Shown here piece after piece: positions 1 through 60,933 of a stretch of DNA of 60,933 bases. Under the pieces are notes generated by a model. The model was not told the origin of the DNA, searched no databases, and saw nothing but the letters and a program-made list of their open reading frames with translations. Source of the stretch: Anaerolineales bacterium (GTDB taxonomy: Bacteria; Chloroflexota; Anaerolineae; Anaerolineales; Villigracilaceae); the NCBI GenBank assembly GCA_014860805.1, contig JACZJB010000038.1, forward strand, positions 1 through 60,933, written 5' to 3'. The translations under genes and the position numbers were made by a program. How positions within the stretch are numbered: position 1 is the stretch's first letter; the number at the start of each line of letters is the position of its first letter.

Positions 1-163
1 CCTCAAACCGCCCCCAAGACCCCAAAAAGTATACCCGCCTGCAACTGTTCCACTCCCGCGAATGATGGCAGAACTCAGCCACTCCGTTATTGACGTTCTG
101 CTGGAAGCCCCAGAGCGCCTGCATACTGTGGACTCCGGTGAACAAAGACAAGATTTGGATTAA
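1..163 (+). CDS. 3' end of an unrecognised gene
   Basis: An open frame enters from the left edge (codons in register from base 2) and ends with TAA at 161-163, six bases before the thioesterase start. The visible 53 residues begin with a proline-rich stretch and end with an acidic, polar tail (ending DSGEQRQDLD). No domain is recognisable. The close spacing to the next gene on the same strand suggests the two are co-transcribed. An internal ATG-ATG at 62-67 could also start a 33-residue peptide, but a truncated longer gene is the simpler reading. Confidence 0.45.
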   Translation, partial: LKPPPRPQKVYPPATVPLPRMMAELSHSVIDVLLEAPERLHTVDSGEQRQDLD

Positions 164-168
164 TTCCC

Positions 169-642
169 ATGACAAATACCCTTACTCCAAAACCCATTCG
201 GGCTTCTCGGGTCACCCTCTCGCAGCTCATGCACCCGGAACACGCCAACCTGCTTGGCAATGTCCATGGCGGCTGGATCATGAAGCTTGTGGATGAAGCT
301 GGCGCGCTAGCCTGCATGCGTCACGCGCAAAAGAAAGTCGTCACCGTCGCAATCGACTCAATGACCTTTCGCCAGCCAATCCGCATCGGGGATTTGATTG
401 TCCTCAATGCGGAAGTAACTTATACGGGCAAAACATCCATGGAAGTGGAAGTTCGAGTCATTGCAGAAAACCCCGTCACTGGCGAACAGACGCACACAAA
501 CACCGCCTACCTCGTCTATGTTGCACTTGACGATGAAGGGCGCCCAACGAGCGTCCCAGCATTGATCACAGAAACAGAAGAAGAAAAAGCGCGTATGATA
601 CAGGCTCAAAAGCGTCAGGCATATCGCATCTCACAGAAATAA
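169..642 (+). CDS. Acyl-CoA thioesterase, hotdog fold (YciA/BACH type)
   Basis: The 157-residue protein is a single hotdog-fold thioesterase that should hydrolyse acyl-CoA esters to free acid and CoA in the cytoplasm. The family signature is visible near residues 20-45: HPEHANLLGNVHGGWIMKL, followed by DEAGA, which carries the acidic residue expected in the active site. A second conserved block, around residues 64-85 (SMTFRQPIRIGDLIVLNAEV), matches the dimer interface strand. Length is typical. It sits at the head of a plus-strand run leading into surface-glycan genes, but its logical partners are the acyl-CoA dehydrogenases and carboxylase elsewhere in the window. The preferred acyl chain cannot be judged from sequence alone. 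Confidence 0.9.
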   Translation: MTNTLTPKPIRASRVTLSQLMHPEHANLLGNVHGGWIMKLVDEAGALACMRHAQKKVVTVAIDSMTFRQPIRIGDLIVLNAEVTYTGKTSMEVEVRVIAENPVTGEQTHTNTAYLVYVALDDEGRPTSVPALITETEEEKARMIQAQKRQAYRISQK

Positions 643-659
643 GAAGCTTAAATCTTCCC

Positions 660-2201
660 TTGCAAATCCTTCGTAAACACCCCATCCTCCTTTTGCTGAT
701 TATTAATATTATCGTCGGCGTAATAACATTTCGCAGCTACGGCTTATCCTGGGACGAGCCGCTCTTTTACGATTATGCCAATGCGCTGCGCTATGCTTAT
801 ACCCCCACTGAATGGTTCAGCGGGAATTTTGATCTGCAAAATGCCTATGGCGCCAGCGGCACGGATCACGCCAACCGTGGACCCGCTTACATCTTGATCG
901 CACGTCCGTTTGTTGCATTCGTCGAATCCCTCGGCGTTGATAACGCATCCGCCTGGCATCTCATCAACTTTCTGACCTTTCAACTGGGCGTTTATCTTTT
1001 CTATCGTTTCACAGTTAAATGGATGAGTCCAATAGCCGCCGTTGCCGCAAGCGCATTTTTTTCGTGGCAGCCGCTTCTGTGGGGACATGCCTTCATCAAT
1101 CCAAAAGACATTCCTTTCCTCGTCTTCTTCATCGGAGCCATGTGCTTTGGCTTTGAATTGGTCGATGATATTGTCGGAAATGAAAAGGCAAAATTCTCCA
1201 AGATTCTGACAGCTGCTTTTTTTCTCGGAATTGCCACATCCATTCGCGTTCTTGGACCATTATCCGCCGTGTTAACTGGGCTATACGCCCTTAGCCAGTT
1301 AAACAAAATCAAGCCGCTCACATTGATAAAGTATTTCGCGGCTTATGCTGTTCTTACGCTTTTAATTGCTTTTATCGCCTGGCCATACCTTTGGACAAAC
1401 CCTCTACTAAAGTTCGTTGAAGTCTTCGGGTTTATGTCCGATAACCCAACTCAATTAACTGTGTTATTCATGAGTCAACAATACAAAGCAGATGAGCTTC
1501 CCCGACGCTACCTGCCTACGCTTCTTGGCTACACGCTAACCGAACCCGTCTGGATTTTATTCATCATCGGGTCAATGATTGGGTTCTGGAGAGCAGATAA
1601 CAAAAAAAGAACGACTCTCATTCTTATCCTGCTTTGGTTCCTCATTCCAGCGGCTTATGTTATTCTCCGCAAACCACCCATGTATGACGGTTTTCGGCAT
1701 TTCCTTTTTATCCTGCCCCCCGTCTTCATCTTTGCAGGGTTTGCATTCGATAAATTTTTTGAAACAATAAAAAACAGCGGGGTGAAGGTATTTTCTCTCG
1801 CCGCCATATTGGCTTTCGGAATCATTCCTTCCGTTCAACTTCACCCGTATGAATACGCCTACTACAATTCGTTTATTGGCGGAACTACTGGCGCATTCCG
1901 TCACTATGAGACAGAGTACTGGCTTACCTGTTATCGAGAAGCAACTCTCAGATTGAATGAAGAAGCGCCCGCAGGAACTCAGTTATTCGTCCGCCGCGAA
2001 CCCTACATTGCCGCATACTATGCCAGTTCAAACATCACGATCAGAGATCACCGAACCGAAGCCAAAGACATTCGATCGGGCGATTACATCCTCATAAGCA
2101 CCCGCTCAAACGAAGATACCCGAATTTTGCGGGACCAGCCGCCCCTCTTGAAAGTTTCGCGCAATGGCGCAACTTTTTGCGTCGTCAAAAAAGTACCCTA
2201 A
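660..2201 (+). CDS. GT39-like membrane glycosyltransferase (GT-C fold)
   Basis: A 513-residue polytopic membrane protein with about ten hydrophobic helices. The first extracytoplasmic loop carries W31-D32-E33-P34, the Asp-Glu site typical of GT-C enzymes of the dolichyl-phosphate-mannose/ArnT group, which transfer a sugar from a lipid-linked donor on the outer face of the membrane. The frame opens with TTG at 660, 18 nt after the thioesterase stop; no in-frame ATG fits better, and the first helix begins right away (HPILLLLIINIIVG). It is followed closely by a polysaccharide deacetylase and FemAB-like genes, so a role in surface polysaccharide or cell-wall glycan decoration is inferred. The acceptor is unknown. 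Confidence 0.8.
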   Translation: MQILRKHPILLLLIINIIVGVITFRSYGLSWDEPLFYDYANALRYAYTPTEWFSGNFDLQNAYGASGTDHANRGPAYILIARPFVAFVESLGVDNASAWHLINFLTFQLGVYLFYRFTVKWMSPIAAVAASAFFSWQPLLWGHAFINPKDIPFLVFFIGAMCFGFELVDDIVGNEKAKFSKILTAAFFLGIATSIRVLGPLSAVLTGLYALSQLNKIKPLTLIKYFAAYAVLTLLIAFIAWPYLWTNPLLKFVEVFGFMSDNPTQLTVLFMSQQYKADELPRRYLPTLLGYTLTEPVWILFIIGSMIGFWRADNKKRTTLILILLWFLIPAAYVILRKPPMYDGFRHFLFILPPVFIFAGFAFDKFFETIKNSGVKVFSLAAILAFGIIPSVQLHPYEYAYYNSFIGGTTGAFRHYETEYWLTCYREATLRLNEEAPAGTQLFVRREPYIAAYYASSNITIRDHRTEAKDIRSGDYILISTRSNEDTRILRDQPPLLKVSRNGATFCVVKKVP

Positions 2202-2206
2202 CACCC

Positions 2207-2225
2207 TGCTATAATCTGCCCGCCA
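2207..2225 (+). promoter_or_regulatory. Extended -10 promoter, near-leaderless start
   Basis: TGC followed by TATAAT (2210-2215) forms an extended -10 element inside the end of the upstream glycosyltransferase region. The ATG at 2225 lies 9 nt after the box, so the transcript would begin at or within a few bases of the start codon. No Shine-Dalgarno sequence precedes this ATG. No -35 match is seen. Confidence 0.55.
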
Positions 2226-3061
2226 TGACACCATCTCCCCGCCTGTTACTTACCATTGACTACGAATCCTGGTTCGCCCTCTCCCGCAGACATGACTTTC
2301 TTGCATCCGAAAAAAGATTTGCACTGGACGAAGGATATTCACGCGACGCCATCGACCCAATCCTCGAAATGCTGGGCGAAGCAAAAGCAAGTTTCTATCT
2401 GGTCGGCGAATTGGTGGAATGGTATCCTGACTTGCCGCAAAAAATATTCAACGCGGGGCATGAGGTCGGCTTTCACTGTCAGGTGCACCGCCCATTGACG
2501 ATTGTTTCCGACATCAAACATGACTTGCAAACCTCCGCAGGCTGGCGAAAAAAATATAAAGTACATGGCTTTCGCGCACCGATGATCAACACCGTCGAAA
2601 GTGTATATCCGCTGCTTGAACAAAACAACTTCACATACAGCTCATCACTTTATGCCCCAACAGGAACGATCTTACAGAAAGGGAAAATATGGGAGATCCC
2701 AGCCAGCACACTACCGCTGCTTGGAAGGCCCTCCAATTTCCATGCGCCGCGTCGTATGGATCTTTCTCTTATTTTTGGAGGCGAATTTCCTTACGGTTCC
2801 AGTTTCATGAGCGGACTCTTCGCCAAAACAGTTTTCAAAATCATTGAAAAAGAATTAAAGGCAGGCTTGAGCCCTGTGATCTTTTTACACCCCTACGAAA
2901 TCGTCCCGCCCACTCGCTGGCCTGCCCGCCTCGCTCGCGACCTGTTCGCCAATCCGCTCCTTTTCCCATTTACACGAAACAAATCTTTCTTCCTAAACGA
3001 TCTATTGCACAACTTCCCCATCTCCACCGTTGAAGCGTACGTGAATGAGGCCGCCCAATGA
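2225..3061 (+). CDS. Polysaccharide deacetylase family protein
   Basis: The 278-residue protein starts at ATG 2225 (MTPSPRLLLTIDYESW); the open frame extends upstream to 2177, but the conserved TIDYESW strand then follows a non-conserved lead. The N-terminal Asp in LLTIDYE and the block HEVGFHCQVHR near residue 80 match the metal and catalytic region of NodB-type carbohydrate esterases, which remove N-acetyl groups from chitin-like or peptidoglycan sugars. The canonical HxxxH metal pair looks like HCQVH here. A later His near HPYEIVPP matches the C-terminal motif. It overlaps the next gene by 4 nt (ATGA), implying translational coupling to the FemAB-like protein. Confidence 0.82.
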   Translation: MTPSPRLLLTIDYESWFALSRRHDFLASEKRFALDEGYSRDAIDPILEMLGEAKASFYLVGELVEWYPDLPQKIFNAGHEVGFHCQVHRPLTIVSDIKHDLQTSAGWRKKYKVHGFRAPMINTVESVYPLLEQNNFTYSSSLYAPTGTILQKGKIWEIPASTLPLLGRPSNFHAPRRMDLSLIFGGEFPYGSSFMSGLFAKTVFKIIEKELKAGLSPVIFLHPYEIVPPTRWPARLARDLFANPLLFPFTRNKSFFLNDLLHNFPISTVEAYVNEAAQ

Positions 3062-4080
3062 AAGTACAGCTTGTCGACTCGGTAGGCTATCCATCCCTTG
3101 AAAAAAAATTGAGCTTTGCAGGGCTGGATAACTGGTTAAATCTTGTTCACGAAATGTATGGGTACACCACGTATCGCTATGCAGCGATTGAAAATTCGCT
3201 GCCAGTGGCTGCGCTTGGTCTCGTTGAAATCAAGCATCCCGTCTTTGGGCATTACCTCACCACCGCGCCTTTTGGAAGCTACGGCGGTTTTGCGTACGAA
3301 AGCAGCGAAGCGCGCGATCTTTTACTGGATGAAGCCCGCCGCCTCGGAGAGGAAATAAAAACTGAATATATTTCCATCCGCTTTGACGAGGGCGCTTCGA
3401 CTCCACCCGATAACTGGCAGCAAAACCCCAATTACTTCACCTATTTGATAGATCTTCCGTCCAACCCTGACGAGTTGCTCAAAACATTTTCGTCCGATCA
3501 TCGCAATCACGTCCGCAAGTCCCTCAAAAAGGGATTTCAAATCCGCTTCGGTCATCTTGAAATTTTGGATGATATCTACGAAGCTCTTGCAAAAAGCATG
3601 CACGAACTTGGCTCACCGTATCACTCAAAAAACTACTTAAGGAAAATGGCCGAGCTTTTGGGCAACACACTCGAATTTGCCGTCCTTTATAACGCGCAGG
3701 GAAAAATATCCGGCGGCGGCGTGTTCATTTACCAGGATGACACCGTGTTCAACCTCCACGCCAATATTTTGCGCCATGCCCGCTCGACCTACGCGGGCGA
3801 ATTTCTATATTGGTCTGTCATCGAACGCGGTATTCAAAAGGGATTAAAAACCTTTGACCTTGGCCGCAGTCTTGTTGGTTCAGGAAACGAAGTCTTCAAA
3901 ATGAAATGGTCGCCGCGCAAACAATTGCTTGCCTACTGGCATTGGCTCGCCCCCGGACATGAATTGCCTTCACTGAACCAAAAGAATCCAAAATTTCAAC
4001 TTGCCATCGCCGCCTGGAAGCGATTGCCCGCCTTCATCGTTCGCCCGCTTGGTCCCTTTCTTATCCGCGGACTGGCATAA
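3058..4080 (+). CDS. FemAB-like peptidyl/aminoacyl transferase
   Basis: The 340-residue protein has the tandem GNAT layout of FemAB/FemX-like enzymes. The diagnostic stretch SSDHRNHVRKSLKKG lies near residues 145-160, matching the R-(N)-x-R-K/R-(A/S)-x-K-x-G pattern of the family, and the second half has a GNAT core around ISGGGVFIYQDDTVFNLHAN. Relatives add amino acids to peptidoglycan or belong to exopolysaccharide gene sets; neither role can be fixed here. It overlaps the deacetylase upstream by 4 nt and is followed 8 nt later by a GNAT gene, which favours a shared surface-glycan or cell-wall function. Confidence 0.8.
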   Translation: MKVQLVDSVGYPSLEKKLSFAGLDNWLNLVHEMYGYTTYRYAAIENSLPVAALGLVEIKHPVFGHYLTTAPFGSYGGFAYESSEARDLLLDEARRLGEEIKTEYISIRFDEGASTPPDNWQQNPNYFTYLIDLPSNPDELLKTFSSDHRNHVRKSLKKGFQIRFGHLEILDDIYEALAKSMHELGSPYHSKNYLRKMAELLGNTLEFAVLYNAQGKISGGGVFIYQDDTVFNLHANILRHARSTYAGEFLYWSVIERGIQKGLKTFDLGRSLVGSGNEVFKMKWSPRKQLLAYWHWLAPGHELPSLNQKNPKFQLAIAAWKRLPAFIVRPLGPFLIRGLA

Positions 4081-4088
4081 AACAAATC

Positions 4089-4685
4089 ATGAATTACTCA
4101 CTCCATCCCCTGAAAAATATCAACACAAACCTGCTCCCGCGCATCGCAGAGGTCCACATGGGAGACGCAGGACTTCTTTCAAAACTCGGCTATCCATTTG
4201 TGTTGCGCTATTTTGAAATGGCGATAAAAGATGAACGCGCTTTCGGTTTTTATGCACTGGAAAACGAAACAAATGAGATCATGGGCTTCAGCCTGGCATC
4301 CCCTGAGCCGTCGGCGCTTACATCAAACCTAACCCGTGACCGTACATGGTTCATCCAGCAGATTTTGAAAGTATTGTTTACCCGTCCGCTCGCCTTTTTA
4401 CAAATGATTGTTTCCAGCATCACCATTCAGGGACAGATGGAGGAAAATTCCATTGAATGCGTTTACTTCACTGTCGACCCAAAATTTCGCGGCCGTCATC
4501 TGGGACGCAGCCTGCAAAAAGCCCTGATGGATGAGGGGCGCAAACGGGGGTACAAGAAAATATTCGCAAGCATTGAAACCTGGAATAAAGCCAGTCTGCT
4601 GGCAACTCAGGCAAATGGATTTACAATTGCAAAAACCTTCCGTGAAGGAATCTATCACAGGCACCGCCTGGAAAGTAAATTGTAA
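4089..4685 (+). CDS. GNAT family N-acetyltransferase
   Basis: A 198-residue protein with a standard GNAT fold. The acetyl-CoA loop is visible as FRGRHLGRSLQKALMDEGRK near residues 138-157, and the following strand-helix unit ends in ETWNKASLLATQANGF, a common GNAT C-terminal motif. The N-terminal 110 residues are less conserved and include a hydrophobic segment (FLQMIVSSITIQG). It lies inside the glycan operon between the FemAB-like gene and the URO-D gene (1-nt gap to the latter), so the acceptor may be a sugar nucleotide or wall precursor; this is inference from position only. Confidence 0.8.
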   Translation: MNYSLHPLKNINTNLLPRIAEVHMGDAGLLSKLGYPFVLRYFEMAIKDERAFGFYALENETNEIMGFSLASPEPSALTSNLTRDRTWFIQQILKVLFTRPLAFLQMIVSSITIQGQMEENSIECVYFTVDPKFRGRHLGRSLQKALMDEGRKRGYKKIFASIETWNKASLLATQANGFTIAKTFREGIYHRHRLESKL

Positions 4686-4686
4686 A

Positions 4687-5661
4687 ATGACCTCACACCG
4701 CGAACGTATTCAAGCATGTCTAAAAGGGGAAATCACAGACCGCACTCCCATCGCTCTCTGGCGGCACTTTCCAGTAGATGATCAGAACCCGGAAACTCTC
4801 GCCGCCGCCACCCTAAAACACCAACACACCTACGATTTTGATATTGTCAAAGTGACGCCGTCCTCATCCTTCGCCGTCAAAGACTGGGGCGTTGAGGATG
4901 AATGGAAAGGCGATGCGGAAGGTTCGCGGCGCTACACCAAACGCGTCATCCAAAAACCTGAAGACTGGGAAAAGCTCCCCGTGCTTGAACCAACCTCCAC
5001 GCATCTTGCGGGACAATTAGCCTGCCTCCGTTCGATCAAACAGAGTCTCGACCCTGAAACACCGATCATCCAAACCATCTTCAATCCGCTCTCGCAGGCA
5101 AAAAATCTTGCAGGTAACGACCTGCTTCTCGAGCATATTCGAAAACACCCCGAAGCCGTGATGAAAGGATTGGAAACCATCACCAAGTCTGCGGTTAAAT
5201 TTGTAGAAGCGGTCTGCGAGATCGGCGTAGATGGAATCTTTTACGCCATACAACACGCACAAGCAAGCATGCTGGAACTCGATGAATACAAATCCATTGC
5301 CTTACCGTACGATCAGAAAACTCTGGAACCCACAAAAGACCTGTGGTGCAACATGCTCCACTTGCACGGCAGGGACGTTTATTTCTCATTGTTACGCCTT
5401 ATAGATTTTCAAATTGTGAACTGGCATGACCGCGAGACGTATCCGTCGCTTACAGAAGCGCAGAGTCTTTTCAAGGGAGCGGTTTGCGGCGGCTTGAGAC
5501 AGGATTCGCTTACGCTGGAGTTCCCAGACCAGGTCAGGAAAGAAGCGGAAGATGCCATCAAACAGACAAACGGACATCGCCACATTCTCGGGACAGGATG
5601 TGTAGTCCCCATCACAGCGTCACACGAAAACTATATGGCGGCAAGGAAAAGCGTGGAATGA
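4687..5661 (+). CDS. Uroporphyrinogen decarboxylase (URO-D) family protein
   Basis: The 324-residue protein belongs to the URO-D superfamily of TIM-barrel proteins. The start is ATG 4687, giving MTSHRERIQACLKGEITDRT, the usual opening of this family; the frame runs back to 4531 through the upstream gene but has no family match there. Near the C-terminus LHLHGRD, VNWHDRET and GAVCGGLRQ follow the family pattern. True HemE carries an Arg-rich substrate loop (RQAGR) early in the protein; here the corresponding region reads ALWRHFPVDD, so coproporphyrinogen synthesis is unlikely. Relatives include corrinoid methyltransferase-like proteins. The gene overlaps rsmD by 4 nt. Confidence 0.75.
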   Translation: MTSHRERIQACLKGEITDRTPIALWRHFPVDDQNPETLAAATLKHQHTYDFDIVKVTPSSSFAVKDWGVEDEWKGDAEGSRRYTKRVIQKPEDWEKLPVLEPTSTHLAGQLACLRSIKQSLDPETPIIQTIFNPLSQAKNLAGNDLLLEHIRKHPEAVMKGLETITKSAVKFVEAVCEIGVDGIFYAIQHAQASMLELDEYKSIALPYDQKTLEPTKDLWCNMLHLHGRDVYFSLLRLIDFQIVNWHDRETYPSLTEAQSLFKGAVCGGLRQDSLTLEFPDQVRKEAEDAIKQTNGHRHILGTGCVVPITASHENYMAARKSVE

Positions 5662-6212
5662 GTCTCCGGGTGATTTCTGGAATTGCCAAAGGTAGAAAAT
5701 TAAAGTCTGTACCGGGCGATACGACCCGCCCCGTAATGGATCGCGTCAAAGAGGCGCTCTTCAATATTTTGGCGGACGATGTGATTAATTCAAATTGGTG
5801 GGATTTATTTGGAGGCACAGGCGCAATTGGCATCGAAGCCATCAGCCGCGGCGCAGCGTTTGTGCGGTTTACAGATTTGAACCGCGCACCTGTTGAAACG
5901 ATAAAAGAAAATGTGGATCACTGCGGGTTCGCCAGGCATGTTGAAATTCGGCGCGGTGACGCTTTTAGTTTGTTAGCCGCAAAAGCTGACAAACGATTCG
6001 AATATATTTACATCGCCCCGCCGCAATACAAGCAAATGTGGTTGATGGCCTTGAAGCTGATCGACGATAATGTGGCATGGCTAACCGAAGACGGAACTGT
6101 CATCGTACAAATTGACCCAACAGAACATGAACAGGTTGAATTAAAAAATCTCATTGAAGGGGAACAAAGAAGATACGGGAGCACGCTACTGGTTTTTTAC
6201 GACAGAACATAA
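5658..6212 (+). CDS. rsmD: RsmD-type 16S rRNA guanine-N2 methyltransferase with altered motif
   Basis: The 184-residue protein matches RsmD, which methylates N2 of G966 in 16S rRNA. The start at ATG 5658 overlaps the previous stop and gives MSLRVISGIAKGRKL, the family opening; the RPVMDRVKEALFNIL block (residues 24-38) and the SAM-binding loop DLFGGTGAIGIEA (49-61) are intact. The catalytic motif, normally D/N-P-P-Y/F, reads A-P-P-Q-Y at 120-124, replacing the Asp and inserting a Gln. The gene ends directly against the convergent small Cys gene with no spacer. Family assignment is strong; activity of the variant motif is uncertain. Confidence 0.82.
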   Translation: MSLRVISGIAKGRKLKSVPGDTTRPVMDRVKEALFNILADDVINSNWWDLFGGTGAIGIEAISRGAAFVRFTDLNRAPVETIKENVDHCGFARHVEIRRGDAFSLLAAKADKRFEYIYIAPPQYKQMWLMALKLIDDNVAWLTEDGTVIVQIDPTEHEQVELKNLIEGEQRRYGSTLLVFYDRT

Positions 6213-6449
6213 TCAGTCGTCATCATCCTGCGGACCGTATGCCCGTATCACAGCAGCTTCCACTTCTTCGGCTGAATGCTTCTCGCAAGCCACCAACGGA
6301 CGATGCGGATTACGAACCCGCCTGCCGCCCGCGGTCATCACCTTGCAGTCAATAAATTTCCCCTGCGCGTCACTGACAACATAAAGCTGGTACAACGAGC
6401 CGCAGACAATACATCCGTGCATTTCACCTTTGGTATGTTTATCGTCCAT
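6213..6449 (-). CDS. Small Cys-containing protein of unknown function
   Basis: A 78-residue protein with a CIVCG pair (residues 13-17) near the N-terminus and a further Cys in VACEKHS (residues 54-56), suggesting a small metal- or thiol-binding fold. The tail is acidic (QDDDD). A good ribosome site (GGAGGCAG) precedes the ATG at 6449 on the minus strand, which supports a real gene. It converges with rsmD with zero spacer. No family is recognised. Confidence 0.7.
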   Translation of the reverse strand: MDDKHTKGEMHGCIVCGSLYQLYVVSDAQGKFIDCKVMTAGGRRVRNPHRPLVACEKHSAEEVEAAVIRAYGPQDDDD

Positions 6450-6512
6450 GATTCTGCCTCCAGTGGTTGGTCAACAATAAATACAGCTTAATTTTACCCT
6501 TCAAATGTCATT

Positions 6513-6557
6513 AAATAGCAAGAGAGTGAAGGATTTTCCTTCACTCTCTTGCTATTT
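6513..6557 (-). terminator. Hairpin terminator after the cyclophilin gene
   Basis: A perfect 20-bp inverted repeat (arms 6513-6532 and 6538-6557) with a 5-nt loop lies just beyond the stop of the minus-strand cyclophilin gene at 6562. The T-rich tract after it on the minus strand is short, but the stem is long and perfect. Confidence 0.8.
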
Positions 6558-6561
6558 CTTT

Positions 6562-7248
6562 CTACTCTTCCGTGATCGTAACCGTTTTAATGGCGTCACC
6601 AATAAAGGTTGGATTTGTGTTTGGGTCACGGCGCGTAATGCCGTTGACCACCTCCAAACCCTCAATTACCTGACCAAAAATAGTGTAACCGCCATTCAAT
6701 TCAGGAGTCGGAACAAAAGTAATAAAGAACTGGCTGCCGTTCGTATCGCGGCCCGCGTTTGCCATGGCAACTACGCCGGGTTTATCAAAGGTCAAGTCGC
6801 TGTCTTCATTTACGAAGGAATAACCGGGACCGCCCATGCCTGTACCCGTGGGGTCGCCGCCCTGCGCCATAAAACCTTCCAGCACACGGTGAAAGGTAAC
6901 GCCATCGAAGTATCCTTCACGAGCAAGAAAGATAAAACTGTTCACAGTAATAGGCGCTTTATCGGCATACAGTTCGATCACAAATTCACCGCCTTTTTCC
7001 ATCTCAACCGTTGCGGAATATTTTTTATTCACATCGATTGTCATTGGTGGAGCAGCATCATACTGCTTTGGGCTGTTGGATGAAACATCGCCCGATGGAG
7101 CTTCATTATTTACAGCAAATGATTCCCAAGGCACATACTGCCAAAGGAAAAATGCAACAACAAGAGCTACCAACGCTATCCCAACATACTGAATTGCCTT
7201 GTCAGGTTGTTGAGCTTTCGCTTTTTTCGCGTTCTTTTTACCAGCCAT
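6562..7248 (-). CDS. Membrane-anchored cyclophilin-type peptidyl-prolyl isomerase
   Basis: The 228-residue protein has a Lys-rich N-terminus, one transmembrane helix at about residues 20-40, a short linker and a cyclophilin domain from about 75 to the end. Catalytic-site residues are visible: TFHRVLEGFMAQGGDPTGTG (the Arg and the FMxQGGD block) and NGSQFFIT. This places the isomerase outside the cytoplasmic membrane, where it would help fold exported or surface proteins. It is divergent from the YwiC-like gene, with about 80 nt between starts, and is followed by a strong hairpin. A soluble cytoplasmic form is unlikely given the helix. Confidence 0.92.
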   Translation of the reverse strand: MAGKKNAKKAKAQQPDKAIQYVGIALVALVVAFFLWQYVPWESFAVNNEAPSGDVSSNSPKQYDAAPPMTIDVNKKYSATVEMEKGGEFVIELYADKAPITVNSFIFLAREGYFDGVTFHRVLEGFMAQGGDPTGTGMGGPGYSFVNEDSDLTFDKPGVVAMANAGRDTNGSQFFITFVPTPELNGGYTIFGQVIEGLEVVNGITRRDPNTNPTFIGDAIKTVTITEE

Positions 7249-7290
7249 ATAAAATCTCTCCTTGAAATAATTTCGCCTATTATATCAACC

Positions 7291-7326
7291 TTGCGCGAGT
7301 AATGTTTTTCTTGTATGCTTGTGCCA
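7291..7326 (+). promoter_or_regulatory. Promoter of the YwiC-like gene, near-leaderless
   Basis: TTGCGC (7291-7296) and TATGCT (7314-7319) are separated by 17 nt. The predicted start site falls about 1-2 nt before the ATG at 7328, with no Shine-Dalgarno sequence between them. Confidence 0.45.
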
Positions 7327-7327
7327 G

Positions 7328-8161
7328 ATGGAACAATACTTCAAAAAGCAGATCGCCCTGCCACAAGACCATGGCTCATGGGTTTTTATTCTCAGCCCGC
7401 TGCTGGTTGGCATCTTTGCTGGCGGCGATTTCACGAACGCGACCCTCAACCTTATCATTGCAGTGATGTCGGCATTCATGATCCGACAGCCGATGACAAT
7501 TGCCATCAAAGCATATAGTGGACGACGCCCAAAGACGGATCTTGTCCCCGCCCGCTTCTGGGTTCTGATCTACAGCAGTGTCGCCACCCTGGCCCTGCTC
7601 CGACTTATCCTTGATGGTTTTGGTTACATCCTGTTTCTTGCTGTTCCTGGAGTGCCCGTTTTCGCATGGCATTTGTGGCTGGTCTCGAGGCGGGCGGAGA
7701 GGAAACAAGCCGGCGTGGAAGTCATCGCCACGGGTGCCCTGTCACTGGCGGCGCCTGCTGCGTACTGGGTCAGCATCCGCGAATATAATCCGCTTGGCTG
7801 GTGGCTTTGGGTATTCACCTGGCTGCAATCAGCAGCCAGCATTGTGTACGCCTATCTCAGGCTGAGTCAGCGCGAATTGACACAGGAACAAGCATCAGTT
7901 AAAAATCGAAGCGATTGGTGGCGGATGGGATTCCGCTCCTTCACCTACACCTCGTTCAATTTAATTGTGTCATTCGGGCTGGGTGTACTACATTTAATTC
8001 CACAGGTTATTTTCATCCCGTTTTTAGTGCAATGGCTGGAAACGCTTTGGGGTATAACTCACCCTGCAGTTGGATGGAAGCCCACAAAAATTGGCGTCCG
8101 CCAGTTGATCGTGAGTATCCTATGGACAGTCCTGTTCATCATTTTTTGGAGAACACCATGA
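7328..8161 (+). CDS. YwiC-like integral membrane protein
   Basis: A 277-residue protein with eight or so hydrophobic helices. The opening PQDHGSWVFILSPLLVG matches the YwiC-like family, in which the PxxHGxW motif is diagnostic; the function of that family is not established. The ATG at 7328 was preferred over the TTG three codons upstream because it fits the family start and the promoter spacing. The gene overlaps the DUF2007 gene by 4 nt. Its place in an operon with a DsrE-like protein and an acyl-CoA dehydrogenase gives no clear clue to its job. Confidence 0.8.
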   Translation: MEQYFKKQIALPQDHGSWVFILSPLLVGIFAGGDFTNATLNLIIAVMSAFMIRQPMTIAIKAYSGRRPKTDLVPARFWVLIYSSVATLALLRLILDGFGYILFLAVPGVPVFAWHLWLVSRRAERKQAGVEVIATGALSLAAPAAYWVSIREYNPLGWWLWVFTWLQSAASIVYAYLRLSQRELTQEQASVKNRSDWWRMGFRSFTYTSFNLIVSFGLGVLHLIPQVIFIPFLVQWLETLWGITHPAVGWKPTKIGVRQLIVSILWTVLFIIFWRTP

Positions 8162-8391
8162 ACGACATGAAGTATGAATTACTGACCGAATTGCACAGCA
8201 GACTGGATGCCGACCTGCTTGAAAGTTATCTCGAAGCAAACGGCATCGATGTTGAGTTGGTACAGGAATCCATCGGGCATACCATTTACCCCGTGACAGT
8301 GGATGGCCTGGGAAGCGTACAGGTCTTTGTGCCAAAGGAAAAAACCAAGGCTGCCAAAAAGCTGCTTGACAAATTTAGCGCAGAGGAATAA
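8158..8391 (+). CDS. DUF2007-like small protein
   Basis: The 77-residue protein (start ATG 8158, overlapping the previous stop) has the pattern of DUF2007, a small ferredoxin-like alpha/beta fold sometimes called a putative signal-transducing protein: an N-terminal ELLTELHSRLDADLLESYLE helix, a central strand pair and a final VFVPKEKTKAAKKLLD helix. No catalytic residues are known for the family. It lies 2 nt upstream of the DsrE-like gene and is probably co-translated with it. Confidence 0.75.
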   Translation: MNDMKYELLTELHSRLDADLLESYLEANGIDVELVQESIGHTIYPVTVDGLGSVQVFVPKEKTKAAKKLLDKFSAEE

Positions 8392-8393
8392 CC

Positions 8394-8735
8394 ATGAAAG
8401 ACACGGTCATACAATGCACCACATTTGGGATGGGACACACAAATATTCATGATCTGAATATGAAATTGATCAAAAAATATTTTGATATTCTTTTGCAGGG
8501 AAGCGAATACCCCGCTGCAATCACGTTCTACACAGACGGTGTTCAACTTGTGGCGGAAGGTTCGCCTATCCTTGAACAACTTGGTCAATTGGAAGCGAAA
8601 GGCATACGGCTTATTGTATGCTCCACATGCCTGGATGAAATGAAAATCGCAGACAAAGTTAAAGTTGGTATCGTTGGCGGAATGCCCGATATTATCGAAG
8701 CCCAAATGAAGGCTTCAAAAGTAATCACAATCTAA
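8394..8735 (+). CDS. DsrE-like sulfur-relay family protein (YedF C-terminal type)
   Basis: A 113-residue protein resembling the C-terminal DsrE domain of YedF. The conserved segment LIVCSTCLDEMKIADKVKVG near residues 73-92 contains the CxxC pair typical of this group, followed by the GGMPDIIEAQMKASKVITI ending. Related proteins carry or pass sulfur or sense thiol status; the SirA/TusA half of YedF is absent here. It lies directly upstream of an acyl-CoA dehydrogenase. Sulfur transfer itself is not proven by the sequence. Confidence 0.72.
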   Translation: MKDTVIQCTTFGMGHTNIHDLNMKLIKKYFDILLQGSEYPAAITFYTDGVQLVAEGSPILEQLGQLEAKGIRLIVCSTCLDEMKIADKVKVGIVGGMPDIIEAQMKASKVITI

Positions 8736-8756
8736 TTAAAAAGGCAGGAACACAAC

Positions 8757-9908
8757 ATGGATTTCGATCTGAGCAATGAGCAGGCAATCTGGAAAAAGAT
8801 CGTGCACGAATTTGCAGAGAAGGAATTAAGACCCAAAGCCCGCGAAGTAGACGAGAAGGAAGAGTTTAACTGGCAGGCGGCCCGCAAAGGCGGACCGATC
8901 GGTTTGATGGGGATGAGCATCCCTGAGATGTACGGCGGCTCAAATGTGGATTCGATCTCGAACGCAATTGCGATGGAGGAGTTGGGCTGGGGCTGCGGTT
9001 CCACGGCGCTGGCATTCACCGCCCACAATGGACTTGGTACTGCGCCCATTGCACTTTATGGGACCGAAGAACTAAAAAAGAAATGGCTGCCCATTGTAGC
9101 GAGCGGAGAGAACAAACTCGGCGCACTGGCTCTGACCGAACCCGGCGCTGGTTCGGATATTCAAGGCGGAGTGATCACCAAAGCGGAGAAACAGGGTGAT
9201 GAATGGGTTATCAATGGCTCGAAGATGTGGTGCACAAACGCCGGCATTGCAGAGTACATCATCACTCTCGTACGCACCGATCCCAAAGGCGGATCGAAGT
9301 CGTTGAGCATGATCCTCGTGCCGACAGATTCAAAGGGATTGACGATTGGCCCCGCAGAAAAGAAGATGGGCTTGCGCGGTTCACCTGCACACGGCATCAC
9401 CTATGACAATGTCCGCGTGCCGCTGGGAAATTTGGTCGGAGCCGAAGGACGCGGGTTACAGCAAACCCTGTCCACGCTGGATGCGGGACGCATCAGTATT
9501 GGCGCAATCTCTGTCGGTCTGGCGCAAGCCGCCATGGATGCGGCTGTCAACTATGCACGGGAACGCAAAGCCTTTGGACAAGCCATTGCAGAGTTTCAGG
9601 CGATACAATTCAAACTGTCCAATATGGCAATGGAAATTGAACTGGCACGCACTATGATCTACAAGACAGCATGGCTTAAGGATCAGGGGCGTCCGTACAA
9701 CAAAGAAGCTGCCATCGCAAAACTATACGCCACTGAAATGGCGGAGCGGGTTTGCTATGACGCCATCCAAATCCACGGCGGGTATGGGTACAGCCGCGAA
9801 TACAATGTGGAGCGGATGTATCGGGATGCGCGCTTAATGACCATCGGTGAAGGGACGAGTGAAATCCAGCGATTGGTAATCGCAAGGCACGTGCTGGCGA
9901 GTGAGTAA
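8757..9908 (+). CDS. Acyl-CoA dehydrogenase
   Basis: The 383-residue flavoprotein has the full length and motifs of short/medium-chain acyl-CoA dehydrogenases, which introduce a trans-2 double bond into acyl-CoA and pass electrons to ETF. FAD/substrate motifs include ALTEPGAGSDIQG, the central GRISIGAISVGLAQAA block, FGQAIAEFQAIQ and QIHGGYGYSREY. The expected catalytic Glu sits in GEGTSEIQRLVI near the C-terminus. A strong palindromic terminator follows within 10 nt. It is the last gene of the YwiC-DUF2007-DsrE group. Chain-length preference cannot be read off. Confidence 0.92.
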   Translation: MDFDLSNEQAIWKKIVHEFAEKELRPKAREVDEKEEFNWQAARKGGPIGLMGMSIPEMYGGSNVDSISNAIAMEELGWGCGSTALAFTAHNGLGTAPIALYGTEELKKKWLPIVASGENKLGALALTEPGAGSDIQGGVITKAEKQGDEWVINGSKMWCTNAGIAEYIITLVRTDPKGGSKSLSMILVPTDSKGLTIGPAEKKMGLRGSPAHGITYDNVRVPLGNLVGAEGRGLQQTLSTLDAGRISIGAISVGLAQAAMDAAVNYARERKAFGQAIAEFQAIQFKLSNMAMEIELARTMIYKTAWLKDQGRPYNKEAAIAKLYATEMAERVCYDAIQIHGGYGYSREYNVERMYRDARLMTIGEGTSEIQRLVIARHVLASE

Positions 9909-9914
9909 AAGCCA

Positions 9915-9956
9915 ATAAAAAAGTAGGTCGCGCCTAGGCGCGACCTACTTTTTTAT
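9915..9956. terminator. Perfect 42-bp palindromic bidirectional terminator
   Basis: Arms 9915-9935 and 9936-9956 are exact reverse complements, with A/T runs on both outer sides and a GC-rich core, so the site can terminate transcription from both directions. It sits between the acyl-CoA dehydrogenase (+) and the methyltransferase (-); the stop codon of the latter (9945-9947) lies inside the right arm. Confidence 0.9.
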
Positions 9957-10496
9957 AATTATCCACGCCGTTCCATCCACGGCTTTAACTTGTTTCTCCC
10001 CATTCAAAAATAATTTCAAAATTTCATCCGGCGCAAGAAAGTGACTTCGCATGAGCAGCAGCTTTTCAGCGACCGCGATCAGTTTTACACCAAACGTGCG
10101 GATATCCGGTTCTTCAATGACAAGCACACCGCCGGGCTTCAGCACACGCAACAACTCACGGGCGGTGTCATTATGGTCAATCACATGATGAAGGGCATCC
10201 ACCATGATGACGCGCTCAAAAGAGTTATCAGCGAAGGGTAATGATTCAGATCCACTGCAAACAGGTCTGAGCGTGGAGAGAGGCGCTTCTTTCAACATTC
10301 CCAGAGAGACATCAGCCACAATGACCTCATCCACCAGATCGCGAATCGCAGAGGCCACACGCCCAGTGCCCCCACCCACATCCAGCAAATTTCCGCGCAC
10401 AGGCAATGATGCAACTGAGCGCATCATATCCGTTTTTGAATAAGCGACACGCGCATATAACGGCGCAATAAAAGCAAAATGATCAAAGACTCGCAC
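9945..10496 (-). CDS. Class I SAM-dependent methyltransferase
   Basis: A 183-residue protein with a Rossmann-type SAM domain. Motif I is LLDVGGGTGRVA near residues 37-48, then VIVADVSLGML, the acidic strand FERVIMVDALHHV, and LLRVLKPGGVLVIEEPD. It resembles UbiE/Methyltransf_11 proteins acting on small molecules, but no substrate-specific features are visible. It is the last gene of the minus-strand operon, 8 nt after the ComEA-like gene, and its stop codon is embedded in the palindromic terminator. Confidence 0.85.
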   Translation of the reverse strand: MRVFDHFAFIAPLYARVAYSKTDMMRSVASLPVRGNLLDVGGGTGRVASAIRDLVDEVIVADVSLGMLKEAPLSTLRPVCSGSESLPFADNSFERVIMVDALHHVIDHNDTARELLRVLKPGGVLVIEEPDIRTFGVKLIAVAEKLLLMRSHFLAPDEILKLFLNGEKQVKAVDGTAWIIIKK

Positions 10497-10504
10497 GAAT
10501 CCGC

Positions 10505-11095
10505 CTACGCCGTAATGAGGTCTTTTATTTCATCAAAAGTGGAAGGCCCGACCCCGGGAACATCCATAATTTCATCAATAGTGGTAAATGGACCGTTTTC
10601 GGTACGGTAATCTATAATGCGCTGCGCAATGGTTGGGCCTATGCCTGGCAGGGAATCCAATTCCTCCAATGACGCTGTATTTATATTGATCAAATCTGTA
10701 TTTGCGGAATTGGATGAATTCTCATCCTCCGAATTGGATGAGCTCGGCAATTCCGGTTCAGCAGGTGCTTCTGCGGGAGCCTCACCATCTTTATATGGAA
10801 TATTCAATTGTTGGCCGTCTGTCAGCAATGCCGCCAGATTTACCGCATCCACGTTTGCAGATGCAAGCAAACCGCCGGCAGCATCGATCGCATCCTGTAC
10901 GCGCGCACCTTCCGCAAACTCATACAAACCCGGGCGCGGAACTGCACCAATCACATGAACCGCAACAGGCACTTTCGTCGGCGCTGGCTGTAAAACGATC
11001 GGCTGGCCCTCAGGAGCACGAGAGACGAATATCAGCGCACCCGCAAGTACAAAGCCCGCCATAACACCCAGGAGCACATACAAAGCATTCTTCAT
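10505..11095 (-). CDS. comEA: ComEA-like protein: SLBB plus helix-hairpin-helix
   Basis: The 196-residue protein has an N-terminal membrane anchor (residues 5-25), an SLBB domain (about 44-100, VAVHVIGAVPRPGLYEF), an acidic Ser/Asn/Glu linker (about 108-130), and a C-terminal helix-hairpin-helix DNA-binding domain from about 132 (ININTASLEELDSLPGIGP). This is the layout of ComEA, the surface DNA receptor of natural transformation. No comEC or pilus genes lie nearby in the window, so competence is possible but not shown. A TAGAAT box lies 7 nt upstream of the ATG, which could give an internal, leaderless start within the operon. Confidence 0.85.
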   Translation of the reverse strand: MKNALYVLLGVMAGFVLAGALIFVSRAPEGQPIVLQPAPTKVPVAVHVIGAVPRPGLYEFAEGARVQDAIDAAGGLLASANVDAVNLAALLTDGQQLNIPYKDGEAPAEAPAEPELPSSSNSEDENSSNSANTDLININTASLEELDSLPGIGPTIAQRIIDYRTENGPFTTIDEIMDVPGVGPSTFDEIKDLITA

Positions 11096-11105
11096 AAAGA
11101 TAATT

Positions 11106-11549
11106 CTACTCCAACTTCATCACGAGCAATTCCTCGCTTGTCCGGCGGAACACATCCGTTACATCAAAAAGTTTTTTGATGCGCTTGAAATAACGCGGCA
11201 TATCCCCGGAGTCGATTACGCGAAAACCAAACTTTTCATACATAGGCCCATTATGCGCAATACACATCAAGTATAAAGGTCTTGGGCTTCTGCGAAGTAA
11301 TTCCTCAATAACAGCCCGAGCAATCCCCTGTCCTCGATATTCAGGAAGCGTCGCAATGGAAGCCAATTCGAGGACGTCTGCTCCATGAGGTTTTAACTGT
11401 CCGCAACTGATGACTTGTCCTTCAGCATTTACAGCGACAATAAAACGCTTCCAATCCAACCCCATCGGGTTGATCCCGACCAAATCAATTAAAGCTTTAA
11501 TTTGAGCGGACTCTGATTCCAGCGCAGAGCGAATCGTGTAAGCGCTCAT
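11106..11549 (-). CDS. GNAT family N-acetyltransferase
   Basis: A 147-residue GNAT domain protein. The acetyl-CoA pyrophosphate loop reads LPEYRGQGIARAVIEELLRR near residues 74-93, and the region LMCIAHNGPMYEKFGF carries the usual C-terminal GNAT pattern. The overall layout resembles ArgA-like amino-acid acetyltransferases that have no kinase domain, but the substrate is not evident. It lies 3 nt downstream of the CPBP protease gene and 10 nt upstream of the ComEA-like gene on the same strand. Confidence 0.85.
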   Translation of the reverse strand: MSAYTIRSALESESAQIKALIDLVGINPMGLDWKRFIVAVNAEGQVISCGQLKPHGADVLELASIATLPEYRGQGIARAVIEELLRRSPRPLYLMCIAHNGPMYEKFGFRVIDSGDMPRYFKRIKKLFDVTDVFRRTSEELLVMKLE

Positions 11550-11552
11550 GGT

Positions 11553-12179
11553 CTAAATAACCCCAGCCGCAACAATGATAATGAATGTGGCGATGAACCA
11601 GTGGATCAGGAATGGCCACACAAAAGATTTTGTACGGTACGCCACCCAGCCGAACGCAAACCCGCCAAAGATCGTAGACAAGGTTTCAATCTCAGGTTTA
11701 CCGATATGCGCCAGCGCAAAAGGGACAGCCTGCAGCCACAAGGCATCGGGTCCCATTTTGCGGGCGTACGCGAACAGAAGCCATCCGCGAAAGATAAATT
11801 CCCAGCCGATCAGGTCAAGGAAGGTTGTCCACGGCAGACCAGGCAGGAAACGATCATAATACTCCTTCATGGAAGCATCGCCACTGCCAAGCAGGTAAAT
11901 GACAGGAGCCATGAAAAGGATACCCAGCCCGGTATAGGTCAACCCCAATTTCCAATCGCCAAATGAAAACCCATATTCCTTCGGGTTTTCACGGAACAGA
12001 ATCAAAATAACCAGCAATGGGATGACAAGATACAATATCACACGATCCAAATATTTATACGCCGTGATCTTGTGATAATGGTCAACCATCAACAGCAAGG
12101 TGCTGAAAATGGTAGCGGTTACAACTTTCCAGTTAAAATCCAGTTTTTCGCCGAGTAAATATCTCATGGTTTCTCTCAA
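11553..12179 (-). CDS. CPBP-family intramembrane protease-like protein
   Basis: A 208-residue membrane protein with about six helices, resembling the CPBP (Abi/Rce1-like) family. The first motif, usually EExxxR, reads WEFIFRG, so only the second Glu is kept; the second, FxxxH, is present as FALAH; the third His-containing motif appears as LIHWF without the usual downstream Asn. The partial motifs leave protease activity in doubt. It overlaps the GT-C gene by 4 nt. Roles of the family range from prenyl-protein processing to bacteriocin immunity; none is supported specifically. Confidence 0.78.
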   Translation of the reverse strand: MRETMRYLLGEKLDFNWKVVTATIFSTLLLMVDHYHKITAYKYLDRVILYLVIPLLVILILFRENPKEYGFSFGDWKLGLTYTGLGILFMAPVIYLLGSGDASMKEYYDRFLPGLPWTTFLDLIGWEFIFRGWLLFAYARKMGPDALWLQAVPFALAHIGKPEIETLSTIFGGFAFGWVAYRTKSFVWPFLIHWFIATFIIIVAAGVI

Positions 12180-13615
12180 TAAGGGAAATGGGCAATATTC
12201 CCATTTGGCCCCAGCAGGATTGCAATTTTATCCGCATCGCGGACCAACTCAATTCCCCAATTAGCCAGAAGCAGAACAACACCAAGGGCAATGAACATCA
12301 CAATCAGTTTGCCAGACCGCGCCTCATTCCATCGGGCAGTGAAACCTTGAAAACCATTCGTCCAAAAATCAGCCGCAAGAATCGCAAAGTAGGGAATCAA
12401 CGCAAGGTGAAAGCGGTCTTCTGCAAGGATGAAAACATGCGGCAAAAGATAAGAAATAAACAATAGAAGCAATAAGATTGTTTGCGGCCTCTTTTTCAGA
12501 AGCGACAATCCAAACATGGCGGAAGTGGAGGTAATCATAAAAGGGAGAAGCAAAACCGCAGAAACTGTCAGCAGGATCGGGCGGGGAATGAACCCGAAAA
12601 TATCATTCGAGTAAAAGTACATCAACACGCGTTTTTCCAATCCAAAGAAAAAGCCAAGGCGGTTCATTGCCAGCGGCAAAAATCTCTCAGGCTGGGATTT
12701 AATGAATTCAAGAGCCTTTTGAGTGCCAATTTCATCCCGTTCGGCATCATCCATAATGGTGAGTAAATCCAGCGAAGGACCAAAAATAAAAGAGCCGTTT
12801 CCCTGCGGATGATAGCCAAGATACAGGTTGTATCCCATCGACGTTTCAATCCCTGTGAACTTATGATGCAAAAGAGAATTTCGAAGCATCCACGGCGCGA
12901 CCACCAATATAAAAACTATTGCTGTCATCAATGCCTTCCTGCGATGCAAGGCAAGCAGGTAAAGAATGGCCAGCCCTGCAAAAGGAAGAATAACGGATCG
13001 CGTGAGTGCGGTTAGGGCAAGGAATAATCCAGAAAATAGAAGACGGGAAACAGAAGGGCGTTCAATGGATTGAAGAAGAAATAGAAAAGAAGTAAGAAGC
13101 AGCGTGAAGAATGGATTCTCCGTGCCGAGCCCCAAAGGGTAAACCAAGAGCATTGGATACACAGCCACAAGCCAGGCTGAGATCTTTGCCGTCTTTTCAG
13201 AATCGGGATACAAGATTCGAGAAACAAGATATGTTAATGGAGCGAGCGGAGCACCGAGAAAAACAACCTGCGCCAGGCGAGCAGCGAAGAAACGGGAGAA
13301 ATCCAAGCCATTGAAAAAATAAACAATGGCTAAAAAGGCCGGGTAAAACGGAGCACGAAAAGAAGTGTAAAGTCCATACTGCGGATCATAGCCAGAGGCA
13401 GTTGATATATCCAACTTCACATAGGGCTCAAGAAGTTTCAAATCCTCCAGGGCATACCAGCGAAAGCCATTGCCCGAGGCGAGGCTGCGAGCGAGCATGT
13501 CATATTGAAACATGTCATCAAGACCAATGCCGAGGCCACAAGTGAGCAAGACGGGAATCAGCCGCAGCAAAAGCGCGACAAGATATAAACGAAGTGGAAA
13601 CGAAAGTCTCATCAA
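12176..13615 (-). CDS. GT-C type membrane glycosyltransferase
   Basis: A 479-residue polytopic protein with roughly eleven hydrophobic helices. The first outer loop carries GLDDMFQYDML (Asp-Asp near residues 32-33), the position of the catalytic acidic pair in GT39/GT83-like enzymes using polyprenyl-phosphate sugars. A further periplasmic-type segment with SFRAPFYPAFLAIVY fits the same group. It is embedded in a string of 4-nt overlaps (CPBP gene downstream, SET gene upstream), so expression is tightly coupled, although the neighbours are functionally diverse. The acceptor is unknown. Confidence 0.78.
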   Translation of the reverse strand: MMRLSFPLRLYLVALLLRLIPVLLTCGLGIGLDDMFQYDMLARSLASGNGFRWYALEDLKLLEPYVKLDISTASGYDPQYGLYTSFRAPFYPAFLAIVYFFNGLDFSRFFAARLAQVVFLGAPLAPLTYLVSRILYPDSEKTAKISAWLVAVYPMLLVYPLGLGTENPFFTLLLTSFLFLLQSIERPSVSRLLFSGLFLALTALTRSVILPFAGLAILYLLALHRRKALMTAIVFILVVAPWMLRNSLLHHKFTGIETSMGYNLYLGYHPQGNGSFIFGPSLDLLTIMDDAERDEIGTQKALEFIKSQPERFLPLAMNRLGFFFGLEKRVLMYFYSNDIFGFIPRPILLTVSAVLLLPFMITSTSAMFGLSLLKKRPQTILLLLLFISYLLPHVFILAEDRFHLALIPYFAILAADFWTNGFQGFTARWNEARSGKLIVMFIALGVVLLLANWGIELVRDADKIAILLGPNGNIAHFPY

Positions 13616-14106
13616 AATAATTTAATTCGTCTGGCAAGATAAGGCGAGAAGTAACCCGCGTATTTATTCCACAATTCAGGCAGCTTCCAATCATTGCCTG
13701 TTACTTTGCCACGGCAGCTTGATGAACCGCAGCGACATTCAAATTCATCGTATGGTCCGCCATCAGACATGGCGTAGTCAAAGGTCAATTCTTCGCCTGC
13801 GTCAATGTCACGCATGGCAACCAAACCGATCTGCCCGAAAAATCCCAAATTTGGTTCACAAGAATGATTGAAGCAATCATTCGGTTCTTTTTCCTCGGCA
13901 GTCAATAAATATAAATCCTCGTCCATTTGCAAAACGCGCTGGGTGAAGCGCGGCATGGATGGATCAAGATCGTCCTTGTGAACGATCTTGCCGCCCCACA
14001 GGGAAACCAGTTCGTCCATTGAAATTTTCTCGCGCGTAAAAACGCCGCATCCGCCTTCGGCATGCTCGCGCGCTTCACATTTTTTATTGAGATAGGAAAA
14101 AGTCAT
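13612..14106 (-). CDS. SET-domain protein-lysine methyltransferase
   Basis: The 164-residue protein is a compact SET domain plus post-SET. Diagnostic residues are NHSC (80-83), EELTFDY (105-111) with the catalytic Tyr at 111, and the post-SET cysteines CRCGSSSCRG (124, 126, 131), which together with C83 would bind zinc. SET enzymes methylate lysine side chains using SAM. Bacterial copies are sporadic and their targets mostly unknown. Overlaps of 4 nt with genes on both sides show it belongs to the operon and is not a stray insertion. A target cannot be predicted from the neighbours. Confidence 0.88.
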   Translation of the reverse strand: MTFSYLNKKCEAREHAEGGCGVFTREKISMDELVSLWGGKIVHKDDLDPSMPRFTQRVLQMDEDLYLLTAEEKEPNDCFNHSCEPNLGFFGQIGLVAMRDIDAGEELTFDYAMSDGGPYDEFECRCGSSSCRGKVTGNDWKLPELWNKYAGYFSPYLARRIKLF

Positions 14107-14522
14107 TGCACCTCGATTGGCACGCGCAAGGCGTGAATAAGATCAAAGAAAAATAAAAACGTACCCTGCAAAACAATTCCCCAACCTGTCCCCTGCCAAA
14201 ACAATTCGGTGTACGATTGAATAACCCAAAATCCACCGAGAATATAAAGCACGTCGAGACCGAAATTGACCCATAATACCTTGCGGATAAAGAGCGCCTC
14301 TTTCATCGGGTCAGCTGTAGATTTGCGCCGAGCGGCTGTTCTCACCCCGACAACAGCGATAGCGGCGTCCACGGCGCCCCAAAGGATGGCTTGAATCCCA
14401 AAGCCTCGCCCAAATTCATTAGCTGTGAACCAGAGATAAAGTCCAGAGAGAAGCGAAAGAACACTCCAAGTGAGCAGTCGCCTGGTCAAGTCTGATTCAA
14501 ATTTCCAGATTGGATTTTGCAT
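14103..14522 (-). CDS. Four-helix membrane protein of unknown function
   Basis: A 139-residue protein with four predicted transmembrane segments (roughly residues 17-33, 40-60, 83-103 and 110-130). No catalytic motif is seen, and a conserved-looking segment VLWVNFGLDVLYILGG precedes the third helix. It is the first gene of a seven-gene minus-strand operon; a TATAAT box 8 nt upstream of its ATG would yield a leaderless transcript. It overlaps the SET-domain gene by 4 nt. It resembles uncharacterised membrane proteins of the DUF6992 kind, with low certainty. Confidence 0.7.
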   Translation of the reverse strand: MQNPIWKFESDLTRRLLTWSVLSLLSGLYLWFTANEFGRGFGIQAILWGAVDAAIAVVGVRTAARRKSTADPMKEALFIRKVLWVNFGLDVLYILGGFWVIQSYTELFWQGTGWGIVLQGTFLFFFDLIHALRVPIEVQ

Positions 14523-14530
14523 GAAGGGCT

Positions 14531-14536
14531 ATTATA
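14531..14536 (-). promoter_or_regulatory. TATAAT box of the seven-gene operon, near-leaderless
   Basis: On the minus strand a perfect TATAAT occupies 14531-14536, 8 nt before the ATG at 14522. Transcription would start at about 14524, leaving almost no 5' leader. No -35 match is seen. Confidence 0.5.
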
Positions 14537-14540
14537 CAAG

Positions 14541-14575
14541 AAGGTGACAGCCATTTTAGAAATGACCGTCACCTT
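14541..14575 (-). terminator. Terminator of the polyamine-type ABC operon
   Basis: Arms 14541-14556 and 14560-14575 pair over 16 bp with two imperfect positions and a 3-nt loop, 29 nt beyond the stop of the last permease gene. It also insulates the next minus-strand operon, whose -10 box follows within 5 nt. Confidence 0.7.
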
Positions 14576-14604
14576 GCGAGTCTGCCTACTAAAATGATGT
14601 TTAA

Positions 14605-15429
14605 TTACTTCGTTTCGCCTTCCGTATCCGATGCGTCCGCTGAGATCTTTTGGGCAAAGAAAATCGGAAGGAAAGTGATGAGAATAACAATGGTTGCGAC
14701 TACATTTGTCACGGGACGGTCACGCGGACGGGAAAGCTGGCTGAAGATCCAAATGGGAAGTGTAGTTTGCTGCCCCGCGGTAAATGTGGTCACGATGACT
14801 TCGTCAAAGGAAAGCGCAAAAGCCAACATGCCTCCTGCGAGCAAAGCAGTTGCGATGTTCGGCAAAACCACATAACGGAATGTTTGAAAGGAGTTTGCAC
14901 CCAAGTCCATCGAGGCTTCGATCATCGTGGCGCTGGTGCGGCGGAAACGCGCCAGTACGTTGTTATACACAACCACGACACAAAACGTAGCATGACCAAT
15001 GACAATTGTCCAAAACGAAAACGGAATATCAAGACCGCCAATGGCTGTGCGAAGAGCAATACCCGTGACAATGCCCGGCAACGCAATCGGTAAAACCAAA
15101 AGAAAGGAAATCGATTCGCGTCCAAAGAAGTTGCTGCGATAGACAGCCGCCGCAGCCAGGGTACCGAGAATCAAAGCGGCAACTGTAGCAATGGATGCAA
15201 CTTGAAAGGATAACGTAAGCGCGCGCCACAAGTCTGCACGCTGCAAGGCAACGCCAAACCATTTTGTGGTGAAGCCCGGCAGCGGGAAAGTATATGTGGT
15301 TTCGTCCGGCGTGAGCGTGTAAAGGAAAATGATCCACATGGGTACATGCAGGAAAAGCAAAGTACCAAGCGCAGCGAGGGTCAAGCCCCAGGTTGCTCTT
15401 GGGCGGGTGCTGGATGAGCTAGAGGGCAT
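14605..15429 (-). CDS. potC: ABC transporter permease, PotC-like
   Basis: The 274-residue inner-membrane permease has six helices and the EAA loop ([20 protein letters not shown]) that docks on the ATPase, as in spermidine/putrescine PotC. The start was set at ATG 15429; the frame could be extended to a TTG at 15453, but this gives a non-conserved lead. It overlaps the upstream permease by 11 nt. It completes the transporter made by the ATPase, PotB-like permease and binding protein encoded upstream. Substrate is inferred from the family only. Confidence 0.85.
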
Positions 15430-16324
15430 CGAAGGCTCCAAGTCTGCGGGCAATCAAAAGATAAACCACCATGATGACTACAGGTCCCATGGTCATTGCG
15501 GCGGCTAATGGAATATTTCCACCGGTACCCTGATAGGAATAAACAGCCTGCCCAATAAAGAATTTCGAATTGCCAAGCGTAAGAGGGACAATAAAATCGC
15601 CCAAGGTCAACGAAAAGGTGAAAATAGAACCGGCGACAACACCGGGAAATGCCAAAGGTAAAATAACTGTGCGAAAGGTCTGGGAGGGCTTTGCGCCGAG
15701 ATCACTGGAAGCTTCGAGCAGGGAGCCTGGCACACGTTCCAGCGCGGTCTGAATGGGAATGATCATGTAAGGCAGCCAGATGTAAACAAAAACAATAAAC
15801 ATCCCGATCGGCGAGAGGGAGAGGGATGAACCGCCGATTCCCGGCAAACTGAGCAGCCAATCCAAGGCGCCCGTCAGATGAAATAAGTTAATGAACCAAG
15901 AAAGAATGCCCTCCTTGGCAAGAATCAACTTCCATGCATAGACGCGTACAAGATAGCTCGACCAAAGCGGAATCGTGACTGCAATCAGCAGCCAGGTCTT
16001 CAGTTTTGGCGAGGCGAATTTTGCAATGTAATATGCCAGAGGGAATGCGATCAACGCGTCCACAATGGTAACAAGGAAAGCCATTGTAGCAGTACGCATA
16101 AATATTTCCCGATTGGCTGGGGTGAATATCTGAAGATAGGTCTTCAAGGTGAATTCACGAATGACCATCCCCGTGAAATCATCTATCGCGAAGAAGCTGT
16201 TGATCAACAACGAAAACAGGGAACCCAGATAAACGACCACCATATACAGCAATGGCGGAGTAAGAAAAATAGCCAGCACCAGTTTAGGACGCTGATAAAA
16301 ATAAGTAGAAATACGATTAAGCAT
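15419..16324 (-). CDS. potB: ABC transporter permease, PotB-like
   Basis: A 301-residue permease with six membrane helices and the EAA signature ([20 protein letters not shown]) near residues 205-225, the contact site for the ATPase. The N-terminal helix and the long first periplasmic loop match PotB of polyamine importers. The gene starts 1 nt after the ATPase stop and overlaps the PotC-like gene, so the two permeases are made together as a heterodimeric channel. Confidence 0.87.
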
Positions 16325-16325
16325 A

Positions 16326-17363
16326 TCAGCCTCCCAGACGACTCATGTGATCTTTGTGCCAGGAGAGGCGAACTTTTTGTCCCTTGGCTGAGAGGACATC
16401 CATGGAAGTTGTTTTGAGATTTTGCTCGATCACCACCAAGTCTACACTGCCATCCACTTCCACAAGATAGCGGGTATATAAACCAAGGTAAACCACATCG
16501 CGGATGATGCCATCAAGGGAAAGCATGTCAGCGGCGGGTTTGTCATTTGCAGAGCCAAGACGAATCTTCTCAGGGCGGATGGAAAAGGTTTGATCGGAGC
16601 CGATAATACGCTTTGCCACTTCCCCACTGACAAGATTGGATGTACCAACGAAGCCCGCTACAAATGCAGAGGCGGGACGCTCATAGATATCGGAAGGTGA
16701 ACCGATCTGTTCGATTCTTCCCTGACTGAAAACCGCAATACGGTCACTCATGGTAATCGCTTCTTCCTGATCGTGAGTGACAAAAATAAACGTAATTCCC
16801 ACCCGTTTTTGAATGGATTTGAGCTCGATCTGCATTTGCTGGCGCAGTTTCAAGTCCAGTGCGCCAAGCGGCTCATCGAGCAGCAAAACTTTGGGGTGAT
16901 TGATCAAGGCGCGGGCAAGAGCGACGCGCTGCCGCTGTCCACCGGAGAGCTGCGAGGGTTTGCGTCCAGCAAAGCCGGAGAGTTGGACGAGTTCAAGCAT
17001 TTCATCGACACGTTTCTGGCGCTCCTCTTTGGCAACCTTCTTCACCATTAAGCCATAGGCAATATTATCTCCGACGTTCATATGCGGAAACAATGCATAA
17101 TCCTGAAACACCGTATTAACATCCCGGTCATAGGGCGGCAGGCTGGAAACTTCCTTTCCATACAAATGAATGGAGCCGGAAGTAGGTCTGTCAAATCCCG
17201 CGATCATCCGCAAACAGGTTGTCTTGCCGGAGCCGGAAGGACCAAGCATGGAAAAAAATTCGCCATCACCGATCTCCAGATCAACTTGATCCACGGCTTT
17301 CACATCACCGAAATGACGGCTTACTTTTTCAAAACGAATGGCAGGCGCAGAAGGATTATTCAT
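16326..17363 (-). CDS. potA: ABC transporter ATP-binding protein, PotA-like
   Basis: The 345-residue ATPase energises import. Walker A is GPSGSGKTT, the signature is [15 protein letters not shown], Walker B is [12 protein letters not shown], and the switch His is in [10 protein letters not shown]-terminal TOBE-like domain follows (after about residue 240). The start ATG 17363 is preferred over TTG 17372 because GAAGAG lies 9 nt upstream of it. A hairpin in the gap to the binding-protein gene may reduce read-through into this gene, giving excess binding protein over transporter. Confidence 0.9.
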
Positions 17364-17391
17364 AATTGGCAACTCTTCATCGTGACAAAGT

Positions 17392-17423
17392 GTATCAGGC
17401 GGAACGTGAGTCCCGCCTGATAC
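17392..17423 (-). terminator. Intra-operon hairpin between binding protein and ATPase genes
   Basis: A perfect 11-bp inverted repeat (17392-17402 with 17413-17423, 10-nt loop) lies in the 80-nt gap between the solute-binding protein gene and potA. It lacks a T-run on the minus strand, so it is more likely a partial attenuator or an mRNA-stabilising stem than a full terminator. Confidence 0.65.
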
Positions 17424-17443
17424 CTAATCATATTTTACGACAA

Positions 17444-18685
17444 CTAACGACCACCAATAACGGCTATGTAGTTTGTGACCCATTCATGGTAGGGAACACA
17501 TTCCATGCGACCGTCACCGCAATCTGTGGTGGGAGTGCGCCACCATTGGATCTTGTCAAAGTCATTCAAGCCGTTGTTGACACAGCCGTCAGCGCCGAGC
17601 AACTCATTGCCATCGCAGGCATCCAAACGGACAGGCACATTCTGGAACCAGGCAGCCAGGTCTCCCTGAACTTTCGGATCAAGAGAGTGTTCCATCCAGG
17701 CATAGGCACAGTTGACGTGTTCAGAGTCCACGTGCAGCATGGTGGTATCAGCCCAACCCGTGGCGCCTTCCACAGGCACAACCTTCTCAATCGGAGCGCC
17801 GCCAAACTTCAGCAGATTCGCCTGGAAGGGCCATGAACCGGAAGCAGCTACGCCTTCATTGGTGAAGTCATCCATCTGGATAAAGGCATCATGCCAATAG
17901 CGGTTGATCAGCGTGCGCTGCTGGCGCAGGAGTTCAATCGCGGCGTTGAACTGGTCGCGGTTCAATGCGTACGGGTCAGTAATGCCAAGCTCGGGGCGGA
18001 CACTCTTCAAATAGAGAGCGGCATCTGCCACATAGATCGGACCATCGTAGGCCTGAATCCGTCCCTTGTTGGATTGACCATCCGGCAGGGTCATTTCTTC
18101 AAAAACAACATTCCAGCTTGTGGGAGGCTGATCCCCAAACACTTCGGTGTTGTACATCAAAATATTCTCACCGGAAGAGTAGGGTACGCCGTAATGAACG
18201 CCATCCACTGTGTGCCAGGGGGCATTCTGCAGGCGGGGATCAATTTTGTCATAACTGGGAATGCGGGAAATATCGATGGGTTGAACGCGACCGCCCGAGA
18301 TCAAGCGGTTCGAGGCGTCACCTGAAGCGGTTACAAGATCAAAACCACCTTCATTCATCAAGGCAACCATTTCATCGGAAGTGGCGGCTGTCTTTACCGA
18401 AACCATACAGCCAGTAGCCTCTTCAAATTTAGTTACCCAGTCGTAATTCGGGTCGGTTTCACCGCGCTCTACATAACCAGCCCACGCCACGATCGAAAGT
18501 GCGCCTTCAAGCTCCATGGAAGGGGCTTCCGTTGCAGCGGGAGCATCCGTCGCAGCAGCAGGGGCATCTGTTGCCTCAGCGGGAGCAGGAGCAGCGGTCT
18601 CAGTTGGGGCCGCGCCGCCGCAAGCAGCGAGCACAAAGCTGGCAAACACAAACAGGGTCAGCAAGTTAAAAGCAAACTTCTTCAT
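17444..18685 (-). CDS. potD: Extracellular solute-binding lipoprotein, PotD-like
   Basis: The 413-residue protein has a lipoprotein signal with the lipobox LAAC (Cys near residue 22), an Ala/Pro/Thr/Glu-rich linker with repeated TDAPAA units (about 25-55), and a periplasmic-binding-protein domain from about 60. It resembles spermidine/putrescine binding proteins and starts the ABC operon. A strong AGGAG ribosome site precedes ATG 18685. A promoter (TTGACT, 16 nt, TATAAT) lies about 125 nt upstream. In a monoderm or atypical envelope the lipid anchor would hold it at the outer face of the membrane. The ligand could also be another small cation or amine. Confidence 0.85.
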   Translation of the reverse strand: MKKFAFNLLTLFVFASFVLAACGGAAPTETAAPAPAEATDAPAAATDAPAATEAPSMELEGALSIVAWAGYVERGETDPNYDWVTKFEEATGCMVSVKTAATSDEMVALMNEGGFDLVTASGDASNRLISGGRVQPIDISRIPSYDKIDPRLQNAPWHTVDGVHYGVPYSSGENILMYNTEVFGDQPPTSWNVVFEEMTLPDGQSNKGRIQAYDGPIYVADAALYLKSVRPELGITDPYALNRDQFNAAIELLRQQRTLINRYWHDAFIQMDDFTNEGVAASGSWPFQANLLKFGGAPIEKVVPVEGATGWADTTMLHVDSEHVNCAYAWMEHSLDPKVQGDLAAWFQNVPVRLDACDGNELLGADGCVNNGLNDFDKIQWWRTPTTDCGDGRMECVPYHEWVTNYIAVIGGR

Positions 18686-18817
18686 TTTCTCTCTCCTAGT
18701 AAGTTATGTGTTACACGTCCAGACAAAATCAAGCCAGCTCAGCCCCAGCCACCTCCTTTCATGTAAACATAAGTACCCCTCTACTAAAAAATAGATACGA
18801 AGTGTCCTATTTGAGCA

Positions 18818-18845
18818 ATTATATGAAAGGAATTTTGAAAGTCAA
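18818..18845 (-). promoter_or_regulatory. Promoter of the PotD-like gene and ABC operon
   Basis: On the minus strand TTGACT (18840-18845) and TATAAT (18818-18823) are spaced by 16 nt, a strong sigma-70-type pair. The transcript would start near 18811 and carry a leader of about 125 nt. Confidence 0.7.
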
Positions 18846-18948
18846 CCATCGATTGCCGAATGGGACAAGCGCCTCATTCTGCGCCGCAATTTGCCAGCAC
18901 AGCCAAACAGAATCCACGCTGGCAAACAATTGGATCTCAGCATGGCGG

Positions 18949-18954
18949 TATAAT
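18949..18954 (+). promoter_or_regulatory. -10 box upstream of acyl-CoA dehydrogenase
   Basis: A perfect TATAAT lies 38 nt upstream of ATG 18993. The -35 region shows only weak matches. A GGAGAC ribosome site follows, so this is a conventional leadered gene. Confidence 0.5.
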
Positions 18955-18992
18955 TGTGAATTATTAAACAAAATCACGATTGGAGACAACCC

Positions 18993-20162
18993 ATGACAGA
19001 CCTTCCTATTTACCCTCTCAGCGAAGAGCATAAAATGCTGCGTGATGCAGCGCGTGATTTTGCTCAAAAAGAGATCGCGCCTGTTGCTGCCGAACTCGAT
19101 GAGAGTGGCGAATTTCCGCACGCAACCATCAAAAAAATGGGAGAGCTCGGATTCATGGGAATCGAAGTCCCTGAACAATACGGCGGCGCAGGCATGGACT
19201 CGCTGGCATATGTCCTCGCGCTGGAAGAAATCTGCAAAGTGGACGCATCCCATGGCGTTATTATGTCTGTCAATAACTCGTTGTACTGTCATGGCATTCT
19301 AAAATTCGGCACGGAAGAACAACGAAAGAAATTCATCACACCGATAGCATCTGGAAAAGCAATTGGCGCATATTCCCTTACCGAACCCCAAAGCGGGTCA
19401 GATGCAGGGACCATGAAAAGCCGCGCCATCCGCGACGGCGATTTTTATGTTCTCAACGGACGCAAATCCTGGGTCACCAGCGGACCTGTGGCAAGTTATT
19501 TTGTCGTTTTCATGATGACAAATCCAGAGAAAAAACAAAAGGGTGTCTCCGCATTTTTAGTGGATGGCAACACCCCGGGTCTTGTCCGCGGGAAGAAGGA
19601 ACCCAAGCTTGGCATCCGTGCATCGGCAACCAGCGAGTTGATCTTTGAAGATTGCCGCGTTCCCGTTGAAAACAGGCTCGGCGAAGAAGGCGAAGGTTTC
19701 AAGATAGCCATGACCGTTTTGGATGCAGGCCGCATCGGCATTGCGACACAAGCGCTTGGAATTGCAGAAGCTGCCTACGAAGCCGCGAGGCAGTACGCAG
19801 GGCAGCGCGAAGCGTTTGGTCAACCGATTGGAGCATTTCAAGGCACAGGCTTCAAACTCGCCGACATGAAAACACGCATCGAAGCATCCCGACTTTTAAT
19901 TTACAACGCCGCGCTCGCGAAAGAAAAGGCAAAACCGAATAACGGACGTTATTCCCTTGAAGCATCCATGGCAAAATTATTCGCATCCGAAACAGCCATG
20001 TTCGTTACACACCAGGCCGTGCAGATCCACGGCGGCATGGGATACAGCAAGGAACTGCCCGTGGAAAGATATTTCCGCGACGCAAAGATCACAGAGATTT
20101 ACGAAGGCACAAGCGAAATTCAAAGACTGGTCATTTCAAGAAGCGAGCTGGGCGTCAAATAA
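18993..20162 (+). CDS. Acyl-CoA dehydrogenase (short-chain type)
   Basis: A 389-residue flavoprotein, second acyl-CoA dehydrogenase of the window and clearly diverged from the first. Motifs include YSLTEPQSGSDAGTMKSRA, GRKSWVTSGPVASYFVVF, GRIGIATQALGIAEAA, FGQPIGAFQGTGF and QIHGGMGYSKELPVERYFRD, ending with YEGTSEIQRLVI that holds the presumed catalytic Glu. The pattern is closest to butyryl/short-chain enzymes. It precedes the very large GT-C gene by 5 nt, probably a chance of operon packing. Electrons would leave through ETF, which is not encoded here. Confidence 0.92.
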   Translation: MTDLPIYPLSEEHKMLRDAARDFAQKEIAPVAAELDESGEFPHATIKKMGELGFMGIEVPEQYGGAGMDSLAYVLALEEICKVDASHGVIMSVNNSLYCHGILKFGTEEQRKKFITPIASGKAIGAYSLTEPQSGSDAGTMKSRAIRDGDFYVLNGRKSWVTSGPVASYFVVFMMTNPEKKQKGVSAFLVDGNTPGLVRGKKEPKLGIRASATSELIFEDCRVPVENRLGEEGEGFKIAMTVLDAGRIGIATQALGIAEAAYEAARQYAGQREAFGQPIGAFQGTGFKLADMKTRIEASRLLIYNAALAKEKAKPNNGRYSLEASMAKLFASETAMFVTHQAVQIHGGMGYSKELPVERYFRDAKITEIYEGTSEIQRLVISRSELGVK

Positions 20163-20167
20163 GAAGC

Positions 20168-23056
20168 ATGGAAACCATATCACTTTGGACTTTGATTCCA
20201 GTAGTGACAGCACTTGTGGTGGCGTTATTTATGCTGGGTCGTTCCCATTCCTGGAACGACCCAGTCTTTACATCGGCTAAAACAAATACGGAAGAAAATA
20301 AAGACGAATTATTCCCAAATAATTACAAATCAGAAATAAAGCGCTTTTTTTTCACTCATCAGTGGGAATTGCTGTTGACAGTTACCGCCCTCGGATTGGT
20401 AGTCTATCTTTTTTTCGCTGCGCCAGCGCAATTGACAGGCAAAGTGGCAATTGAGCCAAACCAGCCCGGACGACCTTTCTACTCCCTGCACTGGATCAGG
20501 GAATTCCTGTCTGATAGTTACAATCGAATTGCCTCATTCAGCAACGTACTCAGCGGATCAATCGCCCTGGCACTCCTTCTCGCAGCAAGCCTTCGCCGCT
20601 CTCTTGCCAAACTCCGCCTTAGCTTGTTATGGAGTTTAATAAGCCTTGCAGGCGGCACACAATGGATGCTTTCCAGCGAAAGGCAGTTCACAACTGGACT
20701 CATACTTTATGTCATTGCCGTGTCGGGGTTTTTCCTCTGGAGCGGATTTTTCGGTACATCCATCGAATCGGACTTGGACAAAACGCCCCCCATCTCACTG
20801 CGCTGGGAAGTCGTTCTTGTATTTATCACATTAGCACTGGCAACATTCGGGCGGATGTACTACCTCAAATCAATTCCGTATGGAATTGAAGGTGATGAAG
20901 CCAAATGGACAGCCGAGGTGGTTTCCCTGGGCATTCGCGGCGAACCAGACAAACTTGGCATGTATCACCGCGACGCTCTGCCGACCAGTTTCTACGTGCA
21001 GACGTTGTTCCATAAATTATTGGGTCCCTCCATAATCACCGCCCGATTTGAAGTGGCTTTTTTCAGCATACTTGCAACACTCTTCTTTTATTTACTCCTG
21101 CGTCAAATAACCGTAATTCCATTGGCGCTACTGTCAACCTGGTTCTTGAGTGCATCCATCTTCGACATCAGCGCCAGCCGTTTGGCACATGTGGAGAGCC
21201 ACGTTAAATTATGGCCCATACTAACCCTCGCATTGTTGGCGTGGGCCATGCGCAAAAAACGCTGGCAGGCATACACAATTGCCGGAATTGCCCTCGCCAT
21301 TGGCTTGTTGACGTACGATACAGTCTGGCCAATTTTACCGGCCGCCTTCATAATTGCAGCTATTGAATTCTGGCAAAACAAAGACAAGTTTGTGGACGCT
21401 TTCCACAACTTAATCGCATTACTAATACCGTCCATGCTGGCATTGCCGCTCCTCACTCCCTACATCGCCGACAGAATCAGTTACTATCTGCCCGACGGCA
21501 GACCAAACGATCTGGTATCGCTTTGGGGATATTTTACAAATATACTTTTTAGCTGGTACGTTGGTACATTCAATGATTTTCTATATAACCGCCCAGGCCC
21601 ACTGCTAAATTCTTTCCTGCTGCCCTGGATGACCTTTGGCTTGATCGTCGCTTTGACGACTCCACGCCGCCGCCTCTCATACTGGACCTTGATCTGGGCT
21701 TTCCTCTTCATCATCCCCGTCCCGATGACAGCCAACTCGCCTTTTGGACGCGTATACTATCCCGCCCTTCCAGCTGTCTATGCCCTCGTTGCCATTGGAA
21801 TGTATATCGTTGGACAGGAAAGCCTGCGAGCTTTGGGACAGAACTTCCGCCCGCTTGTCAACGCCGTAACACTTCTCATACTTGTCTGGGTGCCGCTCTT
21901 CAATCTTTTCATCTACTTCAATGAAGTGGAAGATTACGATGACCGCCAAATAAGGCGCGAAGCGGCAGAACTTGCCGGCGCCGCTGCCGGGCCAGACACC
22001 TTGATTATTCTCGCGGTCATTCCCCAAGCTGACGAACCACTTAATAACGAGTACCAAATGATCGAGTTGTTCATGCTGGGTAAATTACCAGGAAATCAAA
22101 TTGCAGACTCTTACAAATACATGGCGCTGGAAGATGTCCTCCCATCTCTCTCAACCATAACCACCCGTTCCAACATATCAATCATCCTCGACAAAGTCAC
22201 TGCATACAGCCGCCAGAAACGAAACGATCTCGCGAACACCCTGCAGACTTGTTATCCGCAAGCCAGCTGGGTAAAAGGATTCTTCTTCGACCGCGTTGAC
22301 TTGAATAGCGAAGTGCTGTCATCTCCAGCCTGCATTAGCACTACCCTGTCTATGGAATATACCTCAGCAAACACAATACACTGGGAGCTGGGGCAGGGAA
22401 CTGCCAGCAGTCTGTCATTGAAATGCGAAGACCAGAAAACCTTCCATGAGTACGTTGAAGCGGAGACAATGGCATTGTCTCCCGGCTGGGGGATGGAAAC
22501 TGCCATAGCTCATGGCTGGACAGACGAAGGCTTCATCATGGACAATTATGGCAGCACGCCAATATCATACAATTTCACCTTGACGGAAGAAAAGCCGGTA
22601 TATATCTGGGTGCGAAGTTACAAACGCGCCGCAGACAATTCCCCTGCACAAATCACAATTTTCAATCAAACTTTTATTTTTGGCGCGGCGGACGAACACA
22701 AGCTCAATCAATGGAACTGGGAGAGAATGGGGCCATTCATCATTCCGTCAGGGTTAAACGCAATGTACCTTGATAGACCTTATCTGGATGACCCGAATCA
22801 GTTTATGGCTATCTTCGTCGATGCGATAGTATTAACTGCCGATCCCGATTTCACTCCAGCGAAGGACCGCGAACTGGGAATGCGAACCCAGACTTTTAAT
22901 TTTTTACAGGAACAAGAAGAAGGGGAGCTTACTCTCACCCTCGAACCAGGTGCTTATCGCTGTTATGCCAAAGCCTTCAGCAAACAACCATTAGTGGATG
23001 CCTTCGGTCACACGCCGCTGACATCAGACACCATCAACTTCACGATTGCTCCATAA
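20168..23056 (+). CDS. Large GT-C membrane protein with C-terminal beta-rich domain
   Basis: A 962-residue protein in three parts. Residues 1-210 hold several membrane helices (the first from about residue 6). From about 215 to 620 lies a GT39/PMT-like core, with the outer-loop acidic pair in EGDEAKWTAEVVSLG near residue 240. Residues 620-962 are soluble; from about 758 the sequence FHEYVEAETMALSPGWG followed by a strand-rich stretch resembles sugar-binding jelly-roll modules that begin with a VEAE motif. A transferase with its own glycan-binding tail is therefore suggested. It sits 5 nt after the acyl-CoA dehydrogenase and just upstream of an oxidoreductase. The domain call for the tail is inference. 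Confidence 0.72.
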   Translation: METISLWTLIPVVTALVVALFMLGRSHSWNDPVFTSAKTNTEENKDELFPNNYKSEIKRFFFTHQWELLLTVTALGLVVYLFFAAPAQLTGKVAIEPNQPGRPFYSLHWIREFLSDSYNRIASFSNVLSGSIALALLLAASLRRSLAKLRLSLLWSLISLAGGTQWMLSSERQFTTGLILYVIAVSGFFLWSGFFGTSIESDLDKTPPISLRWEVVLVFITLALATFGRMYYLKSIPYGIEGDEAKWTAEVVSLGIRGEPDKLGMYHRDALPTSFYVQTLFHKLLGPSIITARFEVAFFSILATLFFYLLLRQITVIPLALLSTWFLSASIFDISASRLAHVESHVKLWPILTLALLAWAMRKKRWQAYTIAGIALAIGLLTYDTVWPILPAAFIIAAIEFWQNKDKFVDAFHNLIALLIPSMLALPLLTPYIADRISYYLPDGRPNDLVSLWGYFTNILFSWYVGTFNDFLYNRPGPLLNSFLLPWMTFGLIVALTTPRRRLSYWTLIWAFLFIIPVPMTANSPFGRVYYPALPAVYALVAIGMYIVGQESLRALGQNFRPLVNAVTLLILVWVPLFNLFIYFNEVEDYDDRQIRREAAELAGAAAGPDTLIILAVIPQADEPLNNEYQMIELFMLGKLPGNQIADSYKYMALEDVLPSLSTITTRSNISIILDKVTAYSRQKRNDLANTLQTCYPQASWVKGFFFDRVDLNSEVLSSPACISTTLSMEYTSANTIHWELGQGTASSLSLKCEDQKTFHEYVEAETMALSPGWGMETAIAHGWTDEGFIMDNYGSTPISYNFTLTEEKPVYIWVRSYKRAADNSPAQITIFNQTFIFGAADEHKLNQWNWERMGPFIIPSGLNAMYLDRPYLDDPNQFMAIFVDAIVLTADPDFTPAKDRELGMRTQTFNFLQEQEEGELTLTLEPGAYRCYAKAFSKQPLVDAFGHTPLTSDTINFTIAP

Positions 23057-23075
23057 GGATAACCATCTAAAGGAC

Positions 23076-24107
23076 ATGAAAACCATTCTCTTTCAGCAAC
23101 ATGGCGGACCAGAAGTTCTGGAATATACCGATTTTCCAACTCCCGAACCGAAAGCAGGCGAAGTTTTGATTCGCATCCGCGCTGCGGCACTTAACCGTAT
23201 GGATGTACTCGTTCGAAACGGCTGGCCGGGATTAAAACTGGAACTTCCCCATATTAATGGCGCGGATGGCGCTGGGGAAATTTCCCAACTTGGGGATAAT
23301 GTTGTTGATTTCAAAATCGGAGACAGGGTCGCCATCAACGCAAACCTTGGCTGCGGCGAATGTGAATTTTGTTCAAATGGACAGGATAACATGTGCCGTA
23401 CTTGGCACCTGCTCGGCGAAACGATCCGTGGGACGTACGCAGAATATATCTGCCTGCCTACGCGTCAGTTGTATAAACTACCGGACAATTTTGATTTTCA
23501 CGCATCTGCGGCGGCGGCGTTGGTGTATCAGACTGCATGGCATTCAATGGTCAAGCGCGGGGGAATAAAAGCCGGGGAAACAGTGGCAATTGTCGGCGCG
23601 GGCGGAGGCGTGAATTCCGCCAGCATTCAAGTCGCAAAATATCTAGGTGCGCGCGTCCTGGTCGTTGGCTCAAATTCAAAAAAATTGGCACAAGCGGAAG
23701 CGCTCGGAGCAGACATCCTGATTGACCGCTCAAAAGTGGAAGATTGGTCGAAAGCGATTTTTCTTGCCACAGAAAAACGCGGCGTGGATGCGATCATCGA
23801 CAATGTCGGCACGACATTCCCATTAAGCCTGCGTGCGCTTCGCAAAGGCGGACGGCTGCTGACTGTTGGCAACAGCGCCGCGCCTCGCTTCGAGATAGAC
23901 AACCGTTTTATTTTCGCGAAGCACCTTTCGATTATTGGCTCCACCATGAGCACGCTGGCGGAATTCCACGAAGTGATGGATTTGGTGATTGCTGGTAAAC
24001 TCAAGCCCATTATTGACAAAACCTACCCTCTGAAAGATGCCGCAGCAGCCCAGGAACGCCTGTGGCGCGGCGAAAATTTTGGAAAGATCACACTCAACAT
24101 TCCATAG
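23076..24107 (+). CDS. Zinc-type alcohol dehydrogenase/quinone reductase family protein
   Basis: A 343-residue medium-chain dehydrogenase. The N-terminal GroES-like domain has GADGAGEI and GDRVAINANLGCGECEFC with the structural-zinc cysteine pattern continuing to DNMC; the NAD(P)-binding loop reads VAIVGAGGGVNSASIQVAK. The usual first catalytic-zinc Cys is replaced in ALNRMDVLVRNG, as in quinone-reductase-like members, while the structural zinc site is kept. The start ATG 23076 was chosen because the family opening MKTILFQQHGGPEVLEY begins there; the open frame reaches back to a TTG at 23046. Substrate unknown. Confidence 0.85.
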   Translation: MKTILFQQHGGPEVLEYTDFPTPEPKAGEVLIRIRAAALNRMDVLVRNGWPGLKLELPHINGADGAGEISQLGDNVVDFKIGDRVAINANLGCGECEFCSNGQDNMCRTWHLLGETIRGTYAEYICLPTRQLYKLPDNFDFHASAAAALVYQTAWHSMVKRGGIKAGETVAIVGAGGGVNSASIQVAKYLGARVLVVGSNSKKLAQAEALGADILIDRSKVEDWSKAIFLATEKRGVDAIIDNVGTTFPLSLRALRKGGRLLTVGNSAAPRFEIDNRFIFAKHLSIIGSTMSTLAEFHEVMDLVIAGKLKPIIDKTYPLKDAAAAQERLWRGENFGKITLNIP

Positions 24108-24147
24108 GATAAATTTATTCAGCACGTCTCGTGTTGATGCATATAAA

Positions 24148-26220
24148 ATGAAATTTTTTAAACGCCTCTCCCTTTTTGAAGTCGCGCTCGTCATAGCAAT
24201 TTTAAGCATTCACCTCTACGCGGCATTATCAGACGCCTACAACTTCCCCAATGCCTGGTTCAAACGTGACGATGCCTACTATTATTTCAAAGTGGCTCAG
24301 AATATTACGCAGGGTCTCGGCAGCACTTTCGACGGGATCAACCTGACCAATGGTTATCATCCGTTGTGGATGATCATCTGCATCCCCATATTTACACTTG
24401 CCCAATATGATTTGATCCTGCCGCTGCGCATCCTGCTGATGGTTATGGCTGTTTTTCAGGCTGGAAGCGCCGTTCTCATCTATAGGCTGGTAAAAAAGCA
24501 CCTTTCCAGCGCGGTAGCCATATTGGCCGCATCCTATTGGGCATTTAATTTTTATATCCACTCCACGGTGTACGAATACGGGCTGGAAACGCCCATCGCG
24601 GTTTTTACACTTCTGTGCCTCGTGTATAGACTATCCGTATTCGAAAAAGAATGGCATACCAAGCCAGTGACAACGCGCCAGCTTGTGGAAATTGGACTGC
24701 TTGCAACACTTGTCATGTTCAGCCGTCTTGACCTTGTTTTTCTGGCGGTCATTGTGGGCGTCTGGATTGTCTTCCGCAAAACGATGATCCGCTACCTGCT
24801 GCCGTTGGATGTACTCATTATCTTCGCATCCATGACCGCGTCCGCAGCGCTGCGCACGGGACTTGTACCCTACAATGCACATTATGCAGCGGCGGCGGTC
24901 GAAACGGCGGTACTTGCTATCGTAATTAAAATAATGGCATTGTACTTTTTCGGCGCGTATCAACCCTTGCGTGCAAATCCGCTCTGGAAGACATTCCGCC
25001 AGATATTTTTTGCATTGACGGTCAGCACTATTTTCCTGACAGCCATTTTCATGATTCGCACACAATTTGGCGCGGAGCTGAATTTTCCGCGCTCTGCTCT
25101 TCTTGTAGATTGGGGCATCAGCCTGTTTTTCATCTTCGCCCTGAGGCTGCCAGCTTATTGGTTTAGCAGCAGCAAGCCATTGGACGGAAACGAATCGCCA
25201 TGGTTAGAATTCAAATCCAATTGGAAAAACTGGCTTACTGAAGGGCTCACTTACTTTGGCGTGATAGGCGGCTTCCTTTCCCTATATATGTTGTTCAACA
25301 AATTCATGTTCGGCACCTCCAGCCCAGTCAGTGGACAGATCAAACGCTGGTGGGGAACCATGCCATATACAACTTATGAAGAACCTCCTTCGAACTGGTT
25401 CTCCTTTTTTGGCGTCGGCAGACACACGTTCAACGCCTGGGACCCGGCTACCGATTTGTTCTCCTGGCTGGCGGATATTCTGCGTCCGCTCATCCCAGGC
25501 GCAGATAAGATTGCCGAGCGCTACTATATTTCGATGTTGATTTTCGTCATTGCAGGTTTTGTCATCGCCTTTGCAAATAAACGCCGTACGATTCAGGTTG
25601 GCTCAAAACTCGCCCTTATTCCCCTTATGGCCGGCAGCGGAATTCAGATTTTATCCTACACGGCTACGGCCTATGGCGGCCTGAAGGAATGGTATTGGGT
25701 CAGCGAACTGGTGCTTATTATCCTCGTCGGCAGCTTCTTCATAGACCTAGTTCTGCGCCCACTATTGAAAATAAAATACATCAACCTCGCCGCACAAACG
25801 ATCGCTATTGCATTCGGCTTGTTCATGGCAGGGAATTTCTTCAACTTCGTGCAATACGCCATGCCTCATGGATATTTCGAGCCGACACGCCGCCCAATGG
25901 ACGTCTTGACCTATCTTGAAGAGAACACCCCTCCCGGCAGCATCATCGGAATGACAGGCGGCGGCAATGTTGGATACTTCATCAACGGAAGAACCATTGT
26001 CAACATGGATGGTTTGATCAACAGCAACGATTATTTCCACGCCCTTCAAGCTGGCGAAGCACCCACCTACCTTTACGAACGCGGCCTGACCATCATCTTC
26101 GCCAACGCAAAAATGCTTTCACTTCCGCCTTTTTACGATCAATTCAGCCCCTATCTCCTGCGATACAACCAGTACGGAGGCAAGGCATTGTTTTATTTAC
26201 TGGAAGAACCAAAATATTAG
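24148..26220 (+). CDS. GT-C superfamily membrane protein
   Basis: A 690-residue protein with about twelve membrane helices. Near residues 35-70, FKRDDAYYYFKVAQNIT and GINLTNGYHPLW give the DD-x-YYYF and TNGYHPLW motifs seen in a family of bacterial GT-C proteins of undetermined acceptor. The C-terminal 70 residues form a soluble segment (ENTPPGSIIGMTGGGNVGYF). The start at ATG 24148 follows a TATAAA-like stretch too close to be a promoter and has no Shine-Dalgarno site; earlier frame codons overlap the dehydrogenase. It is followed 10 nt later by a lipoprotein gene, likely a partner. Confidence 0.72.
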   Translation: MKFFKRLSLFEVALVIAILSIHLYAALSDAYNFPNAWFKRDDAYYYFKVAQNITQGLGSTFDGINLTNGYHPLWMIICIPIFTLAQYDLILPLRILLMVMAVFQAGSAVLIYRLVKKHLSSAVAILAASYWAFNFYIHSTVYEYGLETPIAVFTLLCLVYRLSVFEKEWHTKPVTTRQLVEIGLLATLVMFSRLDLVFLAVIVGVWIVFRKTMIRYLLPLDVLIIFASMTASAALRTGLVPYNAHYAAAAVETAVLAIVIKIMALYFFGAYQPLRANPLWKTFRQIFFALTVSTIFLTAIFMIRTQFGAELNFPRSALLVDWGISLFFIFALRLPAYWFSSSKPLDGNESPWLEFKSNWKNWLTEGLTYFGVIGGFLSLYMLFNKFMFGTSSPVSGQIKRWWGTMPYTTYEEPPSNWFSFFGVGRHTFNAWDPATDLFSWLADILRPLIPGADKIAERYYISMLIFVIAGFVIAFANKRRTIQVGSKLALIPLMAGSGIQILSYTATAYGGLKEWYWVSELVLIILVGSFFIDLVLRPLLKIKYINLAAQTIAIAFGLFMAGNFFNFVQYAMPHGYFEPTRRPMDVLTYLEENTPPGSIIGMTGGGNVGYFINGRTIVNMDGLINSNDYFHALQAGEAPTYLYERGLTIIFANAKMLSLPPFYDQFSPYLLRYNQYGGKALFYLLEEPKY

Positions 26221-26230
26221 GAGAATATAC

Positions 26231-26929
26231 ATGCGACTCGGATTTGCTCTCTCGTTTGGAATAATTCTCCTTTCAGCATGTGCCCCATCCCAAGCTGCGC
26301 CTCAACCTGAGGACCTTCAGCCTGATCCTGTATTCACGCCCTCTCCCACGCTGACAGTTCCCCCACCAACTGCAACCTATGCCCCATCCCCGCTTGATGA
26401 TGCAGCTAATACGGTCTACTACTTTGCGCCCGATGTATGCAACGCCAAATGGGTCAACAACGGACAGGATATTCCATGCCCGGGGATTCAAGGGCAGACC
26501 AGTTCCGGCTATGTTGATCTTCTAACTAATGTTGAATTAAAGCTGCCCTACAAGGCTAACGCACTGCTCACCCTTCCATCTCAAGATGGAGTTTATCTGG
26601 ATATCTTTGGAGCCTTCCCGCCCAGAACGATCGAATTCGCGGATTTCTTCCGTGCCCAACTTTATTGCATGCCAGACACCCAATGCGATGTCATATTTTC
26701 GCTCGGCTATTACGATGGCAGTGGAAAATTTAATGAACCATTCCCGAAATGGCCGTATAACTATACAGAAGTCCCCAGACTTGTCAATTTCCCTTTGGAC
26801 AGTCTTGCGGGCCAAACTGTACAATTAGTCCTTATCGTGCGAGATAACGGAGATCCAGCCAATGATTTCGCTGTCTGGGTGGAACCGCGCATCTTCAGAC
26901 ACCCCGCCATTTTCACCCCCACTCCATAG
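26231..26929 (+). CDS. Lipoprotein of unknown function
   Basis: A 232-residue exported protein with lipobox LLSAC (Cys17) followed by a Pro/Thr-rich linker (about 22-55) and a compact beta-rich domain containing two Cys pairs (DVCNAKW...IPCPG, and LYCMPDTQCDV). An AGGAG site precedes the ATG. It follows a GT-C membrane protein by 10 nt and precedes a small membrane protein by 1 nt, suggesting a membrane-surface set. The sequence does not match a family known to me. Confidence 0.75.
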   Translation: MRLGFALSFGIILLSACAPSQAAPQPEDLQPDPVFTPSPTLTVPPPTATYAPSPLDDAANTVYYFAPDVCNAKWVNNGQDIPCPGIQGQTSSGYVDLLTNVELKLPYKANALLTLPSQDGVYLDIFGAFPPRTIEFADFFRAQLYCMPDTQCDVIFSLGYYDGSGKFNEPFPKWPYNYTEVPRLVNFPLDSLAGQTVQLVLIVRDNGDPANDFAVWVEPRIFRHPAIFTPTP

Positions 26930-26930
26930 C

Positions 26931-27344
26931 ATGAAACGATCATTCCCTGTAACCCTTGTTCAATGGTTGGTGTTAATCATTTTAGTCTGGAATGCAATCC
27001 GCGCGTGGACTGTCCTAGCCTGGAAGGATGTGTTAATTGAGTTCTCGGTCAGCATTCCTCCCGCGGCGAGCGCGGCAATCGGCGGAGCGTGGATGGTCAT
27101 TGGCTGTGTCCTGTATTGGGGAATTTGGCGGGAAAAAGCATGGGCGGGAAAAATGCTTCTTGGATTTGCGGCAGGTTATTCCGTCTGGTATTGGTGCGAG
27201 CGGCTGTTTTTTCAAAATCCGCGACCAAATGCATTCTTTGCTGTTATAGTAAATCTGGGATTGTTCATCATTATCTATTTTGCCAATAAATCACTTTCGA
27301 GAGAGGCCTATGAGCGAAAAATCGAAAATCCAGGTACTGAATGA
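26931..27344 (+). CDS. Small four-helix membrane protein
   Basis: A 137-residue hydrophobic protein starting at ATG 26931, 1 nt after the lipoprotein stop. Four helices are apparent, with a conserved-looking [15 protein letters not shown] segment and a charged C-terminal tail. The end of the gene overlaps the start of the carboxyltransferase gene by 35 nt, which is long for this window. No function is recognised. Confidence 0.65.
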
Positions 27345-28857
27345 TCAAAAAGCACAGTCGCGGTTGGGCGGCGGCCAGGCACGCATTGATGCGCAGCACA
27401 AAAAGGGGCGCTTAACGGCACGCGAGCGGCTTGACTTATTGTTAGACAAAGGTTCCTTCCGCGAAGTGGATCCTTTTGTCGTTCACCGCACCCACGACTT
27501 TGGTCTTGATGAACAAAAGTTCATGAGCGACTCGGTCGTAACAGGCTGGGGCACAGTGGATGGCCGCCTTGTTTATGTGTACTCACAGGATTTCACCGTT
27601 TTTGGCGGCAGCCTGGGCGAAGTGCATGCTGAAAAGATTTGCAAGATCATGGACATGGCCATGAAGAACGGCGCACCCATCATTGGATTGAACGACTCGG
27701 GCGGCGCGCGCATCCAGGAAGGCGTTGTAGCGCTTGGAGGGTACGCAGATATTTTCCTCCGCAACACAATGGCTTCAGGTGTGATTCCTCAGATCTCTGC
27801 CATTATGGGACCATGCGCAGGCGGCGCGGTTTATTCCCCTGCTCTCACAGATTTTATTTTTATGACGCGTAACACGTCCTACATGTTTGTCACAGGCCCG
27901 GATGTTGTAAAGACAGTTACTCACGAAGAAGTAACCCAGGAAGAGCTGGGCGGCGCAAATGTACATTCAGAAAAATCAGGCGTATGCCATGTAGCAGCCG
28001 ACAGCGAAGCGGACACCCTGTATCTCATCCGCAAACTGTTGGGCTATCTGCCACAAAACAACATGGAAGATTCTCCATTTGTTCCAGGTGATGATCCCCT
28101 GCGTATGGAAGAAGAACTGAACAACATCATTCCCGACGACGCCAACAAACCGTACGACATCAAAGAAGTTATCGGCATGATCGTGGACAATGGGCAGTTC
28201 TTCGAGATCCACGAAAATTACGCGCAGAATGTTGTCGTAGGCTTTGCGCGCCTTGGCGGACATTCGGTTGGCATTGTCGCCAACCAGCCTGCTGTTCTGG
28301 CTGGCGTACTGGATATCGACGCCAGTGAAAAAGCAGCCCGCTTCGTCCGTTTCTGCGACTCCTTTAATTTCCCGATCATCACCTTTGAAGATGTGCCCGG
28401 CTTCCTGCCCGGAACATTCCAGGAGCACCATGGGATCATCCGCTCTGGCGCAAAATTACTTTATGCCTATTGCGAGGCAACGGTTCCCAAGTTGACCGTC
28501 ATAACCCGCAAAGCATATGGCGGCGCGTACTGCGTGATGTCATCCAAACATATCCGCAGCGACATCAATCTCGCCTGGCCAACCGCCGAGATCGCCGTAA
28601 TGGGACCGGACGGCGCGGTGAGCATCATCTTCCGCAAAGAATTGGAAGCGGCAAAAGACCCGGTTCAGAAGAAAGCGGAATTGGTGGCTGAATACAAAGA
28701 GAAATTTGCCAATCCATATGTTGCGGCGCAGCGCGGCTACATTGACGATGTGATCGAGCCAAAAGAAACTCGTCCGCGCCTCATTAACGCGCTGGAAATG
28801 CTCAGCAACAAGCGTGACGCCAACCCCGCCAAGAAACACGGAAATATCCCGCTGTAA
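27310..28857 (+). CDS. Acyl-CoA carboxylase carboxyltransferase subunit (PccB/MmdA type)
   Basis: A 515-residue carboxyltransferase that moves CO2 from carboxybiotin to an acyl-CoA. Both crotonase-like halves are present; the oxyanion/biotin motifs include GGARIQEGV and [15 protein letters not shown], and the C-terminal end, [13 protein letters not shown] and [10 protein letters not shown], is typical of PccB and the transcarboxylase 12S subunit. The residue that tunes acyl specificity in characterised enzymes (Asp in GGAYDVMSS of propionyl enzymes) is Cys408 here (GGAYCVMSS). ATG 27310 follows an AGAGAGG site. It heads the carboxylase cluster. Confidence 0.92.
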
Positions 28858-28875
28858 AAGGACAAGGAGAGAATC

Positions 28876-30384
28876 ATGTTTAATAAAGTCCTGATCGCAA
28901 ATCGCGGTGAGATTGCCGTCCGCATCATTCGCGCCTGCCGTGAACTTGGTCTTGAAACTGTTGCGGTTTTTTCTGAAGTGGATCGCAATGCACTTCACGT
29001 CCGGTACGCAGATGAAGCCTATCTGCTTGGACCCGCACCTTCACGGGAATCCTATTTACGGGCAGATAAAATTTTGGATATCGCAAAAAAGTCCGGCGCA
29101 AATGCAATTCACCCCGGCTATGGCTTTTTAGCAGAGCGTGAAGATTTCGCGGCAAAATGTGCAGACCTGGGAATTACTTTTATCGGTCCCAAGCCTTCGT
29201 CCATTGCGGCGATGGGAGATAAAGGCAAGGCACGCGCAACAGTCATCAAGGCCGGCGTGCCTGTTGTGCCCGGCACCGAAGATGTCGGCAACATGACAAA
29301 TGACGACCTGCTGAATATTGCCCCGAGTGTCGGCTTTCCATTGCTGATCAAAGCCACAGCGGGCGGCGGCGGAAAAGGCATGAGAGAAGTAAAAAGCCTC
29401 GAGGAAATGCCGACCCTGCTTGCATCCGCAAGACGCGAGGCGGAATCTGCCTTCGGTGACGGGAATGTCTATTTGGAGAAATTGGTCGAAGGTGCGCGCC
29501 ATATCGAATTCCAGATCATGGCAGACTCGCACGGGAATGTCATTCACCTTGGCGAGCGTGAATGCTCCATTCAACGCCGTCATCAAAAATTGCTGGAAGA
29601 ATCGCCTTCACCTTTCATCGATGATGAATTGCGCGAGAAGATGGGAAGTGTGGCGGTCAAATCTGCACAAGCTGTGGATTATGTCAATGCAGGCACAATC
29701 GAATTTTTGGTGGACAAGGACCGCAATTTTTATTTCCTTGAAATGAATACCCGCCTGCAGGTTGAACACCCCATCACGGAAATGGTAACCGGTGTGGATA
29801 TCGTCGCCGAACAGATTCGCGTTGCACGCGGCAGGCAGTTGAGCTACACACAAGAACAGATCCAAATGAAGGGTCACGCGATCGAATGCCGCGTAAACGC
29901 TGAAGACCCGTTCAACGGCTTCATGCCATCCACCGGGCGGATCACGCACAGCATTCTCCCCACTGGTCCCGGCGTGCGCGTGGATACAGGCGTCTACCTG
30001 GGGTTTGAGATCACGCCGTTTTATGATCCAATGATCGCCAAATTGATCGTATGGGGTGAAACACGAGCGCAAGCCATTTTACGCATGCGCCGCGCATTGG
30101 AAGAATATCGAATCGTCGGCGTGCGGACGAATATACCGTTCCATCAAACCTTGATGGATTCGCACCGCTTCATGGGCGGTCAGTTTGATACGCGCTTCGT
30201 GGAAGAACGCTTCTCCATGGAGGCCGCATCTGAAGCAGCGGATGCAAAAACAGAAATCGCAGCTATTCTTGCTACATTGGTTGCACATCAACAAACGGAA
30301 CGTTCCGCACAAATTGTCCGCCGCAATGAACGTGACGCCAGTAACTGGAAATGGGTTGGACGCTGGGAACGAATGCACCGCTAA
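28876..30384 (+). CDS. accC: Biotin carboxylase subunit of acyl-CoA carboxylase
   Basis: The 502-residue ATP-grasp enzyme carboxylates biotin using ATP and bicarbonate. Motifs include the start MFNKVLIANRGEIAVRIIRA, IHPGYGFLAE, the ATP loop KATAGGGGKGMR, ERECSIQRRHQK and EMNTRLQVEHPITE. The last 50 residues extend a little beyond the usual biotin carboxylase end. A strong AAGGAGAG site precedes ATG 28876, 18 nt after the carboxyltransferase stop. With the separate BCCP next door it forms a three-component carboxylase. Confidence 0.94.
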   Translation: MFNKVLIANRGEIAVRIIRACRELGLETVAVFSEVDRNALHVRYADEAYLLGPAPSRESYLRADKILDIAKKSGANAIHPGYGFLAEREDFAAKCADLGITFIGPKPSSIAAMGDKGKARATVIKAGVPVVPGTEDVGNMTNDDLLNIAPSVGFPLLIKATAGGGGKGMREVKSLEEMPTLLASARREAESAFGDGNVYLEKLVEGARHIEFQIMADSHGNVIHLGERECSIQRRHQKLLEESPSPFIDDELREKMGSVAVKSAQAVDYVNAGTIEFLVDKDRNFYFLEMNTRLQVEHPITEMVTGVDIVAEQIRVARGRQLSYTQEQIQMKGHAIECRVNAEDPFNGFMPSTGRITHSILPTGPGVRVDTGVYLGFEITPFYDPMIAKLIVWGETRAQAILRMRRALEEYRIVGVRTNIPFHQTLMDSHRFMGGQFDTRFVEERFSMEAASEAADAKTEIAAILATLVAHQQTERSAQIVRRNERDASNWKWVGRWERMHR

Positions 30385-30397
30385 AGGATGAGGCATT

Positions 30398-30895
30398 ATG
30401 AAATACGTAACAACTGTCGGCAACCAGGAATTTGAAATTGAGATTGTAGACGAGCACCATATCCGCATTGGCGAACGCTTGTTGACCGTGGACTTTGAAT
30501 CTGTCAGCGGACAACCTGTCTTCTCTCTTATCCTGGATGGAAAATCATACGAGTCCTTCGTTTATCAGGGCGATGAAGATTGGGAAGTGCTGATACGCGG
30601 AAGGCAGTATCAGGTCAAAATCGAGGATGAACGGGAAAAACGCCTGAAGGCAGCCGCAGGCGGAGGGGTCGCAGAAGGAGGCGAGTTTCATCTGAAAGCG
30701 CCCATGCCCGGGCTGGTCGTAAGCGTGCTCGTGGAAGAAGGTCAGGCTGTCAAAAAGGGGCAGGTGATGCTGATTCTTGAATCCATGAAGATGCAGAACG
30801 AACTCAAAGCTCCGCGAGATGGAGTAATTGGGCGCGTCCGCGTGAAAGCCGGTGAAAGCGTTGAACAAAAACAATCCATGTTGAGTCTGCATTAA
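30398..30895 (+). CDS. Biotin carboxyl carrier protein
   Basis: A 165-residue carrier. The C-terminal biotinyl domain has the ESMKMQN motif, with biotinylated Lys near residue 131. The N-terminal 90 residues (opening MKYVTTVGNQEFEIEIVDE) match the carrier type found next to decarboxylase-like or propionyl-type carboxylases and not E. coli AccB. A Gly/Ala-rich hinge (AAAGGGVAEGG) separates the parts. Its TAA overlaps the ATG of the next gene by one base (TAATG). Confidence 0.92.
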   Translation: MKYVTTVGNQEFEIEIVDEHHIRIGERLLTVDFESVSGQPVFSLILDGKSYESFVYQGDEDWEVLIRGRQYQVKIEDEREKRLKAAAGGGVAEGGEFHLKAPMPGLVVSVLVEEGQAVKKGQVMLILESMKMQNELKAPRDGVIGRVRVKAGESVEQKQSMLSLH

Positions 30896-31512
30896 TGTCC
30901 GCAAACGAGCAGGAAACCGAAGCAAAATTTTACGTACGCAACCTGAAAAAAGTCGAAATGCGCCTTCTGGAAATGAAGGCGCATTTAATTCAACCGCGCG
31001 TGCATGAGATCAACCTGCGCTTTGACAACCCCGATGGCAGCCTGCGCAGGGACTTCAAAGTACTGCGCCTGCGAAAAGATACCGAAGCCAAGTTCACCTT
31101 CAAAGGCCCCAGCAAAGAACGCGAAGGCGGTGTGATGAGCCGCAAAGAGATCGAATTCACTGTAAGTGATTTTGAGAGCGCCAAACAATTCCTTGAATTG
31201 CTTGGATATATTCCCGTTGTGTTCTACGAAAAATTCCGCACCACGTACGAATTAAAAGACATTCATATCATGCTGGACGAACTGCCGTACGGCACATTTG
31301 TCGAAATTGAGGGTGAAAACATTCAAACCCTGCAAGAGGTCGCGGACTTGCTTGGTTTGAATTGGAACGAAATGGTAAAAGCGGGCTATCACGCCCTATT
31401 TGATCGGGTGGCGGAAAAATTTAAACTACAACCTTCAGACTTGAGCTTCAAAGCATTGGAATCCGTTCATATTACTGCAGATGATTTGAATATAAATCCA
31501 GCGGATTCTTAG
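30895..31512 (+). CDS. CYTH-domain protein (class IV adenylate cyclase/triphosphatase type)
   Basis: A 205-residue protein with the CYTH signature E-T-E-A-K at residues 7-11, a series of charged beta strands (RLRKDTEAKFTFKG) and the acidic EIEGE near residue 140 that closes the metal-binding tunnel. Members make cAMP or cleave tri- or polyphosphate or thiamine triphosphate; the sequence resembles the CyaB-like group, but catalysis cannot be assigned. It is translationally coupled to the BCCP, which is unexpected. A role linking nucleotide or polyphosphate signals to carboxylase level is a guess. Confidence 0.82.
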   Translation: MSANEQETEAKFYVRNLKKVEMRLLEMKAHLIQPRVHEINLRFDNPDGSLRRDFKVLRLRKDTEAKFTFKGPSKEREGGVMSRKEIEFTVSDFESAKQFLELLGYIPVVFYEKFRTTYELKDIHIMLDELPYGTFVEIEGENIQTLQEVADLLGLNWNEMVKAGYHALFDRVAEKFKLQPSDLSFKALESVHITADDLNINPADS

Positions 31513-31558
31513 TCATAGAGAAATAACGTATACAAGTTTCACAAAAGGGACGAACAAA

Positions 31559-32662
31559 ATGTCAACAATACTAATTCTGGGCGGGTATGGATATACAGGC
31601 AGGCTGCTTGCAAAACACCTGCTTACACAAACCAGCGCAAATATCATCATCTCTGGGCGCAGCCTGGAGAAGGCTAAATCTTTTGCCAACGAATTAAATG
31701 ACTCGCGTGTGACTGTGAGACAAATGGATGCCTCCAAGCTGGAAGAGCTTACACAAGCGCTTCAAGGCGTGACCTTATGTCTGGTCGCTGCTCCAACCAC
31801 TCACCACGCCGAGACAGTGATCCGCGCATGCATCAACGCACGCGTGGATTATCTGGATGTGCAACTCTCGTCCCAAAAATTAAACGCTTTATTCGCCGCA
31901 AGGAATGAGATCAAACAAGCGGGTCTTTGCTTCATTACCGAAGCTGGCTTTCACCCAGGCTTGCCCGCAGCCATGATCCGCTATGCCGCTACAAAATTGG
32001 ACAGCATGGAATCAGCAGTCACGGCTGGATATCTCAACATGAAGAACATTCCATACTCCGAAGCTGTGGACGAATTAATGGAATGCTTTTTGGATTATCA
32101 GGCGCAGGTTTACAAAAACGGCGCGTGGACAAAACCCACTTCGTGGGACTCGCGTTCCTTCCACTTTGGCAAAGACATCGGCAAACGAACAGCCTACTCC
32201 ATGTTCTTCGATGAACTGCGCGACATCCCCAATATGTATCCAACTCTCAAAGAAACAGGTTTTTATATTTCTGGCTCCAATTGGTTTTCAGATCTCATCG
32301 TCACCCCGATCGTTTTTGTGGGTCTTAAACTAGCGCCGAAGCGCGGCATCCGTCCGCTTGGCAAGTTGATGTGGTGGGCAATGGGGAAATCCAAGCCGCC
32401 GTATATGGTGATTCTCAAAGTGGAAGCCAAAGGCCAATTAAACGGTAAACAGGCGGAAGTGCAGGTACGAATCGCACATCCTGATGGATATGAACTTACC
32501 GCCATTCCTGTCGTCGCATATTTGCTTCAGTATCTCGACGGTTCCGCACGAAAAGATGGCGTCCACATGATGGGACACATCGCGGAACCTCACAGATTAT
32601 TTCAAGATATGCAAAAAATGGGAGCGGAGATCATCGAATCTCCCGATCATTTTTCCACTTAA
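31559..32662 (+). CDS. Saccharopine dehydrogenase-like NAD(P)-binding protein
   Basis: A 367-residue protein with an N-terminal Rossmann fold, ILGGYGYTGRLLAKHL, that fits the saccharopine dehydrogenase / trans-acting enoyl reductase superfamily. The CLVAAPTTHHAETVIRACI block and the later FITEAGFHPGLP follow that family. The C-terminal half (residues 200-367) has a hydrophobic segment (WFSDLIVTPIVFVGLKLAP) sometimes found in membrane-associated relatives. Its tail overlaps the convergent MurI gene by 32 nt. The substrate is unknown; a true lysine-pathway role is unlikely. Confidence 0.78.
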   Translation: MSTILILGGYGYTGRLLAKHLLTQTSANIIISGRSLEKAKSFANELNDSRVTVRQMDASKLEELTQALQGVTLCLVAAPTTHHAETVIRACINARVDYLDVQLSSQKLNALFAARNEIKQAGLCFITEAGFHPGLPAAMIRYAATKLDSMESAVTAGYLNMKNIPYSEAVDELMECFLDYQAQVYKNGAWTKPTSWDSRSFHFGKDIGKRTAYSMFFDELRDIPNMYPTLKETGFYISGSNWFSDLIVTPIVFVGLKLAPKRGIRPLGKLMWWAMGKSKPPYMVILKVEAKGQLNGKQAEVQVRIAHPDGYELTAIPVVAYLLQYLDGSARKDGVHMMGHIAEPHRLFQDMQKMGAEIIESPDHFST

Positions 32663-33452
32663 CAGATTTTACAGAGGTTGATTCATTCAGCAATTTTGGC
32701 AAAACTGCTTCAACGATTTTCACATCCCCCGATGTAAAGATTTGGATGCTGCCTTTTGCGCTCGAAGAATTCACCAACCCTTCCGCCTCAAGCAGACGTT
32801 TGGCCTGCCTCGCCACCGAGGGAGCTGGGTCTATCACCCGGACATTTTCTCCCACGATCTGCTCGATGAGCGGGATCACAAACGGATAGTGCGTGCACCC
32901 AAGGACGACCGTGTCGATATTTTTTTCCAACATGGGCAAAAGCGCATCTTCAAGAATGGCGCGAGTCTTTGGAGAGTCCAATTCGCCCAGCTCGATCTGA
33001 TTTACCAACCCCGGGCAAGTGTGTTGAAATAATTCCACGCCTGCGGCAAAACGCTCTACTACGGAAGCATACAATGCACCTTGAAACGTGGCAGGCGTTG
33101 CCAGCACACCGACCTTGCCCGTCTGTGTTTTCTCAGCAGCAGGTTTGATGGCAGGCTCCATCCCCACGAACTGAACGTCGGAAAAAGTCTCACGCAAATA
33201 TTTCAGCGCTGCGGCAGAAGCGGTATTACAAGCCACCACTATTATTTTTGAATTATGACCAAGAAGAAATCGTGTGATCCCCTCCGAAAAGTTTTGGATC
33301 TGCTCCATTGAACGAGGGCCATACGGCACATGTCCCTGATCGCCAAAATAGAACACATCTTCGCTGGGCATTTGCTCGCGAATCGCACGCAGAACGGAAA
33401 GTCCTCCAACGCCAGAGTCAAATACGCCGATGGGGTTATTGGGTTTTTTCAT
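32631..33452 (-). CDS. murI: Glutamate racemase
   Basis: The 273-residue enzyme interconverts L- and D-glutamate for peptidoglycan. Both catalytic cysteines are in place: ACNTASA (Cys75) and GCTHYPF (Cys186), with the opening IGVFDSGVGGLSVL. The 3' end overlaps the saccharopine dehydrogenase-like gene on the other strand by 32 nt. The start lies 6-9 nt downstream of a TAGTAT/TATCAT-type box on the minus strand, with no ribosome site, so it may be leaderless. Presence supports a peptidoglycan-containing cell. Confidence 0.94.
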   Translation of the reverse strand: MKKPNNPIGVFDSGVGGLSVLRAIREQMPSEDVFYFGDQGHVPYGPRSMEQIQNFSEGITRFLLGHNSKIIVVACNTASAAALKYLRETFSDVQFVGMEPAIKPAAEKTQTGKVGVLATPATFQGALYASVVERFAAGVELFQHTCPGLVNQIELGELDSPKTRAILEDALLPMLEKNIDTVVLGCTHYPFVIPLIEQIVGENVRVIDPAPSVARQAKRLLEAEGLVNSSSAKGSIQIFTSGDVKIVEAVLPKLLNESTSVKSVKWKNDREIR

Positions 33453-33499
33453 GTGAAAATGATACTATGGGATTCGAAATCCGTGATTTACGCAAATCC

Positions 33500-33976
33500 T
33501 TATTTCTTCCTGCGGACATACAGCAGTTTCTCAACATGAGCAATCACCATACCCTGTTCATCAAGAACATCTACTGAAAAAGTCGGCTCGATCTTACCAT
33601 TCCGGTCTGCATCCGCACGGATTTGCTCCACTCGTTCCGCAGGGACATGAAAACGCGCTCTCACTTTTCCACGACCAGGTTTTTTGAATTGAATGCTTGC
33701 GGCCTTATCCCAGACAATGTAATCCGAACCAAGCAGCCGCATTAAGATCAACATAAACCACGGGTCGCACATGGCATACAGAGATCCTCCAAAATGTACA
33801 CCGACTACATTGCGATTGAAGAATGTCAGATTCATTTCAACATCAACTGTATGTTCATCAATGGATCGAGAACGAATACCTGCTCCTATGAGGGGCGGAT
33901 AAATGTTGATAAATCTTTCAAGAAGGCGCTGGCGGAATGAGGGCATTTCAAGAAACAAATTATCTTCCAGAAGCAT
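33500..33976 (-). CDS. DUF4442 hotdog-fold protein
   Basis: A 158-residue protein of the DUF4442 family, a hotdog-type fold related to acyl-CoA thioesterases. Diagnostic stretches include FFNRNVVGVHFGGSLYAMCD and the final VEKLLYVRRKK. No catalytic residue is established in the family. It overlaps the class I amidotransferase gene upstream by 17 nt (33960-33976); a start at ATG 33946 without overlap is possible and would remove ten residues. Possible role in acyl-CoA hydrolysis, by fold only. Confidence 0.78.
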   Translation of the reverse strand: MLLEDNLFLEMPSFRQRLLERFINIYPPLIGAGIRSRSIDEHTVDVEMNLTFFNRNVVGVHFGGSLYAMCDPWFMLILMRLLGSDYIVWDKAASIQFKKPGRGKVRARFHVPAERVEQIRADADRNGKIEPTFSVDVLDEQGMVIAHVEKLLYVRRKK

Positions 33977-34676
33977 CTATGAAGGACTTGAATAGCCTCT
34001 GCATAGCGGGCTGGTCGGTCAGCCATTCGGGGTGCCACTGTACGCCCACAGCGTAGGGATGGTCTGGAATTTCAACTATTTCTACAAGACCATCAGGGGC
34101 ATGACCCGCAACTTTCAAGGCTGGAGCAATATCTTTCAATCCCTGATGATGCAAACTATTGACATTCAAAAGCGTCTCACCGAAAATCTCTGCGGAGCGC
34201 GTGGTTTCGTCCACATTCACAGGGTGGACAATTGCTCTGCGCAGGTCTCCAGGATAGGCATGGTCGAGAGCACCTTTCAATTGGTCGTAGATATGAGTGT
34301 ACAACGTGCCGCCCAATGCGACGTTCATCACTTGTGCGCCGCGGCAAATTCCCAAAATCGGCTTGCCATCGTTGACGGCTGTGCGCATCAAAGTGATCTC
34401 GGTAGTATCCCGCGCATCGTCCACCTCGCCAATTCTCGGGTGGTCGGAGCCGCTGAAATACTTCAAAGAAACGTCCCCGCCGCCAGAGAAGAGAATGCCA
34501 TTCAGGCGGGAATATAAATCGAGAAAATCTTCCTCAGATAAAATATTGGGGATCATGACAGGTAAACCACCCGCCCCCAAGACGGCTTTAATATATGAGT
34601 GTTGAAGTACAGTCAGTGGATGTCCATCGCCATCCTTGCTATTGCGGGTTGTAATTCCAATTAGCGGTTTGGGCAT
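33960..34676 (-). CDS. Class I glutamine amidotransferase (peptidase C26, PuuD-like)
   Basis: The 238-residue protein is a stand-alone class I amidotransferase with nucleophile Cys111 in GICRGAQ, and His214 and Glu216 in QWHPEW. The pattern (IGITTR opening, ILFSGGGDV) matches gamma-glutamyl-gamma-aminobutyrate hydrolases, which cleave gamma-glutamyl amides in putrescine use; the polyamine-type ABC transporter in this window gives a plausible but distant partner. The ribosome site GGAGATACA sits just after the rplS terminator. Overlaps the DUF4442 gene by 17 nt. Confidence 0.85.
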   Translation of the reverse strand: MPKPLIGITTRNSKDGDGHPLTVLQHSYIKAVLGAGGLPVMIPNILSEEDFLDLYSRLNGILFSGGGDVSLKYFSGSDHPRIGEVDDARDTTEITLMRTAVNDGKPILGICRGAQVMNVALGGTLYTHIYDQLKGALDHAYPGDLRRAIVHPVNVDETTRSAEIFGETLLNVNSLHHQGLKDIAPALKVAGHAPDGLVEIVEIPDHPYAVGVQWHPEWLTDQPAMQRLFKSFIDASGR

Positions 34677-34688
34677 TGTATCTCCAAA

Positions 34689-34728
34689 ATAAAAACCCCA
34701 AGGGCCATGAAGACCTTTAGGGTTTTAT
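34689..34728 (-). terminator. Rho-independent terminator of rplS
   Basis: On the minus strand, an AAAACCC-type arm and its complement ending in GGGGTTTTT with a further T-rich tail form a hairpin about 40 nt past the rplS stop. The next gene (class I amidotransferase) has its ribosome site immediately after. Confidence 0.7.
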
Positions 34729-34766
34729 CCTGTAGGGCTTTTCAAAACCCTGTGGGTTGGTATTTA

Positions 34767-35114
34767 CTAGTCGAACTTTTCTTTGAGGCGTGCGCTCTTG
34801 CCGGTGCGGGCGCGCATGAAGTACAACTGTGCGCGGCGGACCTTGCCGTGGCGCTCGACGACGATCTTGTCGATGCGCGGCGAGCGAAGGAGAAAAGTAC
34901 GTTCCACGCCGATACCATTGGAGGCCATGCGGCGGACTGTGACACTGGCGTCGTTGCCGCTCTTGCGCAAACGAATCACAATGCCTTTGAATTCCTGAAT
35001 ACGCTCGCGGTCACCTTCTTTGATCTTGACATGCACGCTGACCGTATCACCAGAGTTTAATTGCGGGATTTTTTCGTTAACTTTGGCCTCGACGGCCTTG
35101 ATAAGATCTGCCAT
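34767..35114 (-). CDS. rplS: 50S ribosomal protein L19
   Basis: A 115-residue ribosomal protein of standard length. The family features are the N-terminal [33 protein letters not shown] and the basic [22 protein letters not shown] ending. It binds at the 30S/50S bridge. It stands alone with its own promoter (35165-35193) and terminator, and not in the usual rpsP-rimM-trmD-rplS string, which is absent from this window. Confidence 0.96.
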
Positions 35115-35164
35115 TTCCGTTCTTCCTTACTTATGATATGGGTTTCCAAAATTCGCGACTGCGG

Positions 35165-35193
35165 ATTATAGCACGCATTTTCTCACATCACAA
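35165..35193 (-). promoter_or_regulatory. Promoter of rplS
   Basis: On the minus strand TTGTGA (35188-35193), a 17-nt spacer and TATAAT (35165-35170) preceded by TG at the extended -10 position. The start site would be near 35158, giving a leader of about 44 nt. Confidence 0.7.
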
Positions 35194-35201
35194 GGCAAAC
35201 A

Positions 35202-36446
35202 CTAGCTATATTTTCTAATCGCCAGCACGGCGTTATGGCCGCCAAAACCAAAGGCGTTACTGATCACAAGAGAAACATCCGCCTCACGAGCCTTGTTGGG
35301 AATGTAATCCAGGTCGCATTCGGGATCGGGGGTCTCGTAATGGACGGTCGGCGGCAAAATGCCTTCCCGAATGGCTTGCACGCAGAAAATAGCCTCCAAC
35401 GCACCCGTAGCGCCCATCATGTGCCCTGTCATGGATTTAGTGGAAGAAATGGGCAGTTTATATGCCTGTTCGCCAAATGCTGCCTTAATGGCACGCGTTT
35501 CGGCCTGATCGTTCAACAAAGTCCCAGTACCATGCGCGTTGATATAGCCTACTTCTTCGATATTTGCCTTTGCCGAAGACAACGCCATGAGCATGGCTGC
35601 CGCTCCGCCCGCACCGTGTTCGTGAGGAGCAGTAACGTGATATGCATCTGCTGTAGCACCATATCCTGCCAACTCAGCAAGGATATTTGCCCCGCGCGCC
35701 TTCGCATCAGACTCGCGCTCAAGTACCAACACTGCTCCACCCTCACCCATGACCAGCCCATCACGATTTTTATCGAACGGCTGTGGTGTCATGGAATAAT
35801 CGTCATTCCTGCGCGACATCGCACCCACACGGTCAAACGCCGCCACACCTGTGGATGTGATCGTTGTCTCGGCGGCACCAGCCAGCGCCGCATCGATCAT
35901 CCCCGTACGCAGCATCATCAAAGCAGTACCAATTCCATCCGAACCAGAGGCGCAAGCCGAAGCTACAGAAAAACATGGGCCTTTGATCCCGAACTCAATC
36001 GCCGCCATCCCTGCGCCGCCGTTTGCCATCAACATGGGAATTAAAAATGGGCTAACACGCTTCGGACCTTCAGTGTGATTCGTCAATATCGCTTCCTGCA
36101 GCGAATGCAAGCCGCCGATAGCTGAGGAAATAATGACGCCGATCCTGCCTGAATTTTTTTCAGTAACTTCCAAACCAGATTGAAGCAAAGCCTCCCTCGC
36201 TGCTGCAATCGCAAATTGCTCGAAGCGGTCGCGGCGGCGGGCTTCCTTTGCTTCCATGAACTCTTCGGGCTTAAATCCCTTCACCTCGGCAGCGATATGC
36301 ACTTGCAATGCCGCCGCACGGGAATCGAACAAGGTAATGGGACCCACACCAGAAACACCATCGATCAGATTTTTCCAGGTTCCCGTTACATTCAAACCAA
36401 GCGGGTTGACAGTTCCCATCCCCGTGATAACAATGCGATCCTGCAT
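35202..36446 (-). CDS. fabF: Beta-ketoacyl-ACP synthase II
   Basis: The 414-residue condensing enzyme elongates acyl-ACP with malonyl-ACP. The Cys-His-His triad is intact: SACASGSDGIG (Cys165), NAHGTGT and GHMMGA. It shares the overall layout of the second FabF at 46966 but differs at many positions. It stands apart from FabH, between rplS and a GNAT pair, so it may have its own regulation. A GGAGGAGAA site precedes ATG 36446. Confidence 0.93.
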   Translation of the reverse strand: MQDRIVITGMGTVNPLGLNVTGTWKNLIDGVSGVGPITLFDSRAAALQVHIAAEVKGFKPEEFMEAKEARRRDRFEQFAIAAAREALLQSGLEVTEKNSGRIGVIISSAIGGLHSLQEAILTNHTEGPKRVSPFLIPMLMANGGAGMAAIEFGIKGPCFSVASACASGSDGIGTALMMLRTGMIDAALAGAAETTITSTGVAAFDRVGAMSRRNDDYSMTPQPFDKNRDGLVMGEGGAVLVLERESDAKARGANILAELAGYGATADAYHVTAPHEHGAGGAAAMLMALSSAKANIEEVGYINAHGTGTLLNDQAETRAIKAAFGEQAYKLPISSTKSMTGHMMGATGALEAIFCVQAIREGILPPTVHYETPDPECDLDYIPNKAREADVSLVISNAFGFGGHNAVLAIRKYS

Positions 36447-36575
36447 TTCTCCTCCAGCGATAATTTAATAAAATAAATAGATGCTCAATATAAAACCCCA
36501 TAGAATAAAAATCGTCACGCCCGATGGAAAAATCCGCTTCACATCCCACCGGAAGCTGCGTTATCAAAATAGATA

Positions 36576-37109
36576 CTAACCTCGCTGGAACAAATTTAAA
36601 TCCCGCCAGCCATATGCAGCCTCAACCAATTCGCTTCCACCGATCTCGATCATCTTTTCACGCAGATACACGCCGTTAAGATGTTCATAAAACCCACGAG
36701 AAGGATTATCCTTCAAGACCCATACCAGCATCGATGTTGACCCCATCTGCATCAAACTATTTGCAGCTTCGACAAAGAGTGCCCTGCCAATCCCAAATTT
36801 CTGAGCAGACTTCAAAAGATAAATTGCATACAATTCCCCGTCAAATTCATCATCTTCCTTCTGCGGAAAGCCAAAATTCGAGAAGCCAACGATATGTCCA
36901 TTCACCTCTGCTATCAATGCATGATGATAAAGATGGTTTACATCAGAAAGGGAGTTTACCCATTGCTCTGTGCGGCGCTGAACGGATAAATTCTCCAGAA
37001 AATCGTCAGGGACGATACCACGATAAGCCTCCTTCCACGCAGCAATATGCACGGTTGCAATCTCAGGCGCATCTTTTGGGTCAGCTTTGCGGATACTGTA
37101 CACAGCCAC
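36576..37109 (-). CDS. GNAT family N-acetyltransferase
   Basis: A GNAT of about 177 residues with opening YSIRKADPKDAPEIATVHIA. The acetyl-CoA loop is AQKFGIGRALFVEAANSLMQ, and LKDNPSRGFYEHLNGVYLRE gives the C-terminal GNAT motif. The first helix AAWKEAYRGIVPDDFL is typical of a subgroup near ribosomal or small-molecule acetyltransferases. The start is uncertain: GTG 37109 avoids overlap with the upstream GNAT gene, whereas ATG 37148 would overlap it by 34 nt and add a poor lead. Substrate unknown. Confidence 0.78.
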   Translation of the reverse strand: MAVYSIRKADPKDAPEIATVHIAAWKEAYRGIVPDDFLENLSVQRRTEQWVNSLSDVNHLYHHALIAEVNGHIVGFSNFGFPQKEDDEFDGELYAIYLLKSAQKFGIGRALFVEAANSLMQMGSTSMLVWVLKDNPSRGFYEHLNGVYLREKMIEIGGSELVEAAYGWRDLNLFQRG

Positions 37110-37114
37110 GAAAC

Positions 37115-37675
37115 CTAACAGTCCCTGAAGGCAGCGCGTGCACGCCATTCCCGCTGCAACAACCCATAATAATATTCACTGATGTATTCTTTTCCAATAA
37201 GCAGGCTTTCCACAAAATGCGCTTCACGCCGAAAACCAAGTCTCTCCAGCGTCTTCCACGATCCCATATTTTCTGTATCGCAATCCGCAGTGATGCGGTG
37301 CAGGTCAATATCCATGAATAGATAATCCAACAGCGTGGTCAATGCTTCGGTGGCGAATCCCTGTCTCCAGTAGCTTGAAGCGACCGTGAACCCAATCACT
37401 GCCTGGCGGGCATCATCATCCTTGATGCAAAACGCCACATCCCCAATCAAATTGCCTGTTTCCTTTAATTCAACCGCCAATTGCAGCCACTGCCCCTGCT
37501 TTGGCGCATGGACATCCCTCATCTCCAGAATGAATTGCTTGCCTTTTTCGCGTGAATAAGGCAGCGACCAACCCTGATATCTTGCAACTTCAGGGTCATT
37601 GCGATAGGCAAGAAATGTGTCCAGGTCAGAGTCGTTAAAATTTCGGAGAACTAATCGTTTGGCATTTAGCAGCAT
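37115..37675 (-). CDS. RimJ/RimL-like GNAT acetyltransferase
   Basis: A 186-residue GNAT of the RimJ/RimL type: LNAKRLVLRNFNDSDLDTFL opening, the acetyl-CoA region SSYWRQGFATEALTTLLDYL, and DCDTENMGSWKTLERLGF. Relatives acetylate ribosomal-protein or other N-termini, or antibiotics. It follows moaE by 2 nt on the minus strand and ends 5 nt before the next GNAT start, so both are at the end of the molybdopterin operon. Nothing links it to molybdopterin by chemistry. Confidence 0.85.
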   Translation of the reverse strand: MLLNAKRLVLRNFNDSDLDTFLAYRNDPEVARYQGWSLPYSREKGKQFILEMRDVHAPKQGQWLQLAVELKETGNLIGDVAFCIKDDDARQAVIGFTVASSYWRQGFATEALTTLLDYLFMDIDLHRITADCDTENMGSWKTLERLGFRREAHFVESLLIGKEYISEYYYGLLQREWRARAAFRDC

Positions 37676-37677
37676 TA

Positions 37678-38145
37678 CTATTCACCGGGCTTGGGAATGT
37701 AATCGCCTTCCACCCATTCTTCGCCATTAGGTCCTACTTCTTTTTTCCAGACAGGCACGATTTCCTTGAGACGGTCGATGCCATAACGAGCGGCATCAAA
37801 GACACCCGTATCCCGATGCGCCGCGGTACAGGCGATTAGAACTGTCGGAGTTTTCGGATACAACTTTCCGATGCGTTGGACAATGGCAATTCCTTCCACA
37901 ACGGGCCATTTTTCTCGAATCTCATCCGCAACCTGTTTCATCTTGGCTTCAGCCATGGGAATGTAGGATTCGTATTCGAGAAATTCTGTTTCGTGAGCGC
38001 CTCCGCGGTTGGTGACGCCGCGCACCATACCTGTAAAAATTGCCGCCGCACCTGTGGACGCAAGCGTGATCTTTGCCAACAACTCGTTCAAGTCTATTTC
38101 AGATTCTGTGATGGAATAAATGGTTGGCGCGTTTGAAGATTCCAT
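37678..38145 (-). CDS. moaE: Molybdopterin synthase catalytic subunit
   Basis: The 155-residue large subunit converts precursor Z to molybdopterin using sulfur from MoaD. Family features are FTGMVRGV, LEYESYIPMAEAKMKQ, the IVQRIGKL and AAHRDTGVFDAARYGIDRLKE regions, and the catalytic Lys pair region at 127 and 134 (RLKEIVPVWKKE). It lies 8 nt after moaD. No moaA, moeA or molybdate transporter appears in the window, so the full pathway must be partly elsewhere. Confidence 0.93.
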   Translation of the reverse strand: MESSNAPTIYSITESEIDLNELLAKITLASTGAAAIFTGMVRGVTNRGGAHETEFLEYESYIPMAEAKMKQVADEIREKWPVVEGIAIVQRIGKLYPKTPTVLIACTAAHRDTGVFDAARYGIDRLKEIVPVWKKEVGPNGEEWVEGDYIPKPGE

Positions 38146-38153
38146 GTTGAGGG

Positions 38154-38402
38154 TTATCCTCCAGAGACCGGCGGGAACATGCCAATTTCAGCATTGGCTG
38201 GGACAACGGCTTCGTCAAAGGCGTATTCACGGTTGATGGTGATGAGAACAGATTTCATTGAATCTTTCAGATTCGGGTAATCGGTCGAAAGCCTATCTTT
38301 CAACCCTTGAATGGTCATATTCGCAGGGATGTCCATTTCCAACGACTTTGTGCCTGCGCGGTCGCGTATGGTTGCAAAAAATAAAAGTTTTATATGATTC
38401 AT
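38154..38402 (-). CDS. moaD: Molybdopterin synthase sulfur carrier subunit
   Basis: An 82-residue ubiquitin-like protein ending in the required Gly-Gly (FPPVSGG) that is adenylated and thiocarboxylated. The fold shows in HIKLLFFATIRDRAGTKSLE. The start ATG 38402 was chosen because it gives the normal length; an ATG at 38423 would add seven residues and overlap the cupin gene. Directly precedes moaE. Confidence 0.92.
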   Translation of the reverse strand: MNHIKLLFFATIRDRAGTKSLEMDIPANMTIQGLKDRLSTDYPNLKDSMKSVLITINREYAFDEAVVPANAEIGMFPPVSGG

Positions 38403-38406
38403 TTCT

Positions 38407-38772
38407 CTATATCCAGACATCATTTGGGGCTGTAAGGTTATCTTTCACATCGCCAGTATTGACGGTTCCCGCAGGTTCGATCAACAGGATATGACATTCG
38501 TTTTCGGCAACAGGTTTGTGCTCCACACCTTTTGGGACAACGAACATCTCACCCGCCTGCAATGAAACTTTTCCGTCTCGGAAAAGAATATCCAGGCTGC
38601 CATTGACGACAATAAAGACCTCGTCCGTTTCGGGATGATCGTGCCAGACAAATTCTCCCTGCACCTTGGCCAATTTAAGGTGATAGTCATTCAATTGGGC
38701 AATGATCTTCGGTGACCAGTGTTCGGAAAATTTCGAGAGCTTTTCCTGAAGATTGATTGAGCTATATTCCAT
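38407..38772 (-). CDS. Cupin-domain protein inside the molybdopterin operon
   Basis: A 121-residue single cupin. The two metal motifs read [19 protein letters not shown] and later [14 protein letters not shown], giving His/Glu ligands of the usual pattern. It is set between moaC and moaD on the same strand, with only 4 nt before moaD. The start ATG 38772 is preferred to TTG 38796. Cupins of this small type can be isomerases, dioxygenases or sensors; a link to molybdenum cofactor is suggested only by position. Confidence 0.8.
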
Positions 38773-38807
38773 TAATATCTCGCAATCAAGTGACAATCAC
38801 TCTGCAT

Positions 38808-39284
38808 TTATTCATTCACCACATCGCCGCTCATGCCGCCATGTTTTTCGACAAGACGAATATTCTGAATCCTCATCGTCTTGTCGGCAGCCTTCGCCAT
38901 ATCGTAGACAGTAAGCGCAGCAACAGAGACGGCAGTCAACGCCTCCATTTCGACACCCGTTTTGCCCGTCACTTTGACGGTGGCTGTGATGACAACACCC
39001 GGAAGGGAATCATCGAGTGCGAGGTCCACGTCAATTTTCGAGATGGGAAGAGGATGACATAACGGTATCAGGTCCGAGGTCCGTTTTGAGGCGGTGATAC
39101 CCGCAATCTGCGCCACGGTCAGCACATCGCCTTTTTTGATCTGCCCTGCGCGAATCAAATCAAACGTCTCTGGTTTCATGTGGACCTCGCCGCGAGCAAT
39201 GGCAGTCCGTTCAGTATCAGGCTTGTGACCCACATCCACCATTTTGGCCTGGCCGTGTTCATCAATATGAGTTAATTTTGACAT
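38808..39284 (-). CDS. moaC: Cyclic pyranopterin monophosphate synthase MoaC
   Basis: The 158-residue enzyme completes formation of cyclic pyranopterin from the MoaA product. Conserved blocks are [17 protein letters not shown], and [25 protein letters not shown] with the active-site Lys nearby. The start at ATG 39284 gives [19 protein letters not shown]. It heads the minus-strand moa operon and is divergent from scpA with only 34 nt between start codons, so its promoter must be embedded in that gap or the scpA start. Confidence 0.94.
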
Positions 39285-39300
39285 GGCGGAGATTATACAC

Positions 39301-39319
39301 TGGTATAATTCGCGCGCCA
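39301..39319 (+). promoter_or_regulatory. Extended -10 box, near-leaderless start of scpA
   Basis: TGG then TATAAT (39304-39309) forms an extended -10; the ATG at 39319 is 9 nt beyond, so the mRNA start would be about 3 nt before the codon. No ribosome-binding site is visible. Confidence 0.55.
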
Positions 39320-40092
39320 TGGATAACATTTTGGGACGTCAAATTGGCGGTTATAAAGTGCAAACCTCGGTGTACGAGGGGCCGCTTGATCTTTTGCTCA
39401 GCCTGATTGAGCGCGCCGAGCTGGACATCACCGCCATCTCGCTCGCGACTGTGACAGATCAATATCTGTCTTATTTGCATGGGCTGGAACAACTCATGCC
39501 TGATGAAATTTCATCGTTTCTCGTCATTGCAGCAAAATTGATTCAGATCAAGTCTGAGGCGCTGCTGCCCCGCCCGCCAGAACGCGAGCCAGGCGAAGAA
39601 GATCCAGGCACGGAATTAATCGACCAGCTAAAACTTTATAAACGTTACAAGGAAATCGCGGGGTGGATGGTGGAGCGCCAGGAAAATAACCTGCGGACTT
39701 ACCTGCGCGTCGCTCCGCCGCCCAAAGTGGAAGCGAAACTCGATCTTTCTAATCTTACGCTGGAAGGTTTGCTCGCTGCCGCCGAATCGGGATTTTCGAA
39801 AGGCAAGGAGAAGAAGCCGCTTGGCGTCATCATCACTGCCCCGCGTGTGACCATTCGCGAGAAAATTGAATACATCACGAAGACGATGAGGCACATCCAA
39901 CGGATGACGTTCAGCGGCTTAATCACGGACAAAGCCACCCGTGTTGAAATCGTCGTGACTTTCCTTGCCATGCTGGAATTGATCAAACGCTATCACATCT
40001 CGGCGGTTCAAAATGAATTGTTCGGAGAAATCGAATTTGAAAAAATGGGCGATTGGAAAGATGATGAAGAGATCGAGATCGAGTTTGAGTAA
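39319..40092 (+). CDS. scpA: Segregation and condensation protein A
   Basis: The 257-residue kleisin subunit links the SMC heads in chromosome condensation. Features are [19 protein letters not shown] (residues about 19-37), the [16 protein letters not shown] helix and the C-terminal [20 protein letters not shown] winged-helix region. Length fits. Its usual partner scpB does not follow; the next genes are convergent VanZ and a pabB-pabC fusion. The start ATG 39319 fits the family and the -10 element. Confidence 0.93.
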
Positions 40093-40127
40093 ATCCCGAT
40101 AAAAAGTAAAAAAACAATCAAATCTTA

Positions 40128-40511
40128 TTAAAAACCAGCTTTTTGGCGGGTTCTTCGATAAAGAAAATGGGACAATAAAGCAGAGAGCGCCCCGAGGTTG
40201 TCAAAGATTAAAACATCAGCAATTGCCGCGTGACGCCCGGGCACAAAGGATTGGTGAAATTCATCAGTCGCAGAATACAGCACAGCAAGAAGCCAGGCAA
40301 GCCAGTAATATTTTTTATTCCAATTGAACATATAAAGATAAGAGAGAGCGAGCGCGCCATAGCCAAAAGCATGCGCGCTCTTTTTAATAAAGTAATCCCA
40401 GCCGTGGAAATTGGGCAACTCGGAACTTGTGCGCGACGAAAACGCAAAGATAGCCAGCATGAGCAAAAGAGCGGGAAGCCAGCGCGGTACAATTGTGAAG
40501 AATTTTTTCAT
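40128..40511 (-). CDS. VanZ-like membrane protein
   Basis: A 127-residue protein with four hydrophobic segments. The VanZ signature is seen in FSSRTSSELPNF, KSAHAFGYGALALSY and YSATDEFHQSFVPGRHAAIAD. VanZ-family proteins are linked to glycopeptide tolerance, but most chromosomal copies are of unknown role. The start ATG 40511 lies 13 nt from the divergent TTG of the pabB-pabC gene. Confidence 0.85.
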   Translation of the reverse strand: MKKFFTIVPRWLPALLLMLAIFAFSSRTSSELPNFHGWDYFIKKSAHAFGYGALALSYLYMFNWNKKYYWLAWLLAVLYSATDEFHQSFVPGRHAAIADVLIFDNLGALSALLSHFLYRRTRQKAGF

Positions 40512-40524
40512 TTTTGAGGCACCT

Positions 40525-42246
40525 TTGATCAGAACAAATGAAGTCTTATTGAAAAACAATCACGAGTGGCTGTATTTCTCAACTCCGCACAAAATCCTGC
40601 AAACGGAGAGCCTCTCCAGCGTGCGCGAGACTTTACAGGAAGTTGAAAATCTTGTCAATGCAAATGGCTGGCATGCTGCAGGTTTTGTCAGCTACGAGGC
40701 TGCGCCTGCCTTTGACAGTGCGCTTCGCGTTTTAAATTCCAACGGCTTTCCATTAATCTGGTTTGGCCTATATCCTAAACCGCAAGTTTTGAAGACTTCA
40801 AAAATCTTCAGAGACCTCCGAGATCTGGCTGATCTCAATTGGGGAGCCAGTGTGGAGCGCGAAAATTACAACACCGCCATTGAAAAAATAAAAGATGCAA
40901 TTGCAAGCGGACGAACATATCAAGTCAACTACACGATGCGGTTGAAGACGGATTTTGCAATAGACGAAGGGGCTTGGCAATTATTTTTACATCTTGCGAA
41001 GTCTCAAAATAAATATGCGGCTTACCTCAATACGGACAATCATATTATTTGTTCCGCGTCACCAGAATTATTCTTCAAACTAGATGGGGACAGGATTTTC
41101 AGTAATCCCATGAAGGGGACGGTCAAACGCGGACGGACGACGCAGGAAGATAAAGAACAAATGAACTGGCTGCATGGTTCGGTAAAAAACCGCGCCGAAA
41201 ATGTGATGATCGTGGACATGATCCGCAATGACCTGGGGAAGGTTGCCGAAATTGGCAGCGTCCACGTTCCTGAGTTGTTCCAGATCGAAAAATACTCAAC
41301 CCTTTTCCAAATGACATCCAGCGTGCAAGCAAAAACAAAAGCCCCGCTGACTGAAATTTTCTCCGCCCTTTTCCCTTGTGCATCCATCACGGGCGCGCCA
41401 AAGGTCAGCACAATGAAGATCATTTCAGAATTAGAAACCACTCCTCGAAAGGTTTACACGGGCAGTATAGGTTACATTTTTCCAAACCGTAAAGCGCAAT
41501 TCAATGTGGCTATACGCACGGCGCTGATTGATAAAGGAAAAGGACAAGCTGAGTACGGTATTGGCGGTGGCATTGTCTGGGACTCGGCCAGCACGGATGA
41601 ATACAGCGAAGCATTGCTCAAAGCCCGAGTTTTGACGGAACGTCCTCAGGAGTTCTCGCTTTTTGAAACTATGTTGTGGACTCCCGATCAAGGATTTTTC
41701 CTATTAGAAAGGCATATCGACCGCATGGAAGATTCGGCGGATTACTTTGATTTTCCATTTTCAAATGAGACATTCAGGAATTTTCTTAACAACTTTGCCA
41801 GCGGATATAATTCGCCGAAACGCGTAAAAGTTTTTCTAGACCGATTTGGCGAATTTTCAGCAGAGTCAAAAGACTATCGTCCAGAAAAAAAAGTATTCAA
41901 AGTCCATCTCGCGGATCAGCCCATTAATTCACACGACGTATTTTTCTTTCACAAGACCACGCGCCGAGACATCTATCCCACCCCGCAAAGCGGCTTCAAC
42001 GATGTTTTGCTCTTCAATGAAAAAGAAGAACTCACGGAATTCACCATAGGCAATCTTGTAGTCGAAATGAACGGCGAATTATTCACTCCTCCAATCTCCT
42101 GCGGACTACTGGCTGGAACATTCCGTGCTCATTTGCTGGAGACAAAGCAAATCAAAGAACGAGTTATCCAAAAAGGTGAGCTGCAAAAATGCACAAAGGT
42201 GTTCCTTGTAAATTCCCTTAGAAAATGGAGCGAAGTAAAAATCTAA
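40525..42246 (+). CDS. pabB: Fused aminodeoxychorismate synthase component I and lyase
   Basis: A 573-residue bifunctional protein. Residues 1-375 are a chorismate-using domain like PabB, with SGRTYQVNYTMRL, FPCASITGAPKVSTMKII and GGGIVWDSASTDEYSEALLK. From about 385 comes a class IV aminotransferase fold like PabC (FSLFETMLW, LLERHIDRMEDSADYF, and a C-terminal NLVVEMNGELFTPPISCGLLAGTFR) that would release 4-aminobenzoate and pyruvate. It thus makes p-aminobenzoate for folate, with glutamine amidotransferase PabA expected elsewhere. The start is TTG 40525, with GAGG 5 nt upstream; earlier ATGs run through the VanZ gene. Confidence 0.9.
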   Translation: MIRTNEVLLKNNHEWLYFSTPHKILQTESLSSVRETLQEVENLVNANGWHAAGFVSYEAAPAFDSALRVLNSNGFPLIWFGLYPKPQVLKTSKIFRDLRDLADLNWGASVERENYNTAIEKIKDAIASGRTYQVNYTMRLKTDFAIDEGAWQLFLHLAKSQNKYAAYLNTDNHIICSASPELFFKLDGDRIFSNPMKGTVKRGRTTQEDKEQMNWLHGSVKNRAENVMIVDMIRNDLGKVAEIGSVHVPELFQIEKYSTLFQMTSSVQAKTKAPLTEIFSALFPCASITGAPKVSTMKIISELETTPRKVYTGSIGYIFPNRKAQFNVAIRTALIDKGKGQAEYGIGGGIVWDSASTDEYSEALLKARVLTERPQEFSLFETMLWTPDQGFFLLERHIDRMEDSADYFDFPFSNETFRNFLNNFASGYNSPKRVKVFLDRFGEFSAESKDYRPEKKVFKVHLADQPINSHDVFFFHKTTRRDIYPTPQSGFNDVLLFNEKEELTEFTIGNLVVEMNGELFTPPISCGLLAGTFRAHLLETKQIKERVIQKGELQKCTKVFLVNSLRKWSEVKI

Positions 42247-42280
42247 AATGATCCGATGCAATTTCTGCATCGGATCATTT
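42246..42280. terminator. Bidirectional terminator
   Basis: A perfect 15-bp inverted repeat (42246-42260 with 42266-42280, 5-nt loop) flanked by A and T runs lies between the convergent pabB-pabC and lipoprotein genes and overlaps the final bases after the pab stop. Confidence 0.85.
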
Positions 42281-42291
42281 ACTAGATCAAA

Positions 42292-42765
42292 CTACACATC
42301 CTCTAGCCGAATATTTACATTTACAGTGCCATCGCCAAGGTCAACGCCCTGGATGACTATCGCCTTGCCGCCTGGGTCACCGTCAAACACAAAACTGAAA
42401 ACACCATCTGTGACAGTGGTCAAGAGCTCACGTTCTGTGAAACCCTGTTTGCCATACGTATCGCGATAAAAAGCCATTACCTCTTCCAAGCTAAGTTTGG
42501 TCTGGAAGTTGACGGTTCCAGCCACGCTGACAACGTTCGAAGCATCCTCAGGCATGGGGAATTCAGAATCGCCCCCAAAAGAAAAGCCGGGGTCAAATGA
42601 TTCTTCTGTAGCTTCAGCCGTGGCATCAGGGGTATCTCCGGAATACTCAAATGGCGGCAGGCTTTCAGTTTGATCAATGCCGTTGCCTCCTCCCAACACT
42701 GTCTGGCAGGCAAGGGAAGCGAAAATCAAAACGGTAACTGCGAGTAAAGCACTATATTTTTTCAT
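42292..42765 (-). CDS. Lipoprotein of unknown function
   Basis: A 157-residue exported protein with lipobox LASLAC (Cys near 20), a Glu/Thr/Pro/Ser-rich linker (about 30-65) and a globular domain with SLEEVMAFYRDTYGKQGF. The latter resembles small DUF-type alpha/beta domains of other lipoproteins in which a single-strand AFYR segment recurs, but I assign no family. It is a single gene between two terminator/promoter regions, with a good ribosome site (AGGAGAAAG). Confidence 0.75.
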   Translation of the reverse strand: MKKYSALLAVTVLIFASLACQTVLGGGNGIDQTESLPPFEYSGDTPDATAEATEESFDPGFSFGGDSEFPMPEDASNVVSVAGTVNFQTKLSLEEVMAFYRDTYGKQGFTERELLTTVTDGVFSFVFDGDPGGKAIVIQGVDLGDGTVNVNIRLEDV

Positions 42766-42840
42766 CTCTTTCTCCTTATTAATAAATGATTTTACCCAAT
42801 ATTATAACCACGGACAGTCAGGTGTTAATCCCCCATAAAG

Positions 42841-42846
42841 TATAAT
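42841..42846 (+). promoter_or_regulatory. -10 box, near-leaderless start of DUF255 gene
   Basis: A perfect TATAAT is followed 11 nt later by ATG 42858, leaving a leader of about five bases and no Shine-Dalgarno sequence. Confidence 0.5.
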
Positions 42847-42857
42847 TTGCCCACTTT

Positions 42858-44903
42858 ATGAACAAGCTAACAGCAACCACCTCCCCATACCTGCTTCAAC
42901 ACGCAAACAACCCAGTGGATTGGCATCCCTGGGAAAAAGAAGCGCTCGATAAAGCCAAAGCCGAAGACAAGCCCATCTTTCTTAGCATCGGGTACGCGGC
43001 TTGTCACTGGTGCCACGTCATGGCGCACGAATCCTTCGAAGACGAAGAAATCGCAAAATTCATGAACGAGCATTTTGTCAACATAAAAGTGGATCGCGAA
43101 GAACGCCCTGACATTGATGGAATTTATATGCAAGCCGTCATGGCGATGACGGGCTCAGGAGGCTGGCCTATGTCAGTCTTCCTCACGCCTGACCTGAAAC
43201 CATTCTATGCAGGCACATACTTCCCGCCAGTGCGGCGCTTCAACATGCCTTCCTTCAAAGATATCCTAAGCGGACTCGCCAACGCCTGGAAAAATGATCG
43301 CGCCGAAGTTGAAAAAACGGGACTCCAAGTCAGCACCCATTTGCAAACTCAGATCAGAACTCAAAGTACCGACTCGCTCACCACTGATCACTTGAACGCA
43401 ATTGCAAAAGCCATGCAATCCTCTTACGACTGGGGATACGGCGGCTGGGGCGATGCGCCGAAATTTCCGCAAGCCATGGCGCTCGAATTCCTGCTGCATC
43501 ATTCTGTCGCCACAAAAAACGATGAATATTTAAAGCTGATCAAACACTGTCTGCAAGCCATGGCGCGTGGCGGCATGTATGATGTGGTCGGCGGCGGTTT
43601 CTCGCGGTATAGCACAGACAACTTATGGAGAGTTCCGCATTTCGAAAAAATGACATATGATAACGCGCTGCTTGCTCGCACATATTTACACGCCTGGCAG
43701 GTTACACGGGAACCTGACTTCCAACGAATTGCAGAAGAAACTCTCGATTTTGTTGCACGCGAAATGACGCACGAACAAGGCGGCTTTTATTCCTCTCTTG
43801 ATGCAGACTCGGAAGGTGAAGAGGGAAAGTTCTACACTTGGTCACTGACGGAAATTCGCGATGTGCTGCAGGATAAATCAGATTTTTTCGAAGCAGCGTA
43901 CGGGATCATCACCGATGGAAACTGGGAAGGTAAAACAGTGCTCCATCGAGAAATGGATGATTCTGCACTCGCTGCCCGCTTCAAAATTAATCTGGAAGCT
44001 GTACCTGAAAAACTGGCAGAGTCTCATTCCAAACTTTTGGCTGCCCGTTCCATGCGGGTTCGCCCAGGCACAGACGACAAAATCCTCACCTCATGGAACG
44101 GGCTCATGCTCGCAGCGTTTGCAGAAGCGGCTCGAGCTCTGGCAGGCTCAAGCACTCATGCGAGCGATTATCTCTCTCTTGCTACGCGCAACGCAGAGTT
44201 TTTGCTTTCAGAACTAAGACCCAACGGCATCCTTTTCCGCGCATGGCGGGATGGAAAAACCACAAACAAAGCCTTCCTCGAAGATTACGCCGCTTTGATT
44301 TTGGGTCTCCTTGAACTCTATCAAACAGACTTCAATAATAAATGGTTTATATCCGCAAAAGAACTTGCCGATGAAATGATCGAGCGCTTTAGCGACCCAG
44401 AGGGCGGATTTTTTGACACCCCTCACGATGGCGAGGTACTGCTCATCCGTCCCAAGGAAGCTCAGGATAATGCCACGCCATCAGGGAATTCTCTGGCTTG
44501 CGCGGCCTTGATGAAATTGGCGGCATACACAGACGAAGGAAAGTACCGCGATATTGCAGAAAAATCTTTATTGTTGATCACGAGTTTCGCTTTGCGCTAT
44601 CCACTCGGTTTTGCAAACTGGCTGTCAGCTGCGGAATTTGCTGTGGGAAACGCGAAACAGGTTGCGGTTTTGGGTGAAGCGCAGGATGAAAACTTGCCGC
44701 GAATGCTAAATATCCTTCGGGCGGAATACAGGCCCAACATGGTAAGTGCCGCCTCTTCCCATCCTGTGCTGGAGGACTCCCCTGCTCTGCTGCATAACAG
44801 GGAAATGATAGGCGGCAAGACAACTGCGTATGTTTGCGAAGGGTTCGTGTGTAAACAGCCCACCACAGATACTGAAATATTCATCAATCAATTAAATTCT
44901 TGA
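42858..44903 (+). CDS. DUF255 thioredoxin-domain protein (YyaL/spermatogenesis-associated 20 family)
   Basis: A 681-residue protein with an N-terminal thioredoxin-like domain (opening [18 protein letters not shown], with the CHWC redox motif at residues 49-52) fused to a long alpha/alpha barrel resembling N-acylglucosamine epimerase or glycosidase-type toroids ([38 protein letters not shown]). The family is widespread; its reaction is not established. Length is normal. It is followed by a MgtC-type gene. A role in protein or sugar modification is inference only. Confidence 0.88.
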
Positions 44904-44913
44904 AGGGTAAAAA

Positions 44914-45555
44914 ATGGAACCACTATTTCTTGAAAACCTGATAAAGATCGGGGCTGCCGTTCTGGTGGGCGGCATTGTCGGCGCGGAACGGGAATATCAA
45001 GATAAAGCTGCCGGGTTTCGCACGATCATATTGATCACGCTGGGGTCAACGCTGTTTACTATTTTTTCCTTAAGCATGGATGCAGGTTTTACGCAAACGC
45101 GCATTGCCGCAAATATCGTGACGGGCATTGGCTTTCTGGGTGCCGGCGCCATCGTACGAGACGGCGGACGGATCGCAGGATTGACCACAGCTGCGACCAT
45201 CTGGCTTTCTGCAGCATTGGGCATGGGAATTGGTGCGGGACAGATATATTTTGTTTTAGCCGCTACAGCCCTTACACTTTTGGTCCTGCTTGTATTCCCG
45301 CAAATTGAAAGACGTATTGACAAAATCCGTGAAGCCCGCTCGTATCGAATCGTCTTAAACAGCAGTGACTTCAAGACAGTGGACAAAGTACAAAGCACAA
45401 TCGACGAATGCGAACTGCGGGTCTTTGAACATCACCAGACCAAAACTGAAAAGTCCATCATCAGTTCATGGAAAACCATAGGCGCGCCAAAGAATCATGA
45501 AAAGTTCGTCCTGAAGATGTTAAAGGATAAAGCGGTAAAAGAACTGGACTACTAG
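44914..45555 (+). CDS. MgtC/SapB family membrane protein
   Basis: A 213-residue protein whose N-terminal 140 residues form four to five helices with the MgtC pattern: VGGIVGAEREYQDKAAGFRT, GIGFLGAGAIVRDGGRIAGL and TTAATIWLSAALGMG. The C-terminal 70 residues form a soluble regulatory-like domain. MgtC proteins act in magnesium-limited growth and ATP-synthase control in some bacteria. It lies 10 nt after the DUF255 gene and is followed by a strong terminator. Confidence 0.88.
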   Translation: MEPLFLENLIKIGAAVLVGGIVGAEREYQDKAAGFRTIILITLGSTLFTIFSLSMDAGFTQTRIAANIVTGIGFLGAGAIVRDGGRIAGLTTAATIWLSAALGMGIGAGQIYFVLAATALTLLVLLVFPQIERRIDKIREARSYRIVLNSSDFKTVDKVQSTIDECELRVFEHHQTKTEKSIISSWKTIGAPKNHEKFVLKMLKDKAVKELDY

Positions 45556-45563
45556 ATGAAACA

Positions 45564-45595
45564 AAAGAGGCTCCCTGAGTTCAGGGAGCCTCTTT
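45564..45595. terminator. Bidirectional terminator
   Basis: A perfect 15-bp inverted repeat (45564-45578 with 45581-45595) with a tiny loop and T/A flanks lies between convergent MgtC-type and tatA genes, 8 nt after the MgtC stop. Confidence 0.9.
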
Positions 45596-45608
45596 ATTAT
45601 GTACTATT

Positions 45609-45794
45609 TTATTTCTTTTCCTCTTCTTCGGGCTTTTCATTCTTTTCTTCTTCCCCACCACTCAACCCTTCACGAAAAGACTTAATGCTGCGACCAAGTT
45701 CCCCGGCGATTTTTCCAATACGACCCGGGCCAAAAAGCAGGACGACGATAACGAGGATGACAATCCATTCTGAACCACGCGGAAGACCTAACAT
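45609..45794 (-). CDS. tatA: Twin-arginine translocase subunit TatA/TatE family
   Basis: A 61-residue protein with one N-terminal transmembrane helix (residues 10-22), the FGPGRIGKIAGELG hinge and amphipathic helix, and an acidic Glu/Lys tail. It forms the pore element of folded-protein export. Partner tatB/tatC are not in this window. It follows fabH by 57 nt and is the last gene before the shared terminator. A strong ribosome site (GGAGTG) precedes the ATG. Confidence 0.93.
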   Translation of the reverse strand: MLGLPRGSEWIVILVIVVLLFGPGRIGKIAGELGRSIKSFREGLSGGEEEKNEKPEEEEKK

Positions 45795-45851
45795 AGAACA
45801 CTCCTTAGTTTATTTTCAATCGTATCGTACCACAACTCAATGAAAAACTGG

Positions 45852-46955
45852 TTAGAGTTCCCTGCGCGAGAAGAGACCTTCGATGAAGCGAAGGGCGCGG
45901 CGCACAAATGAGCGCAAACGTGCAAATAAACGATATTGTTCCGGGTGCACTTGTTTCTTCGCAGGGATGGAGCCTGTCCATTCGACCACCATGGCGCCCC
46001 AGGTAAGCCCAGCCCCAAACCCCACAAAAGCAATCTTGTCCCCGGGTTTCACCCGCCCGGCCTCCACTGCTTCTACAGTGGCAATCGGAATGGAGGCAGT
46101 GGAAGTGTTGCCGTAGCGCTCGATATTGATCACAAACTTGTCAAGGGGCGTTTTTAATAATTTCGCCGCTGTCTCAATGATTCGGTAATTCGCCTGATGC
46201 GGGATGATCCACTGAACATCATCCAGCTTAAGCCCGGCCAGATCGAGGGATTCTTTGATCGCCTGCCCCATAACGCGGGTGGCAAAGCGGAACACGGCCT
46301 TCCCGTCCATCTGGATGAAATGCTTGCCTTCATGGATCGTCGTCTCTGTTGCCGGGTAACGCGCGCCGCCACCAAGCAGTGTCAACGAATCAGCGCCAGA
46401 ACCATCCGAATGCATTACGGCGGAAAGCAGCCCGCCCGGGTTGTCACTGGCCTGCAACACAAACGCGCCAGCCCCATCGCCGAAGAGGATGCAGGTATTG
46501 CGATCCTTCCAGTTGGTGAAGCGGGAAAGGGTTTCAGAACCAATTACCAGCGCGTTTTTGATCGATCCGCTGCGGATGGCTTGAGCTGCCATGTTGGTGG
46601 CGTAAATGAAACCAGAACAGGCTGCAGACAAGTCAAATGCGCCCGCCTTCGTTGCCCCGATCTGATCCTGCACAAGGCAGGCTGTCGCAGGGAAAATATA
46701 TTCAGGAGAGGAACTGGTAACAATGATCAAATCCAATTCCGTTGGGGCAAGGTTGGCAGACTGCAAGGCTTTGATGGCAGCTTCCACGGCAAGTGTTGAA
46801 GTAAATTCATTCTCGCGGGCAATGTGACGCTCGTGAATGCCTGTGTGGGAGCGAATCCATTCATCATTGGTATCCACCATCTTGGAAACATCTTCATTGG
46901 TAAGAACGGGTTCAGGCACGCTAATACCCCAGCCTGTAATATGCGCGAATGGCAT
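45852..46955 (-). CDS. fabH: Beta-ketoacyl-ACP synthase III with C-terminal extension
   Basis: The 367-residue condensing enzyme primes fatty-acid synthesis with acetyl-CoA or a branched acyl-CoA. Catalytic Cys113 (AACSGF), His in IIPHQANYRI, and Asn in NTSTASIP are present. The typical enzyme ends near VEW (residues 324-326); here about 41 more residues follow, basic and likely helical (FARLRSFVRRALRFIEGLF). It lies 10 nt after fabF on the same strand, so the two condensing enzymes are co-expressed. Confidence 0.93.
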   Translation of the reverse strand: MPFAHITGWGISVPEPVLTNEDVSKMVDTNDEWIRSHTGIHERHIARENEFTSTLAVEAAIKALQSANLAPTELDLIIVTSSSPEYIFPATACLVQDQIGATKAGAFDLSAACSGFIYATNMAAQAIRSGSIKNALVIGSETLSRFTNWKDRNTCILFGDGAGAFVLQASDNPGGLLSAVMHSDGSGADSLTLLGGGARYPATETTIHEGKHFIQMDGKAVFRFATRVMGQAIKESLDLAGLKLDDVQWIIPHQANYRIIETAAKLLKTPLDKFVINIERYGNTSTASIPIATVEAVEAGRVKPGDKIAFVGFGAGLTWGAMVVEWTGSIPAKKQVHPEQYRLFARLRSFVRRALRFIEGLFSRREL

Positions 46956-46965
46956 TCTTGCTCCT

Positions 46966-48204
46966 TTATTGATAGCGGCTTAGGATCAGAGTGGCATTAT
47001 GTCCGCCAAAACCAAAGGAATTGGACATGACATGATTCACCGTGGTCTTGCGCGGTTGGTTGGGGACATAATCCAGGTCACAGACGGGGTCTGGGGTTTC
47101 GTAATTTATTGTTGGGGGCAAAATGTTGTTCGCTATCGCCAGGGCGCTGATAATACCTTCCAATGCGCCTGAGGCTCCCAACAAATGACCGGTCATGGAT
47201 TTTGTGGAGGAAACAGGGGTTTTATATGCCTGCTCTCCAAACACAGTTTTGATGGCGGCGGTTTCGCTTTTGTCATTTAAATACGTGGACGTGCCATGAG
47301 CATTAATATAGCTCACATCGGCAGGTTTAAGTCCCGCATTTTCAAGCGCCAGGCTCATGGAGATGGCAGCGCCCGCGCCATTTTCAGCAGGGGCAGAAAT
47401 ATGGTGCGCATCGTCTGTTGTACCGTAGCCGCTAAACTCACATAAGATCTTGGCTCCACGCGCCTGAGCATGTTCAAGAGACTCGAGAATGACGATACCT
47501 GATCCCTCTCCCATCAAGAATCCATCCCGATCCTTGTCGAATGGACGAGACGCTTTTTGGGGATCATCGTTACGAGTGGAAAGGGCTGTCATCACGTTCA
47601 TTCCTGCCATGGATACGGCAGTGATCGCAGCTTCCGACGCGCCTGCGATCATCACATCCGCTGAGCCGCGCCGAATCATCTCTGCAGCCTCACCAAGCGA
47701 GTTTGTACCAGAAGCACAGGCGGTTGCCAGAGACATATTAGGTCCGCGCGCACCCACGCGGATGGCAATATTACCAGCGGCGCTATCTGAGATCATCATC
47801 GGGATAAGGAACGGGCTGACTCGCTCCGGACCGCGTTCCCGCAAAACATCATATTGCTCCAACAGGGTGATAATTCCGCCAATGCCTGTGCCGATCAAAA
47901 TACCCACACGATCTCGGTTCGATTCGTCAATTTTAAAGTTGGCATGCTCAAGCGCTTCAAGAGTCGCTGCTGTGGCAAATTGAGTAAAGCGATCCATCTT
48001 GCGGGCGTCACGCGAGCCAAATAAAGCCGCCGCATCAAACCCTTTTACTTCGGCAGCAAATCTAGTCTTATGCGCGCCGGCGTCAAATGCAGTAATGGGA
48101 GCTGCGCCAGACTTTCCCGCCAGCAAAGCCTCCCAGGTATCTTTTACATTATTCCCAACCGGGCTCACACAGCCCAGTCCTGTTAAAACTACACGTTTTC
48201 TCAT
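46966..48204 (-). CDS. fabF: Beta-ketoacyl-ACP synthase II, second paralogue
   Basis: The 412-residue enzyme has catalytic Cys163 (TACASGTNSLG), His in NAHGTST and His in GHLLGA. It is adjacent to fabH and so is the likely main elongation synthase of the housekeeping set, whereas the other FabF stands alone. Differences around NYETPDPVCDLDYVPNQPR compared with the first copy are modest. No acpP, fabD or fabG gene is seen here. Confidence 0.93.
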   Translation of the reverse strand: MRKRVVLTGLGCVSPVGNNVKDTWEALLAGKSGAAPITAFDAGAHKTRFAAEVKGFDAAALFGSRDARKMDRFTQFATAATLEALEHANFKIDESNRDRVGILIGTGIGGIITLLEQYDVLRERGPERVSPFLIPMMISDSAAGNIAIRVGARGPNMSLATACASGTNSLGEAAEMIRRGSADVMIAGASEAAITAVSMAGMNVMTALSTRNDDPQKASRPFDKDRDGFLMGEGSGIVILESLEHAQARGAKILCEFSGYGTTDDAHHISAPAENGAGAAISMSLALENAGLKPADVSYINAHGTSTYLNDKSETAAIKTVFGEQAYKTPVSSTKSMTGHLLGASGALEGIISALAIANNILPPTINYETPDPVCDLDYVPNQPRKTTVNHVMSNSFGFGGHNATLILSRYQ

Positions 48205-48245
48205 TCGTGCTCTCCTTATATGAGTATCGCTATCAATATAATAAA

Positions 48246-48270
48246 TAAGGACAAGGCAAACTTGTCCTTA
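48246..48270 (-). terminator. Terminator after HAD-DinB gene
   Basis: A perfect 10-bp inverted repeat with a 5-nt loop is followed on the minus strand by a T/A-rich tail. It lies 44 nt past the stop of the HAD-DinB gene, just before fabF. Confidence 0.8.
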
Positions 48271-48313
48271 ATACCCTATAACCCTGCGACACGCGTGAAG
48301 ACACGCTGTTTTA

Positions 48314-49510
48314 TTACATTTTTCTTAAAGCTGCCCAGGCTTGCTGAATATGCATTCGGTCATGATCCGCAAAGAAGCTGATCACTTCAAGAAAATTTGT
48401 CGGCCCGAAAATGGCATGGCGCGCCCTTCGCTCCCAGTCTTCCATTGCAATATTTTTCAAAAGGTTGACCGTCTCACGTCTGGCGTCGTTAAATTCCTTT
48501 AATGCCAGCGCGCCATCTTCTTTTAAATAATCCCTCTGGCTGGCCCACACGCTTGTATCAGGCCGCGGGATAAACGGTTCGTTTTGTTCTTTGAACAGGT
48601 CAATCTGCATATGATGGATCTCCCGCTCGGTATCCCGCAGATGACAAATCAATTCAGTCAGCGACCAATCGTCATGGGCGGTCTTATGAGACCACGCGGC
48701 AGAATCTAGCCCGTGCAACAACCCATTTAACGCAGCAGGGGTTGCGGTGACCAGCGAAAGAATGGACTCAATTGATTTAAAAGATGGCATCAGAGACGAG
48801 AGATCAACGGACTCAAGCCACAGCCGCAGATCCGCCAAATTGCCACGAGGACCCGCTTCAGGTCCAAAACTGGAGGCGGACTCTACATCAATGTGAAATG
48901 CAGCCAGCCCAAGCGTTTTCGCCGGGATGATGTCTCGCTCCAGGTCATTTCCCACCATTAATACAGGTCCCTCAGGCCAGCCCATGCGGCCGAGGACTTC
49001 GGCATAATATGCAGGATGTGTTTTTGAAAAATGAAAACATTCATACGTTGAAACGAGCTCAAACTGTCGAGGATCGAACCCAGCCCAACGCAAGCGATGA
49101 TGTGTTGCCTTGGTTGGCAATAACGGATCGGTGGCTATGGCAATACGATAGCCTTTCGAAATTGCCCAATCCACAAATGGCTTCGCTTCGGAAATTTTGG
49201 AAGTGAGACCCGCCAGGTTTGGAAAAATATTGTCGTAAAAATTCTCGATTGCGGATTGCAACTCGTTGGGGGAAATATTAAGCTGCGGATAAAATTCCGC
49301 ATCAAAAACCGTCTTTAAGGTGCGAGAAAAGTCATCGCTTTCATTCATCATGCGTGTTCCATTAACCAAAGCACGGAGCATCATCTCCGGAGCAACATGC
49401 GCTGCAAGTTCGCTGGATAACGCTTGAAAATATGCTGGGACAAAAGCCTGTAAATTTGTATTGAGAAGGGTGTCGTCAAGGTCTAGCAGGAGTGTTAGCG
49501 TCATGGGCAT
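48314..49510 (-). CDS. HAD hydrolase fused to DinB-like domain
   Basis: A 398-residue two-domain protein. Residues 1-235 form a HAD-like phosphatase with DLDDT (Asp10, Asp12), IATDPL as the second motif region, and GNDLERDIIPAKTLG with the acidic metal pair. From about residue 245 a four-helix DinB/DfsB-like domain follows with LHGLD, DWSLTELICHLRDTEREIH and the final FFADHDRMHIQQ, supplying the three His usually binding a metal. Such fusions are uncommon. Function of the pair is unknown; thiol-dependent transfer or hydrolysis is possible. It follows the Cys-rich gene by 22 nt and is last in the EF-P transcription unit. Confidence 0.82.
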   Translation of the reverse strand: MPMTLTLLLDLDDTLLNTNLQAFVPAYFQALSSELAAHVAPEMMLRALVNGTRMMNESDDFSRTLKTVFDAEFYPQLNISPNELQSAIENFYDNIFPNLAGLTSKISEAKPFVDWAISKGYRIAIATDPLLPTKATHHRLRWAGFDPRQFELVSTYECFHFSKTHPAYYAEVLGRMGWPEGPVLMVGNDLERDIIPAKTLGLAAFHIDVESASSFGPEAGPRGNLADLRLWLESVDLSSLMPSFKSIESILSLVTATPAALNGLLHGLDSAAWSHKTAHDDWSLTELICHLRDTEREIHHMQIDLFKEQNEPFIPRPDTSVWASQRDYLKEDGALALKEFNDARRETVNLLKNIAMEDWERRARHAIFGPTNFLEVISFFADHDRMHIQQAWAALRKM

Positions 49511-49532
49511 TAGACTCCCCCGGAGTCTGGGG

Positions 49533-49862
49533 TTATTCTTTTACTTCAAATTTAAATGGCAGGGCATGGCATTCGCCGCACCCCACCTCCGGTTCCGAGA
49601 CATCCCGTTTTGATTTTTCGCAGAAAGCGCTGACTTGCACACGACGTTGAAAGATGGCGGCAATCGGCCGTCCGACTTTTACCTTCAATTTCATGTGCGC
49701 ACAGGAATTGGCACGCGCGATGTCCGGCACAGGGCAGGAACTGCATAAGTCACGAGACCAGGATTGTCCCTGCGCTTCCAGCAAACGGCATTCTTCCACG
49801 TTACGGCCGCGATAGTAATCTCCGTAGAAGTGTGGGCATTCTCGCCCGGCGGGAGTCTTCAT
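49533..49862 (-). CDS. Cys-rich small protein, unknown function
   Basis: A 109-residue protein with eight cysteines: C9, C26, C40, C43, C54, C81, C95 and C98, including two CxxC pairs (CSSC and CGEC). The pattern suggests one or two metal sites (zinc or an iron-sulfur cluster) or disulfides. It starts 8 nt after EF-P and precedes the HAD-DinB gene by 22 nt, so all three are one transcription unit. Nothing recognisable links it to translation. Conservation in relatives would be the best test for a real protein. Confidence 0.75.
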   Translation of the reverse strand: MKTPAGRECPHFYGDYYRGRNVEECRLLEAQGQSWSRDLCSSCPVPDIARANSCAHMKLKVKVGRPIAAIFQRRVQVSAFCEKSKRDVSEPEVGCGECHALPFKFEVKE

Positions 49863-49870
49863 AATTTCAT

Positions 49871-50428
49871 TTACACGCGGGTAATGTATTCGCCTGTGCG
49901 AGTGTCCACACGGATGGTGTCACCGACATTAACAAAGTTCGGGCATTGCACGGTCACTCCAGTTTCAGTGATAACCTTCTTGGTTACACCTGTTGCAGTA
50001 TCTCCGCGAATAGCCATTTCGGCCTCGACAACCTTCAAATCGACAGAGGTTGGGAGTTCAATGTCAATGGCTTCCCCTTTGTAAAAGGTTAACTTGACTT
50101 CCATGCCTTCCTTGAGGAATTGCGCGCTGTCGCCAAGCGATTCTTTTTTGATGCCAGGCTGCTCGAAAGTGATGTTGTCCATGAAGTAGTACAGGTCGCC
50201 ATCGTTGTACAAATAAGAGACGTTGGCAAAATCCAGGCTGACATCCTGCACGGACAAGCCGGAGTTGAAGGTGCGTTCAATATTGGCACCGGTCAATAAG
50301 TTGCGGGCTTTCACACGGATGGTGGCATTGCCCCTGCCTGTTTTGTTATGGCTGTAATCCACAACCTTGTAGAGGTTGCCGTCCAATTCGAATGTGACGC
50401 CTTTGCGAAGTTCATTTACATCGATCAT
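49871..50428 (-). CDS. efp: Translation elongation factor P with Arg at the tip
   Basis: The 185-residue factor rescues ribosomes stalled at proline runs. All three beta-barrel domains are visible (ending in TVQCPNFVNVGDTIRVDTRTGEY). The modification loop reads HNKTGRGNA, placing Arg32 where many bacteria have Lys. Arg32 is the residue rhamnosylated by EarP in other lineages; no earP gene lies in this window. The start is ATG 50428, giving MIDVNELRKG; upstream frame codons overlap the promoter. A ribosome site (AAGGAAAG) precedes it. Confidence 0.93.
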   Translation of the reverse strand: MIDVNELRKGVTFELDGNLYKVVDYSHNKTGRGNATIRVKARNLLTGANIERTFNSGLSVQDVSLDFANVSYLYNDGDLYYFMDNITFEQPGIKKESLGDSAQFLKEGMEVKLTFYKGEAIDIELPTSVDLKVVEAEMAIRGDTATGVTKKVITETGVTVQCPNFVNVGDTIRVDTRTGEYITRV

Positions 50429-50470
50429 GCTTGCTTTCCTTGAGTAGTGATTTTTATTAAGAGCGGGCGG

Positions 50471-50500
50471 ATTATACCAATGAGTTCGGAGCAATGTCCA
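50471..50500 (-). promoter_or_regulatory. Promoter of efp
   Basis: On the minus strand TGGACA (50495-50500), an 18-nt spacer and TATAAT (50471-50476) preceded by TGG (extended -10) form a strong promoter. The start site would be near 50464, giving a leader of about 36 nt. Confidence 0.65.
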
Positions 50501-50511
50501 GTGACCATCTC

Positions 50512-51003
50512 TCAGTGGGAGGCTTCGGAAAATGGATCATCCTTGAGCAATTGAACGGCATGCGGCAGGACTGGGATCACCGTTTGCAGGTTTTCTACAG
50601 CGCCTTTAGGGCTGCCCGGCAGGTTGATGATGAGGGTCCGTCCGCGAATGCCGGCAATGGCGCGTGAAAGCATGGCGTGCGGGGTCTTCTTGAGACTCTC
50701 AGCACGCATTACTTCTGCAAGACCTGGCGCATCCCGTTGAATGACTGCGCGTGTGGCTTCAGGCGTGACGTCTCTAGGGGCGAACCCTGTGCCGCCGGTG
50801 GTGAGGATGATATCAAAATTACCGCTGTCGGCCCATTCGGCCAAAATAGTTCGGATGGCAGATTCTTCATCGGGGAGGATGTGCTCCTTGACGACCGACC
50901 AGTTTTGGGCGCGGATGAGAAGCGCAAGGGCGGGGCCGGAAGCATCTTCCCTTTCCCCGCGGGAGGAGCGGTCAGAGAGAGTCAAAATTCCAAATCGAAT
51001 CAT
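50512..51003 (-). CDS. mog: Molybdenum cofactor biosynthesis protein of MogA/MoaB type
   Basis: A 163-residue protein with the MogA/MoaB fold: GILTLSDRSSRGEREDASG opening, TTGGTGFAPRDVTPEA (the molybdopterin-binding region) and LPGSPKGAVENLQTVIP. It would adenylate molybdopterin before molybdenum insertion. It lies far from the moa operon, at the end of a Lon-response-regulator-GNAT run with 4-nt overlaps. Mog and MoaB cannot be separated on sequence alone. Confidence 0.88.
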   Translation of the reverse strand: MIRFGILTLSDRSSRGEREDASGPALALLIRAQNWSVVKEHILPDEESAIRTILAEWADSGNFDIILTTGGTGFAPRDVTPEATRAVIQRDAPGLAEVMRAESLKKTPHAMLSRAIAGIRGRTLIINLPGSPKGAVENLQTVIPVLPHAVQLLKDDPFSEASH

Positions 51004-51440
51004 GTAAAAAACTCTTTTGCAAATACAACGTCATCCGTATTGCGCTGCCAGCCGCGGCTTTTGTAAAACTCCATGGCTTCGGTATTGCCTTCGAGGACAT
51101 GCAACAGGCATTTGAGACAACCCTTGGCTTGCAAGCGCTTCTCAACTTCAGCAAGAAGCTGTCCGCCGATTCCGCGTCCGCGATAGTTTTTATGAACAGC
51201 AAGGTGATAGATTATGCCGCGTCGACCATCGAATGCACCGATGATGGTTCCCACTATCTGGTTTTCACTTTCCGCGATCAAAAACAGATCGGGGTCGCGC
51301 TCAAGTTTTTTTTGGATTTCTTCTGGCGAATCCGAACGCCCAACATTCATCCCTTTTTCGATTCCGCGCCAGAATGTTATTGTGCCTTCATAATCATTTG
51401 CAAAGAAAAACTCACGAATGGTTATCTGTGAATCGTTCAT
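51000..51440 (-). CDS. GNAT family N-acetyltransferase
   Basis: A 146-residue GNAT with the acetyl-CoA loop HKNYRGRGIGGQLLAEVEKR and the C-terminal NTEAMEFYKSRGW. The closest general resemblance is to small acetyltransferases of the YpeA type (opening with ITIREFFFANDYEGTITFW), whose substrates are unclear. It overlaps both the response regulator and mog genes by 4 nt and so is tightly co-expressed with Lon. Confidence 0.87.
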   Translation of the reverse strand: MNDSQITIREFFFANDYEGTITFWRGIEKGMNVGRSDSPEEIQKKLERDPDLFLIAESENQIVGTIIGAFDGRRGIIYHLAVHKNYRGRGIGGQLLAEVEKRLQAKGCLKCLLHVLEGNTEAMEFYKSRGWQRNTDDVVFAKEFFT

Positions 51441-51799
51441 GAAGAGCGGATGGTTTGTTTCAAAATGGTGATGAGGTCATCAGGCATGAATGGCTTGAGC
51501 AGGAATCCATTTGCGCCGCGGCTGATGCACTCCTCTTTCAAACTTGCTCCAGAGGACATGACCACGCGAACATCTTTTATGTCAGAAGAGCTTCTGAGCA
51601 CATCTAAAATCTCCAAGCCGCTTTGGCGTGAAAGATGAACATCCAACAAAAGGACATCCGGTCTTTCCTTCCGTACAGCCGCGGGCACATCTGCGTCTGC
51701 TTGAAGAGCCACCACCTCAAAACCTTCCATTTTGAGCAATGTCTTCAACAGGGAAACCATGGTGATATCATCTTCTGCGAGCAGTATTTTTTGCGCCAT
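51437..51799 (-). CDS. Single-domain response regulator (receiver only)
   Basis: A 120-residue CheY-like receiver with no output domain. The acidic pair is in LLAEDD, the phosphoacceptor Asp in [14 protein letters not shown], and the switch Thr/Ser and Lys in VVMSSGASL and FLLKPF. It overlaps the 3' end of lon by 32 nt, a long coupling. No cognate histidine kinase is in the window. Such stand-alone receivers act by protein binding; targeting of Lon is an open idea. Confidence 0.9.
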
Positions 51800-54320
51800 T
51801 TTTCCTTGCCTTTGCTGGTTTCATTTTTTTCTTTGCCGGCTTTGCAACCAGTTTCGATTCAGCCCTTGCTTTTTCCAACGCTGCGTTAATCACGTCGTCC
51901 ACGGTCTCTGCAAAAATAAATTTCATACTTTTCCTGATTTCGTCGGGGACATCGTCCACATCCGGTTCGTTGTATTTGGGGATGATAATTGTAGTTAATC
52001 CATTGCGATGAGCAGCCAATACTTTTTCTTTGACGCCGCCAATAGCAAGAACCTGACCTCGCAAAGTGATCTCGCCAGTCATGCCGATCTGAGCCTTGAC
52101 CTTGCGGCCGGTAGCGAGTGACACCAAAGAAGTGGCCATCGTCACTCCCGCAGATGGGCCATCCTTTGGCTGCGCACCGGAAGGAATATGCATGTGGATA
52201 TCGTGTTTTTCAAAGAATTCCCGCGGAATTTTCAGAGAGTCAGCCCGTGATCGGACATACGACAATGCCGCGCGTGCTGATTCCTGCATGACATTGCCAA
52301 TCGAACCCGTTACCTGAAAACCGCGTCCACCGGGCATGGAAGTTGTTTCAATAAAAAGCACATCACCACCGAAGGAAGTCCACGCCAAGCCGGGTACAAC
52401 TCCTGGAATAGAAATGCGCTTATTCAACTCTTCGGGGCCCAGGAAAATGGGATGGTCAAGATACTCTTCCACAAGCTTGGGAGTGATCTCGAACTTTTCC
52501 ACACTGCCTTCAGCGATTTTCGTACCAACCTTGCGGCAAACTGCGCCAATCTTGCGTTCCAAATTACGGACACCCGCCTCACGAGTATATTGACGCACGA
52601 TCATCTGCAAAGCATCGTCTGTAAACTTAATTTCATCTTCGCGCAAACTGTTCTCGCGAATTTGGCGCGGGATCAAATATCCACGGGCGATGGCCATCTT
52701 CTCATTCTCGGTATAACCGGAAAGAAAGATGATTTCCATTCTGTCACGCAAGGCACGCGGAATGGTCTCCAGCGTGTTCGCAGTGGTAATAAAAAACACC
52801 TGCGAAAGATCATACGACACTTCCAGATAATTATCGCGGAATTCACTGTTCTGCTCGGGATCAAGCACTTCAAGTAAAGCCGAAGCGGGATCACCGTGAA
52901 AATCATTGGTCAGCTTATCCACTTCATCAAGCATGAAGACAGGGTTCTTCGAATCCACACGCCGCAGGGATTGTAATATCCGACCCGGCATGGCGCCGAT
53001 ATATGTGCGGCGATGTCCGCGAATTTCAGCTTCGTCACGTACGCCACCCAAAGAGGCGCGGATGAACTTCCGCTCCATCGCACGCGCAATGGATTGCCCC
53101 AGCGAAGTTTTACCAACACCAGGCGGGCCAACAAAGCACAGAATGACACCTTCGCGATCACGGCGAATCACATCTGTGGATTCTTCCTTTTTATCATCCT
53201 TGCGGTCAATACGCAGTTTGCGAATGGCAAGGAATTCAAGAATGCGGTCTTTTACATCCTCAAGACCATAATGATCCTTATTCAAAATCTCGCGGGCATG
53301 CCCGATTTCCAAATTATCCGCCGTGGATTTTGACCACGGAAGAGTGACGAGCCAATCCAAATACGTGCGAATGACCCCGTACTCTGCAGCAGCGGTCGGC
53401 AAACGGGAAAGACGATCCAACTCCCTTTTAGCCTGCTTCAACGCTTCCTCGGGCATTTTCGCATCTTCTATTTTTTTGCGAAATTCCTCGGTCTCTTCGG
53501 ATTGTTCATCTCTTTCACCCAACTCACGCTGGATGGCTTTCATCTGCTCACGCAGGAAGTATTCACGTTGGACTTTTTCGATCTCTCCACGCGCTTCGTT
53601 TTGAATCTTCTGACCGATCTGCAACACTTCCGCTTCGCGGACGAGCAAACCGATCAGCTTTTTCAGTTTTTCATAGACCGAATCCAACTCAAGGATTTCC
53701 TGTGCATCTTTCAACTCAATGCGCTGGAAATTGGCAATGGTGTACGCGGTTTGAAGCGGGTCTTCGAGCGAAGTGATCGAACTCACCAGCTCATCTGGGA
53801 AAGACGGGATCATTTGCGTGATTTGCTGGAACTGGTCACGCGCATTGCGGGCGAGAGCATCCGTCTCGATATTTTTTTCTTCAATTTCCGGCAGCAGGTG
53901 GACATGCGCCTTCAAATAGGGTTCTTCTTCAACGAACTCACCCAGCCGGAAGCGCTGCATCCCCTGCACAAGCAAACGGACTGTTCCGTCTGGAGCGCGC
54001 AGCAGACGATGGACGGTCGCTATCGTACCAATCTGATACAACTCGTTTGGACCCGGCGTTTCCTTTTCAGGATCCAGCGCAGCAACGAGACCGACCAATT
54101 TATCGCCGCCGACAACATCATCCACCAGTTTGATGGAGCGCGGCTGCCCTACTGTCAATGGGACGGCGGTGTTGGGATAGACGACCACGCCGCGCAAAGG
54201 CAGGATGGGGAGCACGTCGGGGAATTTCTGCCCTTCGTCTTTGCCATCCTCTTGCGGGTCGGAAGAAGCGTCATCCTTTTTTTGGAATCGCGATAAAACC
54301 GACGCCATAAATGTGTTCAT
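51768..54320 (-). CDS. lon: ATP-dependent protease Lon with basic C-terminal tail
   Basis: The 850-residue serine-lysine protease degrades misfolded and regulatory proteins. The N-terminal substrate domain, the AAA+ module with Walker [10 protein letters not shown] (around residue 398) and Walker B FMLDEVDK, and the protease domain with [12 protein letters not shown] (catalytic Ser near 723) are complete. The end differs from usual Lon: about 26 residues rich in Lys, Arg, Ala and Pro ([19 protein letters not shown] and beyond). Start ATG 54320 follows GAGGA at good spacing; upstream codons in frame overlap the Hsp20 gene. Followed by an overlapping response regulator. Confidence 0.95.
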
Positions 54321-54396
54321 TAAGTCCTCGTCGGTTTCGCCAATTTTTTGAAAAAATTCGTGTATGCCAGATTGCCATCTTTGTGCAGGCATGTTT

Positions 54397-54795
54397 TTAT
54401 TCAACCTTGATCTGATTTGGTTTCGCTTTTGGGAGAATGATCGTCAGAAAGCCGTCTTTGTATTCGGCCTGTGCATTTTCAGTCTGAACGGGTCCGGCCA
54501 GGCTCACGGCTGTTGCAAACTTTCCGAAACGTATTTCCATCTGATGATATGCCCGTCTTTCGGAGAGGTCGGAGCGTGAGCCGACGATTAGAAGTGTGTC
54601 ATTTTCAAGTGTGACTTCAAAATCCTCTTCGCGCATCCCCGCTATCTCCATGCGGACAATGAAAGCATTTTCTGTTTCGTAGGCATCTGTAGGAGGGCTC
54701 CAGACATTTGAACGCACCTGCCAGTTCACGGCCTGCAGGATTTCGCGGCGAAAGTCCATCAACGCCTCACTTGATCTGCGAATAATGGTTGGCAT
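54397..54795 (-). CDS. Hsp20/alpha-crystallin small heat-shock protein
   Basis: A 132-residue holdase with an alpha-crystallin domain (about residues 30-125). The pattern [30 protein letters not shown] and the C-terminal [13 protein letters not shown] fit small heat-shock proteins. It is followed by Lon, giving a chaperone-protease pair. Only 36 nt separate its ATG from the 3' end of tRNA-Arg, leaving no room for a conventional promoter. A GAAGGAGAAAG ribosome site precedes the ATG. Confidence 0.93.
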
Positions 54796-54831
54796 GGTCT
54801 TTCTCCTTCTAGTTCGCTCACGTGCATATAG

Positions 54832-54904
54832 CGCCCCCGCCGGGATTCGAACCCAGAACCTCCTGCTTAGAAGGCAGTTGCTCTGTCCATTGAGCTACGG
54901 GGGC
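54832..54904 (-). tRNA. tRNA-Arg (anticodon TCT)
   Basis: A 73-nt cloverleaf on the minus strand. The acceptor stem is 7 bp (54898-54904 with 54833-54839), the anticodon arm carries the loop CTTCTAA with anticodon TCT, and the T arm has GGTTCGAATCC. The discriminator is G; CCA is not encoded. It would decode AGA. It lies just upstream of hsp20 and right after a two-gene module. Confidence 0.96.
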
Positions 54905-54913
54905 AATAACACC

Positions 54914-54919
54914 ATTTTA
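54914..54919 (-). promoter_or_regulatory. Possible -10 box of the tRNA-Arg unit
   Basis: TAAAAT on the minus strand ends 9 nt before the tRNA 5' end and overlaps the stop codon of the upstream gene. No clear -35 is seen, so confidence is low. Confidence 0.35.
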
Positions 54920-55363
54920 CTCGCTCGCCGCAGACGAGACGGGTTCCGGCGCCTGGTAAGGTCTTAATCCGCGATAGACACGTGGGCCCGCAATGGTTTT
55001 CAAGATAGTATCCGCCGGCCTGCCCAATCGTTTGGCCAGGTCTTCGGCAGACATGGGAATATTTCCATTCACCAAAAATGTTCGGAAGATGGCTTCAACC
55101 ATGGCGGTTCGTTCGCTCGAAAATTCGGGGAGCATCGCACAGTGACTCATCAATGCATGCTGCACACCATCGACCGGTTTCACTTCTGCGGTTTGAGGAT
55201 CGATCCAATCGATCATCTCTCCTTCTTCAACACTTGCAAAGGCGTCCTGATGCTCCTGGCACAATAAAGAACGCAGGAAAACATGCCAATCTCTTTCGCT
55301 TTTCTTCCACCATTCGAAATCAATGTGAAAAGGAGTTTTTGTACTTGGTTTTAGCAGGCTCAT
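54917..55363 (-). CDS. Unrecognised protein, partner of the large neighbour
   Basis: A 148-residue soluble protein. The N-terminal half has aromatic and acidic patterns (FHIDFEWWKKSERDWHVFLR and GEMIDWIDPQTAEVKPVDGV). The C-terminal part, from about 85, looks like a winged helix: AMVEAIFRTFLVNGNIPMSA, then EDLAKRLGRPADTILKTI and GPRVYRGLRPY. Two Cys are present but not as a metal motif. It overlaps the 523-residue neighbour by 4 nt, strongly implying joint function. I know no named family; a nucleic-acid-associated role is inferred from the winged-helix look. Confidence 0.75.
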   Translation of the reverse strand: MSLLKPSTKTPFHIDFEWWKKSERDWHVFLRSLLCQEHQDAFASVEEGEMIDWIDPQTAEVKPVDGVQHALMSHCAMLPEFSSERTAMVEAIFRTFLVNGNIPMSAEDLAKRLGRPADTILKTIAGPRVYRGLRPYQAPEPVSSAASE

Positions 55364-56931
55364 TCAACCTCCATATCGAGGCGGAAGTGCAGGTCGCCCA
55401 CATGCTTAAAGACTGGGTTGGTCGCCAGCAGGGCAAACAATGGAGCAGGCGGCACGCGGCGCACAAGATTGACTGCCGCATATAATTCCTGCGCATGCAC
55501 ATGCCCTTGTGGATTTGACTTCGTCAATTCACGCATGACAAGCAGTACCAAATCTTCAAACGAACGTTTCTTCTCCCAAACGGGATCCAGGGTCTTGAAA
55601 TCGGGCACATGGATAACCATGCGGTCGTTGAATTCAGCAGTGATAGGTTGTTTCAACATGGCAAAAATAAATCCGCCATCCGTGCCGACCATGACAGTAC
55701 GCACCCAATCTTTCGAGGAACGCTGGCTTTTCACTTCCACAATTACTTCACCGGGCTGTTCACCTTTACGCAATTGAACAAGAGAGCCTGGAATTAATGA
55801 GTGCGCTTTGTACCATTCGCGCAGACCGAAGACATATCCATGCTTGAGCACAACCCAGGCAGGGATGCGTTGTTTCGTCTTGCCGTCCACGAGAGTGAAG
55901 CGCACACGCTGGGTTTCGTAAGCAGTTGGAAACAACTTGCGCGCACGGGGTGACATGGGCAATGTCCCTGCGCGGAGGTGCGGATAGATAAGTGAAATTG
56001 TGATCGAGGAAATTTCCTCGCGAGGATCAAGGTCTTCGGACGGCGTCAATTCATCGTCCAACTGCGATTCGAGGTTTTTCATCGCAGGGGTTAATTGATC
56101 GCGGTCATGTTCGATCTCAATGTAACGCAAAGGCGGTGGGATTTCACGCACAAAATCAGGTTCAAGGCGGCGCAAGCACCAAAGTACCTGGCCCGCTGGA
56201 CCAACCTCATCGAAGCGGTCATCATCCTGCAAGGCATAATTCAAAGAAAATTCTGCCAACTTGGGATTCACTCCCGTGGGCAGCTCTATCTCTTTTATCA
56301 ACGCGTCCGCCTGCAATGGTTCCCCGCCAGACATATCCAAAACCGCTTCAGCGAGATTTAGCTGACCTTGGTTGATGTCGATCAACAGCGCGCGAGGGAA
56401 CCAGCGTCCAGCGATCTTCACCAAGCCTTCATCTGCATTGAATGCAGATTCCAATTTCTTTTCAATCGTCTCCGCATGTTCACGCAAAATCAACGCGGAA
56501 CTAACTTCATCACTTTCAGGTGTAACGAGCGGCGCATCGTTCAATAAATGAGTTTCGAGACGGGCCGCAAACATACGCTCTGAACTGTCTTCCATTTCAA
56601 CGGTCAGCACATCAAATTCGCTGACGGATGGATTCATTCCTGCGCGCACGGCTGTAACTTTTCCACGCTTCCACTCCAGCGCAGGGAAAACAAGCTCGTC
56701 GCCAACCGCATACGTTTCCTTCGGCAAAAAGGTTTTACCGGCTGCCTTGCGGCTGCTCTCTGCGGCTTTCCGCTCCGCGCGAATACGCGCCTCGACAAAT
56801 TCAGAAGCAAGATCGCCCGTTGTTAAAGGCGTCTCACGCTCAAAGAGAAAGGTATGAAGATTTTCAACGTCTTGCGGGGTGACTTGAACCGATGACCAAT
56901 ATTCGTTGGGAAGTTTGAATGCGCCTGCCAT
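55360..56931 (-). CDS. Unrecognised 523-residue protein with winged-helix and beta domains
   Basis: A soluble 523-residue protein in several parts. Residues 18-60 resemble a winged helix (TPQDVENLHTFLFERETPLT). Residues 65-130 form a small beta domain (KETYAVGDELVFPALEWKRG, then KVTAVRAG). Residues about 190-275 look like a HARE/RNA-polymerase-delta-type winged helix with LQDDDRFDEVGPAGQVLW. Residues 330-415 are beta-rich (QRVRFTLVDGKTKQRIPAWV and HGYVFGLREWYKAH). The C-terminal 70 residues (FEDLVLLVMRELTKSNPQGH) may be a third winged helix. The architecture hints at transcription or DNA-associated work. The promoter box TATAAT lies at 56975-56980. Function unknown. Confidence 0.75.
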   Translation of the reverse strand: MAGAFKLPNEYWSSVQVTPQDVENLHTFLFERETPLTTGDLASEFVEARIRAERKAAESSRKAAGKTFLPKETYAVGDELVFPALEWKRGKVTAVRAGMNPSVSEFDVLTVEMEDSSERMFAARLETHLLNDAPLVTPESDEVSSALILREHAETIEKKLESAFNADEGLVKIAGRWFPRALLIDINQGQLNLAEAVLDMSGGEPLQADALIKEIELPTGVNPKLAEFSLNYALQDDDRFDEVGPAGQVLWCLRRLEPDFVREIPPPLRYIEIEHDRDQLTPAMKNLESQLDDELTPSEDLDPREEISSITISLIYPHLRAGTLPMSPRARKLFPTAYETQRVRFTLVDGKTKQRIPAWVVLKHGYVFGLREWYKAHSLIPGSLVQLRKGEQPGEVIVEVKSQRSSKDWVRTVMVGTDGGFIFAMLKQPITAEFNDRMVIHVPDFKTLDPVWEKKRSFEDLVLLVMRELTKSNPQGHVHAQELYAAVNLVRRVPPAPLFALLATNPVFKHVGDLHFRLDMEVE

Positions 56932-56974
56932 ACTCAGCCTTGAAATGAATTTACGCCTACCATGAGGCCACGTG

Positions 56975-56980
56975 ATTATA
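56975..56980 (-). promoter_or_regulatory. -10 box of the two-gene module
   Basis: A perfect TATAAT on the minus strand, about 44 nt upstream of the ATG at 56931; a ribosome site (AAGG) follows. The -35 is not evident. Confidence 0.45.
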
Positions 56981-57126
56981 CCTTACCTTGTTCAGACTTC
57001 CTATACTTTGCGAAAAAAAGCACAGGAATAGCGGTCGAAGAAGAATTCACACATTTTCTTCATCATCTTCTCAAGTAAATCGTGTAAATTTTACGGCTTC
57101 AACACGTCTGTATAAAAACAAAAAGG

Positions 57127-57612
57127 ATGAAAATGAAAAAACAAATTTTGATCATCGCAGTTTTGATTTTTGCAATTACACTTTCGGCTTGCGGTGGACA
57201 AGCGCCTCAGTCCGCGACGGAGCCTGCCGCACCAACCGAAGCAGTTTCCCAGCCGACGGACATACCGGCAGCAACCGAAACAGCCGTCCCTGCGACAGAA
57301 GCGGCAACAAGCACTGACGTTCAGCCGCCTGCCGGGGTCAGTTTCGTCAATAACATCAAGCCCATTTTTGATGCGCGCTGTATCAAGTGCCATGGTGTCG
57401 AACAGACCAAGGAAGGTTTGGATATGCAGACGTATGAAAATATCTTTGCAGGTTCGCGCAACGGACCGGTGATCGAGGCTGGCAATGCCGCAGACAGTTT
57501 GCTCGTCCAATTGATTGTAGACGGTGAAATGCCGAACCGTGGAGCCCCCGTCACCCCTGAAGAGCTCCAGTTGATCATTGATTGGGTAAATCAGGGCGCG
57601 TTGAATAATTAA
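57127..57612 (+). CDS. Cytochrome c-like lipoprotein
   Basis: A 161-residue exported protein with lipobox LSAC (Cys near 22), a long Ala/Pro/Thr/Glu linker (about 26-70) and a mono-heme domain with CIKCH (residues about 85-89). The domain resembles the compact cytochrome type in which the distal ligand Met lies in DGEMPNRGAPVTPEE. It likely carries electrons at the outer face of the membrane. ATG 57127 and ATG 57133 are both possible starts; AAAAGG lies just before the first, and better spacing favours the second. A terminator follows. Confidence 0.85.
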   Translation: MKMKKQILIIAVLIFAITLSACGGQAPQSATEPAAPTEAVSQPTDIPAATETAVPATEAATSTDVQPPAGVSFVNNIKPIFDARCIKCHGVEQTKEGLDMQTYENIFAGSRNGPVIEAGNAADSLLVQLIVDGEMPNRGAPVTPEELQLIIDWVNQGALNN

Positions 57613-57623
57613 GGTCTTGTTTT

Positions 57624-57661
57624 TCGAAAAAGCGACTTCGCTTGCGAGGTCGCTTTTTCGA
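57624..57661. terminator. Hairpin terminator
   Basis: Arms 57624-57636 and 57649-57661 (13 bp perfect, with a further inner stem) are flanked by T-runs on both sides. It follows the cytochrome gene by 11 nt and precedes the GH25 promoter. Confidence 0.85.
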
Positions 57662-57672
57662 TTAAGTACATT

Positions 57673-57678
57673 TATAAT
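57673..57678 (+). promoter_or_regulatory. -10 box of the lysozyme gene
   Basis: TATAAT 22 nt upstream of ATG 57701. The leader would be about 16 nt with no clear ribosome site. A -35 element is not visible; the terminator hairpin occupies that region. Confidence 0.45.
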
Positions 57679-57700
57679 GGCAACTACCCCATAATATACA

Positions 57701-58453
57701 ATGGACAAATCACACCAGCCCGCTCCCATCATCCAACCGCCAAAGGAATTTTTCCTAACGTCATTCAAACTGCCCGACATCAGTTTCTGGCAGGATGACC
57801 CAACCACGCCGCAGGAAATCAACTTTGAAAAAATGGCGCAAATGACCCGCGGGGTTATCATCCGTGCGGGTCAGAATCTCTGGGAGGATATCAAATTCAA
57901 AACCTCATGGCTGCACGCAAAACAAGCGGGGTTGTTGCGCGGCTCCTATTGGTTCTATGACAGCCGCGCCAACCCAAAACGCCAGGCGGAAAAATGGGCG
58001 CAAGTGCTCGGCAACGACACCGGTGAAATGGAACTTTGGTGCGACTTTGAAGACCGCTACGGCGGAGCTTACACTGGCTGGCGGCATTGGTTTGATTTCA
58101 TGGAACGCTTGAAGATTCTGCTTCCCGATAAAAAACTTGGTGTATACACAGGCTATTATTACTGGCAGGAACTTGCCGCCGGCGTGACGTATTTTTCCCA
58201 ATACCCGTTATGGATTGCAGCCTACAATACAGATGCGCCGCGCGTACCACCAATTTGGGAGGACTGGACCTACTGGCAATTTACAGACAACGGTGACGGA
58301 ACTCTGTTCGGTGTCGAAAGCAAGAACATTGACCTGAACTACTTCAAAGGCACCGAAGCGGATTTTTTGGCGCGGTATCCAACTACACAAGTACAAGCTA
58401 ACCTCATTGCAAAATTCGGCAATACATTGGTGGAATACAGGAGAGTCTCATGA
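57701..58453 (+). CDS. GH25-family lysozyme
   Basis: A 250-residue glycoside hydrolase of the GH25 (Chalaropsis-type) lysozyme family, which cleaves the MurNAc-GlcNAc bond in peptidoglycan. The first Asp is in LPDISFWQ, and LWCDFED supplies the Asp-x-Glu pair; VYTGYYYW and WTYWQFTD complete the barrel. No signal peptide is visible, so export would need another route, or the protein comes from a phage-type lysis cassette. The gene overlaps the next small gene by 4 nt. No phage genes are nearby. Confidence 0.88.
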   Translation: MDKSHQPAPIIQPPKEFFLTSFKLPDISFWQDDPTTPQEINFEKMAQMTRGVIIRAGQNLWEDIKFKTSWLHAKQAGLLRGSYWFYDSRANPKRQAEKWAQVLGNDTGEMELWCDFEDRYGGAYTGWRHWFDFMERLKILLPDKKLGVYTGYYYWQELAAGVTYFSQYPLWIAAYNTDAPRVPPIWEDWTYWQFTDNGDGTLFGVESKNIDLNYFKGTEADFLARYPTTQVQANLIAKFGNTLVEYRRVS

Positions 58454-58824
58454 CCCAGTACAGCATGACCCCCATCAGCAGCGGAACAAGAATGCGCAGT
58501 GACCACAACACCTTTTCAAGCGTGGTCACCTCCTACTCCCGCGGACAATTGATCGTCGGCGACGAAATTTGGGAGGCGCCTGCGGATGGCAGTGAAGTAA
58601 AAAAAGGCGACAAATGGCTCAAAGTCACATCTGTGGACGGAGTCAATGTGGCAGAGCGCGGCTGGATGGCTTACATCCATAAAGGTCTACCGATCTGTGA
58701 TAATTTCAAAGTTATCGAAGATCCCAACCCAAACCCAACTCCCATCTTCCCGGAATCCTTCACGCTGACAGACCCCAGCGGCGCAAAAGCCGAGTACAAG
58801 TTTGTGAGGATTATCGAGGAGTGA
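58450..58824 (+). CDS. Small protein coupled to the lysozyme, possible SH3-like module
   Basis: A 124-residue protein starting inside the lysozyme stop (ATGA overlap). Residues 20-80 are beta-rich with SSVVTSYSRGQLIVGDEIWE and KGDKWLKVTSVDGVNVAERG, the pattern of bacterial SH3 or wall-binding repeats; a Pro/Asn linker (DPNPNPTP) follows, then a short strand-rich tail. It might act as a detached cell-wall-binding unit for the GH25 enzyme. Family assignment is tentative. Confidence 0.7.
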   Translation: MTQYSMTPISSGTRMRSDHNTFSSVVTSYSRGQLIVGDEIWEAPADGSEVKKGDKWLKVTSVDGVNVAERGWMAYIHKGLPICDNFKVIEDPNPNPTPIFPESFTLTDPSGAKAEYKFVRIIEE

Positions 58825-58897
58825 TGAATTTGTTCAGCAAATTTCATAGGGCTCTGGCTGGTTTAAGTTAAAATCGAAAAAATCGTAGAGGAGAATT

Positions 58898-59104
58898 ATG
58901 ATGAGACAAAGAAATTGGCGGTTTGTTATTACTGGATTTTTGTTTCTCGCCCTTGCTATTGGATTTTTCTTCATCATGTTGACTGTTGCGCCAAGCTCAA
59001 CCGACCCTGAGGCAATGATGCAAATCGTTGGAAATGCTTCCGGAGTACTCGGCGGTGTCAGCGTCATTTTAATCATCCTCGGGCTGATCGGTAAAAAGTC
59101 ATAG
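58898..59104 (+). CDS. Small two-helix membrane protein
   Basis: A 68-residue protein with two hydrophobic segments (about residues 8-27 and 45-63) separated by a short polar loop. A very good ribosome site (AGAGGAG) precedes the ATG at 58898. No family is recognised. It stands as a single gene between the lysozyme pair and the methyltransferase. Confidence 0.65.
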   Translation: MMRQRNWRFVITGFLFLALAIGFFFIMLTVAPSSTDPEAMMQIVGNASGVLGGVSVILIILGLIGKKS

Positions 59105-59144
59105 CACCGTTTCGCTCCATTCTCTTCTTTTTTGGTACTTCTTG

Positions 59145-59175
59145 ACAACTTATCTTAATGGATAGGTTGTTTTTG
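59145..59175 (+). terminator. Weak hairpin terminator
   Basis: Arms 59145-59154 and 59161-59170 pair over 10 bp with one G-T wobble and a 6-nt loop, followed by a T-run. It lies about 40 nt after the small membrane gene and overlaps a TTGACA (59142-59147) that lacks a matching -10. Confidence 0.5.
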
Positions 59176-59215
59176 AACTTCTCCTGCTTAATAACGCTGG
59201 TAAAAGGAAAATCTT

Positions 59216-59833
59216 ATGAGTAAATTTGGTTCCGACCCGCTTTCTTTTTTTAATTTGATTTATCGGGAAATTCCACCCTGGGATGTTGGAGGACCTCAAC
59301 CCGCAATGTCGGCGCTTCTCACAGAGTATCCGCCTGAAAATCCCATTTTGGATGTTGGCTGCGGCTCTGGTGATCTGGCCATTCATTTGGCAAAACTTGG
59401 GCATCAGGTTGTTGGGATCGACTTTGTAGACTCAGCCATTGCTCATGCACAAGAGAAAGTCGGCGCACTTCCATCCGAGACGGCGCAGCTATTAAATTTT
59501 CAAGTGGCAGATGCGTTGCAGCCATCGCTTCTGCAAATGAAATTTGGCTCAGTCGTTGACTCTGGATTTTTGCATGTGCTGGACGAAGATCAATCCAGCC
59601 GCTTCATTCGTGACCTTGCGCTGGCGCTGCGCCCCGGCGGACGTTACTACCTGCTTGCATTCGCAACCGAATTTGCCATATCCAACACGCCGCGGAAAGT
59701 AACAGAAGAAGAATTGAAAGCTCGCTTCACTCCCGAGAACGGTTGGTCCATCAAGGACATCCGCTCGGCAGAATTCCTCAGCCGTGTAGCTCCCCCGGTG
59801 GCGGCAATTGGCGCCTGCATTGAACGCATGTAA
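59216..59833 (+). CDS. Class I SAM-dependent methyltransferase
   Basis: A 205-residue methyltransferase. Motif I is ILDVGCGSGDLAIHLAKLG near residues 42-60, followed by VVGIDFVDSAIAHAQ and FGSVVDSGFLHVL; LRPGGRYYLLAFATEF ends the core. The opening IYREIPPWDVGGPQPAM resembles the thiopurine- or thiol-methyltransferase-like group that includes tellurite-resistance relatives, whose N-terminus reads WD-x-G-x-P. Small thiols, metalloids or halide-like substrates are possible. Confidence 0.82.
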   Translation: MSKFGSDPLSFFNLIYREIPPWDVGGPQPAMSALLTEYPPENPILDVGCGSGDLAIHLAKLGHQVVGIDFVDSAIAHAQEKVGALPSETAQLLNFQVADALQPSLLQMKFGSVVDSGFLHVLDEDQSSRFIRDLALALRPGGRYYLLAFATEFAISNTPRKVTEEELKARFTPENGWSIKDIRSAEFLSRVAPPVAAIGACIERM

Positions 59834-59884
59834 AACCTGATGTTGTTTTTCCATCCGTCATATCAAAAAATTACAAACTACACC

Positions 59885-59913
59885 TTGACACACGGCCTTC
59901 GGAGGCGTAAAAT
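59885..59913 (+). promoter_or_regulatory. Strong promoter of the GntR-type regulator
   Basis: Perfect TTGACA (59885-59890), a 17-nt spacer and TAAAAT (59908-59913), the best sigma-70-type pair in this window. The start site would be near 59920, inside the operator, giving a leader of about 20 nt with no clear ribosome site. Confidence 0.75.
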
Positions 59914-59915
59914 TC

Positions 59916-59932
59916 GATTAATCGGATTAATC
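59916..59932. promoter_or_regulatory. Candidate operator: two tandem GATTAATC palindromes
   Basis: GATTAATC, itself a perfect palindrome, occurs at 59916-59923 and again at 59925-59932, one base apart, covering the predicted start site of the regulator gene. The arrangement fits autorepression by the FadR/GntR-type protein encoded next; binding is not shown. Confidence 0.6.
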
Positions 59933-59939
59933 AACTTTT

Positions 59940-60620
59940 ATGCTGCGCGAACGTGTTTCCCCGAACATTTCTGAGTTTCTCAAATACCTTGCTGCTCACC
60001 CAGAGGCTGAGAACAATCTACCAGCTTTAACTGAGCTTAGCCGCGAGCTGGGTGTTGGTGTGGCAGCCCTGCGGGAACAACTTGAAGTGGCGCGAGCGCT
60101 TGGGCTTGTAGAAGTCAAGCCGCGGACGGGAATGAGGCGCAAGCCATATAATTTCGCGCCAGCAGTGTTGAAAAGTCTCGATTACGCCATCGCGTTAAAT
60201 AAAGATCATTTCATTGCCTTCGCAGACTTACGCCAACATGTTGAAATTGCATATTGGCGTGAAGCCGTAAAATTACTGACCCCTGAAGACCACAATAAAT
60301 TGCAAGACCTTGTGTCGCGTGCATGGGAAAAACTGCGCGGCTCCCCTATTGAAATCCCGCACCCTGAACATCGCGAATTGCATCTCACCATTTATCAGCG
60401 CCTGAACAACCCGTTTGTTACAGGTCTTTTACAGTCCTATTGGGATGCCTACGAAACTGTCGGGTTGAACTTTTTCACCGACTATACCTATCTCACCGAA
60501 GTCTGGAATTATCATCAACAAATGGTCGATTCCATTTGCGCAAATGACGTAGAAGCGGGTTTCAAAGCCCTCTCCGAGCACACAGATCTAATTCATCAAT
60601 TAATTTCTTCGTCTCAATGA
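59940..60620 (+). CDS. GntR-family transcriptional regulator (FadR/FCD type)
   Basis: The 226-residue regulator has an N-terminal winged helix (LPALTELSRELGVGVAALREQL near residues 27-48, then VEVKPRTGM) and a C-terminal all-helical FCD-like ligand domain with metal-type His in HREL and HQQM positions. The first helix is less standard than in typical GntR proteins, with NISEFLKYLA in place of a DIY-type start. The ligand is unknown; FCD proteins bind small organic acids. It sits 20 nt upstream of a 2-oxoacid oxidoreductase gene, a natural target together with itself. Confidence 0.85.
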   Translation: MLRERVSPNISEFLKYLAAHPEAENNLPALTELSRELGVGVAALREQLEVARALGLVEVKPRTGMRRKPYNFAPAVLKSLDYAIALNKDHFIAFADLRQHVEIAYWREAVKLLTPEDHNKLQDLVSRAWEKLRGSPIEIPHPEHRELHLTIYQRLNNPFVTGLLQSYWDAYETVGLNFFTDYTYLTEVWNYHQQMVDSICANDVEAGFKALSEHTDLIHQLISSSQ

Positions 60621-60640
60621 CGAATCCAACGAGGAGTTTC

Positions 60641-60933
60641 ATGAACAAGATAGTGAACGACTTTTCGATCACTGTTGGCACCAAGAACGGCTCCGGCAGT
60701 TCCACCGCCAACAACACCATCCTGCGGTCCATTTTCAAGATGGGCATTCCCGTTTCGGGCAAGAACCTGTTCCCTTCCAACATTCAAGGCCTGCCCACCT
60801 GGTATACCATCCGTGTGAATAAAGATGGATTCATCGCACGACAGGACGCCAACGATATTGTCATAGCGATCAATCCTGATTCGTTCGCGCGGGACCTTGC
60901 ATCTGTCACGCCGGGCGGGGCATTTTTCTACTC
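60641..60933 (+). CDS. korA: 2-oxoacid:ferredoxin oxidoreductase alpha subunit (5' part)
   Basis: The frame starts at ATG 60641 after GAGGAG and runs off the window after 97 codons. The visible part (NDFSITVGTKNGSGSSTANN, KMGIPVSGKNLFPSNIQGLP, WYTIRVNKDGF) matches the gamma-domain at the N-terminus of KorA-like proteins, which accept electrons from 2-oxoglutarate or other 2-oxoacids via ferredoxin. Substrate cannot be told from this part. Co-transcription with the regulator upstream is likely. Confidence 0.85.
   Translation, partial: MNKIVNDFSITVGTKNGSGSSTANNTILRSIFKMGIPVSGKNLFPSNIQGLPTWYTIRVNKDGFIARQDANDIVIAINPDSFARDLASVTPGGAFFY

Follow-up and report, generated by a model that had tools for sequence, protein, structure and literature searches.

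B3 domains bind DNA in a sequence-specific manner through two loops, and the delta subunit of RNA polymerase has an acidic C-terminal tail. According to the available excerpt of one account, the bacterial B3 domains with described DNA binding are found in restriction enzymes (PMC4267653). HARE domains, in the available excerpt of another, have an extra helix inserted in the helix-turn-helix and are proposed to be readers of modified bases (PMC11037411). The portion available of a survey of plant B3 domains states that an EcoRII gene as their ancestor has no other supporting evidence (PMC2688026).

Here, we describe BIG and SMALL, two overlapping genes in the window, the 60,933-nucleotide stretch of DNA from an Anaerolineales bacterium that was analysed as a whole. 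We propose, tentatively and at somewhat less than an even chance, that their products would form a two-protein factor associated with DNA or transcription, in which a basic B3 domain would serve as the grip on DNA.

Results

BIG and SMALL overlap downstream of a conserved −10 element

Both genes lie on the minus strand, BIG at 55360..56931 (523 aa) and SMALL at 54917..55363 (148 aa), and their open reading frames overlap by 4 nt, read as ATGA at 55360-55363. An earlier reading of this DNA, made from the letters alone and called here the sequence-only reading, had described two overlapping minus-strand genes of these lengths, and the frames and their overlap bear it out. We consider both to be real genes because single-sequence searches recovered each of them in 58 of 61 near genomes, own genome included; G003, G012 and G040 have neither. 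Some BIG copies are partial, with 21 residues at a contig edge in G011, residues 296-521 in G020 and residues 60-519 from the contig start in G042. The relatives have one BIG match per genome except G017, where BIG is found in three overlapping pieces (G017:C2:689494-691052), reflecting either an assembly error or decay. Divergent from BIG in the window, the plus strand at 57127-57612 encodes, as judged by eye, a putative lipoprotein (LSACGG) whose sequence includes a single heme-type CxxCH motif (CIKCH).

A TATAAT hexamer is located upstream of BIG at 56980-56975, where a −10 box had previously been proposed. Its conservation was counted in the 42 loci with an anchorable BIG start among the 80 best loci from the genome_contigs collection (84,980 species). 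TATAAT was retained 38-86 nt 5′ of the BIG start in 41 of these 42 loci, compared to 1.75% of random 80-nt windows from the same loci. Alignment of 19 BIG upstream regions revealed an extended −10 element, AAGGTAAGGTATAAT (56975..56989, minus strand), common to most rows. This stretch has a single exact copy in its own assembly and is therefore not a general promoter motif there. A sigma-70 promoter scan returned no −35 element paired with the TATAAT of BIG, and expression from this promoter would be constitutive. The leader between the −10 element and the BIG start (56932-56974, minus strand) contains, by eye, a short GC-rich inverted repeat in many relatives. The arms of this repeat seem to vary in step across relatives, and it may be a 5′-end hairpin or an operator.

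Neither protein matches a known family

BIG had no match in Pfam or NCBIfam at E values up to 10, and SMALL gave only a sub-threshold match to HTH_20 (E = 0.17). Scans of distant relatives resulted in sub-threshold noise against Pfam and nothing at E = 0.1 against NCBIfam, and no nuclease or methylase domain was matched in these scans of BIG, SMALL and the relatives. PADLOC had no match for the window pair, while one SMALL relative (L094) reached E = 0.048, and PHROGs returned noise for the pair, SMALL alone at E = 0.32. The earlier impression that both proteins lie outside any known family thus agrees with Pfam, NCBIfam, PADLOC and PHROGs, which gave nothing above noise. A search for BIG in 72,556 plasmid and 50,697 phage records also came back empty at E up to 1e-5. 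A viral-contig scan with one BIG-only relative found no match, and Foldseek against viral models gave a best E of 0.009 and none at 0.001. We found no description of a BIG/SMALL family in the open-licence literature.

Several candidate relatives were rejected. The PDB sequence match to SspA (E = 0.063) and the matches of O-GlcNAcase (E = 0.43 or more) are noise. A frame in G284 (L061) matched BIG in a single-sequence search (E = 9e-4), but by eye it looks like a DEAD-box-type helicase, and it is not matched by the profile. We also noted two long open frames, one of 2193 codons that weakly matched the C-terminal portion of BIG (G335:C11:187660-188109; E = 2e-7) and one of 1563 codons that matched HARE (G136:C5:11563-11751, L125; E = 2e-5).

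Co-occurrence of BIG and SMALL is confined to one Chloroflexota class

Profiles A1 (53 rows, BIG) and A2 (62 rows, SMALL) were used for a wider search of 301 Chloroflexota genomes, in which BIG was found in 76 and SMALL in 73. Both genes occurred together in 37 genomes, all from the window's own class and representing 37 of its 38 members, a total taken from the kinship-ordered genome listing; the remaining member (G012) has neither gene. Beyond this class, 39 genomes have BIG only, 36 have SMALL only and none has both. Since co-occurrence is confined to one class, we regard the pair as a trait of that class, and either gene alone ranges more widely than the pair.

In genome_contigs, 530 stretches matched the search pattern and 458 of them encode a relative; the best 80 of these 458 are all named Anaerolineae or Chloroflexota. 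The closest record with a name, at 99% identity, is an Anaerolineales MAG, which agrees with the class Anaerolineae that the sequence-only reading had supposed. SMALL adjoins BIG on the same strand in all 80 of these best loci, the gap being estimated at −61 to 68 nt, although this figure overstates conservation because the loci are those of the closest relatives. Constant adjacency of the pair, which the sequence-only reading had put forward as a check, holds for these relatives, but it does not extend beyond the class, where each gene occurs without the other. The sequence-only reading had named homologues found apart as evidence against its proposal, and the BIG-only and SMALL-only genomes outside the class are exactly of this kind. 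An obligate complex could be argued only inside the class, since each gene lives without its partner elsewhere.

BIG is predicted to contain a B3-fold domain

AlphaFold2 models of the two proteins taken singly were both confident (BIG, pLDDT 91.7 and pTM 0.79; SMALL, pLDDT 92.1 and pTM 0.83) and displayed B3 and winged-helix folds. From the N-terminus, BIG is modelled as a winged-helix-like segment (about residues 10-66), a small beta barrel (about 68-128), an acidic HARE-like winged helix (185-258, referred to as WH2), a B3-fold domain (307-404), a beta hairpin (402-432) and a winged-helix-like domain (440-520). The barrel and the B3-like domain correspond to two beta-rich modules that had been recognised in the sequence.

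Fold comparison of BIG residues 307-404 with VIA gave Z = 11.0 against the plant proteins FUS3 (6j9b_A; rmsd 2.6, 98 residues), ARF5 (4ldu; rmsd 2.3, 94 residues) and VAL1 (6j9a; rmsd 2.6, 97 residues). Restriction enzymes were also matched, with Z values of 9.0 for LlaJI, 7.2 for BfiI and 7.0 for NgoAVII. Foldseek likewise ranked plant B3 first, the four best chains having a probability of 0.98-0.99 and a TMt of 0.62-0.67, but E values of 0.05-0.08. On the basis of the model, a B3 fold in this region is predicted with confidence, and an earlier guess of a B3-like domain is strengthened by the fold match. No sequence or profile method that we applied ties residues 307-404 to B3. The Pfam B3 family PF02362 matched neither BIG nor 45 members of the domain, and its one sub-threshold match across 151 genomes was on a different contig from BIG. 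The alignment of the domain (A3) found nothing among PDB sequences at E up to 10.

The B3-fold domain (residues 304-404; 55720..56022, minus strand) has a net charge of +9 and a pI of 10.4 in the window. It is the sole clearly basic domain of BIG, which is acidic as a whole (pI 5.25 in the window). Its net charge averages +4.5 across 43 own-class-type sequences (range −3 to +9), whereas it is acidic in 10 BIG-only proteins (mean −4.8). Inspection by eye revealed an RYPTxNRGGW-like basic loop in the BIG-only B3 domains that is absent from the class rows displayed. The domain charges suggest that, within the class, nucleic acid is probably gripped by B3 and that WH2 is a protein-docking surface. 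By the same measure, DNA binding would not be family-wide, because the B3 domain is acidic in BIG-only genomes.

The pair could alternatively be a DNA-modification reader or a defence element, comparable to B3- or HARE-containing restriction enzymes. In the excerpts available, the described bacterial B3 DNA binders belong to restriction enzymes (PMC4267653) and HARE domains are proposed as modified-base readers (PMC11037411), which would fit such a role. However, nuclease and methylase domains were unmatched, PADLOC had no match for the window pair, and BIG is absent from the plasmid and phage records searched. Among relatives, the pair is also near-universal with one match per genome (G017, in pieces, excepted), unlike patchy defence genes, and we regard a role of this type as very improbable.

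Predicted winged helices of BIG and a HARE-like profile

The HARE-like winged helix WH2 (residues 184-262; 56146..56382, minus strand) matched many winged helices over residues 185-258, with tied Z values of 6.6-7.9 among the matches listed. The tied matches include RpoE delta (8x6g_E; Z = 7.5, rmsd 3.5, 76 residues) and the SelB winged helix (1wsu; Z = 6.9). A winged helix is predicted here with confidence from the model. We compared profiles of the domains with 13 Chloroflexota HARE domains using hhalign. WH2 reached a probability of 89% (one template, E = 2.4e-6), compared to 4% for the winged-helix-like segment near residues 10-66 (WH1), 16% for that at 440-520 (WH3), 32% for SMALL, 0.1% for the barrel and 42% over 16 columns for B3. 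The Pfam HARE family PF05066 did not match the BIG of the window, found a single member among 45 WH2 sequences (E = 0.036) and had no match at E = 0.001 in the own assembly. The extra helix inserted in HARE domains was not seen in the model, which shows only H188-200, H208-212 and H223-236, helices of fewer than 4 residues not being listed. Together, these results are suggestive of a resemblance between WH2 and HARE at the profile level only. The sequence-only reading had likened this segment to HARE or delta; the hhalign result and the tied delta match speak for that likeness, whereas the PF05066 match and the extra helix do not.

WH2 has a net charge of −9 in the window and a mean of −9.1 over own-class-type sequences, and is unlikely to bind DNA because it is so strongly acidic. 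WH1 and WH3 appear winged-helix-like by secondary structure and pattern. Up to three winged helices had been supposed in BIG, and one of them (185-258) is well matched, the other two being candidates by secondary structure or pattern. WH1 aligned with the N-terminus of BIG-only proteins in hhalign (97%, 39 columns). The small barrel at residues 68-128 gave no signal in hhalign against either of two modules that bind RNA polymerase, the CarD/Mfd RID and the UvrD/PcrA Tudor (27 and 25 sequences; 0.3% each); the comparison is a weak test because the two known modules score only 5% against each other.

SMALL has a predicted winged helix and a putative metal site

SMALL is modelled with an N-terminal alpha/beta part that contains a putative metal site (C35, H38, H74 and C75), followed by a winged helix at the C-terminus (about residues 84-138). 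The winged helix is predicted with confidence, and its fold matches are weak, the best Z with VIA being 4.4 and the best E with Foldseek 1.2 among the families listed. A winged-helix-like end had been noticed in the sequence, in keeping with the model and these matches. Across 62 SMALL members, C-x2-[C/H] and the last Cys are both present in 47, the first motif alone in 0, the last Cys alone in 3 (one of which, L102, has C-x2-D) and neither in 12. The third ligand place, which stands outside this count, is His or Cys in 44 of the 47 and Asp in 3. Joint loss of Cys/His ligands is what a metal site predicts, and the aligned sequences are consistent with a putative site of this kind in SMALL, for which zinc may be the metal. 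The Fisher p value for ligand co-loss (p = 2e-10) overstates the association because the SMALL rows are related.

A tRNA-Arg(UCU) gene adjoins the pair and a HEAT-repeat gene follows BIG elsewhere

A tRNA-Arg gene (anticodon TCT; Rfam tRNA, 68.8 bits) is located on the minus strand at 54831..54904, 12 nt past the stop codon of SMALL. In 49 of 70 loci with both genes, tRNA-Arg(UCU) lies downstream of SMALL at a distance of no more than 150 nt and on its strand. These comprise 27 of the 30 loci from the own genus (L001-L030) and 22 of the remaining 40. In the other 21 loci, it is 178-1695 nt away in 8, on the opposite strand within 2 kb in 2 and not present in 11, one of them lacking flanking sequence and another having just 337 nt of it. 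The 80 best genome_contigs loci have it within 150 nt of SMALL in 71 and within 2.5 kb in 78. Among 34 class loci longer than 10 kb, 26 have tRNA-Arg(UCU) within 2 kb, compared to 17 for the commonest protein neighbour other than SMALL and antisense frames, a response-regulator cluster, in a clustering that also groups antisense frames and merges domains. The tRNA gene is retained beside SMALL though the remaining neighbours vary. In many members, BIG and SMALL are probably co-transcribed with it.

No recognised gene neighbour of the pair points to transcription, and the coupling to tRNA-Arg(UCU) could itself reflect function, the pair being a translation or tRNA factor that acts on tRNA, the ribosome or mRNA. 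Such a function would agree with the frequency of the tRNA gene within 150 nt and with its lead over protein neighbours, with the SelB winged helix among the tied matches of WH2, and with the location, by eye, of several SMALL-only loci near yebC and one beside pheT. However, tRNA-Arg(UCU) was not found in 20 SMALL-only loci (covering 20 of the 36 such genomes, some with short flanks), where L101 has other tRNA genes clustered 3 kb away, and no tRNA was found in 16 BIG-only loci (covering 16 of the 39 such genomes). The profiles match no RNA-binding domain, and operon inertia can preserve a tRNA neighbour. We consider a translation or tRNA factor distinctly unlikely.

The SMALL-only homologues (L088-L107) mostly have CxxC...CC-type motifs and represent a family without a name in classes of Chloroflexota other than that of the window. 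Several of their loci are also, by eye, near ruvC/ruvA, signal-peptidase-like or macro-domain genes.

A HEAT-repeat gene lies directly downstream of BIG in 13 of the 16 BIG-only loci (L051-L055, L057, L058, L060, L082, L083 and L085-L087), and the copy in L055 matches Pfam HEAT_2 at E = 6.4e-25. PIG-L-like and FemAB-like genes come next in several of the BIG-only loci, by eye. A HEAT-repeat protein possibly replaces SMALL as the partner of BIG in BIG-only genomes. This arrangement, together with the overall acidity of BIG and the acidic B3 domain of BIG-only proteins, would suit a protein scaffold in which B3 and the winged helices serve protein contacts alone, for example in a multi-subunit housekeeping complex where the HEAT-repeat protein takes the place of SMALL outside the class. 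We judge a scaffold unlikely, since both the B3 domain of the window and the class average are basic, and since the basic loop seen by eye is retained in BIG-only B3 domains.

Discussion

We tentatively favour a chromosomally encoded two-protein factor, belonging to one class of Chloroflexota, that would act on DNA, most likely at the transcription machinery or the nucleoid. The basic B3 domain of BIG would grip nucleic acid in the manner of plant B3 factors and BfiI/NgoAVII-type DNA-binding domains, without a nuclease domain. The winged helices of BIG, the acidic HARE-like one included, may be docking surfaces for proteins such as SMALL and perhaps RNA polymerase. As a partner of BIG, SMALL would be a winged-helix protein stabilised by metal, with both encoded on one transcript that in many members probably also carries tRNA-Arg(UCU). 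We infer complex formation, nucleic-acid binding and a role in transcription for the two proteins. It is doubtful, though conceivable, that the B3-plus-winged-helix core is a wider Chloroflexota chromatin or polymerase factor outside restriction, which in one class brought SMALL and a tRNA-Arg gene into its operon and gained a HEAT-repeat partner elsewhere. Such a factor would represent a non-nuclease bacterial branch of the B3 fold and add a candidate from which the plant B3 domain may have come.

If the favoured reading of a two-protein factor is true, a large class of environmental bacteria has, in almost every member sampled, a factor that went unnamed. The B3 fold would also be established in a conserved bacterial protein outside restriction, and a second bacterial branch would ease the question of the origin of plant B3. 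The conserved coupling to one tRNA gene, which the sequence-only reading had not mentioned, is a concrete oddity open to testing.

Among known systems, HARE-HTH domains and RpoE delta may resemble WH2 by hhalign (89%) and by fold (8x6g_E, Z = 7.5), and acidic C-terminal tails like that of delta are also seen, by eye, in 12 of 16 BIG-only proteins. In contrast to these systems, WH2 has a near-absent Pfam match, has no extra helix in the model and is located inside the multi-domain BIG, and the delta match is tied with others. Because the PF05066 match and the extra helix both failed, BIG is not classed as HARE. The likeness of SMALL to ScpB (2z99; Z = 4.4, rmsd 6.7, 61 residues) and FeoC (4awx; Z = 4.4, rmsd 3.0, 54 residues) is confined to the winged helix, with Z below 5. 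Residues 307-404 of BIG are alike in predicted fold to the B3 domains of plant FUS3, VAL1 and ARF and of bacterial LlaJI, BfiI and NgoAVII, and this domain is basic in the window. Unlike those proteins, BIG has no PF02362 match and no joined nuclease, its domain lies between the winged helices of a near-universal protein, and the domain is acidic in BIG-only relatives. By predicted fold, BIG would belong with the B3-domain proteins, outside the sequence definition given by PF02362.
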